Position numbers and translations under genes: made by a program. This document shows positions 1 through 64,000 of a stretch of 64,000 bases of DNA, one piece after another (position 1 is the first letter of the stretch; every line of letters begins with the position of its first letter). The notes below the pieces were generated by a model, which ran no database searches, was not told the DNA's origin, and was given only the letters and a program-made list of their open reading frames with translations. Origin of the DNA: Cladocopium goreaui. Its lineage: Eukaryota; Sar; Dinophyceae; Suessiales; Symbiodiniaceae. The stretch is taken from the NCBI GenBank assembly GCA_947184155.2, contig CAMXCT020006634.1, positions 408,475 through 472,474 of the forward strand, read 5' to 3'.

Positions 1-847
1 GCGTCACGTGCACATCGTACGTTACGTCAATGGGTTGGGGGGATGGGGATGTTAACGTTCATGTCAACTTGCGTCACATGCACAATGCACATCGTACGTT
101 ACGTCACTGGGTGTGGGGCGTGGGGGTGCTAACGTCCATGTTAACTTGCGTCACGGGCACATCTGACGTTACGTCACTGGGTTGGGGGGTGGGGATGTTA
201 ACGTTCATGTGAACTTGCATCACATGCACATCGTACGTTACGTCACTGGATTGGCGGGGTGGGGATGTTAACGTTCATGTTAACTTGCGTCACATGCACA
301 TCGTACGTTAGGATGTTAACATTCATGTTAACTCGCGTCACATGCACATCGTACGTTACATCACTGGGTTGGGGGGTGGGGATGTTAACGTTCATGTTGA
401 CTTGCGTCACGTGCAAGTCGTACGTTACGTCACTGGGTTGGGGGGCTGGGGATGCTAACCTTCATGTTCACTTGCGTCACATGCACAATGCACATCTGAT
501 GTTACGTCACTGGGTTGGGGGGGTGGGGATGCTAACGTTCATGTTAACTTGCGTCACATGCACATCGTACGTTACGTCACTGGGTGAACTTGCGTCACGG
601 GCACATCGTACGTTACTTCACCGGGTCGGGGGGATGGGGATGTTAACGTTCATGTTAACTTGCGTCACGTGCACATCGTACGTTACGTCACTGGGTTGGG
701 GGTTGGGGATGTTAACGTTCATGTTAACGTGCGTCACATGCACATCGTTACTTCACTGGGTTGGGGGGTGTGGGATGTTAACGTTCATGTTCACTTGCGT
801 CACATGCACAATGCACATCTGACGTTGCGTCACTGGGTTGGGGGGGT
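1..847. repeat. 70-bp minisatellite, about 12 units
   Basis: Tandem units of 69-70 bp (77 bp where an extra ATGCACA is inserted) each carry a GCGTCAC start, the palindromic ACGTTACGT, a G-rich GGGTTGGGGGG block and GTTAACGTTCATGTTAAC. Units start near 1, 71, 148, 217 and 287; one near 590 is truncated. The array runs off the left edge of the window. ORFs across it are repeat translations and are not genes. Confidence 0.95.
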
Positions 848-1277
848 TGTTTTGTGTAAAGGCTTGAATCAGAAAGAAAACTATTCTGATTCACACAGGT
901 GGTGTCGATGCGATGTGGCGACTATCAAAGTCCGCCATACCATGCAGTCTCTCGACCAGATCCAACAGCCACGTTAACCCAAATTTGATTCGAAGCATCA
1001 GGGTGTGGCAATGGCGTTGGATGAACTCCAAGACCAAAAGCCTTTTGGAGCTCACTGGTCGTGCCTTGAAACCTTATGGCGTTGTGAGGTGGTAAAAAAA
1101 AACACCGCGCACCTTTTCAGGAACAAATTCCCTGTAAATTACAGGTCATCATGAAAAGAACACTTCAAATTCCCTGGGAATCTTAAGCCTATTTTGGGGA
1201 ATGAATCAATAGTTTCGCTATGGCGGAAACAACATTATTTGTCAAAATGCACAAAACGCTGGCGCGGTTTTCCCCCC

Positions 1278-1310
<33 letters not shown>

Positions 1311-2371
1311 TACTTGGCCGTCTGATGCCATGAGGTCTATTGAAAAATGCTGATCGCCAAAGCTACTTGCCAGCCAACAGATGAGTTCATGGCACAAACC
1401 TCTCGCCCCAGCACAAAGCTGAGGTACTATATGAAAGTATTCGGGCCTCTGGACCCAGCAGTGATCATGCCAGTCATAGTCAGGGTATGTCACAATGGCA
1501 CACAATGGTCATGACGGTTCATGCTGATCGTGGTGCTGCGTCATTGCGTCCCAAGGTTGGCACCCGCAACGCCTCCAGAATGGCCTTTACTTCGGCGTCG
1601 CCAGGAGCCTCTTCTAAAGCCTGGTGCCGCGTCATCATTCAATAGGCCACGCGCTTGCGCGGCTGTGCATCAGCCAATCCTTTTCTGCAAGTTGTTGGAA
1701 ATAAGGTCTATGTCAGGCTTGGCATCAAGAAACCAAAAAGGCAGCATGTAGGACAGTAAGTGTGTCCATCATAGATGCAGTGCACAAATGGCCCAGTTCT
1801 GATCCGTTTTGCTCGGTCACTGTTCCACTTGCCTTGGTTTGCCCACAGGAGGAGCACTGTTGCTGACCCATGGCACACCCGCGGTGTGAACCGGCCCAGG
1901 TTCTATGCTTAAATAAGCGCACATGCTAGCAGCTTTAGCATCCAAGTTGGCTTTCCATTTGGCCACCTCTCTTTCAATCCACTTGCTGCTGTGATGACTG
2001 GAGGTATAAAATAATGATCATAAGTTGCATGCCGTCTTGTCTTTGAGCCACGGACTGCTAATCAATTCTAGAGCTAGATGAAACTATCTATAAGTCCCGG
2101 CTTTCAGCAAACAGATATCCCTTGTTTCCCTGTCTCTGGGGGAGCTCTCCAAAAATATATCTACAGTATACTCAATTTACATATTGCAGACTTGATATGA
2201 CATGGACACCCTGCCTCTTTGGCACCTTCGCATGTTGCCGGCCACGAGGCTCCACCACGGCACCATCCAGGACGGAATGCCCCGCAGCTCAATCGTTTTC
2301 GTTGCAGCTGAGGCGTCCTTGAGAAAATAGGCTGGCCGCAGGAACATCAGCAGTTTTTTTCAGGAGATGAT
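848..2371. other. No supported gene
   Basis: Unique-looking sequence between two repeat blocks. Short ORFs exist on both strands, but none has family motifs or convincing splice sites. The only structured element is a GAT trinucleotide tract at 1278-1309. Confidence 0.6.
1278..1309. repeat. (GAT)n microsatellite
   Basis: About eleven uninterrupted GAT units preceded by a C-run. Confidence 0.95.
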
Positions 2372-2765
2372 AATCGAAGGAAGTTTAGAAGTCAAACTTC
2401 CGACAATATGGACAGATGAAAAGCAGAGATGGAAAGCACATCTGGTCAGATGAGAGATGAAAAGTTGCACGCTGTTGTGGCGCGAAGCACATTTCCAAGT
2501 CAAAATGCACAAAACACACCAGGTTGTGAGCACTTTTTGAAGTTGAGATGTCGAAAAAGTGCACGCCGTTGTGGCGCAAAGCACATTTCCAAGTCAAAAT
2601 GTACAAAACACAACAGGTTCGGACCACTTTTGGAAGCTGAGAGGTCGGAAAAGTGCACGCCGTTGTGGCGCGAAGCACATTTCGAAGTCAAAAGGCGAAA
2701 AAACTGAGGAGTTGGTAGCACTTTGGTACGTTCGGGCAAAACGTGCGCGTTTTGTAGCAGTTTCA
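2372..2765 (+). repeat. Composite dispersed repeat, copy 1
   Basis: Begins with a segment around AGTTTAGAAGTCAAACTTCC, continues with about three 94-95-bp tandem units (GCCGTTGTGGCG, then AGCACATTTCCAAGTCAAAA, then an AAAACACACCAGG block), and ends with GCGCGTTTTGTAGCAGTTTC. The same order recurs at 5123-5820, which defines a mobile or amplified composite unit. ORFs such as the repeated CVLCILTWKCA pattern are repeat translations. Confidence 0.85.
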
Positions 2766-3786
2766 AAAACGATGGCAGGCGTGGGACATATGCAGAGGAT
2801 ATGGCAAGATGCATTTCGCGTGGCAGGCGCAGTACAAGAGACATGTTCATCAGAGCTGTTAGGAGGTCAGGGCGCTGATTTCCTGAGAGGGGTTGCATTT
2901 TGGAGCATCAGATCTTCAGTTTTGGGAAAATGATTTTGTGTGGCAGGTGCAGCACTTCGTATGACCTGGCATCACCTTTTCGTGGCAGGCGCAGCACTAG
3001 ACAGATGGAGTGGAAAAACCGCAAAAAAATCAGAGTTCAAATAAGGGGGGAGGAGTTGTGCAGAGGCTTTTGGTAGGTACAAAACGCAATGCATACGGTG
3101 CGCAACTACAAAATTCAGTGCATGGTACCTTTTTTGCAGCTACAAAATGCAGAACACAACCTTGTCTGACTCGGAAAATAATTCAAAATCAGCACTACAA
3201 AATCCAACGCATCTGAAGTTAAAAAATAGCTGAAAATCGGAATTGCTAACATGATTTTTCCCAATGACATTTTGCAGTTGGGTCTATGCCATCCAAAGTT
3301 CCGACCAACATAATTTCGGAGAACATTTTGTAGTTGTCAATGATTGAATTTAATTGGATCAAGTGTTGACCCCGTGCAGTTTGTTAGATGGCATTCTGTA
3401 GCTTCATGATCTGTTTGTGTCCATGCACATGTCACGCACTGTTTCCTTTTTTCCACCTCTTCTCACTTCAACATATACAACTACAAAATGCAAATGAGGA
3501 TTTGAAAGGAAGCAACTACAAAATGAATGCAAATACAAACAGGTGGTCCCAACTCCTCCTTTTTGTACAAAACGAACCCTGGCTGGCATTCTGTACTGTA
3601 GCCCAAGTCCTCCCCTTTACGTAGCTAAAATTTGAAGGAGGATGCAAAAAAAGCATTGGTACGAGGCCGTCAGCTCTGCATCCAACTTTCCATTTGAAGG
3701 AATTCTCGCAGAATTGTTTCGTTTTTGACGTTGTCAAGTTCAAACATTGAGGAAGTCTCGCAAAATAGCTGCGTTTTCAAGCTTGC
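2766..3786. other. Degenerate CTACAAAATGC-rich sequence
   Basis: Contains scattered copies of ACTACAAAATGCA-like words (for example near 3107, 3139 and 3480) but no recognisable gene. Probably an old, diverged repeat array. Confidence 0.5.
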
Positions 3787-3948
3787 AGATAGACAGATAG
3801 ATTGATAGATTGATTGATTGATTGGTTGATTGATTGATAGATAGATTGATTGATAGATAGACAGACAGATACATAAATAGATAGATGGATGAGGTAGATA
3901 GATGGATGAGGTAGATAGATGAGGTAGATAGATGAGGTAGATAGACAG
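3787..3948. repeat. GATA/GATT tetranucleotide tract
   Basis: Mixed AGATAGAT and TTGATTGA units followed by TAGATAGATGAGG units. ORFs across it are low-complexity. Confidence 0.95.
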
Positions 3949-3950
3949 GC

Positions 3951-4704
3951 AACAACAACAACAACAACAACTACTACTACTACCACCACTACCACTACCA
4001 CTACCACTACTACCACTACCACTACCACTACCAGCACCAAATCTACAACTAAAATTACAACTAAAATTACAACTACACTACATTACACTGCACTACGCTA
4101 ATTACACTGCAGCACGCTACAACTACAAATATACATGCAACTACAACTACTACACTACATAACACAACACTACACAACACTACACTACACTAATTACATT
4201 GCATTACACTACATCTACAGCAGCAACTACAATTACAAGTACCACTACATTGCAGTACGCTACACTACACTAATTACAATACACTACAACTACGCTCCAC
4301 TACACTACACTACACTAGACTACACTACACTATACCACGCTACAGTACACAACACTACAATACACTACAATAGACTACACTAAACAACTACACCGGCAAC
4401 TTCAACTGCAACTGCACTACACTAATTACATCACATTAGATCATTAGAACTACAACTTACAACTACAACTCCACTACACTACACTACAACTACAACTACA
4501 ACTGCAGTACGCCACACTAAATCCAAACAGTTGTGGTGAGGTGACCACTGCAACCATTGAAACCACGCCGAAAAACACAACTCCAACCACCTGTCGGTCC
4601 ATCAGCAGATTCGCCTGCCATCCGTGATTCACAACAACGAACCTCTCCTATAGGTTTCCTATTTTTGAAACTTCCGCCACCGCCTTGCGCGGTACTACTG
4701 GTAA
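3951..4704 (+). repeat. Trinucleotide tracts and CTACA repeat block, copy 1
   Basis: CAA and CTACCA trinucleotide runs (3951-4040) lead into a long degenerate ACTACACTACA/TACAACTAC tract. The block ends in a non-repetitive tail (GGTTTCCTATTTTTGAAACT followed by a CCGCCACCGCCTTG segment and GGTACTACTGGTA). The same tail closes the second copy at 5821-6384, so tract and tail move as one unit. Confidence 0.85.
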
Positions 4705-5122
4705 TACATGATAATACCATATCGTACAGTTCATACCGATACCCAGTCAATATGTCAATACCAGTGATCTACCACACAATATTGCAAACAGTAGGCCCTT
4801 GAGGGCAGCTCCTCCAATGGGTTTGCTGGATTTGTTCAAGGCCCTCCAATAGCGGAACATCTTCGATAGCATCATGGTTGAGCTTCGATTCTCGATACAA
4901 AAGTACGGGAAAGATACTCCCCAAAAAAATGTTGGTTGGCTCTTTGGTATCCTTTGGTGCGCTATTCCAGAAGTGTCTGGTGTATCACGAAGCTGGGTTG
5001 GCGATAGCTTGCACCATACGTTTCCCCGGCTCCTCGTTGACAAACGCCACGGCCTGCAGCCAATGTCACATGGGCATTTCGTGGACTAATGCTCAGAATC
5101 TGGTGAAGCAATGTCAAAAATT
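4705..5122. other. No supported gene
   Basis: Spacer between repeat copies. Short ORFs on both strands show no recognisable motif. Confidence 0.5.
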
Positions 5123-5820
5123 GATCGAAGGAAGTTTAGAAGTCAAACTTCCGACAACATGGATAGATGGAAGAGCAGAGGTGGGAAGAGCCAGAGGAGA
5201 GAAGAGAAGAAGAGAGAAGATCAGAGAAGAGAAAGAATCAGAAGAAAGAAGATGCAGGTGCGCGAAAAAGTAGAAAGGTCGCGATTCCGATTCACTGTGT
5301 TTTTCCAATGATTTGTGCCTCCAGAGGGTCGAAAAGTGGCTCGCTAAAGCGGCGGGTGCAGACACATCTGGCCAGATGAAAGATGAAAAATTGCACGCCG
5401 TTGTGGCGCGATGCGCATTTCCAAGCCAAAATGTACAAAACACACCAGGTGGTGAGCACTTTTGGACGTTGAGATGTCGAAAAAGTGCGTGCCGTTGTGG
5501 CGCAAAGCACATTTCCAAGTCAAAATGTGCAAAACACACCAGGTTCGGAGCACTTTTGGACGTTGAGATGTCGAAAAAGTGCACGCCGTTGTGTCGCGAA
5601 GCACATTTCCAAGTCAAAATGTGCAAAACACACCAGGTTCGGACCACTTTTGGAAGCTGAGATGTCGAAAAAGTGCGCGCCGTTGTGGTGCGAAGCACAT
5701 TTTGAAGTCAAAAGGGGTTCGGAGCACTTTGGCACGTTCGGATGTCGTTTTGCGTGGCAGGCACAAGGGATTCTCCACCTTGCCCATGAGCAAAACGCGC
5801 GCGTTTTGTAGCAGTTTCAA
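5123..5820 (+). repeat. Composite dispersed repeat, copy 2
   Basis: Same start and end modules as 2372-2765, here with four 93-96-bp tandem units and an extra purine-rich (AGAGAA) stretch at 5180-5260. Its end module abuts a CTACA block directly. Confidence 0.85.
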
Positions 5821-6384
5821 CTACAACCACCACTACACTACTAACTACAACTACATAACGCTACACTACACTGATTACATTACACTGCACTACGCTACAC
5901 CACACCACACCACACTACACTACACTAACTACAACTACAACTACAACTGCACTACTTTACACTACACTACACTAGAGTACACTACATTACACTACCCTAC
6001 ATTACATTACACTACACTAATTACAGTACACCACCTAATTGTCAGCATTTTCCCACGAGGCCGGTTCATTACACTACACTCATTACAAATCCAACTGCCA
6101 CTGCGCTACACTAATTACACTGCACCACAACTACAACTCCACCACGCTACAACTACAACTGCAACTACAGCGGCACTACGCCACACTACATCCAGCAGTT
6201 GTGGATGAGGTGACCGACCAGGTGACCACTGCAACCATTGCAACCATTCCAAAAAGCACAACTCCAACCACCTTTGTGTCCATCAGTGGATTCGCTCTGC
6301 CATCCGTGATTCACAACAACCAACCTCTCATAGGTTTCCTATTTTTGAAACTTCCGCCACCGCCTTGTGCGGTACTACTGGTAA
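5821..6384 (+). repeat. CTACA repeat block, copy 2
   Basis: Degenerate CTACA/ACTACACT tract with the same closing tail as 3951-4704. Confidence 0.85.
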
Positions 6385-7133
6385 ACTATCGATAAACTAT
6401 GACAGAAATGTTCATCTCCAGAAATATCAAAACAAGAACAAACATTCAAAAAGACGTGATGCAACAACCATACCACAACCATTGCGACGCATCAGTGTTC
6501 CATGTTGGTCTCACCTCGAGCAGCCTCAAACTATGTAACTATGCAGGGCACAGGTGCAAACAAGTTGGGATGGACGGACCCACGTCAATGCTATTCAATT
6601 CATTGCCAACCCGTGGATATTTTGTGTTACTAGGGTGCCCAGCTCATTGGTCTTGCAGAAGATCTTGCTACAGCAGACTCCACAAAGCTGACACGATAGG
6701 AATCAAGGAGAGGCTGACAAATCTGGCAGCGACATGTGGCAACTCTGTTGACAGCCAACTTTGGTGGAGTGCATCAACATCTCAAAACCCTTTCAACCTC
6801 TTTCTCTGGCACGTACTAATTTGATCTTTTCGGAGTCATGTCGTTCTTTGCAGCTCAAAGAGGAATAAGAACAAGGACTTCACATACATTCTGCATAAAT
6901 TGACAAGCATCACCTCTCAAGCACAATGCCAGGATGACCAGCACAAGGAAGACCCAAATCCTCAAACACAAAAAGTTCAAAACGAAGCATGTCAGCAAGA
7001 TGCCATCACCCTTTCCACCCATATCTACAGACATCTACAGATTGATTGAGAAATTGCCGGGTTGAGTGGGCCATAGTGGGCTATAGTGGGCAAGCCGGTC
7101 TGCCATGGCCTGAGAAACACACCGCACTGCGGC
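6385..7133. other. No supported gene
   Basis: The plus-strand ORF at 6399-6824 has no family resemblance or splice context and is not called. A short GTGGGCYATAGTGGGC duplication lies near 7066-7090. Confidence 0.5.
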
Positions 7134-7178
7134 CATGCGGCGGCCATGCGGCGGCCATGCGGCGGCCATGCGGCATGG
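7134..7178. repeat. 11-bp tandem repeat
   Basis: About four units of CGGCCATGCGG. Confidence 0.9.
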
Positions 7179-7341
7179 GAGCGATGGGAGCGAAGTGATG
7201 GAAGTGATGGAGGAAGCTGGGCTGCCAGATCTGCCAGTGGAGAGTGCTCCTAAAAACGTTCTAGGGCCCTAGGGTTTAGAATGTTTAGAATAGAGAGTGA
7301 TCAGTGTGGTATTGCGCGGGGAACTGTACAAAAAATGCGCA

Positions 7342-9015
7342 CCTGAAAATTAGCAAATACAAGGTCTGCGATGCCATACTTTTCTGCTACCTGCTGTAAT
7401 TTTTGAAGAACTAGTGCGCTCTGCCACTGCAAAGCATCTGGGTGCCTGGGGCAGCGCCAAGTAGAGCCAGCTTCAAAAAGGAATGCACTGGTGCAAGGTC
7501 CGCGGTATCGGTCGCCCAATCCACAAATCCTACCGGTACGGGCAATGCACTACATGGGAAGCCTGAACTTTCTGACACGCGTTGCTCAAAATGAGCTTTG
7601 CTCAAGGGTTGATTTGAATGGATTGCCATCTGAGACAAGCCACCGTCTAGATTGAAGTCAGACTGTAACAATCTCAGAATCAACCCTCGAAGTGGGAAAC
7701 ACCACACAAATTCGGCCGGCACTTGCGGCAAGATTAGCGGCACTGCACGATTGAAAGAGTCGCGCTGCGATCCGCGGTGAGACGCTTGGGCATTTCGCAA
7801 GTCCGCCTCCAGGCGAGAAGTTCTCTCGGCCAGACAATGGTCTCCCTGCACGCCGGAAAAGGCGGTCAGGTCCTTATTCCAGTTCCAAGGGCAACCCGGA
7901 GGTCTTCAGTTTGTGCGTCAGTCATCTGGATGGTCTGTTGCTTGACGACTAGATACGAGTGATGCTTCATTGGGACTTACGGTAGGGCTGCTCATGAAGC
8001 TGATCCTAGTGTCCCCTTGTTGCGCCCCTGGCACTGAAACTGTCGAAGCCTGAGCTGCAAGCTAGAAAAAAGCCAGAGATCCATGGGGATGGTGGCTTCA
8101 ATTGTCATCCGCTCTGCGTCACTAGTCTCCGATTGATTCTACTTGGCTACTTGGTTTGATTTTTGCGTTCTAAAATTCTGCAGAAGTGCTGCGTAGGTGG
8201 CTGCCTGGCGTAATGTACATTGAATGCATCAATCATCTCAATTCTTAAGAATCATTCACCCAATATATCATCATTCTCTGTCCAAACTAGTATGGTTGGC
8301 CATGCGAAAATCCACTCAAGAGTGACATCCCAGGGTCTTTGGCACTTTGGCCACTGGGCTGATTCGCCCACCAGCGCCTCTTGGGATTTGCAGTGAGGTT
8401 TCCATGGGAAGGCACACCGCTCTCCAAAACAGGCGCCACCCCACCTCTGACACCTCTGAGTCACCAAAGAAGGAATCGGGTTGAGAATGTACTCCTTGCT
8501 GAGCAAGGAATCTATGGAAACGAAATGCTAATGTGGTGTAGGTTAATAGGTAGTTGGCTTGTCCATGGCTTGATTCTGTGACCTAGAGTGGTGGGGTTCG
8601 CACGTTCTCAAGGCCCCCAATGCAACAGGTTTTGTAGCTCTGGTGTTGAACAGTCAGTTGGTTTGCGTGAAGCTAATACTGATTGGGTTGGAATGATTGG
8701 ATCTCGTTTTCAATGTTTGTGCCTCGCTGCATTGGGGGCCTTATCTAATTCCGGGCAGAAAAAAAGATGGCCAAGTTGCCTGGCAATGCTGGCCTTTCAA
8801 TCCTCCAAATGAAATGCAGATGATCACTGGATGATCACTTCCACCTTTTGCCAACTACTAACGTGGAAGTGATCATTCTTGCGTGGAAGCCCGTGGCAGT
8901 GGAAAGCACCGCTCCAGGTGTCTTCGCATGGTCTCCAGGGCACCGGCCGGTGCCGTGGGCCGAAGAGAGGAACGAAGCTCTTGCAGTTCAGCCATCTCTT
9001 CCTGAAGCAATCCAT
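7342..9015 (-). CDS. Unknown coiled-coil gene, partial model
   Basis: Three exon-like segments on the minus strand. 8883-9015 encodes a charged helix (LLQEEMAELQELRSSL). 7896-7948 encodes QQTIQMTDAQTEDLR. 7342-7845 continues with AERTSRLEADLRNAQ and then a hydrophobic, non-repetitive part. The 50-bp intron at 7846-7895 is GT-AG, and 7342 precedes a textbook CAG|GTGCGC donor. Within the last exon the good protein frame switches near 7440-7460, from one ending LKLALLG to one reading LQKLQQVAEKYGIADL, so a one-base indel, an assembly error or decay is likely. A possible further exon lies at 8290-8450. No known family is recognised. Start codon and 3' end are unresolved. Confidence 0.5.
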
Positions 9016-9197
9016 CTGAAAATCTCTGAAACTTACATGTCTGCTTGAGGAAATGAGGAGTCTATGTAGCTAAGGCCAAAATCATGTCGAACGAGCAAAC
9101 AACATCCAACGTGTAACAGGTTGACATCATAAACCGCTAGATCTTGTATCACTGTATGGACCATCCCCTCGCCAGGCAAGAAAAGATTGTGTTTCAG

Positions 9198-12100
9198 TCA
9201 GGTTTCCACTCTGGATGTCTTGCCATAAACTGCCACCACAGCAGCCTCAACATTGTCATAGTAGTTTCCTATGACCACTGCTTCTTCCAATGATTCCACT
9301 GCAACATCCTTCATCCCACGCGACTTGCAGGCAACATAGCTTTGTCCCCCTTCGCCACGTTTCTTTTGCAGGGATTCCATCAGCTCTTCCACTCGCTCGG
9401 TGGCTGCAAGCGCCAGTTCATTCAGCACATTCTCCCCATCAAGGCTCCGATAAAACTCACCTCGCAGCTGAGCAGCCTCCTTACCCTGACTAAACCAATG
9501 TCTAGACCTCTCCCGCCGCACCAAGTCCCTGAAGGCAGCAGTGAGTGGAAGTGACAAAGGACGGCACTGGAGAGCTGCCCTAAGGGCATGGACCACGTGG
9601 GCCAAGCTCATGAATCGGGCGATGGGCGTGAGATGCAACAAGGCTCCTACGAAGCGCACCGCTGAAGGCAAGGTGGCAATGGCCACCTGTTGAAACGCAC
9701 CAGAGCCAGAACTATGGCAAGAGCCGGCCGCGCGTGACAACGCCTCCAATGCTCGGATGGCCAACGGTGCCACCGGAGGTGCCTCCGCCGTGTCACCAGT
9801 GTTTCCACAGACGTAGTCGATTCCCACGTTGGACCTCATCCCCAGCCGGAGGATGTCCATTGCAAGGCCTAAACGCTCCAAGCCCAGGAATTCTGTGCCC
9901 GGTTCGGCATCTTCCAGGTCAGCCACGATGTCAGCAGCTAAGGTCAACACAGCTTGATAACCACCGCTGTCGATAAAGGTCTCTTCCGGCAGCGCTACTC
10001 TGGTTGGTGGGAACCAAAGCAAACATAGCTGGATGGCCATGAGGGCATGGAAGGACATCTCCAGCGTCAAATCGCTGCCGTCCTTTGTTCTTATTGCTGC
10101 TGTTACCATGAAAAGCCAATCACAAACAAAAACAGAGACAGACACCGATCCACAAAAAAAGGAAAAGGAAACTCAAGAATGGAACAGTCTCCAACTCTTC
10201 CAGTGGGCTTCCATTCACATAGGAAATGCACAAGGGCAGGAAGCCCCGCAATCCAAGTGCTTCATTGAGGGCATCGCAAACCAACTCCCGGAAGCACGGA
10301 ACGGCCAGCGCAGGGGAAGCTGCTCCAACAGTGGACTCAGCAGGTGCTAAGGCATCCAGGACCTCCACCAAACGACTTAGCAATTCTAGTAGCACCACAC
10401 TGCCATCCATGCATTCCACACACCTGCCATGTGGGATTGGTGCAGGGGCGCCATGAATCATGATGAAAAAGGACCACAACTGATGTTTGCCCCACATCGG
10501 GTGCAAAACACATTACGATTCATTGTATAGACTGCATCGAATTCACTTGGGTTCGAGGCTGGCTACTTGACTAGTGACTAGGCTGTGCCAAGGAGCTGTC
10601 ACACAGATGTTAATAGCGATACTATCGGCGATACTCGATGGTATGATAAGCACAGGCTTGTTGTAAAATGTTAGTCAGCTCAAACTAGTGGAAAACCATT
10701 GAGATCTGGTGGCACAAAGACACTAATAGATACCAATTCCTGGGAATCATACTTCCCTCCTCGCCAATAAATTCCGTGTGGGATCACCCTGCCATGCCCT
10801 GCCATGCCCTGCCATGCTGTGCCACCCATTTTCGCCACCTCTTCTCCTTCAGCTGGAAGTGGTAGATCCGCAGCTGGCCACTGAGGTTGGCCAATAAGGC
10901 TGGGATGGCATCTGACGCTCGCTCCCTCTCCCGGGCCGCAGGCGCTGGGCTGCCGTGCCAAAGGGCATGGAGGCCTTATGGTTGCAACATCAAGGCCACT
11001 GGGAGCTACGCTTTCACAATGAACGATACTACCTCAATCATCCTTAATCAACCTTATAATTATAATAATTTATATGACCTATCGTTCTTAATTGTGTTTC
11101 CCCTGCAATCTTTCAATGATGGACAAAGAGCAGGGTGGGGATTGAACTTAGACTGCCACAACTAGAGCGGCTTATCAAAGAAAAGAAGGTAGGCACAGGG
11201 TGCTCTGTACCTTTCATTTACCTTTTCGGACTTTTCGGATCCCATTTCAATCAGAAAGTTGACATCCACTGATCCTGTCAAAGCTGCTGTCATCCACTGC
11301 CTCGGAGATTTGCCTGAGGCATAAGCGCTCCCTTCCACAAACCTCTAACGTGTCTTTCCACTCGAAGTCAGTGTGAGTTGCGCCCTGGGCATCGGACTTG
11401 GGAGACAGCCATTTACCAACCACTTTCAACCATGTGCCTGTGTTCCAGTAGCTGGAAACTTGGAATAAAGTCTAATATGAAAATCAATATCCAAAAATAA
11501 CGGCATTGATCTACATTGTCAGATTGAGCCAAAAAAAAAAAAAAACGCAACATTTTGCAATGAGTGATTCATCATCAAAGTTAAATCCGCTTCAAAAGAT
11601 TCCGGAAAATGCCACTGCTGTGCTTTGAGGTTTCCGGTGTTTTCAGGTTTGCTGGCCTGCATGCCGCAAAACCAGGGCCCAGGTTGGGTGAATCGACAGT
11701 CAGCCCTCCGCAGGCAACAGAGATCCAAGTCTCCAGAGATTTCCGAGACGGTTTCACTCCGAAAGCTGTCCTGGTTCAATGCTGTTGGGTTGGGTCCGTG
11801 TTGAATGCTGTCCTGAAATATTTTTAATATATATATATATATAAAAATATAGAGAGAGAGAGATTAAGTTTGTTCAAATGTCTTATAAATTCTTAGAGTT
11901 GGGCCAAAGGTTGTGGTGGATGTGACCATGTGGAAAATGAACTTATTATGCTTCTGCTACTCACTCTCAGGCGTTAGAAAATGTCACCCATGTTTCTTTC
12001 TGGCAAGCTTCCAAGCACACCTGAACTTCAATATTGGATCTAGTTGCTTCTTCAGTAGGGCTAATGGCAGGAATCTCACTTTGCCCAACGCTGTTGGAAA

Positions 12101-12752
12101 ACGCCACCTGCTCTGGCTCATCCACCCATGTATCAGAAGGGCTGACCTGCTCAGTATCTACCTCATCCACATGGCTGTTGGCACCACCTGAAGCCAAAGC
12201 CTGTTGGTTGATGGTTGTATCAACCTGCAAACCTCCATGGTTCGAAGGACCCCGAATGCTTCCGTCTGCACTTTCCTCAAGGTCTTCATCCACAGAGTCT
12301 TCGGCACTTGTCTCTCCACTTGCGGAGGGTTCGGATGCAGCCCTGGAAGCGAGCACACTGCCCAAGCGGTCGTGCCTCCTTCCAACTGCAATGTGGTCTC
12401 GGCATAGGCCTTCAGCAAAATGCACTAACTCCCCAAGGGATTCACTGGGGCCGCTATCTTCAAAGCTTCCTCTGCTCTGCCAAAGCTTCTGCTCCGGCTG
12501 TCGAACTTCCTGCGCCGAAGGTCTGAAGTCTTTACGCCGAAGGAGGTCTTGCTCGTTGTCCGTATTGATCTCCTTGGAGTCTCTGATCTTTTGCTTGGAC
12601 GCCCTTCCTCTCTGCAGCAGCTCTTGCTCATTGTCCGTGTTGAGTTCGTCATCGCAACCTGATGGCTTGCCGCGTGCCGCAGCTCGCAGCAGCACAGGAA
12701 GGGACCAAAAGTGCCCGTTGGGCGAATGCACCTGGTGTTCCCAGCTGGTCAT
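9198..12752 (-). CDS. Unknown helical-repeat protein, six exons, about 780 aa
   Basis: Exons on the minus strand: 12021-12752, 11635-11812, 11270-11437, 10836-10974, 10186-10423, 9198-10082. All junctions keep phase. Donors are GT, GA, GT, GC, GT; all acceptors are AG|G. The 244-residue first exon is acidic and low-complexity, with an internal duplication (ELNTDNEQELLQ and EINTDNEQDLLR). The remainder is Leu/Ala-rich and helical (for example LLELLSRLVEVLDAL and ALRAALQCRPLSLPL), resembling armadillo/HEAT-like scaffolds, but no family was recognised and no catalytic motif is visible. The ATG at 12752 was chosen because it follows a plausible 5' boundary; the frame stays open further upstream. 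The BI-1-like stop lies only about 310 bp upstream of this ATG, fitting a one-direction gene array. The 10836 donor and the 11635 donor are phase-compatible choices and are not proven. Confidence 0.65.
10788..10818. repeat. 10-bp tandem repeat in an intron
   Basis: Three units of CCCTGCCATG within the intron between exons 10836-10974 and 10186-10423 of the 9198-12752 gene. Confidence 0.85.
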
Positions 12753-13065
12753 ACACTGGAGCGGACAAAGCTGTTGGGCGCCAGTCAGGCTGGCGCAAAC
12801 GGCAGGAGCACCATTTGCAATGAAAAGTGACTTAGTCAAATGCCTTGAATTCAGCTGTTGAGCCAAAAACAACGACCAACGATATACAAGAAACCACGCA
12901 GTTGACACTGGAACAATTCATGGAGTGGCAAGACTTTGACAAACTACATGCCTTGCACTTCAGCAATAGTGGATTCAGTAGCCATGCCTGGGACTGGCAC
13001 CGCTCATCTTTTCACTCTCCCATGGTCTTGGCGGCCAGTGGAGCCTGTAGGCCTAGCTGCTGTGA

Positions 13066-16062
13066 TCATTTCCGCTCACCCAAGAGCTGCAACAGGAACA
13101 GAAAGAGCTGCACGATGTCCAAATAGATGTTGATGGCCTTAGCTACTTTAGCTGTGGACTGCGGCCGCGCCATCCGGATGTGTCTATCTACATGTGTCTG
13201 AAGTCTGCTTGTGCTCTTGCTTTCCTGTCACTTGGCGAGGCATGATAAAGGCCATGTGCCCTCACACTGCTGAGATGCTCTCGGCTCAAGCTTTAAACAT
13301 TTGGTCGTTGTTCCAAGGGCGTTACATTCTCAGATGTTCCCCATTGACATGCCAAACATCAAACATGGACTACAAGCACAAAATTGGGATTGTGAGCATG
13401 TACATTTCTTTTGCATACATGAAGCTGATAAGGCATAAATGTATGTACATGACACTAGCTGGTCACCAAGCGAGCTCGGAAAGCGTTGGGACTACCACTG
13501 CAGCTCAAAATCCACGTGTCTTAGTCTTCCGGTTTCGACTGAATCTATGGGTTATAGAAGGGATCAAGGCTTATTCGTAGCCTTGATTGGTCCTGTAGTG
13601 GCCCAGGATCATGCATGATCAACTGTACTTTAAGTTGAGACTCCGCCATGCAGTAGTCATCCAACTGGAACCTGCCGAAGGAATCAGAATCACCATCAGA
13701 TGAGCCAAATCATTATTCATATTATTCAGATTTCATAAAGATTTGGAATGGGGTTCTCTCTCATACATTCTCATCATTCTCTATGTTCCTGGCTATGCCA
13801 ACCACATTGACTCACGACAATGCTGGATGATCCCTGGACGTTTGCAGTTTCCTTTCCTCGAACAAACCCCCATCCCCCAGCCTAAATTTGCTGTGCTTTC
13901 CGCCCAAAATCAGCTGGGTGTCCAGGATAATGTAAAAAGAGAAGAAAAGCGCACCGAACGAAGCGTACACGATATTCCTGAGTTAACTCTGCTGCACTTA
14001 TCGCTGTGAACTGTGCCGGTCCCTTGAGAACCCCCTACGCCAATCTGCACTTATCTGCGCTAATCTGTGGCAATCTGTGTGTCTAGGCCTTTGTTTTGAA
14101 CCCTCTTCAACATGAAAAACATGAGTTGCATGATGGCGCGCAGCTGCCCAACTGCACCGATATGCCTCAAACCCTGCGTGAATCAAGAGTGCGCAAAAAA
14201 GAAACCTAGTGAAAGGATCGCGTTGTTAGTGCCTGCCAAGGTACAGAACTTTGAAGGCGCCACTGCCTGAACACGGACAGTTGAAGCATGTTCAGCGACG
14301 GCGCAATCCAATGCAATCTAGGCATGTGTACTCATATGGCGTATGGGCATGTGTATGTGGGGAGATATATTTGCGCCGCTAAATTCCCTTGGCCTTCCGA
14401 CGAAGATGATGCACAGACAAGATAACCGCACCGCGACGGTTTGGAGATGGTCAATGATGTCAATAGTAGCAGCACTTGGGAGGCTGCCCTCTACTTCCCA
14501 CAGTTGTAAAAAACAAAAGAATCCGCAATTCAGGCAGCCTGTCTCACAGAAACTAGCCTGGAAGAGTGGGATTTCTAGACTCTTTCTGGGCTGTCTAGTG
14601 GAATTGAATGGAATTGAGACAGTGCAAAATGTTCAAGTTCCAAAAAGTTCCATCCAAATCCATCGTCGCCTGGCCTGCAGCCCCAAAGGCGGCTGAGATG
14701 GAGATGGCCAAGCCCATGAACATCAGCACCAGGCAACCAGCGAACATGTACGGAAGAAAGCCGGTGAAGTCATACCTTGGAATCAGCACGCCACTATGAG
14801 TGGTTTGTTGCAAAACAGGATGGATTTGGGGATGTAGTCAACTGCCTACAGAGATAAAGACCCCAGGATTGATATCTTGGCAAATGGGTTGTAGATCGTA
14901 GTTCGTTATCTTCCAGTTTCTTCGTGTCTCATGCTGGGAAAGCTGGACGGACCAAAATGTCATAACAAAAGTTGTTGGCAGACAAAATGAAGAGTCCGAG
15001 AAGCATATGTTCGATTTCATGCCAAGCTACGTCGTCTGGAGACTGAAGAGCATGAGTGCCAAAGTCACCAGAGCCTTAGTTGAGGATCATTGCAGTCTAT
15101 TATATAATATGTATATTGCAGTCATGAATTTTCCAAAGAACCGAAGATGAAGCCCTGTAGGTCACCCAGCAGGTCTCCGCTCCGATAGCCCATTTTGCTT
15201 GTACGGCATCAGGTTTTTTATGAGCCAGCTACCCCCATCCTACTGGGCAACATATAACATAATGACTCATAATGACTAAACATCTTTCCAGCCAAATTAC
15301 TGTGACGGCAAATGTCACAAGCACAGACTGGATGGTGTATTGGACGCAAATGAAGCCTCAGCATTGACGGCCAGCAGCTTCGGGAGGACAGGAGCCCCTT
15401 GCAACAGTAGAGGTTCAGATGGTTCAGTGGCATGAATAATCCTGGTCTGAATGATTCAGATGGTTCAGATGGTTCAGTTGGTCATCATGTGGACAGGGCA
15501 AAAGGATTGAACCACTGGGTCCTCATCACCACCATGTTTGTGAGCTACAGGAGCTAGTAACGCTAGTAGCTCGGGATGAGGATGAGCCTGATGCTGATAG
15601 TGTGATAGTGATTCTGATGAAGAGGAGCAGGATGTGAATCCCCAGTACGACTACGGACTCCTACTGCACCAACAGCAGCAACAATCTTCGCAATTCTTTG
15701 AGTATCTTTAACTTTACCGTCTTTGATTGCGTGCTTCCCCCTAATTACTTTGGAACTGCTTGCGGAAATGGGACAGGGGAACGAGTTGTGATAAAGCAAC
15801 TTTCGCTGTTGTGTCGAGATGCCCACCAACACCGCCTCTGCCAATGTGAAGAGCGACAGCCTCATGTTAAACAACAAGGATAGCAAAACAAGAAACCGCT
15901 TCCACACCTACAGTAGGCAACAAGGTCAATGTGCAACAATATTCTTCCTTGTCGGTCATGCGTTCACATGTCAGGTGCTATTAAGGAAAGGAAGGTTGTG
16001 GGTGTTGCTGACATGACCAAGCTCAATCCAAGCTGCAAAATGTAGTTCTGCGGGGTCGTTCT
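13066..16062 (-). CDS. Bax inhibitor-1 / TMBIM (lifeguard) family membrane protein, 5' end unresolved
   Basis: Small exons encode the conserved seven-helix BI-1 core: 16037-~16062 (TPQNYIL), ~15805-15860 (LSLFTLAEAVLVG), 15659-~15700 (IVAAVGAVG), 15031-15074 (ALVTLALMLFSLQT), ~14665-14775 (YDFTGFLPYMFAG), 13882-13977 (VYASFGALFFSFYIILDTQL), 13644-13671 (28-nt exon, FQLDDYCMA) and 13066-13137 (INIYLDIVQLFLFLLQLLG, then ERK and stop). The family signatures YDFTG, DTQLILGGKH and the INIYLDIV helix are all present. BI-1/TMBIM proteins sit in ER or Golgi membranes, leak calcium and suppress stress-induced death; the C-terminal basic ERK tail fits. Donors: GC at 16036, GT at 15658, GT at 15030, GA at 14664 or 14667, GC at 13881, GA at 13643. 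N-terminal exons upstream of 16.06 kb were not found with confidence. The exact ends of the 15.8 and 15.7 kb exons are tentative. Confidence 0.88.
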
Positions 16063-16066
16063 CATA

Positions 16067-17790
16067 GTGTCAGGGCAGCAAATGAAGACACAGGTCATAC
16101 CTCATGAACAAGCAGCAAGCTCAGCAAACATGAACCCTGTCTGCTCAATGTCGGGATGATGCCCTTTGTCCTTCGGGTCAACTCACATCCATCTGAGTCC
16201 CATTCTGATGAGCATCACCTAAGCTGCTAAGCTCAGGCGGCGCAATTTACAGCACCAAATCACTGCAAACCTCTTGCTATCCCTGACCCCCGTGGCAGAG
16301 TCTTCTGGTTTGGTGTGTATCTCAGGACGGGACCATGGAGAGCACCATTAACACCGATACCAAAACTGGATTGTAAACCACCTCAGAAGATTTCGGCAAT
16401 TCTCAGCATCATGCAGAGGGCATGGTCCGGGCATGGTGCATCAGCAGCAACACTCCGACGTTCAAAGTCATCCAGCTGCATCTGTCTGTATGTATACATA
16501 TATATATACATAATGGATGTATAATATTTTATATGTATATGCATATGTGTGCGCGTGTCTATTTATAATATGGATGCATATATATATATATGCATACATC
16601 ACTTCATATACAATTCTCAACCTGACAAGATTGAAGACGACCCACACAAATTTGTTCAATACCTCGCTCCAAATAACATCCTAAATCCAAACTATCCTGA
16701 AATTTGATGGTTCCTGTATGTGGGTGCATTTACAGAAAAGCCCGTGAGACTCTCGCCACAATGATCAGGGCTTTATCTGAAAGAGGCCGGATCTAATCAC
16801 AGCAAGCGTCAAGCTTCGCACCCAAGACCGCGATTGAACCTTGAATCAAAGCCAAGGACAAGGGACTATATGGTAAGGATCAGAACAGGGAACCTGAATG
16901 AGCAATGTCAAGAAGTCTCAAACATAAAATTCGGAGTTGACCCTTTCACCTAGCGAAACAAGGCAAAACTGTTCGCACTGGTTCCGCATGAACACTATGA
17001 CCATGGAACCTGACCATGTGCTTAAAGCGCCGTGCAGCCTGTGAAGCAAACTTCTCATCGACATGATTGATCCAACAGCTCCCGAGAATGGATGGATACA
17101 AGGATGGGCTGCCCTTGTATCAACTTCTTTCATCATGGTTTGCAGATGTTTGCCGTATCTGCCTGTCATCTCTCTTCTTATTATATAGCATATCCCGGTG
17201 ATATTATCCCTATTGAATCTTATTGACACATGCACCCCTCCTGTACCCTGATCATGAAACGACTGATGCTTGGAATCTTTGATAACAGAGGCTAAACATG
17301 ACTAAACAACTTCAACAACCTTGAGACACGGACAGGGGGATGAAACAGCCAGGTGGCCAGCTACCACAGAGGTAGCGACAAGCTGAGCTCCCAGGATACC
17401 AAAGACTTTTCGGATGAAGCCTCACTCACCAGCTCAGCAGGTTGAGTGGATGTATCTTGTCTAGCCATCTTGTCTAGCAAGGCATGGAACACTGGCATCA
17501 TTTCGTGGCCTAAGCATGTCTGAGATGAAGCCTCGCAGGCTAGACTGGGTAGTATCTGACTAGAAGACTTGCATGTAAAAAGCCAAAACCTCCGCTACAG
17601 GAAGTAAATTCCTTGGCAAGACACCAGCCATTCCAACTCATGTCACATAAGCCTTATGTTACATCAAAAGTCTGACGTGATGTCCGGCGCTCGGCCTTTC
17701 TTGCAGTATCTGTTCCTTTCCTACCAGGTGTTTTTGTTGGGGCTACCTCTGTGAGCTTGATCTGGCCCTGAGGGCAAATGGAAAAAAACG
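16067..17790. other. Unresolved; may hold 5' exons of the BI-1 gene
   Basis: No segment could be tied to the BI-1 N-terminus. A TA-rich microsatellite (TATATACATA and TATATATATATGCATA) lies at 16495-16595. Confidence 0.4.
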
Positions 17791-17842
17791 TCATGGAGAA
17801 TGATTTTGGTTCAAATTCAAAGATTGTGGTTCAAATTCACGC

Positions 17843-18040
17843 TTTCGGGCTTTGAAGAGATGAATGGCCATAAGCCATAAGCCCATAGATCCATAGGTCC
17901 GATGTGTTTGAACTCCCGGAGCCCATCTGTGAGGCCGCACCATGACGGACTGCAGTATCAGTGATCTCGGCAAGATCCTGAGCTGCGATCCTTTCCGCAC
18001 GTGCGAGAACGTGTGCGAGAGAAAGTGTGGAAAGACATCC
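17843..18040 (-). other. Exon-like segment, unknown gene
   Basis: One minus-strand frame reads as a plausible amphipathic helix (AHVLARAERIAAQDLAEI). It could be an exon of the BI-1 gene's 5' part or of a separate gene. No partner exon was found. Confidence 0.3.
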
Positions 18041-18049
18041 CATTGGGGC

Positions 18050-19340
18050 GAGTTGTTTTCCCTGCCAGGACGGCGCGCAAAATTCTCACCTCTATGATTC
18101 CAATAGGTCAAAGGGTCAAAGGTCTTCCCAAGAAGGAAACATGAGGCGAGTCATAGCAGTGAGGTGGAGAGACAATCACACATGATCACACATGGACTCG
18201 CCCTCGCCTGGACCCTGTTACCCTTCACCAAAATTGCAGCCAGGTACGCCGGGTACAGTGCCAGGATCCATCAAAGGTGTCGATTCTTTCGGAGCCATGG
18301 TTCTGACCAAGCTGTTGGGCACTGCCAAATGAAAGGGGCGCTGATCCAACCCCGAGAGTATCACAGTGTGCATCTGGGCCAAATGGTCTCTTTCAAATTA
18401 ATCTTCAAATCAGGGTGCACCACAAAGCAACAATCATCACGAAACTCCGGGAAGTTTGCCAATTTTCCCTGCCTCGGCCAACTAGATCGCACCGATCGTT
18501 CAAGAGGCAATGTATGGGTAGTAAGTGCTACGCTACCGGAAGTAACTAAGCGCCACCTGGAGTCAAATGGCTTCCAAGCCAAGACGATGATTTCTCCACA
18601 GCTCGCCAAATTCTGCCGAAATTAAGCTGACGAAATGCAGTTGCACGACCAGTTTTGGGGCCAAGTTGTGCCGGCGAGTTGGGAGATAGGGAGGTTCCCA
18701 AGAGATAAGAGCTGACTGGAATCGAAAATGGTCAAGAATGCTGCCCCTAAAGATCCCAAAAGTGTTGCCGAGGAAACAGGTTCCGCTTGGTGTTCGTCGC
18801 TGCCCAGCATTTTTTCGAACGAGTGGATTTCAAACGGCCATTGCTCAGTGCGCTTTGGCGTGACGGCTCTACGACTTTATCAGCACGCGGGCAGGGTGTC
18901 GAGGCTGATTCTATGGCATCTCGAACTCCAGCCCATGGCGCTGATGGAAGACGGGAATTTGGACGTGACATGGAAATTCACGTGTGACATTCACCAAGTG
19001 TTGAGTTGGAACACCCCAATTTCATCCAATTTCCAGATCACAACCTTGTCATGGCTATGCTGAAAAGATCTACAGTAACTGCAAAAGGTGTGCACTTGTC
19101 ATGAAATCACAAATGCCACTGTTGAAATGTCGGAGAGCTCTAAGTGAAGACCAGTACTTCAGCTTCGTGATCTGATGTCTGAGCCCTTGGGCATGTCGAC
19201 AAACACAAGGGATAGCCCAAGTTGGTGTCTGCCACGTACTGGTTGCGGAGCTGTTTGGTGTTCCTGGGCACCGAGTGTTAAACAACTATCTGCGAAATGA
19301 AGACTGGACTCAACTCATATGTCTATCACAGGTGGCACGC
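18050..19340. other. No firmly supported gene
   Basis: Several open frames lie on both strands (for example 18361-18609 minus and 18728-19063 plus), but none shows a family motif or phase-consistent splice partners. This is the presumed 3' flank of the galactocerebrosidase gene. Confidence 0.4.
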
Positions 19341-19346
19341 ATCTCT

Positions 19347-22300
19347 TCAGCTGAGATGCGGGAAATAACTCCACTGTTTCCAGTCGCCGCCAGAATTTCC
19401 AACAAAAACTTCACCCGTCTTCTTACCAGAGAGTTGCTGTTGCCTTGGTTCTGATGGTTCTGGGCCATGGGCATCCTGATGGCTGCAGAAGCCCCAACCA
19501 CGACTAAACTTCAGCCTTCTGCAGACGGGTGGCACGGCCTTTGAAGTCACGAGCTGCACCCTATTCCGGATGAGCGTGTAGTCATTTACAAAGAGTTGCC
19601 CAACTTTTGCAGAGTCACCTCAGTAAAGGAGCTTGCAGCCGGGATGAGCTATCATTGCATTCACACAGCGACGCCAACAGCTTGGCTGGAGATGACCAAA
19701 CTGACCAAACCACCAACTCGATGGCACACCCAATGCCCAGCTGCTTTCTTCCGAGCTGCAAACCTCAAGCACCACAGGCCCAGGAGCAGTGGCGCTAGCA
19801 CAAAGTCCTGCGGCCAGCATCGCCGCTTTGGAGCGCGTTCTTGGTTCTGAAAGGAATATCCGTCTCAGTTGCTCAACTGGCAATCGAAATCCTCACTTGG
19901 CAAATCCTGATCATCCTGTCATGTCCAGTCCAATTTAAATGTTCGACCTTCGGAGCCGGTCCTGAGTCGATGTGCTTCAGCTGGTAAGATGGCACAAGTT
20001 CCCACCCTTGGTCCTCCATGATGCCAGCTGGCTCATACCCGCACACCAACTTAGAAAATTTTGAATTTGGCCCATGGCGATCAATTCGCCAATTTACACA
20101 CTTGTTTTGGGGGCCCAGAAACATGGATATCCCCCAGGCTGTGACCACTGTCCGTCAGCGCCTAGGGCCTAGAAGTTTCATCTTGCAATCAATTCAGAAC
20201 AAAATTAAGAAATTAAACGAAAATAAATGAAAATTATATAAAATCATGACATCCACTGTCCACCACCGTCCTCCGCAAAGAGGCCGTTGCGGCTGCAGTT
20301 GCGTACGCTCAGCTCTGCTCCCACACTCGGGCGTGGGCAGCGGCTTGGTGGTGTCCAACCACCTCCGGAGGTTGCCTTGAGCAACGGCAACGAGAACCTA
20401 ATTAGACCTGCGTAAGTGGCCAGTCCAACCATGTCAAAACTGGTCAATGTTAGTTACCGGTCAAAGAAAAAGTGAATAGACACCAAAACGGGTTTTTTGA
20501 ACATCTGACCTTGAAAATGCTGAGATTGCGGAACTCAATGGGAAACCATTCGTTGGCACCAATAGCGGCAAAGCCTTAGCTCGGTGGCTTTGGTTGCATG
20601 TTGCAGGACTAGCCACCAGAAGACGAAAGATTTTGTTAGACTTGGGCGTTACACTCAAGGCCTACATAGCTGACGAAAATCTTGGACTCGTCCAAGCAAC
20701 CTGTGTCGAGGTCCCTCACCTGCAGATTTGCAAAAATTTCTTTGCCATCGACGCTGGCACATACCTGCCGTGAGGAAAATTCAATCGTCACACTGGTGGA
20801 AATGGAGTGTGGACACCAGTTGCCATCTCCTTGTTGCTGGCACAAAAAAAAGGGACAAAAAAGAGCTGTTCAAGAGGCACAATCTGGATGTCTCCTGAAA
20901 TGTTCTTCCTTTGTCATTGCCCTGCTGGAAGCCCTAGGCCTTGTTCTCAGCGGATGCAGCCAGCGCCAGGCTGTGCCATCCAGATGTCAGAGCCGCAGCC
21001 AAGTGACCCTCAGCCACTGGTGGTTTTGGGATGCCTGGTGAGCCTGGCAGCATTCACTTGGAGAAAGCTGGTGTTTTTCCACATGAATGGCAGGCTGCGG
21101 TGTGCCATGGTCCAAAAACCAAAGTATGTTGATGGTGTGATATTTCGCACATTACGATTTGATGATTCTAGAATTCCCTCCGGGGTGGAGTTCAGCGAGA
21201 GAGTATCAAAAAGAAACGTAAAGACGTCGGATCCTTCATCCATCCTTGATGCATATTCTCCATACAGCATCAGCATCAGCATGTTCTTTCGAACCCTCTG
21301 CTTGCTTTCAGTGACTGCTCTCGATCAGTTGCTCAAAACTGAGGCACAAAGCTGACCTCCATGCAGATCCATTCTATCATATTCTATCTATGCCAGTGGG
21401 TTCCCTCTCGGTCACATGGCACCGTTGCCTGGCAAAGCCGGGCCGGAGTTGGACAGCCGCCAGTAGCCATCGGCGTAAACACCTGCAATGTGACACCATG
21501 TCTGCCAAGAGATATGACCTAGTCGTCCTGCCATAAACATCCATGAATGTACGAGCCACAGTCAGATTGGCAATACGGCCACAATATTCAAGATGATTAA
21601 TTAACGTGTATATATATATATCAACATGCAGGTCTTCATCCTGAAGTTTTCTGTGTCTGTGGAGGCTCAAGCCCATCTAAATCCTTTGCAACTAGCCGAC
21701 TAGCCTAGCCATGGCCCAGGAAGTATTTGAGTCTGACCAAGTTGAGTTCGACGGCTTGCCACAATCATGTACCCGAGGAAAGCTGATGTGCTGACCTACT
21801 ACTAGCTGCAATTTGACACCTATTCATACCAATGCCATATTGGTGGCTCTCACTTGGTACCTGCATTGCATTGCCTCCGGCTTTGCCTAGAAAATCAGCA
21901 CTGAATATGCCAAGGTGCATAGAACCACACCGTTCTCCCACATTTGATCCACACGCACTGCCACACAGGCTGCATGGGATCTCTCGAGGTGGCGGAATTG
22001 CGATTTAAAACCTCTCCAAAGTGACAGAAAACGTAAAGGCCTTTCCAGTCCCAGACTGGCAGGAAAAGATGGAAAAGACAAGGCAACATAGGTGACATAG
22101 GGCAACACGTCTTCATTATGAAATATCTGAAATATCTGAAATAGTTGTCGGATGTTGGTAGTTGTTGGATGTTGGACTAGCTTACCGAGATTCCAGCAGG
22201 CCTTTCGCAACCTTGCACATGGATGGATCTCGCACGTAGCCCAACCAGCAAGACTGCGAAGACTCATCCCATTCCCAAACCTAAAGGTTCAACATGGTTC

Positions 22301-25300
22301 AACGTTGAGTAAAGAAAAAGTGCCGGTCTGTGAAGTCTGTGAAACAAGTAATATACAGGCTCCGTGAAAGGACCTGGCGTCATGGAAGATCTGAGCAAAT
22401 GGCATTGCAGAAGTCTGTCAGGGGGCAGCACGCCTCCCGGCAGGCTGTTGGAGTTGACGCATCACCTCGACTGACATCCGCTGGACAGAACTGGAGAGAA
22501 ACTGGACACAGCCACAGCCTTCCTTAAAGTAGGCTGAGACACTGATGCACAAAAGCCATGGACCAAAGCCACCCCAAGCACAAACCGCTTCAGGGCGCCA
22601 GTGCCCTGACATCCTCACTACTTTGCACGACCAGGGGACTCCAGTGGCCTTTGGCCCTTTGGCCAAGCAACTCTTCGTAAGCCCATTGCACTGCTTGTCG
22701 GTGAGGTCAACGGGAAAGGCATCTGATGGGCAAGTCGAGGCACTGACAGCATTGCCAGTACTATGAGCAACTGGCAGCTTGAAGTCCACCTTGACCTGGA
22801 TACGTTAACAGTGGAAAAACACAGCTGGCGGGACTGATACATGAAACCATCCCGAAGGACAGTGGCAAAGGGTGTGCTGCTGACAGGGCAATCTGGTCAA
22901 GGTCTAATTACTGAGTTCTGTTGCGAGTAGATGCTCAAATAGCATCCCCTGCCCCAAGCGCTTGGTCATGATGATCGGAAGGGTCGAATGTCTTAAAAGT
23001 GGCTCTTCTATTATATATATATACTCATATAACACACACACACACATATATATATATATTGTGTGCTTCCTGCATCTTCCTGCCGCTCCTGAACCAGGCA
23101 GCCCGTTTCCCCCTGCCTCGATGTCCTGCCACTCCCTCATGCCAATCAAAGTCATTGGACCTCTGGTGCCCTGATCGCTCCAACCGATGGGAAGCTCTGG
23201 GACCATCTGCTTCAGGCTCTTCTTGCCATCGCTGGAAGGGTGAATCTCAAAGGCACCAATCTGATCTGCAAACCACCTATAGTGCCAAGCAGTCGCAGCT
23301 TCACTCAATGAAAAGACCCACAAAAACATGGAAAAATCGTTGCTAGAAGAACAGCCTGCACTTTCAAGTCTTCAGAATGGTTTGCCAGAAATGTACTTGT
23401 TTGTGCCGTTCGGTTCATCTGCTTCAACCACATGCGAGACCACCCGCCTCGCGTTCTGCGACTCTGGCGTCGATTGGAAGTCGTCAGCATAGTCTAATGG
23501 AAATGATGGAGACGTCGAAGGAATCTGATCGAAACTGCCTTTATGACCGCTGGTCACGGTGGTGACAGTGAACATGCTTCCAATCGGCACGAAGAGGCTG
23601 AAGCGATTATCCGTGACCTTCACAGTTGATTTCTGCAACATAGGAGGGGCTCGATCGAAAGTCTCGAAATTGGAATACCTCAAGGGCCAAGGCTGCAGCA
23701 TGCTACGGAGTAGGCTTGCAAATCTCAACAGCTTCTGCACACTTTGGTTGGGCCAAGGAACCATACCTGCAACTCAGCTGGGGCCTTCATAGATGCGGCC
23801 AACTGTATGGTCACAGTTTCCTGGGCAGATTGGCACAATTAAATCGGGATTCAATCAATGAATATGTGTAATACTTCCCTTCCCTCCTTACAAGTGAAGA
23901 AACTTGATGCAGTGATAGATCTTGCGAAGTGATACCGGGCTCAAAGCCCTTGTTGCTTGAACGGAAATCTCTCACAAAGCCCAAAAAGGTCCTCTTTCAC
24001 TTGAAAGTTTGGAAGTGGGGGCCGTGTGCACATCGCATGGTCACCTCGGATGAGGCTGAGAGAGCGGAAGGAAGTAGCCGGCGCTTTCGTCTGGAATCCG
24101 TCTTGACTCTTGGCAAAATTCTGCACTTTAGACAAGGAATGCATATAATTTGGCTGGACCATTCAAGAAGTGCTAGCTTCGCTGGCTTCAGAATCCCTTC
24201 CCCTTCCTTGAAGACCAAGCGCGCGAAATCTTCACAATGTTCATGGTGAAATCAGTAGACTTTGGATCCACCCACGTGGCATAGTAGCCGCCATTGGGGA
24301 GCTCGCCAGACCCAGTGCCATTCAATAAGTAGTTCCACCCAATCTCCGTAAACTGAGTCACATGCCTCATTTGAAGCTGCGCTATGAGAAAAACTTCAAA
24401 ACTGAAATCATGGGATTTGCCATTTGGATGGATTTGGTACTTTGGTTCGTAAAATCGATTTTCCACTGGCTGTCGTGCGGTTTAGCTACGCCGTGGCCCA
24501 AATCACAGGGTTCACTTCATAGTGCCCGCTCCATGGTTCGACAGAAGTCATCATGGAACTGCCGTACCAGTTGGTCCCGTGGTAGTATGCCCCTGCCATC
24601 GTGACTGCGGGTTGTAAAGGATGGTTCTGATGGAGTGGTTACACCACACGGGGGGAAACAAAAATATGGTCTCGACGTTTTTGCTTCTGCGTTTCCTCAG
24701 TTATACGTAAACCAATACCTGGACGAACCGCAAGCAAACTTCCAGCAAATAGACAATGCATTGTAGGAAACAAAGAAGCACAAATCACAAAGCGCGCGCA
24801 CATCGCACGAACATAGCACTTCCACATAGTGTATATATATATACACATACACATACTGCTTGAAATTGATCAGCTGAGCTTTAGCCGTCGGATGAAAAGC
24901 CAGGATCAGGTCCAATCGGGACCAACCCACCCTTCTCATCCCTTCTCCATGAATCCTGAAGTGGTAACAGCACTGTAACAGCACAAAAAGAGACTGATCT
25001 GGCCTACCAGGTTCCACATAATGGAGGATGTGATCCTGAGTTGGGCACACTTCTCAATGTGCAGCTCCCTCCCAGAGGAATAGCAATTCTTCTGAAAATC
25101 TCGACAAATCCGGAACGAGGCCATGTCTTGACACACAGAGAACGTGTGTTGCAAACTTATGCTACTCCCGGGGCAACTATGCCAAACCGAGGCTCTTGTT
25201 GATGACCCAATGAGAATTGATCACACGTCCCCAACACGCTGCTCCATTGAGATCATCGTAGGATGAAGACTCCTCTGAGGCCCAGATTGGTTTCTCCAAA

Positions 25301-27054
25301 CGCTGGCATGCCTCAAAGGGATGCAGCATTCTGGGAGACCAGCCATCGGTGCGTGTGTGTGTGTGTCCTAAAATTGAGGGTGACCCTCAAACTAGATTGC
25401 CAATTTTGGACGGCTCAGGGGTTCCCAAATATCGGGACAGTCTCAACCACTTCTATGGCTGTCCCCCATTTTAGGAAGTCCCAATTGTTGGGACATGCTT
25501 CAGAAGTGCTTTGTCAGTTGTCTCAGGTGCAGCTCCGATGCTGAGAAGTCTTGGAAGTCAGTAGGATAGTGTAAACCGATGATGTCCACTGCATCTGCAT
25601 ATTTCTTGTCGTTCAGCAATGTGTTGCAAATGTCCAGGCCACCATCTTTCACCACCAGCTTGGTTCCTAGAAAAGGACTGGCGGAAAGTCTTGAGAGACT
25701 GGCAAGATCCACAGATCTTCGAAAGCATGGAACTGTGAGTTCTTCCCCCTCTCCTTGAGGGAAAAAAGCTCAAGACATCAGTTCCATCAACTCCCCAGGC
25801 CACTCCTTCATGACCTCGTTGGTTTAGGGTCTTGCGCAGCACTTGCACCTTGTGGCTGATATCAGATGAATCATACAATGACTGACATTGCCGCCAGCGG
25901 GGAGTCTGGGAGGCTGACAAAGTTGCTATCAGATGCCTTTTCGTTCCAAATGCCCAAATAGTCTACATCAAGCCTCAGTCCACGCAATGGGCTTCTCATC
26001 GCCCAACTGCCGACCGACATTCCGTGACCCCCGAAATCCCCCGAACCGTCCAATTGCTGCCATGTGTCCCATATTCTGATTTTGCTCCGGCCACCCACTC
26101 CACCAAATACCGGGCTGTGAGCTCAGGAAATTTGAAGGGATCGCCACTGCTGTTGCCCACCCACGATGGGAAGGCCCAGGCCAAGCCGTAAAGTTTGATG
26201 TTCGGGTTTCTTTTCTTGGCCTCAACCCATGACAGATAAGAGAGAAACCAACATATTATTAACGTCCATATGGAAGTGCATTCTGCGTTGCAATGCACTG
26301 TTCTGCCCATGTCAAACCCATTGCACGTGCGCCTCTTTCATCAGCCACCATTCATAGCCAGTGTGGAGATTGACGGTGCTGCTGTCATGCATGTGGGATG
26401 ACTCAGTGCCATCTGTAGACTGCGAGTCACCACCAATCTCAACCTGCAAGAATGACTCCCCATGACACGTCCCCAAACCTTCAATGATTCAGAACTGCGC
26501 CTTGAGGATCTGCAAAGAAGCACCAAAATTGGGTTTGAAGAGGTAGTCCAGAATTTGCGAGCGCGATGGCTCGGCATAATTAGGCAGCAAGACCTTGGAT
26601 GTCAATTGCGATCTTAATCCTGAAGTTAAGGATCACTCATCAATGATCCACAGCTGACCTTCCCTTCAAGAACCCACGCTCCATTGGTTTCAAAGTCGCA
26701 CTCGTGGCACCTCCGCCGCTCAATCCGCCAATGCCATCAAAGGTGTTGCCCAGAAGGCTACGATCTACCGAAAGCCTCGGACTTGTGTCAAATGTCAAAT
26801 ATCCCCAAGAGGAAGAAAGTCACTTCTGGTTACATATGGGAGAAAAAACACATTGCATCGCAAAGGAATCAGATCGCCCTGACCCAAAAGTTTTGTTCAG
26901 ATTCAAGTATTCCTGTGCCTGAGTCCCTGCGCAATAGCGGGGACAGTCTGTGTCAATTTAGTGGTGGGACGTGGGAAATTGCCATTTCAACAAGACGCTG
27001 CGCCCACCCTACAGAGGCCGCGATAAAGCCCACAATGAGCGGCCACCGCAACAT
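19347..27054 (-). CDS. Galactocerebrosidase (GH59 galactosylceramidase), 27 exons, 886 aa
   Basis: Lysosomal or secreted enzyme family that hydrolyses the beta-galactosyl bond of galactosylceramide. Exons (minus): 27002-27054, 26700-26775, 26501-26593, 26333-26443, 26069-26220, 25919-25973, 25806-25848, 25536-25666, 25196-25311, 25004-25035, 24490-24592, 24223-24365, 23992-24044, 23762-23820, 23451-23678, 23117-23276, 22669-22795, 22404-22465, 22212-22280, 21931-21982, 21423-21482, 20701-20829, 20510-20574, 20267-20375, 19962-20006, 19730-19807, 19347-19603. The total is 2661 nt in frame. Residues 1-18 form a signal peptide. [29 protein letters not shown], the acid/base Glu173 in IWNE and the nucleophile Glu251 in WASEE mark the GH59 barrel. 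EPWSGHYEV and [12 protein letters not shown] continue the core, and FADQIGAFE starts the lectin-like domain. A Cys-rich module (about residues 560-622) interrupts that domain, which resumes with [12 protein letters not shown] and ends with FAAIGANEW. Residues from about 725 form a ricin-like tail ([31 protein letters not shown]). Donors: 10 GT, 9 GC, 7 GA. The last exon may hide an in-frame intron. Confidence 0.92.
22212..22720 (-). other. Exons encoding the Cys-rich module inserted in the GH59 lectin domain
   Basis: The 3' part of exon 22669-22795 ([13 protein letters not shown]), exon 22404-22465 ([15 protein letters not shown]) and exon 22212-22280 ([16 protein letters not shown]) together give the spacing CNGL-x11-C-x3-CC-x5-C-x8-11-CWLG. 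This resembles small PAN/apple-like or similar disulphide modules found in algal and bacterial glycosidases. Animal GALC as I remember it runs directly across this point, so the module looks like an intron-delimited insertion. The assignment to PAN-like is inference. Confidence 0.6.
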
Positions 27055-27289
27055 GGCTGGACCTAGGCCTTCAACAGCCCCCTAGCGCTTGTGCTATGCG
27101 GCTGCGGGCTGAGTTCATCCAAACCGAGAGCTACAGAGCGCAATGCGGATCCAATCAGTTCACGTCAATTGATGCCACTACACAGCGGATTGGGCAAAGA
27201 ATGCGAACAACCATGTTGTTTGAAAAATGCATCCTGGAATGTAAAAAACAGCACACTGTATGGTTGTTGCAATCATACCTATGCATATC

Positions 27290-27354
27290 TGTGTGTGTGT
27301 ATGTGTGTATGTGTGTGTATGTATGTATGTATGTCTGCATGCATGCATGCATGC

Positions 27355-27385
<31 letters not shown>

Positions 27386-27530
27386 TGTATGTATGTATGT
27401 GTGTATGTGTGTATGTGTGTATGTGTGTATGTGTGTATGTATGTATGCATGTATGCATGTATGCATGTATGCATGTATGCATGTATGCATGTATGTATGT
27501 ATGCATGTATGTATGTATGTATGTACATCC
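27290..27530. repeat. (GTAT)n / (GTGTAT)n / (GCAT)n microsatellite
   Basis: Long tetranucleotide tract with GTGT and GCAT variants, followed by AT-rich (ATTATT) sequence to about 27680. ORFs of alternating YVCM or THIH residues across it are artefacts. Confidence 0.97.
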
Positions 27531-27737
27531 GTTTAAGTATTTACAGTGTATATATATATATATTATCATTATTAGTTATTTTTTATTTATTACTATTGTT
27601 ATTTATTATTATTATTGATTAGCATTATTATTATAAATTATTACTACTATTATTATTGTTTATATTATCATGATTTTTAACATTCTCAAAGGAAGTTGTG
27701 AAGCAATCTTCCGAGTTACGGAAAACTTTTACCTGTA

Positions 27738-27975
27738 ACAATACACTCAATGAAGGGTGGTGTGAGACTTGACATCACATAAGAATACACTCAATGAAGG
27801 TTGGTGTGAGACTGTGGTGTGAGACTGTGGTGTGAGACTTGACATCACATAACAATACGCTCAATGAAGGGTGGTGTGAGACTGTGGTGTGAGATTTGAC
27901 TTCACATAAGAATACACTCAATGAAGGGCGGTGTGAGACTGTGGTGTGAGACTTGACATCGCATACTGTAACAAT
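27738..27975. repeat. About 60-bp minisatellite
   Basis: Four units built from ACACTCAATGAAGGGTGGTG, GTGAGACTGTGGTGTGAGAC and TTGACATCACATAAGAA words, with internal copy-number variation of the GTGTGAGACTGTG segment. Confidence 0.9.
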
Positions 27976-29390
27976 ACGCTCGTGTAATGGCTGCATGATT
28001 GTCGCCATGTGCGTAGATACATGCAGCATGCAGGTTTGCTACGTGATACTGCGAAACTGTACTGGCTGCATGAATGTTGCATGGGCTTTGTTTTGGGGAG
28101 GAAGCCGGAGCACGAAACCGTCCGTTTTTCTGTGTAAAGTGGCTGCAGCCGGCCATGCAAGGTATCTCGTGTGTGCGGCAGTTGCGGCTGCGGTCGTTCA
28201 TGCGCGAATTGTTTCCTCCTCTGTGTTCTGCAACGAGTGGTTGTTCCTGTGTGTTAGTTCTATTCGTTTCTTGAATCTCTGGTTGCGGATCGCATTGGAA
28301 TGGCTGCATGACTGGTGTCATGCTCTGTTGCCATGTGCGTAGATACATGCGGGTTAGCCACGTGATGCTGCGAAACGCATTGTACTGGGTGAATGAATGT
28401 TGCATGGGGCTGGTTTTGGGGAGGAAGCCGGAGGACGAAACCGTCCGTTTTTCTGTGTAAAGTGGCTGCAGCCGGCGATGCAAGGTACCTGCCTCGTGTG
28501 TGCGGCGGTTGCGGCTGCGGTCGTTTCATGCGTGAATTGGTTCCTCCTCTGTGTTCTGCAACGAGTAGTTGTTCCTGTGTGCGTAGTTCTATGCGTTTCT
28601 TGAATCTCTGGTTGCGGATCACATTGGAATGGCTGCATGATTGTTGTCATGCTCTGTCGCCACGTGCGTAGAAAGATGCGGGTTAGCCACGTGATGCTGC
28701 AAAACGCAATGTACTGGCTGCATGAATGCATGGGGCTGGTTTTGGGGAGGAAGCCGGAGCACGAAACCGTCCGTTTTTCCGTGTAAAGTGGCTTCGGCCG
28801 GCGATGAATGGTACCTCGTGTGTGCGGCGGTTGCGGCTGCGGTCGTTTCATGCGCGAATTGTTTCCTCCTCTGTGTTCTGCAACAAGTGGTTGTTCCTGT
28901 GTGCGTAGTTCTGTGCGGATGCGGGTTAGCCAAGCCGTGCTGCAAAATGCATTGTGTTGGCTGCATAAACGTTGCATGGGGCTGGTTTTGGGGAGGAAGC
29001 CGGCGCACGAAACCGTCCGTTTTTCCGTGTAAAGTGGCTTCGGCCGGCAATGAATGGTACCTCGTGTGTGCGGCGGTTGCGGCTGCGGTCGTTTCATGCG
29101 CGAATTGTTTCCTCCTCTGTGTTCTGCAACAAGTGGTTGTTCCTGTGTGCGTAGTTCTGTGCGGATGCGGGTTAGCCAAGTCGTGCTGCAAAATGCATTG
29201 TGTTGGCTGCATAAACGTTGCATGGGGCTGGTTTTGGGGAGGAAGCCGGCGCACGAAACCGTCCGTTTTTCCATGTAAAGTGGCTGCAGCCGGCGATGCA
29301 AGGTACCTCGTTTGTGCGGCGGTTGTGGCTGCGGTCGTTTCATGCGCGAATTGGTTCCTCCGCTGTGTTCTGCAACGAGTACTTGGATGG
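27976..29390. repeat. Satellite with two unit lengths (about 325 and 246 bp)
   Basis: The anchor word GAAGCCGG occurs at 28101, 28424, 28750, 28996 and 29242, giving spacings of 323, 326, 246 and 246 bp. Long units carry an extra segment of about 78 bp around TTGAATCTCTGGTTGCGGAT. Because 246 is divisible by three, ORFs run through the short units on both strands (to 237 codons plus, 329 codons minus). Confidence 0.92.
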
Positions 29391-30359
29391 GCGGCCTGGT
29401 TGTTAAGTAGTTGGGCTGGTTGGAAGACTTGTTAAACGTGGATGGGATACTTATTTTTGATGTTTATATAAGTTAGTTTTGGCGTAGTTAAAACCATTTA
29501 GTTAACTATGTTGGCAGGTTTGTTAAGTAGACCGGGCCTACTTGTTATCTACTTGTTAAATCGTTTGGCATACTTATAAGTGGCGCCTTAACCATTCTTA
29601 AGTAGGCCCCGGCGGACTTACTAAGTAGGCCCTGGCCGACTTATCACTAGCTTCCAATCCACTTGCTAAGTATGCCAAGTATACCCACTGGACCGAAGAA
29701 AAAACAAATATGCATGGCCATAGACTCGTGGTGGCTGTTCGGTGAATAATACATTCACTTTGTGGCAGCCTGGTAAAATATATGAATGTTAAAGGGAAAG
29801 GCTATGAACCACGGTTATTTTTACGCAATGCGCTTCAAAAAGAACGATGATAGATGCAAAGAATTCCCATGAGCCATATGTGGAAGGACTGGCACGCAGT
29901 CCGCTTTTGCACTTCCAAAAAGGGTGCAAGCATGCCGCTTGCAGGTGCTCGGCAATCAGCTGCAGCCTGATGCAGTTGAAAAAATGATGCTTGCGAGCTT
30001 TACCCAGCAAACTTGGTCATTGCGCCTCAAACTATGCTCAGTATAAATCCATTCGGCCAATTTCTTGTGTGTGTTTACCACACAACGCGATAATACAATA
30101 CATGCAATGTCTTGTCGCCAAGACTTTTTTGTAGAGCTTCTATTCAAGTTATTTTGAAGTTGAATGTAGCTACACGCACTGGCTTCTGACGACAATGTCT
30201 TTCCATATGTTTTCCTCAAATTTCAATAGCGCAGTTGATTTTTTCAATCGGCATGCATGCTGTTGTCAGCAAATCTAAATGTACATACATATATATAGAT
30301 CCGACAGCTAGCCTGCATGGCATGCTGTTGAAATCAACATGAAATGTTCCGAAATTCAT
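29391..30359. other. Degenerate TTAAGTAGGCC-type repeats, then no gene
   Basis: 29391-29700 contains many diverged ACTTGTTAAGTAGGCC-like words. 29700-30359 shows no convincing coding exon; a short TA tract lies near 30285. Confidence 0.5.
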
Positions 30360-32348
30360 TCAAGCAAACAAAGATGATGGCGCCACGAGGTAAAGATCGT
30401 CTTGAGGTGTCCAAGCACAAGCATCAACAATGCATGTAACAGGAAGAATGGATGTTTGCTCCCTGTCATCTCTGCTAAATCTGTTGTGCCCACGAGATGT
30501 CCAGTGTTCGATGCATACCCAGCATTCGGCAGAATCCTTCAAGCCAACAAAAAATTTGACTCGGCCCACACATGGTTCTTCGTCAATTTTCAGGAAAACA
30601 ACATCATCAGCTGAGCAAACAGAACCAGGGTGAAAGCATGCTGTGTTTGAAACTTCGAAATCACCATCCACATCTATCAAAGCTCTGAAATACACCTGTG
30701 CATGAAGTGTGCACTCTGCTGCATCAAGTATACCGACAGAAAACGACTCTACAGAAGAGGAATCAAGCTCACTCAGTTGCAAGTGCAACGCATCGACCAC
30801 GATACTCTTCTCAAAGCCTGCATGAGTGTTCGGGTTTTGCGACGCGTATCGTTTTATTTCACGATGGCGTCTCTCATGCGTCCAACACGAACACAAGGTT
30901 TTGTGAAAACTGTAGAGCCTTGCAAGATGAAGTGAATAGTGGTGCTTGGGCAGCCAGCGCTCTGTGCCATAAGCTTTTTGATATGCCGTCAGGTGTCCAG
31001 CCACAGCTTCGTGCAATGTGCTCGCCTTTGTGTGCCCTCGTTTGAGGGATTGCAGCAGGTCAAGCACACGACATATTTTGACAAATGAGTCAATGTGGTC
31101 TTCAATGCCTCTACATTGACCAGACCGCAGAAAACGTATCAGGATGCATCGTAGGACTGTGTAGACCGAAAGGGCTTCTGAAGCAGAGCACTTAACGCTG
31201 TCGCCCTCTTGTTTCTTGGCGAAGATCTTTTGCCCACTGACGGACCGCGAGGAGATCCGCTCTGGCCAGTGCCATGCCTGCAGCTCTCGGTGCAACATCG
31301 CTTGCGTGATTCCAACACGCTGCAGTTCGGTTAGGAGCTGCATGACTTCCAGCTGCCATATTCCGGATGCCACATAAACATGCATCCAGTCGAACATGAT
31401 GGACGATGCCGCACCGATCTGGAGCCTTGACAAAAGCAGGCCATTCTGGTTCAGATTCCAGCCGGCTTCCTGTTCCTTTTTTTGGAATCGAGTCTTTGGC
31501 AAAGTTGCTTTCCAGCGGCTCAGTTCGCGCAACGTTTCCATGACGCTTTCGTCGGTGTTTGGTCGGAACAGATCCAGGTTCAGGCACGTGCTCGGCTGGA
31601 GGTACCCACGTGTATCATGACTGTGAAGCTGAGACTTGTGGTCACAAATGTTCGCACATAGAGCACAAAAAAAAGTCCCAGCAGCTCCTTTGCAATCCAG
31701 AGTCTCTTTCAATGCCGCTTCGTCCCCCAACAGAATGCTTACACGGCCAAAGATTGTGGCCTTTGAGCCATCAAAAAAATCTAAAATGATGCCACTGCGC
31801 AAGTCATATGGCTCCATAAACATTTGCATGGAGATTTTCATGAATTGCGACATTTTGCCTGGAAGCTCCTTCACAACATCACTACGGCAAATGCTGAGAA
31901 TGAACCAAAGCCTTTCGTTGGAGAGATTGGTCAAGCCAAAACATTCAAGAGACCAGTAACACACTTGGATCTTTCTAGCGTTTTGATGACGAAGTTGATT
32001 GCCCGGTGTCACTTCGTCAGAATAGACGATGACCTTGATGGGGTGGTCTCTGGTGCATGGCTTTCGTGAAAGTATCTCCTTGAAAAATTTGCTAAATTCC
32101 AAGCATGATCGAGATATGTGGTACAGCATGGCAACGGGTTGCACCATCCAGATTTTGGTGCCTGCGATGTTCTTCTCCACTAAGATGTCACCATATGGGG
32201 TAACATGAGAGATGTCTGCCTGTCGCTTTCTCTTCACTGTCCGCCGAGTACCGCCCTTGATACCTAGTTCTTCACATAAATCTTCAAGAGCAGCTGCAGA
32301 CACAAACTTCTTCAATCCCAGTCGGTGCGTCTGTGTCCGGCCATGCAT
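30360..32348 (-). CDS. Intact transposase-like ORF, 662 aa
   Basis: Single uninterrupted ORF from an ATG preceded in frame by a TGA. Visible features in order: a KRKR basic stretch (about residue 40), an acidic VIVYSDEVTPGN segment (about 106), a Cys cluster in LDCKGAAGTFFCALC (about 220), an acidic FDWMHVY motif (about 325), WLPKHHYSLHL (about 475) and ERRHREIKRYA (about 500). The spacing of Asp-containing blocks, the CxxC and the HR/KR box recall CACTA (Tnp2) or KDZ-type DDE transposases, but the fit is by eye. No terminal repeats were identified. It could also be a domesticated host gene. The intron-free, intact frame beside intron-rich genes suggests recent arrival or an origin by retroposition. 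Confidence 0.6.
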   Translation of the reverse strand: MHGRTQTHRLGLKKFVSAAALEDLCEELGIKGGTRRTVKRKRQADISHVTPYGDILVEKNIAGTKIWMVQPVAMLYHISRSCLEFSKFFKEILSRKPCTRDHPIKVIVYSDEVTPGNQLRHQNARKIQVCYWSLECFGLTNLSNERLWFILSICRSDVVKELPGKMSQFMKISMQMFMEPYDLRSGIILDFFDGSKATIFGRVSILLGDEAALKETLDCKGAAGTFFCALCANICDHKSQLHSHDTRGYLQPSTCLNLDLFRPNTDESVMETLRELSRWKATLPKTRFQKKEQEAGWNLNQNGLLLSRLQIGAASSIMFDWMHVYVASGIWQLEVMQLLTELQRVGITQAMLHRELQAWHWPERISSRSVSGQKIFAKKQEGDSVKCSASEALSVYTVLRCILIRFLRSGQCRGIEDHIDSFVKICRVLDLLQSLKRGHTKASTLHEAVAGHLTAYQKAYGTERWLPKHHYSLHLARLYSFHKTLCSCWTHERRHREIKRYASQNPNTHAGFEKSIVVDALHLQLSELDSSSVESFSVGILDAAECTLHAQVYFRALIDVDGDFEVSNTACFHPGSVCSADDVVFLKIDEEPCVGRVKFFVGLKDSAECWVCIEHWTSRGHNRFSRDDREQTSILPVTCIVDACAWTPQDDLYLVAPSSLFA

Positions 32349-32799
32349 AGCATCATCAAGATGACACCCAAATCAGATTGCTGCCCTGCATCAGCATCAC
32401 ACACAAACCATGTGGAACGCGAGGATTCTGCAAGAACAGCGTCTAGTTGGCATGAGATCGACATGCAATCTTTGCATGAATGCCGTGCATGGAAAATAAA
32501 GTTTCACTATCTGTTTTTTTCTGTCATTTATATCTCATGCATAAATAGAACAGGTAAAAACTATATATATATATATGTACATACATACCACGGAAAATAT
32601 AGTGGCAACATGGGTTGCAATGCCTGATGTTCTTTTGTCCAGAAAAGCTTGCGAGCAAACACCCAGCAAGCATCATGCCAAATTCTTCACCCGACAGCTG
32701 AAAACGATGCCAGGCGTGAAATTTAGACTGCGAATGGATTGCACGACTGCGTGCCAAAATCATGCAACTGAATACAATGGTGAATGCGTATATAATCTT

Positions 32800-32945
32800 A
32801 AAGTGGAAGATGTCATCCAGCAGCAGGAGCATCTCTCCCATCCACGCGCCTCGCTTGACTGCAGGAGCACCTGCAGCAAGGAGGATTCGAGAGCATGAAC
32901 CACATGGACACTCTAAAGTAAAACACGGGATGAATTTCAAGACAA
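32800..32945 (-). other. Exon-like segment upstream of the transposase-like ORF
   Basis: A minus-strand frame encodes a Cys cluster (ECPCGSCSRILLAAGAPAV) followed by a hydrophobic helix. It could be a 5' exon of the 30360-32348 gene. No phase-checked partner was found. Confidence 0.3.
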
Positions 32946-33466
32946 CGACCTCAAGCATCGCTCTATATAGCTCATGCCAAATGTTTTTTTGGCTAGCAAG
33001 TTGTTCCGGTCGCACAGGCTTGTTTACGACGAATTTCTGCATGTATAGCCAACAGAATCAGCCGAATATATATACAGCTGTGATTTTCAAAAGTTTGCTA
33101 CAACATGCGGTGTTTCATCCACTGTGCATGCAGTGCCAGCCGCGGACGTTGGTGCATGGTGCCAGCTGCGGACGTTGGTATAGGTGCACCTAGTTTCATC
33201 CATTCAGGGTCCAGCCAGTCACGTTGGCGACGATCTTCTTCTTGTTACTGACCCATCCCTTCTCCTGCATGTGCATCACCCACCACCTCAGTTCAATTGT
33301 TCCAATGTATATATTTTTGTATAATCCTCATGTATGTTGGACTAGCATCACATATCTGGAAGATATATATATATATGTATGTATTCATCAGCATCATATA
33401 CTTGGTACAAAAAATGCAATATATCTCTGAATGCTGGCATGCAACTGCATGCATGGGTAATAAATC

Positions 33467-36400
33467 TCAGTCCAGGCACTCGCGCCATCCCAAAGCTGGC
33501 TTGCAGTGGAAGCTGCGGTTGTAGCCCACCATATCCACATACTCCTGGTATGCCTCATCCATGTCCTCATTCCATTTCGCTGCCAACTCTGGGCGGACTC
33601 GCATTGCCTTCATCGGCTTCATGGCCTTCATGGCCTTCATGGCTTTCATGGCCTTCATGGCCTTCATGTTGATCCAATTTTCACCTACAAAATGCAGATG
33701 AGGGATCTCGGACCCAAGAAAAGAACTTGAATCTGTTACCCCATGTGAAGGGCCACAGGCCCACAAAATTGTTGCCAAAAGATCATGCTGGAAAAGCGCA
33801 TGAATGCAATCTGCCCCGGATTCAACAAAAGATCCAAGCCAGACAAGCTATACAAAAGAATCACAAGGATCAAATTCGAGAAGAAATGCGCACAGCCAAG
33901 GACAAAGCATCCACAAAACGGACACAGTGCCGATGCACGCCAAAACTGAGAGCCAACGAAAAAATTACTGATCATGTTCATTGGCAGCTCCCAAAACAGC
34001 CGCCATGCAAGCACAAATGTCTACCCACTTTGACTGTAGAAAAGCTGACAAACCCAGAGTGGGGATGCCACAAATTGATGCGACAGAGTCGCTTGCAGCA
34101 AGCTGGGCGCAAATCACAGGGGCATGCTCACCCAAGCAGGAAGACCTGACATAATCCCAACGCGGACATTGCCACCAACGATGAATCTCGGTTTCAACAC
34201 CAAGGCGACAAAACGGACAAGTAGCAGACACAGTACCGCGAGAAGACCGGTTCAGACGATCAGCAGTGAGAGTGGCACCTTGCATAATACAACGAATACT
34301 GCATGCAACCTCATCGGAACCCAGAACACGACGCAACAGAGCCCGATCAACATGTTCCAAATTGCGCATGTCACGTCTGCGCCGACTAGCAGTCTGAAAA
34401 CACACATGGCGCATGGCATCGCGCAAAGCATGCAAGCATGAAAGGCTATGTTGATGCAGTTCCCTCTTATGAAGCAAACGTGTGCTTGCAAAAGTTTTCA
34501 TCACATCAGCCATATCAGAGGCCTGGGCGAAGGATTGACACATAACTCTGCGGCGACATTCCATGGTCTTGCAGACTAGATGAAACATTTGTCCGCTTTG
34601 AGACGCCAGTTGATTCCAAGCAACCCACCTCCACCCAAAAGCCTGAAGGGCCTGTTGAAGCCGAACATAAAAGGAATCAGCAGGAGGACAAGTCATTTCA
34701 GAACATAAATGGAAATGGGACTGCAAAAGCTGTTGATATTCCAAATTGGTATTTGCCAGCCGAAACAACAACGCAACCTGTTCATGAAGCAGCGCATGAG
34801 GAATAGAGGACCGATGAATAGGACTGAGAAGAGCAAGACTAACTTCTAAGCACCTACGGGTATTGGTGCGACCACCAGAGAGCACATTGACAAGGATGCG
34901 CTGTGTGCGAGCATCAACCGCACTCAGAGGATCCCAAGCGATAGCAGAGTAAGTGAGCATATTCATCAAAGCCCCAATATCTCTAGATCGAGGTTCATAC
35001 CCGACTGACAAACACTTGAACCGTTTGGCAATGGTTAAGAACTTGTCCAACAACGCAGTCCAGTGAGCAGAAGAGCCAACGCAGAGAGCGCCGAGATCAA
35101 AATGCCCACCCAATATTTCCAAAATAGTGAGACGCCCCAAGTTGACGCCTCCAATTTGAAAATGAGCCGCGCTCACGGCATCATTGCCTGGACAAGTACT
35201 GGCCCACTTGCACTTACCGATGTTCAAGGTGACATGCTGGTCCTGAAGCCAACTAACAAAGAAATCATGCGCAGCGTGAAGCTGAGACAGATGATGCGAA
35301 GACAACAGGACATCATCAGCATAAAGCGAGATAGAAACCTCAGGAAAACGACGAGCCAACTCACGAATAGGACAGCAGAGAAACGCAGACAAACACGCCG
35401 GAGCGCTAGGGTCCCCTTGAAACAGGCCGTTAGTACTGGAGAAGGACGCGTCAGAGAAACGACCTTGGAGTTTCCAAATACGACGAAGACCAGACCACAG
35501 ACTGTGAAGAGCACTAGCACACGCAGGTTGCACGCCGCATTCAACCAAGCTGTCACGCACTTTGCGCCAAGGAAGCGAGTCGAAACACTTGTGCATGTCA
35601 TAGGAAACCAAATAAACATGACAACCAGACAAGGAAGCATTTTGACAACGAAGATACGTGGAGGCCATAGCAGCTTGGGCAGACTCACCAGTGCGAAAGC
35701 CATGAGAGCACGATGGCAGAGAACACTCCAAAACAGCATGCAGACGTTGCGCAACGACACCAGACCAAGCACGGTAAACCACAGAAGCCACAGAGATCGG
35801 ACGCAAACCAGCAGGATCAGTCAGAAAGTCAACAGAAGCTTTCTTGGGAATCAAAGTAGTCACAACCGTGCGCAAACAAGGATGCCAAGTGCCAGAAGCA
35901 GCCATGCCATACAAAACCTGAGCCAAGAGATCCCAGAAACAGGCGGGCAAGGCAAGCAACTCACACCGACGCCAACCGTCAGCACCACAAGCGGAGTGAG
36001 CCGCAATTTTGTCAACAGCAGACCGAAGATCAGAACCAGACATGCGAAGCATATCAAGCTGGTGCAACGTACTTTTGAGAGAGCTAGACAAGGCAGGCTC
36101 AGCAAAACCATTTTCGGTGAAGTTTGATGGGCAAGAAGGGGCTGCATCCGGGCGTCGAGCCAAGATCGGTTGCCAGATCTCTTCAACCTTTCGAAAGCAA
36201 GCAACGGTATCGTGAATGTTTTGCCAGGAGGTGTATTTGGCCTTAGCCCATTTGAATCTTTCAGCCTGCGACATTTGCATGCGAGTGCGCCAGGCCGACA
36301 AAACTTCATCGCGACGTTGTTTATTGCGCCGATCAATCGTGCGCCGCAACCAATCAAGTTGAGTTTGGACTTCAACCTTGCCAGGGAGTTGGCTCGGGAG

Positions 36401-39400
36401 AGGATGAGAGCGAAACACAAGGAGGATGCGACGACGAGCATTTGTCCAGATGGCTTGGCTGTGATTGTTAGCAACACAAGAATCCCAACAGGAGCACAGT
36501 TCAGCTAAGCCAGCACGAGCGCGTTCAAGTCGACGAAAGTCAACATCACCTTGGAGCCGAAGAGACTGCGGATCACAAACCCTAAGAGCAGGAACAACAG
36601 CGCGACCGAAATGGGAGGAGCACACAGTTTTTCCACCAAGTCGGCACTGCCGCGCAAGTTCACATTCAGCGAGTTGGGTCCATAGAGCATACGCATCATC
36701 AGGGCGTTCATCTTCAAGGAGATTAGAGACATGAATAAAGTCAGCAGACCAATCCTGGGACTTAACAGAACGGGAGACACACTCGGAAAGAGGGAAAGAC
36801 CGAGGAGGTTGCAAAACACTCCAAGAGTCATGAGCAGGATTGAAATCAAAATCAGCGCAAACGGGTCGGTGGGTGGGGAAGGGAGCAGCAGAGAGAACCT
36901 CCCCACACACAAAGGACTGCAACAATGAAGGAGAAAAAAGGACATGGTCGATAACGGAACCCGTGTGAGAGTTATGAGCACAGCATGTCACAACTTCCTG
37001 AGGATTGGCCGTTCGATAACCCTGCCGCACGAGCTGGTGTAAAGCAAGTGAATCCTGAAGAGAGGAATTGAGATCCCCAGCGACAAGGACATGACCGGGC
37101 AACGACAGCACCCAACCAACAATCTGGCTCAGCATGTCTTCTCGGCGTTGAACATCATGTGTGTGACCGTAGCACGCAACACAAGTAATATCCGCTTTGC
37201 CAAACTGCTGAGACACTTTGCCAGCAACAATACGACCATCGGCCCAATAATCCAACAGGCAATCCGGGAGATCAAGCGGCGAAAGACGAACGCCAGGACC
37301 ACCAATCAAGGCAACACCGCGAGACGACGAAACGCCAGGACCATGCACAGGAGCACCCCAAACTACACAACGCCCTGACTGCTGCAGTCGCATAGTAACA
37401 CTGGCTTGCCCGGTACCGGTGAGAGCAGTCTCCGAGACACACGCCAGACCAAACGTAAGAGCACAGACCGCAGCAACACGGGAAAAAAGGGAAGTCACAT
37501 TCATAGCAGCAACCCGAAACAAGGAAGGAGTTGAACCAGATTCAGTTTCACCCCCTTTGACATCAGCTTGGCCTTTCGCCTTGCGCTTCTTCTTGTTCTT
37601 CACAGAAGAGGTGGGAACAGCCACAGAGACCTTACGAGCTCCAACTACAGCAGGTTGAGCAACCGGCACAGGCAAGGTTTGATCGCGAAAACGGGAACGA
37701 CTGCGCGAACGGACAGGGCCACCAACACAAGGAGCAACAGGAACAGGGGGGCGACTGCGTTTGGAACTTTGGGCGCGATGCCATTCATGAGGAAGCAACG
37801 GGCGACGACCACGAGCTTGCGCAGCATGCGGACGATGGACAGGACGACACCAAGGAGGCGACCACCAGTCAGGAACGTCGCACACAGCCAAACTCTGACG
37901 CAAGAGGTCCCAATGACCAGCCGCCAGGACAGAAGCAAACCGATTATACCTCCCACGCTGGAGCATGCGAAACACAAGCCAGCGGACGCTTGGGCTATGG
38001 ATGCCATCATTCTGGAGTTGAGTTTGAGCTTCACGACTGTTATAAGTCAAAGCTTCACCCAGATTTTTCCAACCACCAACGTCTTGCGCCTGTTGGGCCA
38101 AAGGGAGCAAAATGGAGTCAGCGTGCAAGCGCTCAAAAATCCAAGCAACTTCAGCAAAGCCAGCAGTTTGCAAGCGAAGGATTTCAGCCACAATTGCCGG
38201 ATTGGTGGAACGGGGAAAAGAGCCCACAGGAATTGATGACAGATTGCTGCTTTGTTTTTCGACTGGCTTTTTCCGTTTTGGTAAAGCGTCCGAAGGAACA
38301 GGTTCGATAACGACCGGGGGAGGAGGGCCACAAGGGAAGGATTGGGCCTGCATCCCGGTCTGACCCTGACAAGAGGCAACAACAAGCTTATCCGCATCAC
38401 AGCCAGGGTTGCTCGCAACCGTGTCTCCTAGACGGTCACCACCGGGAGAACAAGCATCGCCAAGAGTTGAACGCACAGGCACGGACAGACCAGAACCCGG
38501 ACAAGCCAAGGACACAAGCTTCTCATGAAGGGAACCAGCTCCCCGAAGACATTGCACTTCAACCTCAAGCGCATCAACCCGCTGAGACAAAACCGCAAGC
38601 AAGCTGCGCAAATCAGCATGGAGAGGGCCGCTGGAATCATTGACACTGTCAGCACGCTTGTCAGCAGACGGCATGTCAGGGCGGTCATCCCTGCCAGGAC
38701 CAACCGTGGGGTGGGCAACAGGAGGGTTTGACGAAGGAACGGCATCAGCACATGATGCAGGCAAGGCAGCGATGTCAACAACAACAACAACAACAGCAGG
38801 AGACTGCGGCGACGATCCTTCACAACGCCGACGATACAACACAAACGACCAGGAAGAAGGCATATCCAAGATGTCTTGAGCAGAGGCAACACGACAAGTT
38901 CCATCGTCATACAACAGCCAATCGTGACCTGAACGAACAAGCAAAACATAATGCCCGGAAGACGCAGACTCACCCAAGTGACACACGGCAAGGTGCATAT
39001 CCCAAGACGCATCAGCAACAACAACCGTGTCGGGGAGTGAAATAGCCGTGTGTTTTTTCTTATCATTGACATCAGCCCTCAGAGTCTGAATGAGAAGCCA
39101 GTCATTCAAAGAAAGACGCTTAGACACAGCTTCCGCGTGTTCAGCAAAACAACATGAGCACGAGACTTCAACCTCAGGGTTGGCCGAACAGCATTGATCA
39201 TCATCAAGCAGCTTCTGCAACGAAGTAGAGCCGCCACTGGGAGCGGGAACGCGCCAAAGAGAAAAACTTGATTCAGCTGTCTTGGGCTCACTGCACCCAA
39301 CACATTCAAGAGCAACATGTTCAGTGACAGAAAGATGCGAACACAAAACCGACTCAGAGTCCAACCACTTCTGCAACCACAAAGCAGCATCTTGCTGCTG

Positions 39401-42139
39401 ACCATGCTCGAGGTGATGATGTTTGATGAAGCGCGTCCACTGGGCCGGCGACAAGTCATCCAACAAACGCCTCAAGGAAACATCTTGAAGGACAGACGAG
39501 CGCAAATCCGACTTTTTGACAATGTGAGCCAAACAACGGACAGCCACAGCCGCAAAACATGTGTTCCCGAGATTAGGCAGGGTTCCAAGCTCAAACTCAG
39601 GTTCGGTCGAAGCGAGCTCCCGAGCAACACCAGCGTTGGGCAAAGGCGGAAAAGCAACTTGATAGGCATCATCCAAAGGACCAAACGGATTAGTAGAAAG
39701 AACCCCTCCCTTAGCTCCACCCCGAGTGTCAGCACCATGGCCATTGTCAGGACCAACAGAAGCATTTTCAGAGTCAGCTCGCCGACTCTTTCGCTTTGGG
39801 CTCGCATCTTCAACATGGCGGGACGGGACAAGAGGAGGACCACCACTGGCAGGACCAGGAAGATGCTGAAGTAACAGAGTACAACCAAGCTCAGCAATTG
39901 TAAACACAATGTCCGCAGGTGGACAGGGCGCAGCTATGGTCACAACTCCCTTGAAAGACGAAACCAAGTAGGGCTTGAACGAGTCAGAGGTCAGAGTGGC
40001 AACCAGAACAGCAGGATCAAGGGATCGGGGAACATGCGCAATACGATACTTGAAGTGATCAGCAGGCACAAACACAGCATGCGGCTGCACAATGGCTTTA
40101 ACTTCTCTCTCATGATCTTTGTGGATCCTGATCCCCCAACGAAAAGGAGTACGCACAACAGACCAAGGGTGAGCAAAGCTAGCCAAATACAACTGCAAAC
40201 TTTGGCGAGTGTGGGCCGCAGAACCTTCAAGGACAGGACAGCCAGGAGAAATCCAGACGCAACACAAGTCTTTCGCCTCAGGAATGGTGTGAATATCCCG
40301 AACCAAAACGGCACTGTGCTGCGTTCCCGATTTCAAACAGGTAAGGGCATCCGCTTTTGGGAGGCGAACAGAAACGCGAATGATATCAGCCCTGACATTG
40401 TGGCCGGAGGCGGTCCATGCGCCAGCCAGCTTTTGGCCAGTGGCATCGCCAAGCATATGACTCACGTGTGAATTCAAATTCGCGACCAAAGTGTCAGACA
40501 AACGGTGAGGCAGTTTACCATGTTTGGTCTTGCCTTTGCCTTTGGACTTGCCCTTGTTGGCCAAGGAGTCCTTATCAGAATCAACAGGCGAAGAAGCAAG
40601 TTTCACAAATTTATCAAAGGCAGCCAAAACAGCTCCATCAGACAAATCTTTCCACCATTCAAGCAACACTTCAACAGAATCAACCGAAGCAAGCGATACC
40701 GTAGTCCAAGCAGTAGTTCTCAACTTGTCAGTGCCGAGGTGCGTGAGAAAAACCTTGTAAATGTGATGACTATTGTCAGGAAAGACAACAATAGTCTCGA
40801 CCGGTTGCACCTCAGAACGCGCAGTTGCTTCAAGAGTGACAAGAGTGAAAACACCAACTGGAGGGGCATGGGCAGGAACGGACCGAACAATGCGAGTAGC
40901 CTCAACCGCAGACACAAAATAGGCACCTAACTTGCGAGACCACAAGTGCGACAAAGGGTCCCCATCAGCCACATCGCGAAATGCATCATGCCTTTCTCCA
41001 CTCACAGCGTCACCATCGGTAGCTGCTGGTTTCACAACTTTCCAGTCACGAGCACGCAACCTCCATGTTTGCACTTCAGGCAAAGGAGGAGGAGCCGCCG
41101 GGGCAGCAGTTGAGAGAGAAGAAGAAACAGGGTCAATTTGATCAATTTTCTTCCACGACAACTTGGCCTTATAAGCAGCGCCACAAATAATGTCAAGCTG
41201 ATGTTTCAGCGATTCACTTTTTTGTAGTCGCCGCAAAGTGGCTTCATCTTGCGCGAGCATCCGAACTTGCTGCATGGGTGGCTTCAGTTGTCGGGCATTC
41301 AAGCCCTGCAAGATGTTGTCCAACCATGACTTGGAACCAATTTCCTCCAAACCAGTGCCCCCAAGAAGATCCGGCCACAAAGACTTCCGGACAACAACAA
41401 CGTGAGAGCGACGACACACTGTCAGCTTAGAAGGCACATGCATGACTGCCACGCACACCAGGGCCAGTAGACAAACCCACTGCGCCGCAAGATTGAGAAG
41501 GACAATCAGCAAGGACTCAAGCAAACAAAGGCTACCATCACGGAAAGGCAGCAGCAAAAAGCAAGTCAAGTCAAATCCGCAAAAACAACTGGTCAAGACA
41601 GTCAACCCAACACAAATACCCAGAAGGATATTCCAACAGTGAAGGCGAAGCATTCTGGTGATTTGCACAACTGGCTCAAAAGACAATGATGCAAACAAAG
41701 TCAAAAGAGCAAAAACGGTGTTACTAGTCTCGTCAACGAAACAAACAAGGTTGCATGACTTGCTTGTGCTACTAGACTCTGGGAGTTGCTGCTTTCCAGA
41801 CTTGGAACCAAGCTTCAAAGAAACTTGATTGGCCTCACCACTGCGGTCAAAGTGTCTGGATATTGGTGAAGCCTTCATGGCCTTCATGGCTTTCATGGCT
41901 TTCATGCAAGCCTTCGTGCTCTTCGTGGCTTTCATGATTTTCATCGGCTTCATCGTCATCCCTTTCATGCCAATCTTGCCCTTCATGCCCTTCATGACCG
42001 CGGCGGTCTTCATGACAGTGGAGCCCTTGGTGCCCTTTGCGGCAGGTCGCTTCATGACGCCAGCGAGAGTTTTGCTTGACAGCGGGATAGCGGGATATGT
42101 TTGTCTTGATGCTTCATTGAGCCATGGGGTTGACACCAT
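33467..42139 (-). CDS. Two-exon Met-Lys-repeat gene hosting a retroelement in its intron
   Basis: Exon 1 (41839-42139) runs from the ATG through KRPAAKGTKGS and a long M-K-A/M-K-G repeat region to HFDRS, and ends at G|GTGAGG, a strong donor in phase 1. Exon 2 (33467-33684) starts after TAG|GTGAAA in the matching phase, reads ENWIN, resumes the M-K-A-M repeats, and ends with a charged, non-repetitive tail (VRPELAAKWNEDMDEAYQEY) and a stop. Joined length is 519 nt, giving 172 residues. MKAM/KRPAA leaders are, to my recollection, common in Symbiodinium predicted proteins, and their function is unknown. The 8.15-kb intron holds a complete non-LTR retroelement ORF on the same strand. Splicing is inferred from phase and consensus and has not been observed. 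Confidence 0.6.
33685..41838 (-). mobile_element. LINE-like retroelement within the Met-Lys gene intron
   Basis: Boundaries are set here at the inferred host splice sites; the true ends are unknown. No poly-A tail or target-site duplication is obvious at the 3' side (33685-33964). Met-Lys-Ala codon repeats (ATGAAGGCC-type) lie on both sides, at 33600-33667 and 41875-41910. Confidence 0.6.
33965..42139 (-). CDS. Non-LTR retroelement polyprotein with USP-like, endonuclease and RT domains, 2724 codons
   Basis: One continuous ORF. Residues 1-100 are the Met-Lys host exon. About 127-233 are several hydrophobic segments that look like membrane helices. A ubiquitin-specific-protease-like domain has a Cys box LGNTCFA (Cys861) and a His box SGHYVLLV (His1063) followed by LLYDDG. 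A basic KNKKKRK stretch (about 1515) precedes an AP-endonuclease domain (AMNVTSLF about 1545, GDLNSS with Asp1689, THRPVCADF about 1760). A reverse transcriptase follows (SYDMHKCFDSLPW about 2183, NGLFQGDPSAP, YADD with Tyr2273). A CPFC...H...C tail lies near 2650. All catalytic motifs look intact, which suggests recent activity. Because exon 1 of the host reads straight in, unspliced RNA would make the fusion; the element's own start may be internal. Confidence 0.88.
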   Translation of the reverse strand: MVSTPWLNEASRQTYPAIPLSSKTLAGVMKRPAAKGTKGSTVMKTAAVMKGMKGKIGMKGMTMKPMKIMKATKSTKACMKAMKAMKAMKASPISRHFDRSGEANQVSLKLGSKSGKQQLPESSSTSKSCNLVCFVDETSNTVFALLTLFASLSFEPVVQITRMLRLHCWNILLGICVGLTVLTSCFCGFDLTCFLLLPFRDGSLCLLESLLIVLLNLAAQWVCLLALVCVAVMHVPSKLTVCRRSHVVVVRKSLWPDLLGGTGLEEIGSKSWLDNILQGLNARQLKPPMQQVRMLAQDEATLRRLQKSESLKHQLDIICGAAYKAKLSWKKIDQIDPVSSSLSTAAPAAPPPLPEVQTWRLRARDWKVVKPAATDGDAVSGERHDAFRDVADGDPLSHLWSRKLGAYFVSAVEATRIVRSVPAHAPPVGVFTLVTLEATARSEVQPVETIVVFPDNSHHIYKVFLTHLGTDKLRTTAWTTVSLASVDSVEVLLEWWKDLSDGAVLAAFDKFVKLASSPVDSDKDSLANKGKSKGKGKTKHGKLPHRLSDTLVANLNSHVSHMLGDATGQKLAGAWTASGHNVRADIIRVSVRLPKADALTCLKSGTQHSAVLVRDIHTIPEAKDLCCVWISPGCPVLEGSAAHTRQSLQLYLASFAHPWSVVRTPFRWGIRIHKDHEREVKAIVQPHAVFVPADHFKYRIAHVPRSLDPAVLVATLTSDSFKPYLVSSFKGVVTIAAPCPPADIVFTIAELGCTLLLQHLPGPASGGPPLVPSRHVEDASPKRKSRRADSENASVGPDNGHGADTRGGAKGGVLSTNPFGPLDDAYQVAFPPLPNAGVARELASTEPEFELGTLPNLGNTCFAAVAVRCLAHIVKKSDLRSSVLQDVSLRRLLDDLSPAQWTRFIKHHHLEHGQQQDAALWLQKWLDSESVLCSHLSVTEHVALECVGCSEPKTAESSFSLWRVPAPSGGSTSLQKLLDDDQCCSANPEVEVSCSCCFAEHAEAVSKRLSLNDWLLIQTLRADVNDKKKHTAISLPDTVVVADASWDMHLAVCHLGESASSGHYVLLVRSGHDWLLYDDGTCRVASAQDILDMPSSWSFVLYRRRCEGSSPQSPAVVVVVVDIAALPASCADAVPSSNPPVAHPTVGPGRDDRPDMPSADKRADSVNDSSGPLHADLRSLLAVLSQRVDALEVEVQCLRGAGSLHEKLVSLACPGSGLSVPVRSTLGDACSPGGDRLGDTVASNPGCDADKLVVASCQGQTGMQAQSFPCGPPPPVVIEPVPSDALPKRKKPVEKQSSNLSSIPVGSFPRSTNPAIVAEILRLQTAGFAEVAWIFERLHADSILLPLAQQAQDVGGWKNLGEALTYNSREAQTQLQNDGIHSPSVRWLVFRMLQRGRYNRFASVLAAGHWDLLRQSLAVCDVPDWWSPPWCRPVHRPHAAQARGRRPLLPHEWHRAQSSKRSRPPVPVAPCVGGPVRSRSRSRFRDQTLPVPVAQPAVVGARKVSVAVPTSSVKNKKKRKAKGQADVKGGETESGSTPSLFRVAAMNVTSLFSRVAAVCALTFGLACVSETALTGTGQASVTMRLQQSGRCVVWGAPVHGPGVSSSRGVALIGGPGVRLSPLDLPDCLLDYWADGRIVAGKVSQQFGKADITCVACYGHTHDVQRREDMLSQIVGWVLSLPGHVLVAGDLNSSLQDSLALHQLVRQGYRTANPQEVVTCCAHNSHTGSVIDHVLFSPSLLQSFVCGEVLSAAPFPTHRPVCADFDFNPAHDSWSVLQPPRSFPLSECVSRSVKSQDWSADFIHVSNLLEDERPDDAYALWTQLAECELARQCRLGGKTVCSSHFGRAVVPALRVCDPQSLRLQGDVDFRRLERARAGLAELCSCWDSCVANNHSQAIWTNARRRILLVFRSHPLPSQLPGKVEVQTQLDWLRRTIDRRNKQRRDEVLSAWRTRMQMSQAERFKWAKAKYTSWQNIHDTVACFRKVEEIWQPILARRPDAAPSCPSNFTENGFAEPALSSSLKSTLHQLDMLRMSGSDLRSAVDKIAAHSACGADGWRRCELLALPACFWDLLAQVLYGMAASGTWHPCLRTVVTTLIPKKASVDFLTDPAGLRPISVASVVYRAWSGVVAQRLHAVLECSLPSCSHGFRTGESAQAAMASTYLRCQNASLSGCHVYLVSYDMHKCFDSLPWRKVRDSLVECGVQPACASALHSLWSGLRRIWKLQGRFSDASFSSTNGLFQGDPSAPACLSAFLCCPIRELARRFPEVSISLYADDVLLSSHHLSQLHAAHDFFVSWLQDQHVTLNIGKCKWASTCPGNDAVSAAHFQIGGVNLGRLTILEILGGHFDLGALCVGSSAHWTALLDKFLTIAKRFKCLSVGYEPRSRDIGALMNMLTYSAIAWDPLSAVDARTQRILVNVLSGGRTNTRRCLEVSLALLSPIHRSSIPHALLHEQVALLFRLANTNLEYQQLLQSHFHLCSEMTCPPADSFYVRLQQALQAFGWRWVAWNQLASQSGQMFHLVCKTMECRRRVMCQSFAQASDMADVMKTFASTRLLHKRELHQHSLSCLHALRDAMRHVCFQTASRRRRDMRNLEHVDRALLRRVLGSDEVACSIRCIMQGATLTADRLNRSSRGTVSATCPFCRLGVETEIHRWWQCPRWDYVRSSCLGEHAPVICAQLAASDSVASICGIPTLGLSAFLQSKWVDICACMAAVLGAANEHDQ

Positions 42140-42535
42140 GCATTATATATAGGTGGCTGATGCGTGGACGTTTCGCAGGTCTGATCTGAACGTGTCCCAT
42201 CCCATGTTCCACAACTAGCGGCAACCAAGGTTACACATGTGCAACCAACACAATGCGCCTGACTTTTTTGCACTGCAGGCCGCAAATGGCTTTTCAAAAA
42301 CATATTCAACATCACCCCTCATGTGCGGTCTGGCTTAGCAAAGCCAGCTGTGGAAACAACACCCCTCATGGATGCAATTTGGCCCATTGCAAGCTCTCCG
42401 CAACATGTTTCAAAGAAACGGCTTTTGCAAGTTGGCTGAATCTGGATGCAAGCCCTATATATATATATATGTATATATTGAAATAAATGTTTATAGATAC
42501 AATATCTTCAAAGATCATGCCATGAATGCATGGGC
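42140..42535. other. Spacer with TA tract
   Basis: Contains TATATATA at 42143-42152 and 42457-42480. The first is just upstream of the Met-Lys gene ATG, but similar tracts are scattered everywhere, so no promoter is called. Confidence 0.4.
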
Positions 42536-45500
42536 TCACTTGTATCCCTCACTGTTGCTGATACGCACCCACTCTGCTCGGGTCACTCTGCGGCCTGTGT
42601 AGCTGCTTCGACGGCACTGGATGCATCCATTGCGTGCCCCTCGGCACTTCATGCATCCCAGCTTCAGGTCTCCATCATCAGCATCATCATGCCCTCCTCC
42701 GGGTGGATCAGACTTCCCCGCCGGTCGCTTTGCAATGACCTTTGCCACAGCCTTGGCTTTGGCCTTGGTCGCTGCACTCTTGGCTTTCGCCTTGCCCTTT
42801 GCCTTTGCTTTCGGCTTGCCGATCTTTTCCGCCTCCTTTGCCTCAGCTCGCTTCTGCATGGCATTGGAAGTCTTTTCCATATGCTCTTTGGCATCTGCTG
42901 GCTTCCCAGCAGTGACATCAAGGTCAAACAAGTTCACTTTGTTCTCTTCCTTCTTCTCGGCCTTCTTCTCATCCTTCTCCTGTTTCTGGTCATCCTTCTC
43001 CTCGGGATCATCCTTCTTGTCTTCCAAGGCCAGCGGCGTTTTCTCTGCAGAAGTGTCCTCCAAAGCCTTTTGCCTCTTCCTGGGCAAGTTCATCTGCAGG
43101 TTGATGCCGCCGCCGTTCTGCTGGGCCATCATGGTCTGCATGAACTGCATAAGGACTTCCATGGGGCTGACCCCACCTTCGCGTCCAGTGCTGACCCCAC
43201 CGCTGCCCGTGGCCATCATGGTCTGCTGGGCCGCATCCCTTCTCTTCCTCATCCTGACGTATTCTGCATGGACGTCCCTGCCCTCAGGCTGATCATCCTT
43301 TGAGTACGCTCTTTGCCAGAGCGCATCAGGCAGTTCATCAGGCGTGGCCGGGTACTTGATGAGAAACAAGGATGCATCAAGCCTTGGCCTGTGCTTCAGA
43401 TACGACCGCAATCTCGACTTCAAGTCTTGCAACAATTGCTCACCTGTGAGATTTGCACCCAGCTTGATGCCCAGCTGGGCAGCTGAGCCAACGATGCTAG
43501 CATATGTTCGTTCAGTGGCTAAGTGCAAGCCAATCTTTTCCATTCTCATCATCAATGTTTCGACCTTGGTCGAATGGTGACAATCTGAAGCGAGCACTTC
43601 GAGCTCTTTTGCTGTGAGGTACTTTGTGAAGCAGAGGCACTCTTGGTTTGCACGTCGGGGTGAGCCAGAAGCTCCATGAACAGCTCCTTCTTTGGGAAGG
43701 AGCGCTTTGTTCAAAGCTGATCCCAACCTCTCCTTCATGTCAGCATCCCATGGACCACCACTCAAGAGTTCTGAAAGCTGCCTGGCATGCTCAGTGCCAA
43801 TCATACCTTGCGATTTCAGCAGCCGGGTCTCGAACATCTGTGTCTGGCCTGCTAAAGTTTCCTTGAATCCTTTCTCAGAGAGAATGTTCCTCTGTTGGTT
43901 CAGGAAGTCATTCGTGTGGCGCAGGTCAGAGATCAGCTCAGACCCTATGGTCACCATGGTCCCATGCAGGCCACGTGGGTGTCTCTGAGGAAAATCCCTC
44001 TCTGAACCATGCAGGAATATAGACGAGTTGCATCAATCCATATATGTGCAAGCATGCAGGCAACAAAGTGAGAGTCATGCAATGCTTGTTGGAATGCACC
44101 GCAAGTATATATATATTTATAAATGACTCGTGCGAGCATGTGTGCCCAGCACGCTCAGATGCAACGCGCATGCAACTCGCTTCCAGGTGCGCCTCATGCC
44201 ACATGGCGTCCAAGCTGGTCCTGCGGGACGAATGAAACTGAATTTCCGGGATAGAGAGAATTCTATACCAAAAGCATGGCATAATGGTTTTCAAAGCCAG
44301 TTCCAATATCATTTGAGGATTTCTAATATGCATGCAAAGGCATGTGGCTCGTCTCTGATCAAACGGTGGACATGTTGGACAGTTGCTGGATGATGCAAAC
44401 ATTCATCCTGAAAAGATATATGAAGCAGGCTGGGCAACAGCTCGCTTGCAATATGCTGAGTGGAAATGGTGGCTAAATAGAAGTCCAAGTCTACATGATA
44501 TATGAAGGAACGATGCACGCGAGCGCAATGCGCCCAGCATGCCTATATGAAACAGGGCCTCCCATGGTGAGCTGCCGCGTGAAGGTGAGTCCTGCCACGT
44601 TGCAACGGTTTAGATTAAAAATGCCATGAATGTCATACCAGCCATGTTCATCAAAAACAGTGCATGCCATGCAACTCTATCATGTCTGGGTATACAGTCT
44701 TTACATGTACAAAACACACGATATATACATGTATTTATATATATATATATAGAGATCTATGTGTGTATATCTGACTGATGTCGACATGCGTCATGCGTCA
44801 AACACAAACTCAAACCCATAATTCGACATATCGGCCAAAAAAACTTCAAAGTAGATGGTTTGTATCATATAGATGCACCAACTAAACATCATGTGACAGG
44901 TCGAACCCCGCCTGCCAGCACAGCATTGGGCCAATTGCAATGTTCCTGCATGCGGGTTGGGCAACGAGGTATCATGGGTCACGAAAAGGGGGGTGGTGGG
45001 AGAGCTCAAAGATTCATCAGTTGTGAAGCTATATACATTAAGCATGCTGGGCAGTTGCTCGCATGTACTTCCTGTGTGACTCCTATTCCAAGACCCATTA
45101 ATTACCCCTCCAAACCCTCTTGGACATGCTGATGCACTCACTCAATACCCTTAGGTGATCTGACAAATGCCATGATCAATGCACCATGCATACCTCCAAT
45201 ATAGACGAGCTGCCGCAGAAAGGTGGTCCTGACACGCGGTGGTGGTCCACATGCACTTCTGTAGATATCAATGATGAAACCAATAATATATATATATGTA
45301 TATATATATGTATATATATGGGGAGAGTATATGAAAAGTGGATGTTATATACGAATCAGTTAGAATGAGTTGTATGGGGAACATTCTCATGCACCTGTTC
45401 CTCGGAAAGCCGCATGTAGGAAGCACGGATCCTTTTTTGACACCGCATGCTAAAGTGTCGACGCGAAGGTCTGACGCCCGCCAAAGTCAGGGCAATTATG

Positions 45501-46915
45501 AAGATTGGAAACCACTTCTGAAAAAGACATTTTGTTGTCTCTTTATCCAACAGTTTCTGGACATGTTGGTTGAAATCAAAATAGAATGCGTTGGAAGTAC
45601 AATCATTCAGTTTCCACCTTCTCGGCGGCACATGTGCTTTACTGTGCAGCCCATACCACCAATTAAGCATTGGCAATCGTTCAGAATACCTTACATGTTT
45701 TTTTAAATATAGCTTGTGAAGGTTCAAACATGTTATATATAAATTTGAGTTGCGCATGATGCTTCACATTTTGACTTGGATTGCCGATGCAAACTGAAAA
45801 CACTTGCAAGCATGCTGGTTCCGAGCTGGTCACCACAATGAACCAAAAAACATGTGAAAAATCATAAACTCATTTTATAAAGCTAAGTGCATTTGATCAT
45901 GAGTTATGCCAGAACTAATGTATGCATCACAAACGTGACCTGTGCCAGAACCGAATGATCCTTGTGGCGCAACACCATGCTGTCACAACCCCTGAAACTG
46001 TTTTTTTCAATGTGTTTTCTTTGGAGTTGTAGAGGTATATTACCCATGTGAGTCGTTTAATCAATGGGTGATTGTGATATCTGCATTCCCTTCAATTCGA
46101 CTTTGAACCTGTTTAGCCTGCTAACATGTATCTAGAGGTGTTGTGCCGGATCATGGCTGTGCTATGGTACGCGAGCCCCATGTCCCTGGCCGAACATGGG
46201 ACAATCTAAATTGTCTCCTGCACTTGCATGCATGGAAACCTTTTGGATCAATGAAAGTAAGCCTTTAGAGCTAAAGTCTTTTAGTGGCATCTGTGCCCCC
46301 CCCGTGCACATGTCAGTGGAGGTGAATGTTCTGTGAATGAAATCATGTTTCACTTCCATCCATCATGGGCTCCCTGCATGAAGTGCTATCTGCTATCGCC
46401 TTTTGCATGCTTCTTTCAGCGATGCTGCCACATCACGGCACGCTGCTATCACATTCGCCCGCTCTGCATTGCTCATGGTCGAGCTCGATGCAGCCTGAGA
46501 TAGTCCACGGAGAAATGATGTGGAAGGATCATGTGCCATGCGGAGTTAAGGATTGTCATCAAATGCCAATCATCAAATGCCAATGGATGATTTGTGAACA
46601 TGGACGACAAAGAATCATATAATAAAGGAGCATGCTGCCAGGCAACTTCGCTCTGGGTATCTCGGAGAGATGCGTACTGCTCCTTAGATACAAGATGCAG
46701 AAGATCAGTGAGCGGTGATTGTATACAGCAGACATCCAACTGAGCTACATGAAGATATACAAATACATTTCTATATATACATTTCTATATATATATATGT
46801 ATGTATGTATATATGTTTGGCTGTTGGATAGCTGCATGCATGTGCAACTCAAATTGGTTTTTATGCCCTAAATCAAAGACATGAATACTATATGTACACA
46901 CACACATACATATAC

Positions 46916-46952
<37 letters not shown>

Positions 46953-49900
46953 GATCTATACACATACTTTTATAGATATTTATTGGGGGATATTGGAAGA
47001 TATTTCAAATGGGGAAACAAACGCATAATCCAAGCTGCCTTGGCCCTCACCTGAGCTCCGCCTCGGTGTCTCGACCTCTCTCGTGTCGATGTCCCATGCC
47101 GGTACTCTTCGATCTGGCTACTGCTGATCCAGTGGCCGTCCACGAAGACCATCTCATTGTGCCACACCTCCTGCAATGGAGCATGGATGGGAAAATGAAA
47201 GGAGTGAGGAATCCACGCCAATCAGTATATATGGTATGAATGGCTATAAGATCAGCATGCCCATACAGTCCTTCTTTCCACCCCACCAAACCACCTGCTG
47301 CACTTCTGCCGGTTGCACTGGTGGAAACGCAGGTGGTGGTGGTGGTGGTGGCAGAGGCGCCGGGGAGAGCAGCTGCTGCATGTGATCCTGACCATGCACC
47401 GTGTTGGAACATGTGACTTGGAATTCAATATAATCATGTGAGGTCACCTCTATATCGATACACATGCAGAAACCATGCCATAATCATGAAGAGATTTCTC
47501 AACCACACAGCCCTGCACGATGCACTCCTGCCGGGGATTCTGCGTCCAGCTCGGCGGGTTTGCCGGGTGGGATGGCTTCCTGGGCATTGCCTTGACTTTT
47601 GGCCGCTTCTGAGCCTCTTCTGAGCCTCTTCCGGATGCCATGACTCCTGCAGAAGGAATGTCACAAGTAAACAAAATGGTATCTCTCTCTCTCTCTCTCC
47701 ATCGCCATCTCCAAAATGGTATGCCCTACACATTTATACGTTTACCAGCACGAGATGCAACAAAAGACTGGTTTCACATATGTGCGTGTCCTCGGAAGAG
47801 CTTTTGTCAGCCTCATGGCCAATGAGGACAAACTACATACAGTGAGAAAGTACATGTGTGTGTGTGTGTGAAACGTCTCCATTTGCAGAACTGTGGATGA
47901 TTGTCTACACTCAATGCATTCTTGTTTCCATGAGGCTGTTGTTGCACCCAGCTAGCATTGTTGGCTGTTCCAGAATACGAAATCTCATGAACTATATCCA
48001 TGCATGAAGCCAAGCGACCCAAATGCCCTTCTCTCTGTCCAAGTGCTCCGGGATGTCATCGCCATCGTCGTGCACCTCCTGAGTTTGGGTGATGCGCCAA
48101 GTTCTGCATTCAAAGTTGAACAAGATTTCCCTTGAAAGGGGTCCTCAGGGTGAATGGACCCCTTTCACCCCGAGGACCTCTTTCAAAGGAAAATGTGTTG
48201 TTGGTGGAAGCTTTCAGCATGAACATGAAAGCCTTCAACAATTTACCTTAACATACTGAACGCTTAACATACATAACATACTGATTCCCCATGATGCTGC
48301 AGCCCCATCAGACGTATCCGCAGACCACTGCAAATGAGATTCAGGAGCATCAGCATCAGCCTGGGATCCTTCATGAGTTGCAGCTGACGCATGATGTCCA
48401 GGAGGCGGATGGCCTGGCTCCTCAGCAGCGGTTTCGCTAACACCATGCAGGAGACATGGGCTTTAATGGACAACCAGCTCCATGTACTGCTAAAAAAAAA
48501 CACACCTCAATATTTATGCCCGAGATTCTTTCGGGCGACCCCATTTGCCCCAGCTTTGCTCATCCTCCTCCACCTGTGAGCCATCCTGCATGTCCGTCAC
48601 CGTCACCATGGCCAGACACGCCGCCGACAGGAGTAGGAGATACATGAAGCCAGATGGGCCCTACACGTAGGACACTAAAAGGTGGTCCATTGTCATGTTA
48701 TATGGTCAGCGCGATGAGCACCAGCTAATCTAAGAAGTTAGCCATTGTATGCCTCAGCATTGGGGATCCCATGGGGGAAAAGGGCGACCCGATAATTGCT
48801 TACTGATTCATATATAGATAGACACATATTTACATTATCCAAATACACAGAAAACCCCATAGGGGGAACACAAAGGGACTTGCAATCTGTGCGTGTGTGT
48901 GTGTGGAGCTGTGGGTGTGGCATGCCTGAGTTCATTGAAGCTCATGAGCCATCCGTCTGCAGAAGCGCGGAATCCAGAGCTGTGGATCAAACATGAACCC
49001 CATGGGATGCCAATCAGACGCAGCACCAGAGCCCGAGCAATCCCCCATTCCTGTCCTCTCATCCTTCGAAGACAAATCACGATGTTGGTGTTCTGACCTG
49101 GGAAGACAAATCAGGCCGGAGCTGAATTCCAAAGGAAAGTTGCGAAAGCAGTATATAGATATCCTTCCAAATATGGGTGTGGGTGTCCTGGACACAGGGG
49201 ACAATAAGATGGACGATAAAAACCATGAAGACCACATGCACTGTCCAAGACTTCGCAACTTGGGATGCAATCAGATCATGTTTTTCATGTGTTTCATTTT
49301 GCCAGATTCTGAATGCTTATTTGTTTTAGTGATGTGGTTTTTGTACTTGGCCCCAAAAACCATCCATTGTGTGGCCCATTGTTTGGCCTTCGCGCAGCCC
49401 TTTGAGATTGGGCCCCCCTGCCTGCATTTGAATCCTGGCAGAGTTCTGAACCATGACAATCATGAACAATGGTTTATAAAGTCACAACACATGCAACCAA
49501 GTCTTGTGGCCCATCCCCTTGTCGAAAACTCCACCAACGAATCTCAAGCCATGTTGATGATCCAAAAGATCTCATCCCGCAGCGCCTCTGTGATCATGAG
49601 GTACCTCAAGGAACGTGTTGCTCATTGCACGACCAACCACGCAGGGATTTTACATGTGGGAATGTGTCAATATTAAAAAATCTCAATGGATGACTCCAGA
49701 AATTCCTGCGTTTAGATTTGGAAGCCGCTTAGAGATAGAGTATAGAGACATGGCTATCATGTTGAGTTGGCCATTGATAACCCCATGGTGAAGCCGCTTG
49801 CATGCCTTTTACCATTCTGAACAGACCACCCCTCCTGCAGGAGTTGACCAACACACGCGAGCATGGTGCCCAGCATGTTCTGAACAGGCCACTGCAGCCA

Positions 49901-51121
49901 CTTGATGAGTCTTGAAGCGAATTAACATTAATTATAGAAAACATATATGCAGCCTCAGCGTTTGGTTTTGCGGATGCTCATCCTCACCTGTGAATTGCAT
50001 GGGTAGAATGCAACAGGCGCTTAGAGCGTATTCAGCCGCATGACAGCCATGCCGTGGCCTTAATGACTTTCACAGGCGGTGGCATGCAAGATGGTGGTGG
50101 TACTGTCTCATGGTGTACCTGGTTCATGGACAGATATGTAAATTAAATTGGCAACATGCCCAACACTGTTCAGTCTTGTACAATAATTGCTGAATCAAAA
50201 ACCAATTGGTAAATTGCCCACCTCAACTTGCCTGCTCTTTTCACTGAACCCTTCCAGGTTGGAACTGCCACTTTCTGTTTCCTGAGTTTGCCAAACCATG
50301 TTCCGTGGTAGCCGCTGCAGTGAATCGAACTGCACATTCTTTGCTTATGACAGTTCTCAAGTTCCCTTGTGAAAAGCACTGGCCAAGCATCATTGCCAAC
50401 CTCCATCATCTCCCATTCCTCCCGAGTCACAATGCCACAACGTATAAGTTTCTCAGGGTCGGCCTCAGCCATAAAAATGTAAAAGTGCATTGCATTCAAT
50501 GGTAACCTAGAGTGTTTCATGCACAGGCTCCAAATTGCAAATCTTAATGCTTGAAAGCGCTAAACACATGTTGCCATCCAACGCACCCAAGGGTTCGAAT
50601 CACATAGTTGACAAAGTCTTGAGAACACCGTGGATGATGAAGCCTCGATTGTGATATCAGAATTATATAGGACACTTGCAAGAACTGGCTGAAGGGCATT
50701 GAGATTCGGCGTATCAAAGCGCAGTGTACCAAGAAACCATCGGAGCGTCTTCCACGCTGTCGCTGATTGACTCCTGCCAGAGGCATGGTGCATTGGCCAT
50801 GTCTGCGAGCACTATACTGCCCAGCAGACTCTTGGCGAGACTGTTGCGTCCATACGATATGACAATGCATTCCCAACATAAATTTTATGTAAGGGCCATG
50901 CATGACATGGTTTGAAACTTGTGTTGGAACATGGAATGACTCCTCATGAGGCGGATCCGCTGTCATGGCCAAATATTGATCAGGCATGAGCCAAGGCAAA
51001 AAGGTGCTGCAAACACCATCTATGCAGGGACAAATCTAGAACAACCTCAATAGAGAAAGCATGCCCAAAGTTCCACAACATCTTCCTGGGGCACTCCGCA
51101 GGACCATGCGACCCATCAAAC
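42536..51121 (-). CDS. Gene E: intron-rich unknown gene ending in a CxKCR/GCxxCR tail
   Basis: Phase-linked exons (minus): 50579-50773 (LRWFLGTLRFDTPNLNALQP), 50232-50506 (FYIFMAEADPEKLIRCGIVT), 48934-49097 (NIVICLRRMRGQEWGIARAL), 48574-48660 (hydrophobic MYLLLLSAACLAMV), a leucine-rich exon near 48270-48470 whose junction is unresolved, 47507-47646 (KRPKVKAMPRKP), 47295-47387 (polyproline), 47051-47170 (EVWHNEMVFVDGHWISSSQI) and 42536-43984. The last exon (483 codons) is helical, has a long acidic/basic DKKDDPEEKDDQKQ region, a Lys-Ala histone-like stretch, KRPAGK, and LGCMKCRGARNGCIQCRRSS near the end. An exon at about 51000-51121 (FDGSHGPAECPRKMLWNFGH) may precede; the true start is unknown. 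Donors again include GC and GA. The 48574-48660 hydrophobic segment could be a membrane helix. I recall this type of protein as a highly amplified, uncharacterised dinoflagellate family. Linking the 47051 and 43984 exons across 3 kb is the weakest step. Confidence 0.55.
44130..44450. repeat. MITE/introner-like unit, pair A
   Basis: Left-type end at 44130-44156 (GCGAGC, short spacer, GCCCAGCACGC) and right-type end at 44423-44450 (GCAGGCTGGGC, spacer, GCTCGCTTGC) are inverted complements of each other. Confidence 0.55.
44517..45065. repeat. MITE/introner-like unit, pair B
   Basis: Left-type end at 44517-44542 and right-type end at 45041-45065 (AGCATGCTGGGC, spacer, TTGCTCGCATG). Confidence 0.55.
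44760..45275 (+). repeat. Duplicated segment, copy 1 (other copy 59670-60180)
   Basis: Shared landmarks in the same order: CTGACTGATGTCGACATGCG, AACATCATGTGAC, GCTGGGCAGTTGCTC, CTATTCCAAGACCCAT, ATGCCATGATCAATGCACCA, GACGAGCTGCCGCAGAAA and CTTCTGTAGATATCAA. Confidence 0.85.
46770..46965. repeat. TATA/CATA dinucleotide tracts
   Basis: TATATATATGTATGTATG near 46785-46815 and ACACACACATACATATAC followed by an AT run at 46900-46950. Confidence 0.95.
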
Positions 51122-51393
51122 CTGCCGTGTTGCACGCTGAGCGCAGGGTTGGTATAAGCATGCTGGGCAAACGCTCGCATGCGAAGCCAGGCCCATACAT
51201 ATTTAGTATTCCACACAGGTGCCATGTAGGAGGAAGTTCATAAGTGCCATCCAATGATCAACAATCATCACAAGCTCCATGATATCAACCAAACTGGTCC
51301 AACAAATTTGCAACTTGGTTGGGGCTCTTGGGATGGGTATCTACGTACTCATGCACATCACTCCAACGTTTTTTTGGTTTGAAGCATGATGAT

Positions 51394-51606
51394 GCAAGAG
51401 CGCAACGCGCCCAGAATGCTTCTGAAACCTGTCAGCTCTGCCCTCAGTGGCCCAAACCTGCACGCCACTGTTAATGGATCTGGTCACCTGCGGAGCGTTC
51501 CCATGGTGAGATCAGGACATTGCGAGCTTAGCTGTGAGATCTCTATATACTAACCTGTCAGGTCTGTATACGAGGCAAAAGCAGGCTGGGCAATGGCTCG
51601 CTTGCA
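51394..51606. repeat. MITE/introner-like unit, pair C
   Basis: Left-type end at 51394-51420, followed by a TGCTTCTGAA subterminal word shared with other left ends; right-type end at 51580-51606. Confidence 0.55.
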
Positions 51607-51821
51607 GTAACAATTTTCCTATCAGTTTGGCACCCCAAAATCTGACCCCCACAACCAACCTATGTTGGCAATTCAACGGTGCCGAAAAATATTAAGAGAA
51701 TTACGAATATTTCAGTATATGAGTCGCCGATCACTTTTTTTTCTCAGCAAGCATGCGCTCACTTCCCAGGGAAAGTGAGCGCATCCATGTGTGATGCTTC
51801 AACATAGATAAGTTTTATGTG

Positions 51822-51850
51822 ATGCATGTATGCAATGCGCCCAGCATGCT
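51822..51850. repeat. Solitary left-type motif
   Basis: GCATGTATGCAATGCGCCCA followed by GCATGCTTCTGAACCCTG. No right-type partner lies before the next left-type copy at 52881. Confidence 0.5.
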
Positions 51851-52050
51851 TCTGAACCCTGCAACTCAGCCACCACTGCCCCAAACAGCCAAGCCTCCAA
51901 TGGTTCGCGGCAACTTGCAGAGTAGGTGTACCTCAGAAGATTGGGCAGCTGAGTGGATATTTCAACCGTTCAAAAGACAAATTGCACTCCTCATCTCAGT
52001 ACAATACACCACCAAGGACGATAAACTGTTGAATTCAACCAATTTCGCAA

Positions 52051-52228
52051 CTTGTGGCGCCACAAGTCTGATTTCTAAAAGTTGTGGCGCCACAAAATTT
52101 CAAATTGAAAACTTGTTACCCCACAAGTTTTAAAATTTTAAAATTAAAAATTTTGTGGCGCCACAACATTCTGAATTGAAAAGTTGTGGCGCCACAAAAT
52201 CCCAACTTGAAAAGTTGTGGCGCCACAA
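52051..52228. repeat. Palindromic minisatellite with TTGTGGCGCCACAA core
   Basis: Perfect 14-bp palindromes at 52052-52065 (extended to 16 bp by flanking C and G), 52082-52095, 52153-52166, 52184-52197 and 52215-52228, plus one degenerate copy at 52111-52128. Units are about 31 bp, separated by AT-rich AAATTGAAAA-like linkers. Confidence 0.95.
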
Positions 52229-52880
52229 AATCCTAATAGATAACCTAAAACACATCACCCAAGACCCCATGATACAGGGGGGAATGCTGCCCGTTTTTTT
52301 TTTACCTTTTGAAGACCAGACGTTTTTTTCTTGTTTTTTGGTTCTGAAGGCAACAGCAAATATCTTGAAAGGACAGGCTGCCGCTATCACTTTTCAATTT
52401 TTTGTGAACCAAAAAATCTGTAGAATTGATGTGAAATAATGTTGTACTTATGAGAAAATGATCGCAACTCACACTTCTGAGGCTCCTGCACACCAAAAAA
52501 GATCCAGCTGCTGAGCACTGGTGAGGTCCTGGCAACAGCTGTTTGCTGGACATAGCACGCTTGACACTCAACAGGTTGATATGTTTACTCATGAAAAAAA
52601 GTGCCAATTGAACAATGTGTGAATACAATGTTTGCATCACAAACGCAAGTGTCGCAATAAACTTTAGGGCATTTGACTTAGTCTACATGGTAAAGACTTT
52701 TCACGATGCTCGAAATTATCTAAAACGGTTCAACTTCAAGGATTTTCGAGCATCATCACTTTTCGGCATTATCCCAAAACATTCTGTTGCTATATCCCCC
52801 ACCTGACCAAAGAGCGTCCATATACCATGCTGGGCCTGCAGGCTCGCGTGGCAGTGCGTTGGACGTATATACAACACCAT

Positions 52881-53192
52881 GCATGCGAGCTGAAGTAGCC
52901 CAGCATGCCTTTGGAAAACCAAACAGACAGGACTGAATTCAAAGTTTCCTGTTGGTGCCAGTTCAAAGTCATGGAACACATCAGTTGTGGAATTCAATGC
53001 ATGCGCGAAAGAATCAAGAACATACATGCGGTGCAACCACCACAACTGAAACTTATATAGGAAGGACATGGGCCTCCATGGACTGCAGTCTTGCAGCAGT
53101 TCAGAAATACAGCTGGCATGTCACGTTGACTCACAAGAGTGCAACCCCAATAAGTGCAGTTTGAAAGCACGCTGGGCATTTGCTCGCGTGTG
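52881..53192. repeat. MITE/introner-like unit, pair D
   Basis: Left-type end at 52881-52909 (GCATGCGAGC, spacer, CCCAGCATGC) and right-type end at 53166-53192. Confidence 0.55.
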
Positions 53193-53302
53193 CATGGGCT
53201 AGTTCTGACCCAATGTTCACAAAAGAAGCACAAACAAATTTTCCCGGATACAATCCATCCAGCTCAATCGCTGTGCAGCTCTCGATGCAATGTTAGCATC
53301 TC

Positions 53303-54207
53303 CTATTCCGGTCCATGGCTTGCTCCCTCTTGAGCATCTGCAGGGTGGCTTGCACCTTCACTCTCCTGGCTCTTCCTCCTTTTGAGTCTTCGTCTTCTCC
53401 TGGGTGACTTGGGCGCATCTTGCTCACCTTTGGGGGCCTTTTCCTTCTTTTCTATGGGGTGAGAGCATTCCAGTGCAGCAAAGATGTACCCCAAGTTCGT
53501 CTCGTTGAGCTCGACGTGGAGGTCCTTGGATTTCACATGCCATAGCATTCTGCAGCTGATGCCCTCGAACTCGACTCCATCTGATGATGTAAATGGTGGC
53601 AGCCAAACTGATATCTCCTGGGCGATCAGGAAGCGGTCATCTTCCCTCGCCTGCCTGAACCTGGGCTGTGGCTCCCCCTCCTTCATTCCAGCCATCATGT
53701 GAGCGCGCAGCATGGCAGTGCACGCATCATTTCCTCAGTATGCACTATATATAATCAGGAAAATCCCTACTTATACTGCGGCAATCGAAAAGCCGTGGGC
53801 AACACAAAATGTTTTCAACTCTCAAAAGTGTATATGGGGTCTGCTTCGAAAAGGCCTTGCCATAAAATGTTAAACAGGTCTGAGATGCTTTTCTGCTTGG
53901 TATCCTGCCACCATTCCACATTCAGGTTGTGAACTTCCTTCTTGCTGTGCCGGTTTTGCGCCTTGCCAGTCACCAGCAGACACAACGTTGCATCTGCCTT
54001 GGTGAGGGTGATGTAGATCCTGCCATTATGCTCCTGGGCCTCTGGAAACCACTGGCGCTTGCCAATTGTGACCCTGTGCACGGTCGCGATGCCGATGTGA
54101 CGAGTTGCCCAATCGTCATTCACCTCATCATCATTGCCATTGCCCTCATCATTGTCAGCACCATTGGCATCACCATTGCCACCATCATTGCCACCAACAT
54201 CTGCCAT
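53303..54207 (-). CDS. Gene D: unknown two-exon gene, 260 aa
   Basis: Exon 1 (53856-54207) begins MADVGGNDGGNGD, an acidic Asn/Asp/Gly-rich leader, then GIATVHRVTIGKRQWFPEAQ and GRIYITLTKADATLCLLVTG. Its donor is GC (CAAG|GCC). Exon 2 (53303-53733, acceptor GAG|GA) encodes RFLIAQEISVWLPPFTSSDG and DLHVELNETNLGYIFAALEC, and ends in a Lys/Arg-rich tail (SPRRRRRLKRRKSQ) and stop. The basic tail suggests nuclear location or nucleic-acid binding. No family is recognised. The phase across the junction is consistent. The frame is open upstream of the chosen ATG, so an extra 5' exon is possible. It lies 0.6 kb downstream of gene C on the same strand. Confidence 0.6.
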
Positions 54208-54834
54208 ATGCACATTCGAAGCGGTATAGATCAACGAAGTTTTGAGCCTATATTGTCTTGCATATACCCTGCAGAGTTGCGCAGGCTGGACCAACAACAT
54301 CTCCCATTGCAATGCTTTCAGCTTGCCCTTTACAAGCATTTGCACTGGTGTTAGGTGATGACACATTATGGCATTTGAGTTGCACAACTGTGGCATGCGC
54401 TCAAATTCGTTTGCGAGTGGCGAGACCCAGCAAACATCATGAAACCGTTCCACTGTGCTCCAAATCAAATTGCAATAAACGTTGCAACAGCTTCCATTCA
54501 AGCAAGTCCAAGACATATGTATATATATATGTACTCCGACACCATGAAGTGTCACCTTTTTTTTTTGCATGTGGCTGGCTGGGACAACAAATGCTGATGC
54601 AAGCCAACTGCGAAATCAGATGCAGCGGTCATGCACGTTTCCTATATAAAGCACTCAAAGTTCGGACCCGCGCACACACACGGGAATGATTGAAAAAACG
54701 TGCAAGTTCGGACTCGCACACATGGGAATCCTTGAGAAACCGTCATGGTTCCGGAAACTCGCACACACGGCCTTGAAAAACCGTCATGATTCCGTATGAC
54801 GGAATCCGTCACTTCTTCCCTCGGAGGTGTTCAC

Positions 54835-57800
54835 CTAGCTTGTCTTGCCGCGCAATCTCTTCCGGGGGTTATCGGCTTCGATCACCTCCTCGACCTCTGC
54901 GGTCTTCTTCTTCTTCTTCTCCAAAACGAAGAGCTCGTCGCCGGCCTCAAGTTTGCCCACGTTGCGCAAGACCGGAAGCGTGATCGGCTTGTCCAAATCA
55001 AGCTTGTTCTTCCTCATGACTTCGACGCTCGGGTGAACCTGCATGCAATGGTCTCAAGTCAGAATTTACCACATGCAGGGAAATGATTCGTCAAGATCTG
55101 CCACAACATAAATAAATGTGTTCGACCAAAAAATAGATGGCATCATCGCCATACAGAGAAGAAAGTATACATTATATATATGTATATTGCAAACAAATGT
55201 GAATAGAAAGCGCACCTCCATATTCACACTCTCTTCATCATCCGTGCCCGGAACCATCCACATTGGATTGCAGAAGCTGCCAAACTTCGTGTACGGAACG
55301 ATGCACACCTCGTATGGGCCATACACCCCAATGGTGATCCCAGTCGCCTTCTCGGGCTCAACCACCAAGATCTTCGATGTCGCGCATGGCAGCGCCAGCT
55401 TCTTTGCCTGCCAAACTCGGCTGACTTTCAAAGCCTTGGGGTCCTTCCACAGCTGCACGGTCAGCCATCCCTTGAGCTCCTTGACCTGCTGGTGCATGGT
55501 GGCCAGGATCTTGCCCTTGATCACCGTGATGCCAAACTCAGCGGAGGTATGGGGAGCATCGGTAACCCAAAACAGCTGTGTCTGCTGCTTCGGCTCTTCG
55601 TACTCCTTCCATTCCTTCTGGAGCAAGCTTTGGATTTTCACCTTCACCTGCCCACCTTCAGGCTCGCTTCGAAGCAAAGTCACTTCGCTGTCGTGAATTT
55701 CTTTGATCTCTCCAATCACATTGCTGTTCTGGATTGTGACGCCAACCCGAAAGCCCATCGAAGCAAGGACATCCACCTGATTCTTCAGATGGCCCTGCTC
55801 ATCGTACACACGGAAAGATGCATGACCTTCCCGTGCAGTTGCCTTGGGCTTTTCCTCACTTGCTCCTTCCTTCCATGACTCTGGCGGCTCGATGGATGGC
55901 TTCCCAATCTCCTCCGCAAACTCCTTCAGAAGGGAGATGCATGCGTCTTCCATCTTTTGGAATTCCCTGGACTTCTTGTCCAGGAGCACCGCGCAAAGGC
56001 AGCACTCCAGCCGGCCCACTGCTCTCTGGAGCGCCGTCTCGTTCTCAACCTGGCCAACCAAGGTCTTCCACTTCTCCACCATCTTCAGGGCCTTCTCGGC
56101 CATCTTCACGACCGCGGTGTTCGTGAGGGCCTTCTTCGCCTTGGGGCAACATGTTTCATGTGCACTATCTATATATATATATATTGTGGAGACATGCGGC
56201 TTACCTTATAAGGAAGCGAGTCAAAGACCCAGCTTCTTTACGGCCAACAACTCAAAGGGATGCGCATAAGCGCCATGCATGGGTGTGTATATATATATAT
56301 ATATGTATGTGTATTTATTTATTGTTTTTCAGGTGTATTTATATATATATGTATGTATATATATACATGTAAATATATATATATATCTATATGTAAATAT
56401 ATATATATATGTAGACATATATATCTATATGTATATATATGTAGATATATGTAGATATATATATATATATATATGTATATGTGTGTATACATGTATATAT
56501 GTATACATGTATATATGTATATATGTATATATGTATATGTAAATATATATATATATATTTATGTATGTATACGTAAATATGTATATATATATATATGTAC
56601 GTATGTAAATATGATGCTGATATGTACAAGCCAACGGTGTGAACACATTGGGAAAGACTTGGTGGAATGTTCATCCGAAGTCACATCGGTTACTGACAGC
56701 GCCCGGTCAGAGCAGTATGCATGCTTGAGCAAGGCATGACGCCACCACAGCATGGGCCCATGCTTGACATCCTGGCTCAGCTGGGTCCACACTTCCGGCC
56801 CCAAGTCCCTGCTAGGGCGGCCATTTGCCCTGACGAAAGATTCGGTGTGCTTCAAAGCTCCACCTGCCCCGGCGAACTTCATGGCAAATGTGAAGATGGG
56901 CCCTGCTGACAGGTGGCATTTTGGCCTGGACCGCAAGGTTTCATCTGCTATCTCGCTCCATTGAGGAGCTCGGCTGTGCGTTTTCTCATAGTTCTGAATG
57001 GCCTGCAAGATTTTCTTCAGCAGCTGCATTTCATCTTCTCCTTTGGAGACTTGCTGTGTGGCGTTCATGCCCATTGAGACCAACTCAATCACACCCGGCA
57101 TCTCTGCAGCCACACATCGTTTGATCACCATCCAGGACGAGCCATTGTTGATGGCCGCAGCCCAGGCAGAGCCAATGGCCGACATTGTCAGGCGGCCAGA
57201 GCCATCCGTTAATGTTGGCTCATCATGCAATGCACCGTGCTGGATGGCACGGTTAGCCATGTTCGCATGGCTTCCACTGATTGTAGCATATCGCAACATG
57301 GCTCCCGGTGCAGGGGCCAAGCGCCCAGAAGCCTCTTGGTACAGCTTCTCGTTGAACTTCCTGCAGGGTTATTTATGTATGTATGTACATATATGTGTTT
57401 TGGTTTTGTGTTCTGGAAGCACACCGCAAGACTCTGTTATATAGTTGAAAAAAGCCCCACTAATAGGGGAGGGGGATGAAAACAGCTTTGCTAGCAAAGT
57501 ATAGTGCGACCATGCAGTTTGTTTCAAATTTAGCAAAGAATGCTTATAAGCAAAAATGGAATGAAGCATTTCATTGATTAAAACCCAAACGAAACAAGTC
57601 TACATTGTAGGATTCAACACAAACCGTCTATAACTATATAATATAACGTTGCGGCAACAAGATCTTTATATAGCCATGCCTGCACTCTTCGGAATCAGCT
57701 GACATGTCCAGTTCCACTGCTATGCGCTGCCCGACACCGGCATCTTCGATGTATCCCATCTTAGCAATGCTGGTGATCAGCTCTGACATATGAGAGACGT

Positions 57801-57981
57801 CTATGCCAACACCGTGGCGATTGCTCTGGTGCACTGCCAAATTCTCACATTTGACAGTCATGGCGTACATGAGGTTCTCAGATCGCATGAAAGTCATCGC
57901 TTCCTGCGAAGCAAACATGATGCCATCCTTGGCCACCCTATTCAAACAGGATTGCAAGACCTTTTTCTGGCGCTCGTCCAT
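54835..57981 (-). CDS. Gene C: unknown four-exon gene, about 685 aa
   Basis: Exons: 57680-57981 ([20 protein letters not shown]), 56736 or 56721-57360 ([20 protein letters not shown]), 55216-56139 ([52 protein letters not shown]) and 54835-55038 ([20 protein letters not shown], a KKKKK run, KRLRGKTS, stop). All junctions keep phase; donors are GC, GC, GT. No catalytic motif is recognised. The third exon looks like small beta-barrel/SH3-like segments (inference). The ASGRLAP plus GSH-containing second exon resembles, from memory, a very large uncharacterised Symbiodinium protein family. The ATG at 57981 is the first in frame after a TTG-only extension. Decayed copies of exons 3 and 4 lie near 60.8 and 62.9 kb. 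Confidence 0.62.
56285..56610. repeat. Complex TATA/GTATA microsatellite
   Basis: About 325 bp of TATATATGTATGTA-type sequence in the intron between the second and third exons of gene C. YIYIYI-type ORFs across it are artefacts. Confidence 0.97.
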
Positions 57982-58131
57982 GGCAGCGCGAGGCACGGAT
58001 AGACTCAACTATCCAAAGGTGACCACTGAATCACAAATGCACAAACATCACATGTGTCATTCCGCCTGTTCCACTATGCACACTGCATATGACTTTGCAT
58101 GTTCTTGCTGTTCATGCACGCAACATGCAAG

Positions 58132-58157
58132 GCTTGCGAGCCAACTAGCCCAGCAAG
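58132..58157. repeat. Left-type motif, unpaired
   Basis: GCTTGCGAGC, spacer CAACTA, GCCCAGCAAG. Confidence 0.45.
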
Positions 58158-58159
58158 TT

Positions 58160-59158
58160 AAAAGGCATGCGCGCTCCCTGCGACTTGAAAGGCATGCATG
58201 AAGACAAGCTTCAGCAAACTGCAACCATCCCAAACTCCATGCCTGCATGCGTGTGCCGCAAAAAAGGTCCTGAGGAGTCGGAGTGGATCATGGGAAACAA
58301 TCAGAAGCATCATTCCGGGTGGAGCATGTCCTGTGGGATGAAACAGTTGGTGGACCCATCAAGCCATTCCAAATATACGTGGGACACCATGCAGTGTTAA
58401 AATCTTTCCGGGCAGGCGCAAGAGCAAGATCTTCAAAATACCTGGAAAAATGCGAAGCAACATTCAAGTATTGTTTTGTACAACACATCTACGGCCTGCA
58501 GCTGATGGCGCCACTCACACTATATCATATATGGTCATTAGGCACCCGGCACTGCCATGTCCAAACGATGCCTTGGGCAGACCTGGCACCATTCTGTAGA
58601 CAGATTTGTTCACAGAAAACTTGAAAATCAAGCGAGCATATACAGCCCAGCTTGCTGGTAACACATGTATTTGGTAGAACATTTCTCTTCAGACACACCT
58701 CTTTTGAACGTTGAACCATTATAACCTTGGTCGTGAAGCAACAAACCATCCCTATAATGAAGCAAACACTGATGGAGGGATGGTCCTTTCATCAAACCAC
58801 ATGCAAATCAGTGAAGGCAAGGTATCACACTGATGAAAGCACTGAAATGCTCAAAATTCAAGCCAGATGTCTGCATTCAAATGACTTGGCTTCGATTTTA
58901 GACAAAAGTACAATCACTTTCAAACAGGGTTTGGGAAGTTGACCACAAAAGAATTAGAAATCACGGGTTGGATATTCAGGTCGTTTTTTTTCACATATGG
59001 ACACAAGAACTCTGCATGCTGTCGGAACCCTTCATGCGGTGAGCTCCAAATCACGACGTCGCAAATTTTGTCCTTCCTCTGCGTTTTGTAAAGTACCCCA
59101 TTTTGCACACGGAAGTCTATAGTAAATTACAAATTTAAAATTCCCCATGTACCACAGC
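58160..59158. other. No supported gene
   Basis: Small ORFs on both strands (for example 58727-58942 plus and 58525-58749 minus) lack motifs or splice context. Confidence 0.4.
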
Positions 59159-59563
59159 TCAGCGAAATCGGCGATGCTTTCTGACGTAGTCTTCCAAGAA
59201 GTCTCCCAAGATATGTGCCTCGACACTCTCCTCGGAGCAGCGGCTAAGCTTTTTTTGATGGTGCATATTTAGGCCTTTGTCGGAAATACATCCTGAAAAT
59301 GAAAACACTGGCAAATGCATGGGCAAGTGACTGAAGCCAGCAGGTAGGCAGAATGACGCTTCAGTCTCCCTGTGCTGGTAACCTTCAGGAGGTTCCTGTG
59401 CACCTCGTACGGATGCACAGCCGCTGCTACCTGCTTCTTCTCCGGAATCCATGCGGGGGGCGGCATGGAGGTCATGGCATTTGTATCTGCCGAGCTCATG
59501 GTTATATGGTTTTGGGATATTTTGGGCCACTTCCGTAGCTGCATTCAAATCAGCATCTGACAT
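59159..59563 (-). CDS. Gene G: small unknown ORF, 134 aa or less
   Basis: ATG at 59563 starts SDADLNAATEVAQNIPKPYN. The frame stays open through HRETEASF and a Phe/Pro stretch to a charged end (SVEAHILGDFLEDYVRKHRR) and stop. The middle section contains TTTTCAG followed by G, an acceptor-like site, so a short in-frame intron may be present. No family is recognised. Confidence 0.4.
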   Translation of the reverse strand: MSDADLNAATEVAQNIPKPYNHELGRYKCHDLHAAPRMDSGEEAGSSGCASVRGAQEPPEGYQHRETEASFCLPAGFSHLPMHLPVFSFSGCISDKGLNMHHQKKLSRCSEESVEAHILGDFLEDYVRKHRRFR

Positions 59564-59669
59564 CTGCCATGGAGTCAGATGGACACATTTCCCCAGAAGC
59601 GACAATATGTATAAGGTGTCTCATATATGTACAAATAAATAAATAAATATATATATATATGTACGTGTG

Positions 59670-60180
59670 TGTGTATACATCTGACTGATGTCGACATGCG
59701 CCGGATAGATTTCATGAACCAAACATCATGTGACGCAGGTGGAACCCCTACCACATGCGAGCAACCATGCCCAGCATGCATGCTTCTGAAGTCCGCCAGC
59801 CTGCACCGCATAATGGGGCTCACGCAGCCGCGCCAATTGGTCCTAGCTGCAGGTTGGGCAATGCGGTATAGTGGGTCACAAAAATGAGAGGTCATGACTC
59901 GTTTTTAAGTTGTGTATAAAAGGATGCTGGGCAGTTGCTCACACGCAATTCCTGTGTGAATCTTATTCCAAGACCCATAAGTTGCCACCCCAAATTAACC
60001 CTCTTGGACATGTTGGATATAGTATAACGTTGATGCGCTCACTCACTCCAAGTTTAGGTGATCTGACAGATGCCATGATCAATGCACCATGCCTCCAATA
60101 GACGAGCTGCCGCAGAAAGTTGGTCCTGACACGCTGCGTTCCACCGGCAACACTTCTGTAGATATCAACGGTCAATCTTG
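59670..60180 (+). repeat. Duplicated segment, copy 2 (other copy 44760-45275)
   Basis: Direct-orientation relative of 44760-45275. It contains a left/right motif pair at 59753-59780 and 59921-59945. On the minus strand it includes a conserved stretch encoding RTNFLRQLVYWR that also recurs at 60620-60665. Confidence 0.85.
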
Positions 60181-60574
60181 CATTAAAGGTATATGTCTGC
60201 TATAGGGTATGAAGTATATACAGCGCAACAGGCTTGATTGAATGCAATGATTAGTATGGATGGAAAATGTTTTAAGAGAAAAATATATCTTATAGACCCC
60301 GGTGAATGAACTTCGTATCAACCAAAATGATCCCAAAATGATCAAATCAAAGGCGCCACCACATTGAAGGTCGTTTGCTGATATGCCGAATGCATTCCAG
60401 TATGGATACGATGTGTTTGACTTGATGCTGGTCCAAAAATAGATATGGATACATTTCTTACATGTTAGATTTCATTGAAACATCATGGAGTCCCATGATA
60501 TGAACGATGCCACTGTTTTTGATGATTGCCACTGGCACATCATTCTTGAGTGAATGATCTGAAAGATGTGCACT

Positions 60575-60604
60575 GCATGCGAGCGCGACGCACCCAGCAT
60601 GCTT
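60575..60604. repeat. Left-type motif, unpaired
   Basis: GCATGCGAGC, spacer GCGACGCA, CCCAGCATGC. It lies directly before another copy of GACGAGCTGCCGCAGAAAGT. Confidence 0.5.
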
Positions 60605-60619
60605 GTGATCTATGTGTCA

Positions 60620-60665
60620 TTCCTCCAATAGACGAGCTGCCGCAGAAAGTTGGTCCTGACACGTT
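60620..60665 (-). pseudogene. Repeated exon fragment encoding RTNFLRQLVYWR
   Basis: The same coding stretch occurs at about 60092-60137 and, diverged, at about 45204-45240. Flanks differ, so these look like duplicated exon fragments of an unidentified gene. Confidence 0.4.
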
Positions 60666-60789
60666 GGTCTGACATGAGCGGAGATATATTTAAACACAAA
60701 ACTCTGTGCAGTGAAATACTTCGTAATTCCACATTAGTTCTGCCCAGTTCTAGGACATGACCTACATTACCATGTGACTTCAAACACAA

Positions 60790-60890
60790 ATTCCCTGCAG
60801 GTCTTCTTGTCCAACGCCACGGCACAAATCATGCACTCCAGCCGCGGCCAACCGCTTTCTGGAGCTAGCTCGCAATGGATGCATCCAGTG
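60790..60890 (-). pseudogene. Degenerate fragment of gene C exon 3
   Basis: CTTCTTGTCCA, then GCACTCCAGCCG (here ATGCACTCCAGCCGCGG), then CTTTCTGGAGC mirrors 55970-56035, but with substitutions and indels that break the frame. Confidence 0.5.
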
Positions 60891-61090
60891 AAGGCTCACT
60901 GGGATGAAAATGCATGCATCCACTGCAGGCGACGCTCACTTGGATGAAATTTAGTTTTCACCTAATTTGGATGAATGTCTGAAAGCAGCACTCTTTTTTT
61001 TGGCGCTATGAAAAGACAGGTGTAAAACTCCCAGGTTTCGGATTTGTTCGCATCTCCATCCACAACCAGGGAAAGACTCCCTGCAGCAAT

Positions 61091-61119
61091 GCAAGCAAGC
61101 GAGCCGTAGCCCAACCTGC
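61091..61119. repeat. Left-type motif, diverged and unpaired
   Basis: AAGCAAGCGAGCCGTAGCCC followed by AACCTGCTT. Confidence 0.35.
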
Positions 61120-62640
61120 TTTTGCATGGGTTCGCGATAGCTTTCATATCTATAGTAGCTGGATTGAAGTCAGAATGATGGTTGTTTGTATGCATATGTA
61201 AATATACATATATCTGTCCCATGCACCCTTTGTTGTGGCACTGTCAATCCACTTCCTGCTGGCTAGTCAGTGAGCATGCATTTTGTTGGTGCAGCTTTAA
61301 ATCACCACTTTCGCACGGCCGACAATCAGGTGGTGCTCAATCAGAATTTCAAAACAAAACTTGTTTGAGTTAATGTGCACAATTTTTGAAAATTTACGAT
61401 AAATACCCGTATACCGGCTGCACCTGCACTCTTGTGCATGCAGTTGCGAGCTGGTTGCACAATCCACAGCTATGCATGCTTTGTTTATTTTAGCAACGTG
61501 ACAGGTTTGCCAGCAACTCATGCCAGAACCCGAGCAAAACAATGGATGTGTGAAAACTGAAACCTTGATCCGCCATTGATCTGCACTTGTTCATGCAATG
61601 CATGACGGATGAAACAAAATGTCGATATGCTGGCTATAGCATCAGCCTGCATTCTTGCGGCTCAACCATTTTCGAACATGTCCAAGAAAGGTTTTGATAC
61701 ATGCACGGCCACATGCAAAGGTTCCTTTGAAACAAACCCATTTGAACATTTATACGGTTTGAGTTTGGATGACAAGCTGCAGGTTGTGCAAGTTTGCACA
61801 TCCATTGCGGTAAGCCCGGATCCCACATCCCATGGCTTGGAAATGGGAGGTGATGTGTCTATAGAATGATAAAGAACTGAATTGTGTCATCTCAGTGCTT
61901 TTTGCTGTTGACGAAGTCACGCAGCGTTGCAGCCATGCTCAATATACCGATGACAGGAGTCAAATCAGAGCCTATATAGAGCTCGAAGCAGCCTTTGATG
62001 CACATGGATGGAAGAACACATGTCTGGAAAGTGCGCCATGCAGGGTCTCTCTCAGGACTCCGAAGATCAGAGGTATGTGCATACGTACCATGAGGGAAAC
62101 CACGAATCGCATCAATCTTGTTCGCGTATGCACAAATATACGAACCTATATCCATATGCATGTGTGACAGGCAGGCAGTATATAGGTGGTGCTTATAATA
62201 TCTGTATGTTTGTGTATATTTATTTACTTATATATTCATATATATATACACATAAATATGCAGGTGCGAACGCGGCAATGTTGCCAGGATTCCAGCCCCT
62301 TGCCATCCACAAGGATTGTGCCACTGCCGCAATGCACTTCCTGCGCCAAAGGATGCGACAAAGGATGCATGACGAATCTTTGCTATACTATATATACTTC
62401 GATATGATTCAAATAGTGCTGGATCAACCGCCAACTGCTATGTTACTATATGTTCCCCTCAGGAATTGTCATCCCCCTGCCAACAAGCACTTGTGAAGCC
62501 ACAGTGGTTGATTCCTGCTGCCGGAAACATCACTGCACAACACAGATTGGCATGAATCAATAAGGCAACTGATCTCGATACCTATATGTTTGTAAACATG
62601 CATGTAAATGTATGCGTGATAAACATGAAATAAACTGTAT
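61120..62640. other. No firmly supported gene
   Basis: A plus-strand ORF at 61609-61869 and a minus-strand ORF at 61892-62161 are protein-like in parts but lack family motifs or splice partners. A TA tract lies at 62215-62260. Confidence 0.35.
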
Positions 62641-62720
62641 GTATTATCTATATACATGCATTATATATATATGCGTGTGTGTGTGCACGTATATCCATAT
62701 ATATATATACATACATAGAT
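62640..62720. repeat. TA/GT microsatellite
   Basis: ATTATATATATATGCGTGTG and TATATATATATACATACATA. Confidence 0.9.
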
Positions 62721-62799
62721 AACCTTTCCATCCATATTAATGCGACCCAGAAATCAATTTTTAAAATCAATATATGCAGTCTTTCTTCCACGATGGTGG

Positions 62800-62945
62800 C
62801 AAAGCTCGTTCCCGTGGACGTTCCTGCAGTGCTTCTTCCGCAATCTCTTCCCGGGAGCATCGGCTTCGATCACCTCGACCTCTGACCTCTGCGGTCTTCT
62901 TCTTCCTCTTCTCCAAAATGTAGAGCTCGTCGACCTCTGAAAAAA
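62800..62945 (-). pseudogene. Partial copy of gene C exon 4
   Basis: Shares GACGAGCTCT, TTTTGGAGAAGA, AAGAAGACCGCAGAGGTC, GGTGATCGAAGCCGAT and AAGAGATTGCG with 54845-54935, but has small indels that shift the frame and lacks the same stop. A decayed or alternative paralogue exon. Confidence 0.65.
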
Positions 62946-63196
62946 AAAGCCCCTCTCTGCTTCACAATCATTTGGGATACAATGAAACTTTATAAACAAA
63001 AACATCATAAGACTGATCTTGGACATATGAGCCTTCGATTTACTGCTTTCTTGCCAGATGCTTTCTTGTCAACAACTTGCTTGTCAGGTGCAGGCTTGTC
63101 AGGTGGCTGAATTTGCACGCAGTAAAAAGAGATCTGTCATGCTTCCATAGCGGATGTGTATATCTCTTATCATATGTCATATGCATTGGAAACCAG

Positions 63197-63290
63197 AAGG
63201 CGATTGAATCCAATTCACCATGCAACGCACCCAAATACCGGCTTCAGCATCCATGTGGTCGGCTTCGGGTTGTACACTATCAGCATCCTT
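63197..63290 (-). CDS. Probable exon, unknown gene
   Basis: After an AAAG|GAT acceptor the minus strand reads DADSVQPEADHMDAEAGIWV and VRCMVNWIQSPS, and ends at a GT donor. Acidic and protein-like; family unknown. Confidence 0.4.
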
Positions 63291-63514
63291 TGTCAGGTTT
63301 GGTGCAATGCAAATGTCAAAACAGAAACGTAAAACTACTGACTGCCGCACGCAGGAAGGACATGCACACATGAGACGCCAAATGATCAAGAAACTGCCGA
63401 TGATCGTTTCTCCTTACATGCAGTTTCGGTTGCATGATGGGACATGAGCCCATAAGAAGACAATGACGCAACACCAATCGGTTTTGACATTGATTTGTAT
63501 CCAAAGGTCGGACA

Positions 63515-63655
63515 AAGGTCCCATCCATTTTGAACCCCTTGAATCAGCCTCACCATCAGCCACTTCGACCACTTCCCCAGCATCGCCTCCCTTCTCGTTC
63601 AACAGCGCCACCACGACCATGCCACATGTGGTGTCCAGCCAGCGGCCGGCAGGCA
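63515..63655 (-). CDS. Probable exon, unknown gene
   Basis: After a TTAG|TG acceptor the frame reads PAGRWLDTTCGMVVVALLNE, then EVVEVADGEADSRGSKWMGP, before a GT donor near 63515. Likely an exon of the same gene as 63197-63290. The donor position is approximate. Confidence 0.45.
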
Positions 63656-63659
63656 CTAA

Positions 63660-64000
63660 GAGCGAGTTATATAGGGAAGTATTGTTTTGTTGAATATGTA
63701 CTCATCGCTAAATTGGAACAGTGGAACAAACATACATCCACAGAAAACCCCACAGTGGAGAAAGCAAAAAGGTCAATGTAATTCGTATGTGTGTGCTCTG
63801 TGTCCAAGCATGAGCATTCTACCTCTCTGCATCAGCCATCCGTCTATTTGACCATCCATGCGCACTCAACATGAAGCAGCCCATGCAGGTTGGATGCAGC
63901 ATTGAATAAGTGGAAACTCACTCATACACCCTTTTGTGATGTCTTCTTGACCGTGCATGCACATGCCATCAAAGCATCAGCCATCAAGCATGCCCAATCT
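63660..64000. other. No supported feature
   Basis: No convincing exon or repeat up to the right edge. Confidence 0.4.

Follow-up and report, generated by a model that had tools for sequence, protein, structure and literature searches.

A USP-bearing LINE read in frame from a Met-Lys repeat gene of Cladocopium goreaui: probable insertion into a coding repeat

Introduction

Does a retroelement whose reading frame continues that of a small gene lie in an intron of that gene, or did it insert into the coding sequence itself? The question is raised by a locus in a stretch of Cladocopium goreaui DNA (64,000 nucleotides, hereafter the window), for which a preliminary description had proposed a retroelement nested in an intron of a gene built of Met-Lys repeats. 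Part of that proposal stands, as the element interrupts Met-Lys coding sequence and is read in frame from the leader; the host intron is not supported. We give a probability of roughly 0.78 to the reading that the 9-nt coding repeat of a small Met-Lys gene was the insertion site of an APE-type LINE whose ORF is complete.

The fused reading frame

On the minus strand a single ORF, opened by an ATG at 42139 and closed by a TAA stop at 33965, runs from Met-Lys repeats into the element; an in-frame TAA lies ahead of this ATG at 42143-42145. Met-Lys coding resumes about 300 nt past the stop of the fusion ORF. The main features are as follows.

33965..42139, minus strand: fusion ORF of 2724 residues, comprising the Met-Lys leader (1-89), the element N-terminus with HFDRSG and a hydrophobic stretch (90-256), a part conserved in relatives (257-800), then USP, endonuclease, reverse transcriptase and a possible CCHC end
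41871..42139, minus strand: 5′ part (leader) of the Met-Lys repeat gene, MVSTP...MKAMKAMKAMKA, 89 codons plus two bases
33669..41870, minus strand: non-LTR retrotransposon of 8202 nt, TTCACCAATATCC to GGATCAA, with inferred ends at about 41870 and 33669
33467..33668, minus strand: 3′ part of the Met-Lys gene, MKAMKAMKAMKAMKAMKPMKAMRVRPEL...WRECLD and a stop at 33467, in the joined frame; relatives P0004 and P0005

Much of the preliminary description was recovered: the 2724-residue frame, with the retroelement on the same strand as the leader and in frame with it; a 301-nt stretch ending at CAGTG/GTGAGG and a 218-nt stretch beginning after TTTTGTAG/G; and the 172-residue protein, in matching phase, that results when the two are joined. 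The Met-Lys repeats that it had placed in both flanks were seen there in a six-frame scan of all 64 kb for the pattern MK.MK, which otherwise hit a single site (49297, MKHMKN).

What the element encodes

From sequence, the element is predicted to encode a USP-type ubiquitin protease, an APE-type endonuclease and a reverse transcriptase in one ORF, and by this domain order it is a LINE.

38870..39580, minus strand: USP/UCH domain, residues 854-1090, with the Cys box GNTC at 858 and the His box GHY at 1062
36920..37174, minus strand: second half of the APE-type endonuclease, residues 1656-1740, matching Exo_endo_phos
35198..35851, minus strand: reverse transcriptase (RVT_1), residues 2097-2314, with YADD at 2273

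The same three domains had been named beforehand, and profile matches bear them out (UCH/USP, E=4.4e-7; Exo_endo_phos, E=2.7e-4; RVT_1, E=3.5e-25); the motifs GNTC, GHY, GDLN and YADD are all found in the fusion ORF. On the isolated domain piece UCH scores 38.4 bits against a cut-off of 23.9; aligned with USP14, the His box reaches 24.8 bits and the Cys box 8.2 bits, the latter weak by itself. The endonuclease match is weak (24.8 bits on the piece against a cut-off of 24.5, and 21.2 on the whole ORF), with no relative among solved structures at E 0.1. The solved structures closest in sequence to the reverse transcriptase are R2 enzymes (E=7.4e-7), a proximity that reflects what has been solved and not clade. 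Toward the C-terminus a zinc knuckle is weakly indicated (zf-RVT, E=0.1, 13.7 bits against a cut-off of 27.5; CPFC at 2641). The N-terminus of the element (41372-41870, minus strand) carries a hydrophobic, membrane-like stretch with a mean Kyte-Doolittle value of up to 2.5 over 19 residues; the stretch is weaker in the relatives P0003 and P0008, and P0002 as called has none up to residue 400.

Contact with the repeat on both sides

The 5′ end of the element was set by comparing the window with P0006 and P0007, and both ends were also set from repeat boundaries, which places the 5′ edge directly ahead of TTCACCAATATCC (41870). Tandem Repeats Finder reports two arrays of 9-nt units, 41871-41906 and 33602-33668 (an overlapping period-39 row starts at 41869), and since these arrays are bounded at 41871 and 33668, the element adjoins the Met-Lys repeat on both sides. 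The final 18 nt of the left flank are identical to the initial 18 nt of the right flank.

41871..41888, minus strand: candidate target-site duplication, left copy CATGAAGGCCATGAAGGC, part of an 18-nt exact direct repeat
33651..33668, minus strand: candidate target-site duplication, right copy of the same exact 18-nt repeat

The 18-mer starts in the window at 33624, 33651 and 41871. Because it lies within a tandem repeat, where other registers fit and one of them gives a 29-nt match, the length and register of the duplication are uncertain. Once one 18-nt copy and the 8202-nt element are removed, the flanks close into a 453-nt frame of 150 amino acids that has no inner stop and reads as a continuous Met-Lys protein.

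No long terminal repeats were found, a blastn search of 33668-41872 against the 64-kb window matching only itself, and neither blastn nor tblastn found a second copy of the element there. At the inferred 3′ end, where GGATCAA adjoins the Met-Lys repeat, there is no poly(A) or simple tail; such tails are not universal in LINEs. Searches for DNA copies elsewhere gave 66 pattern matches in viral contigs in one search, none confirmed, and none in the others; in genome contigs, one search gave 152 pattern matches, none confirmed, and another none.

The two flanking parts resemble each other and differ from what they enclose. In the 5′ and 3′ Met-Lys parts third-position T amounts to 0.10 and 0.07 and GC3 to 0.71 and 0.78; the N-terminal and main parts of the element have 0.39 and 0.45 for the former, 0.49 and 0.45 for the latter. 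We infer that the Met-Lys parts belong to a host gene. Two database proteins, P0004 and P0005, are 96% identical to residues 122-172 of the joined Met-Lys protein. At the position of the window's stop (33467-33472, minus strand) both have LDR in place of LD and a stop, and they continue into the part that in the window is 3′ flank.

Who owns the residues ahead of the donor

If the element lay in a pre-existing host intron, with host exons ending at 41839 and 33684 as the preliminary description had it, the residues just ahead of the splice donor, which include HFDRSG, should belong to the host. Three protein searches bear on this: the first, with ORF residues 1-700, gave three proteins among 7998 scored candidates; the second, with the 3′ Met-Lys part, two of two; and the third, with a profile made of window residues 85-400 and the N-terminus of P0003, four of 8000. 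The pre-donor region is reached by four of the nine proteins found (P0003, P0006, P0007 and P0008), all four of which have HFDRSG; since the profile that retrieved three of them in the third search contained the region, finding the motif was not a blind result.

P0007 is the same element, with two differences in 194 aligned residues; its identity to the window begins at SPISRHFDRSG, and its upstream flank is unrelated (BLAST similarity to the window leader of at most 2 residues). For P0008, a diverged element, the alignment opens at ISRHFDRSG and passes through the proposed donor (48% over 63 residues, E=1e-13); for P0003, also diverged, it opens at HFDRSG (27% over 81 columns, E=1.5e-4). By these three alignments the 11 codons before the proposed donor are element and not host sequence. 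P0006 shares the Met-Lys leader of the window, one repeat shorter and with two substitutions in 59 aligned residues; it may represent this insertion as found in a different assembly. The remaining element proteins, P0001, P0002 and P0009 (the last a relative from the EukProt collection), start further in than HFDRSG. P0002, which is related along almost the entire ORF, was called without the HFDRSG part, which would speak against the motif always being present unless the start of P0002 is misplaced; the called N-termini of these relatives are not proven starts. At 40985-40993 (minus strand) the match of P0006 ends after GERHD and that of P0001 begins at HDAF, on the same codons, and the two could be halves of one copy with an insertion at this place, or mark an assembly break.

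The model of a host intron was accordingly rejected, and the claim that 41839 is the end of a host exon fell with it. The GT-AG pair in matching phase does speak for it, but 109 of 430 GT-AG pairs keep both frames open as well, the element begins immediately after the repeat array, and P0007 and P0008 already tell against a host exon end at 41839. A nested host intron needs an exon/intron boundary outside the element, whereas the donor lies inside the element's conserved N-terminus and the repeat is abutted on both sides. We consider a host intron very improbable.

A second alternative is that the MKxMKx ahead of HFDRSG is the element's own N-terminus, the downstream match being a captured host exon or the product of a preference for repeats as targets. 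P0003 starts MKTMKAMLAVEHFDRSG (MKTMKAM), and in P0007 MKSAMT stands equally far ahead of HFDRSG, so that the element might own part of the Met-Lys start. Against this, MKSAMT is not a repeat and the flank upstream of it in P0007 is unrelated, P0008 starts MTRHFDRSG, and the two Met-Lys blocks of the window share a third-position composition unlike that of the element. Copies in which the Met-Lys leader is inherent to the element had been named beforehand as an outcome that would count against a host-encoded leader; as far as P0007 shows, with its different flank, the window leader is not of this kind. Overall, an element-owned Met-Lys start seems unlikely.

Probable insertion into the coding repeat

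Contact with the repeat on both sides, the 18-nt direct repeat, the intact joined ORF and the third-position composition together favor one gene with an insertion in its coding repeat. LINEs insert by target-primed reverse transcription, and by this route the element would have entered the 9-nt ATGAAGGCC coding repeat of a Met-Lys gene that appears to have a single exon, with a duplication of about 18 nt, or two repeat units. Since this duplication spans a multiple of 9 nt, the frame runs on unbroken across the empty site. The element frame would thereby have joined the host frame, and, given transcription through the gene, translation could start at host ATGs and yield a single polyprotein of Met-Lys leader, hydrophobic N-terminus, USP, endonuclease and reverse transcriptase, in that order. 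Several points may count against an insertion: the duplication is borne by a repeat, P0002 lacks HFDRSG as called, there is no simple 3′ tail, P0003 and P0007 have Met-Lys residues of their own, and no uninterrupted Met-Lys gene was seen.

The distribution of start codons gives the leader a possible role. Up to residue 400 the fusion has 14 methionines in the leader (1 to 88), followed by those at 163, 233, 289 and 294. Since the element, counted from its inferred 5′ edge, has no in-frame ATG ahead of fusion residue 163, its full-length translation would need ATGs of the Met-rich host leader; P0008 has Met where the family of the window element has Ile. Should a preference for Met-rich repeats be true, an element without an early start codon would obtain one from the gene that it hits.

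Might the element carry its own splice sites?

The GT-AG pair that had suggested a host intron can be read in another way, as an addition to the insertion and not in competition with it: the LINE might carry its own splice sites near both ends and be removed as an intron from the coding sequence.

41833..41838, minus strand: possible splice donor GTGAGG, its first base being element base 33; the only GTRAG in 41300-42139
33685..33686, minus strand: possible splice acceptor AG/G after a T-rich tract, followed by 16 element bases; the only AGG acceptor in 33668-34000

Spliced RNA would restore the host protein with 22 additional residues (172 rather than 150 amino acids), of which 16 codons (SPISRHFDRSG, ENWIN) would come from the element and six from the duplication, and unspliced RNA would give the fusion polyprotein; this is the switch proposed in the preliminary description, with its sites moved into the element. 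The sole GTRAG (41838) and the sole AGG acceptor (33684) of the end regions do lie just inside the element and keep the phase, and PMC9860276 describes introners that bring both splice sites with them and add codons. Of 1000 shuffles of the end sequences, 5 produced a GTRAG...AGG pair that kept the frames and lay no further than 50 and 30 nt from the ends, 15 did so when the limits were 100 and 60 nt, and 46 when the limit was 300 nt. These motifs and distances were picked after being seen, so the result is a hint only, and a plain GT/AG pair arises far more readily (348, 532 and 660 of 1000 shuffles for the same three distances). Moreover, the residue that follows HFDRSG is R in P0008 and M in P0003, which makes GTRAG impossible there; splicing is proposed from the letters of the DNA, and HFDRSG is accounted for as protein sequence. 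We therefore hold splicing at the element's own sites to be doubtful. The full combination, a LINE that would insert in Met-Lys coding repeats, borrow host start codons (an ATG every 9 nt) and leave an introner-like choice between host protein and polyprotein to splicing, is more doubtful still.

Relation to known systems

Symbiodinium LINEs that took in an enzyme are on record: SymbioLINE-Dnmt acquired a DNA methyltransferase (PMC5890265) and is likewise a dinoflagellate LINE with an extra enzymatic domain in its coding region, but there the methyltransferase occupies an upstream ORF, whereas the USP of the window element is part of a single ORF. LINEs with a Ulp1-like protease have also been described (PMC4640811). 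Like the window element, they have a ubiquitin/SUMO-type cysteine protease ahead of the reverse transcriptase within one protein and insert in repeated sequence, a trait common in that group; they differ in combining Ulp1 with a restriction-like endonuclease, in place of a USP (C19) with an APE-type enzyme. Target-specific LINEs of the R1 and Tx1 clades (PMC4640811) are alike in their APE-type endonuclease and in inserting into repeated sequence, whereas a preference of the window element for Met-Lys sequence would derive from one locus (P0006 being perhaps the same insertion) and from hints in P0003 and P0007. Introners (PMC9860276) would be comparable if the window element were spliced, each being an element that acts as its own intron inside an exon and can add codons; set against them, the window holds an 8.2-kb LINE with a coding ORF and candidate splice sites read from sequence.

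Among the matches listed in searches of the open-access literature, taken by titles and abstract openings, we found neither a USP domain in an APE-type LINE, nor a preference for Met-rich repeats that provides a start codon, nor a LINE that acts as an introner. If the splice sites are used, this would be, to our knowledge, the first autonomous LINE to behave as an introner.

Could the element still be active? Over 2339 aligned residues P0001 differs from the window ORF by six residues and one 3-residue gap, and it belongs to a cluster of 143 member sequences at 90% identity, a number that counts sequences and not demonstrated copies in one genome. The near-identity and the size of the cluster suggest recent spread. 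Symbiodiniaceae LINEs are mostly old, highly diverged remnants (PMC8045281), which speaks against general activity. With its complete ORF and its few differences from a database relative, this USP-bearing LINE is a candidate active element.

Neighboring features

No relic of the dinoflagellate spliced leader was found near the element ends, and the window holds a single match with 3 mismatches, against 3.15 expected, at 36108-36122, within the element on the opposite strand. The window contains no ribozyme or other Rfam family at gathering score (one sub-threshold match in 33000-43000, Afu_190, E=4.6) and no tRNA gene according to ARAGORN. Two further ORFs lie near the element on the minus strand. 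One, upstream at 42536-43957 (473 amino acids), is Lys/Ala-rich, ends in a GCMKCRGARNGCIQCRR motif and matches no Pfam family at E 1; the other, at 30360-32348 (662 amino acids), is intact, has no Pfam match at E 0.1 and is perhaps transposase-like in appearance. Finally, diverged direct repeats occur at 44725-45299 and 59635-60196, about 14.9 kb apart, their pieces being 76 to 84% identical and one 64%.
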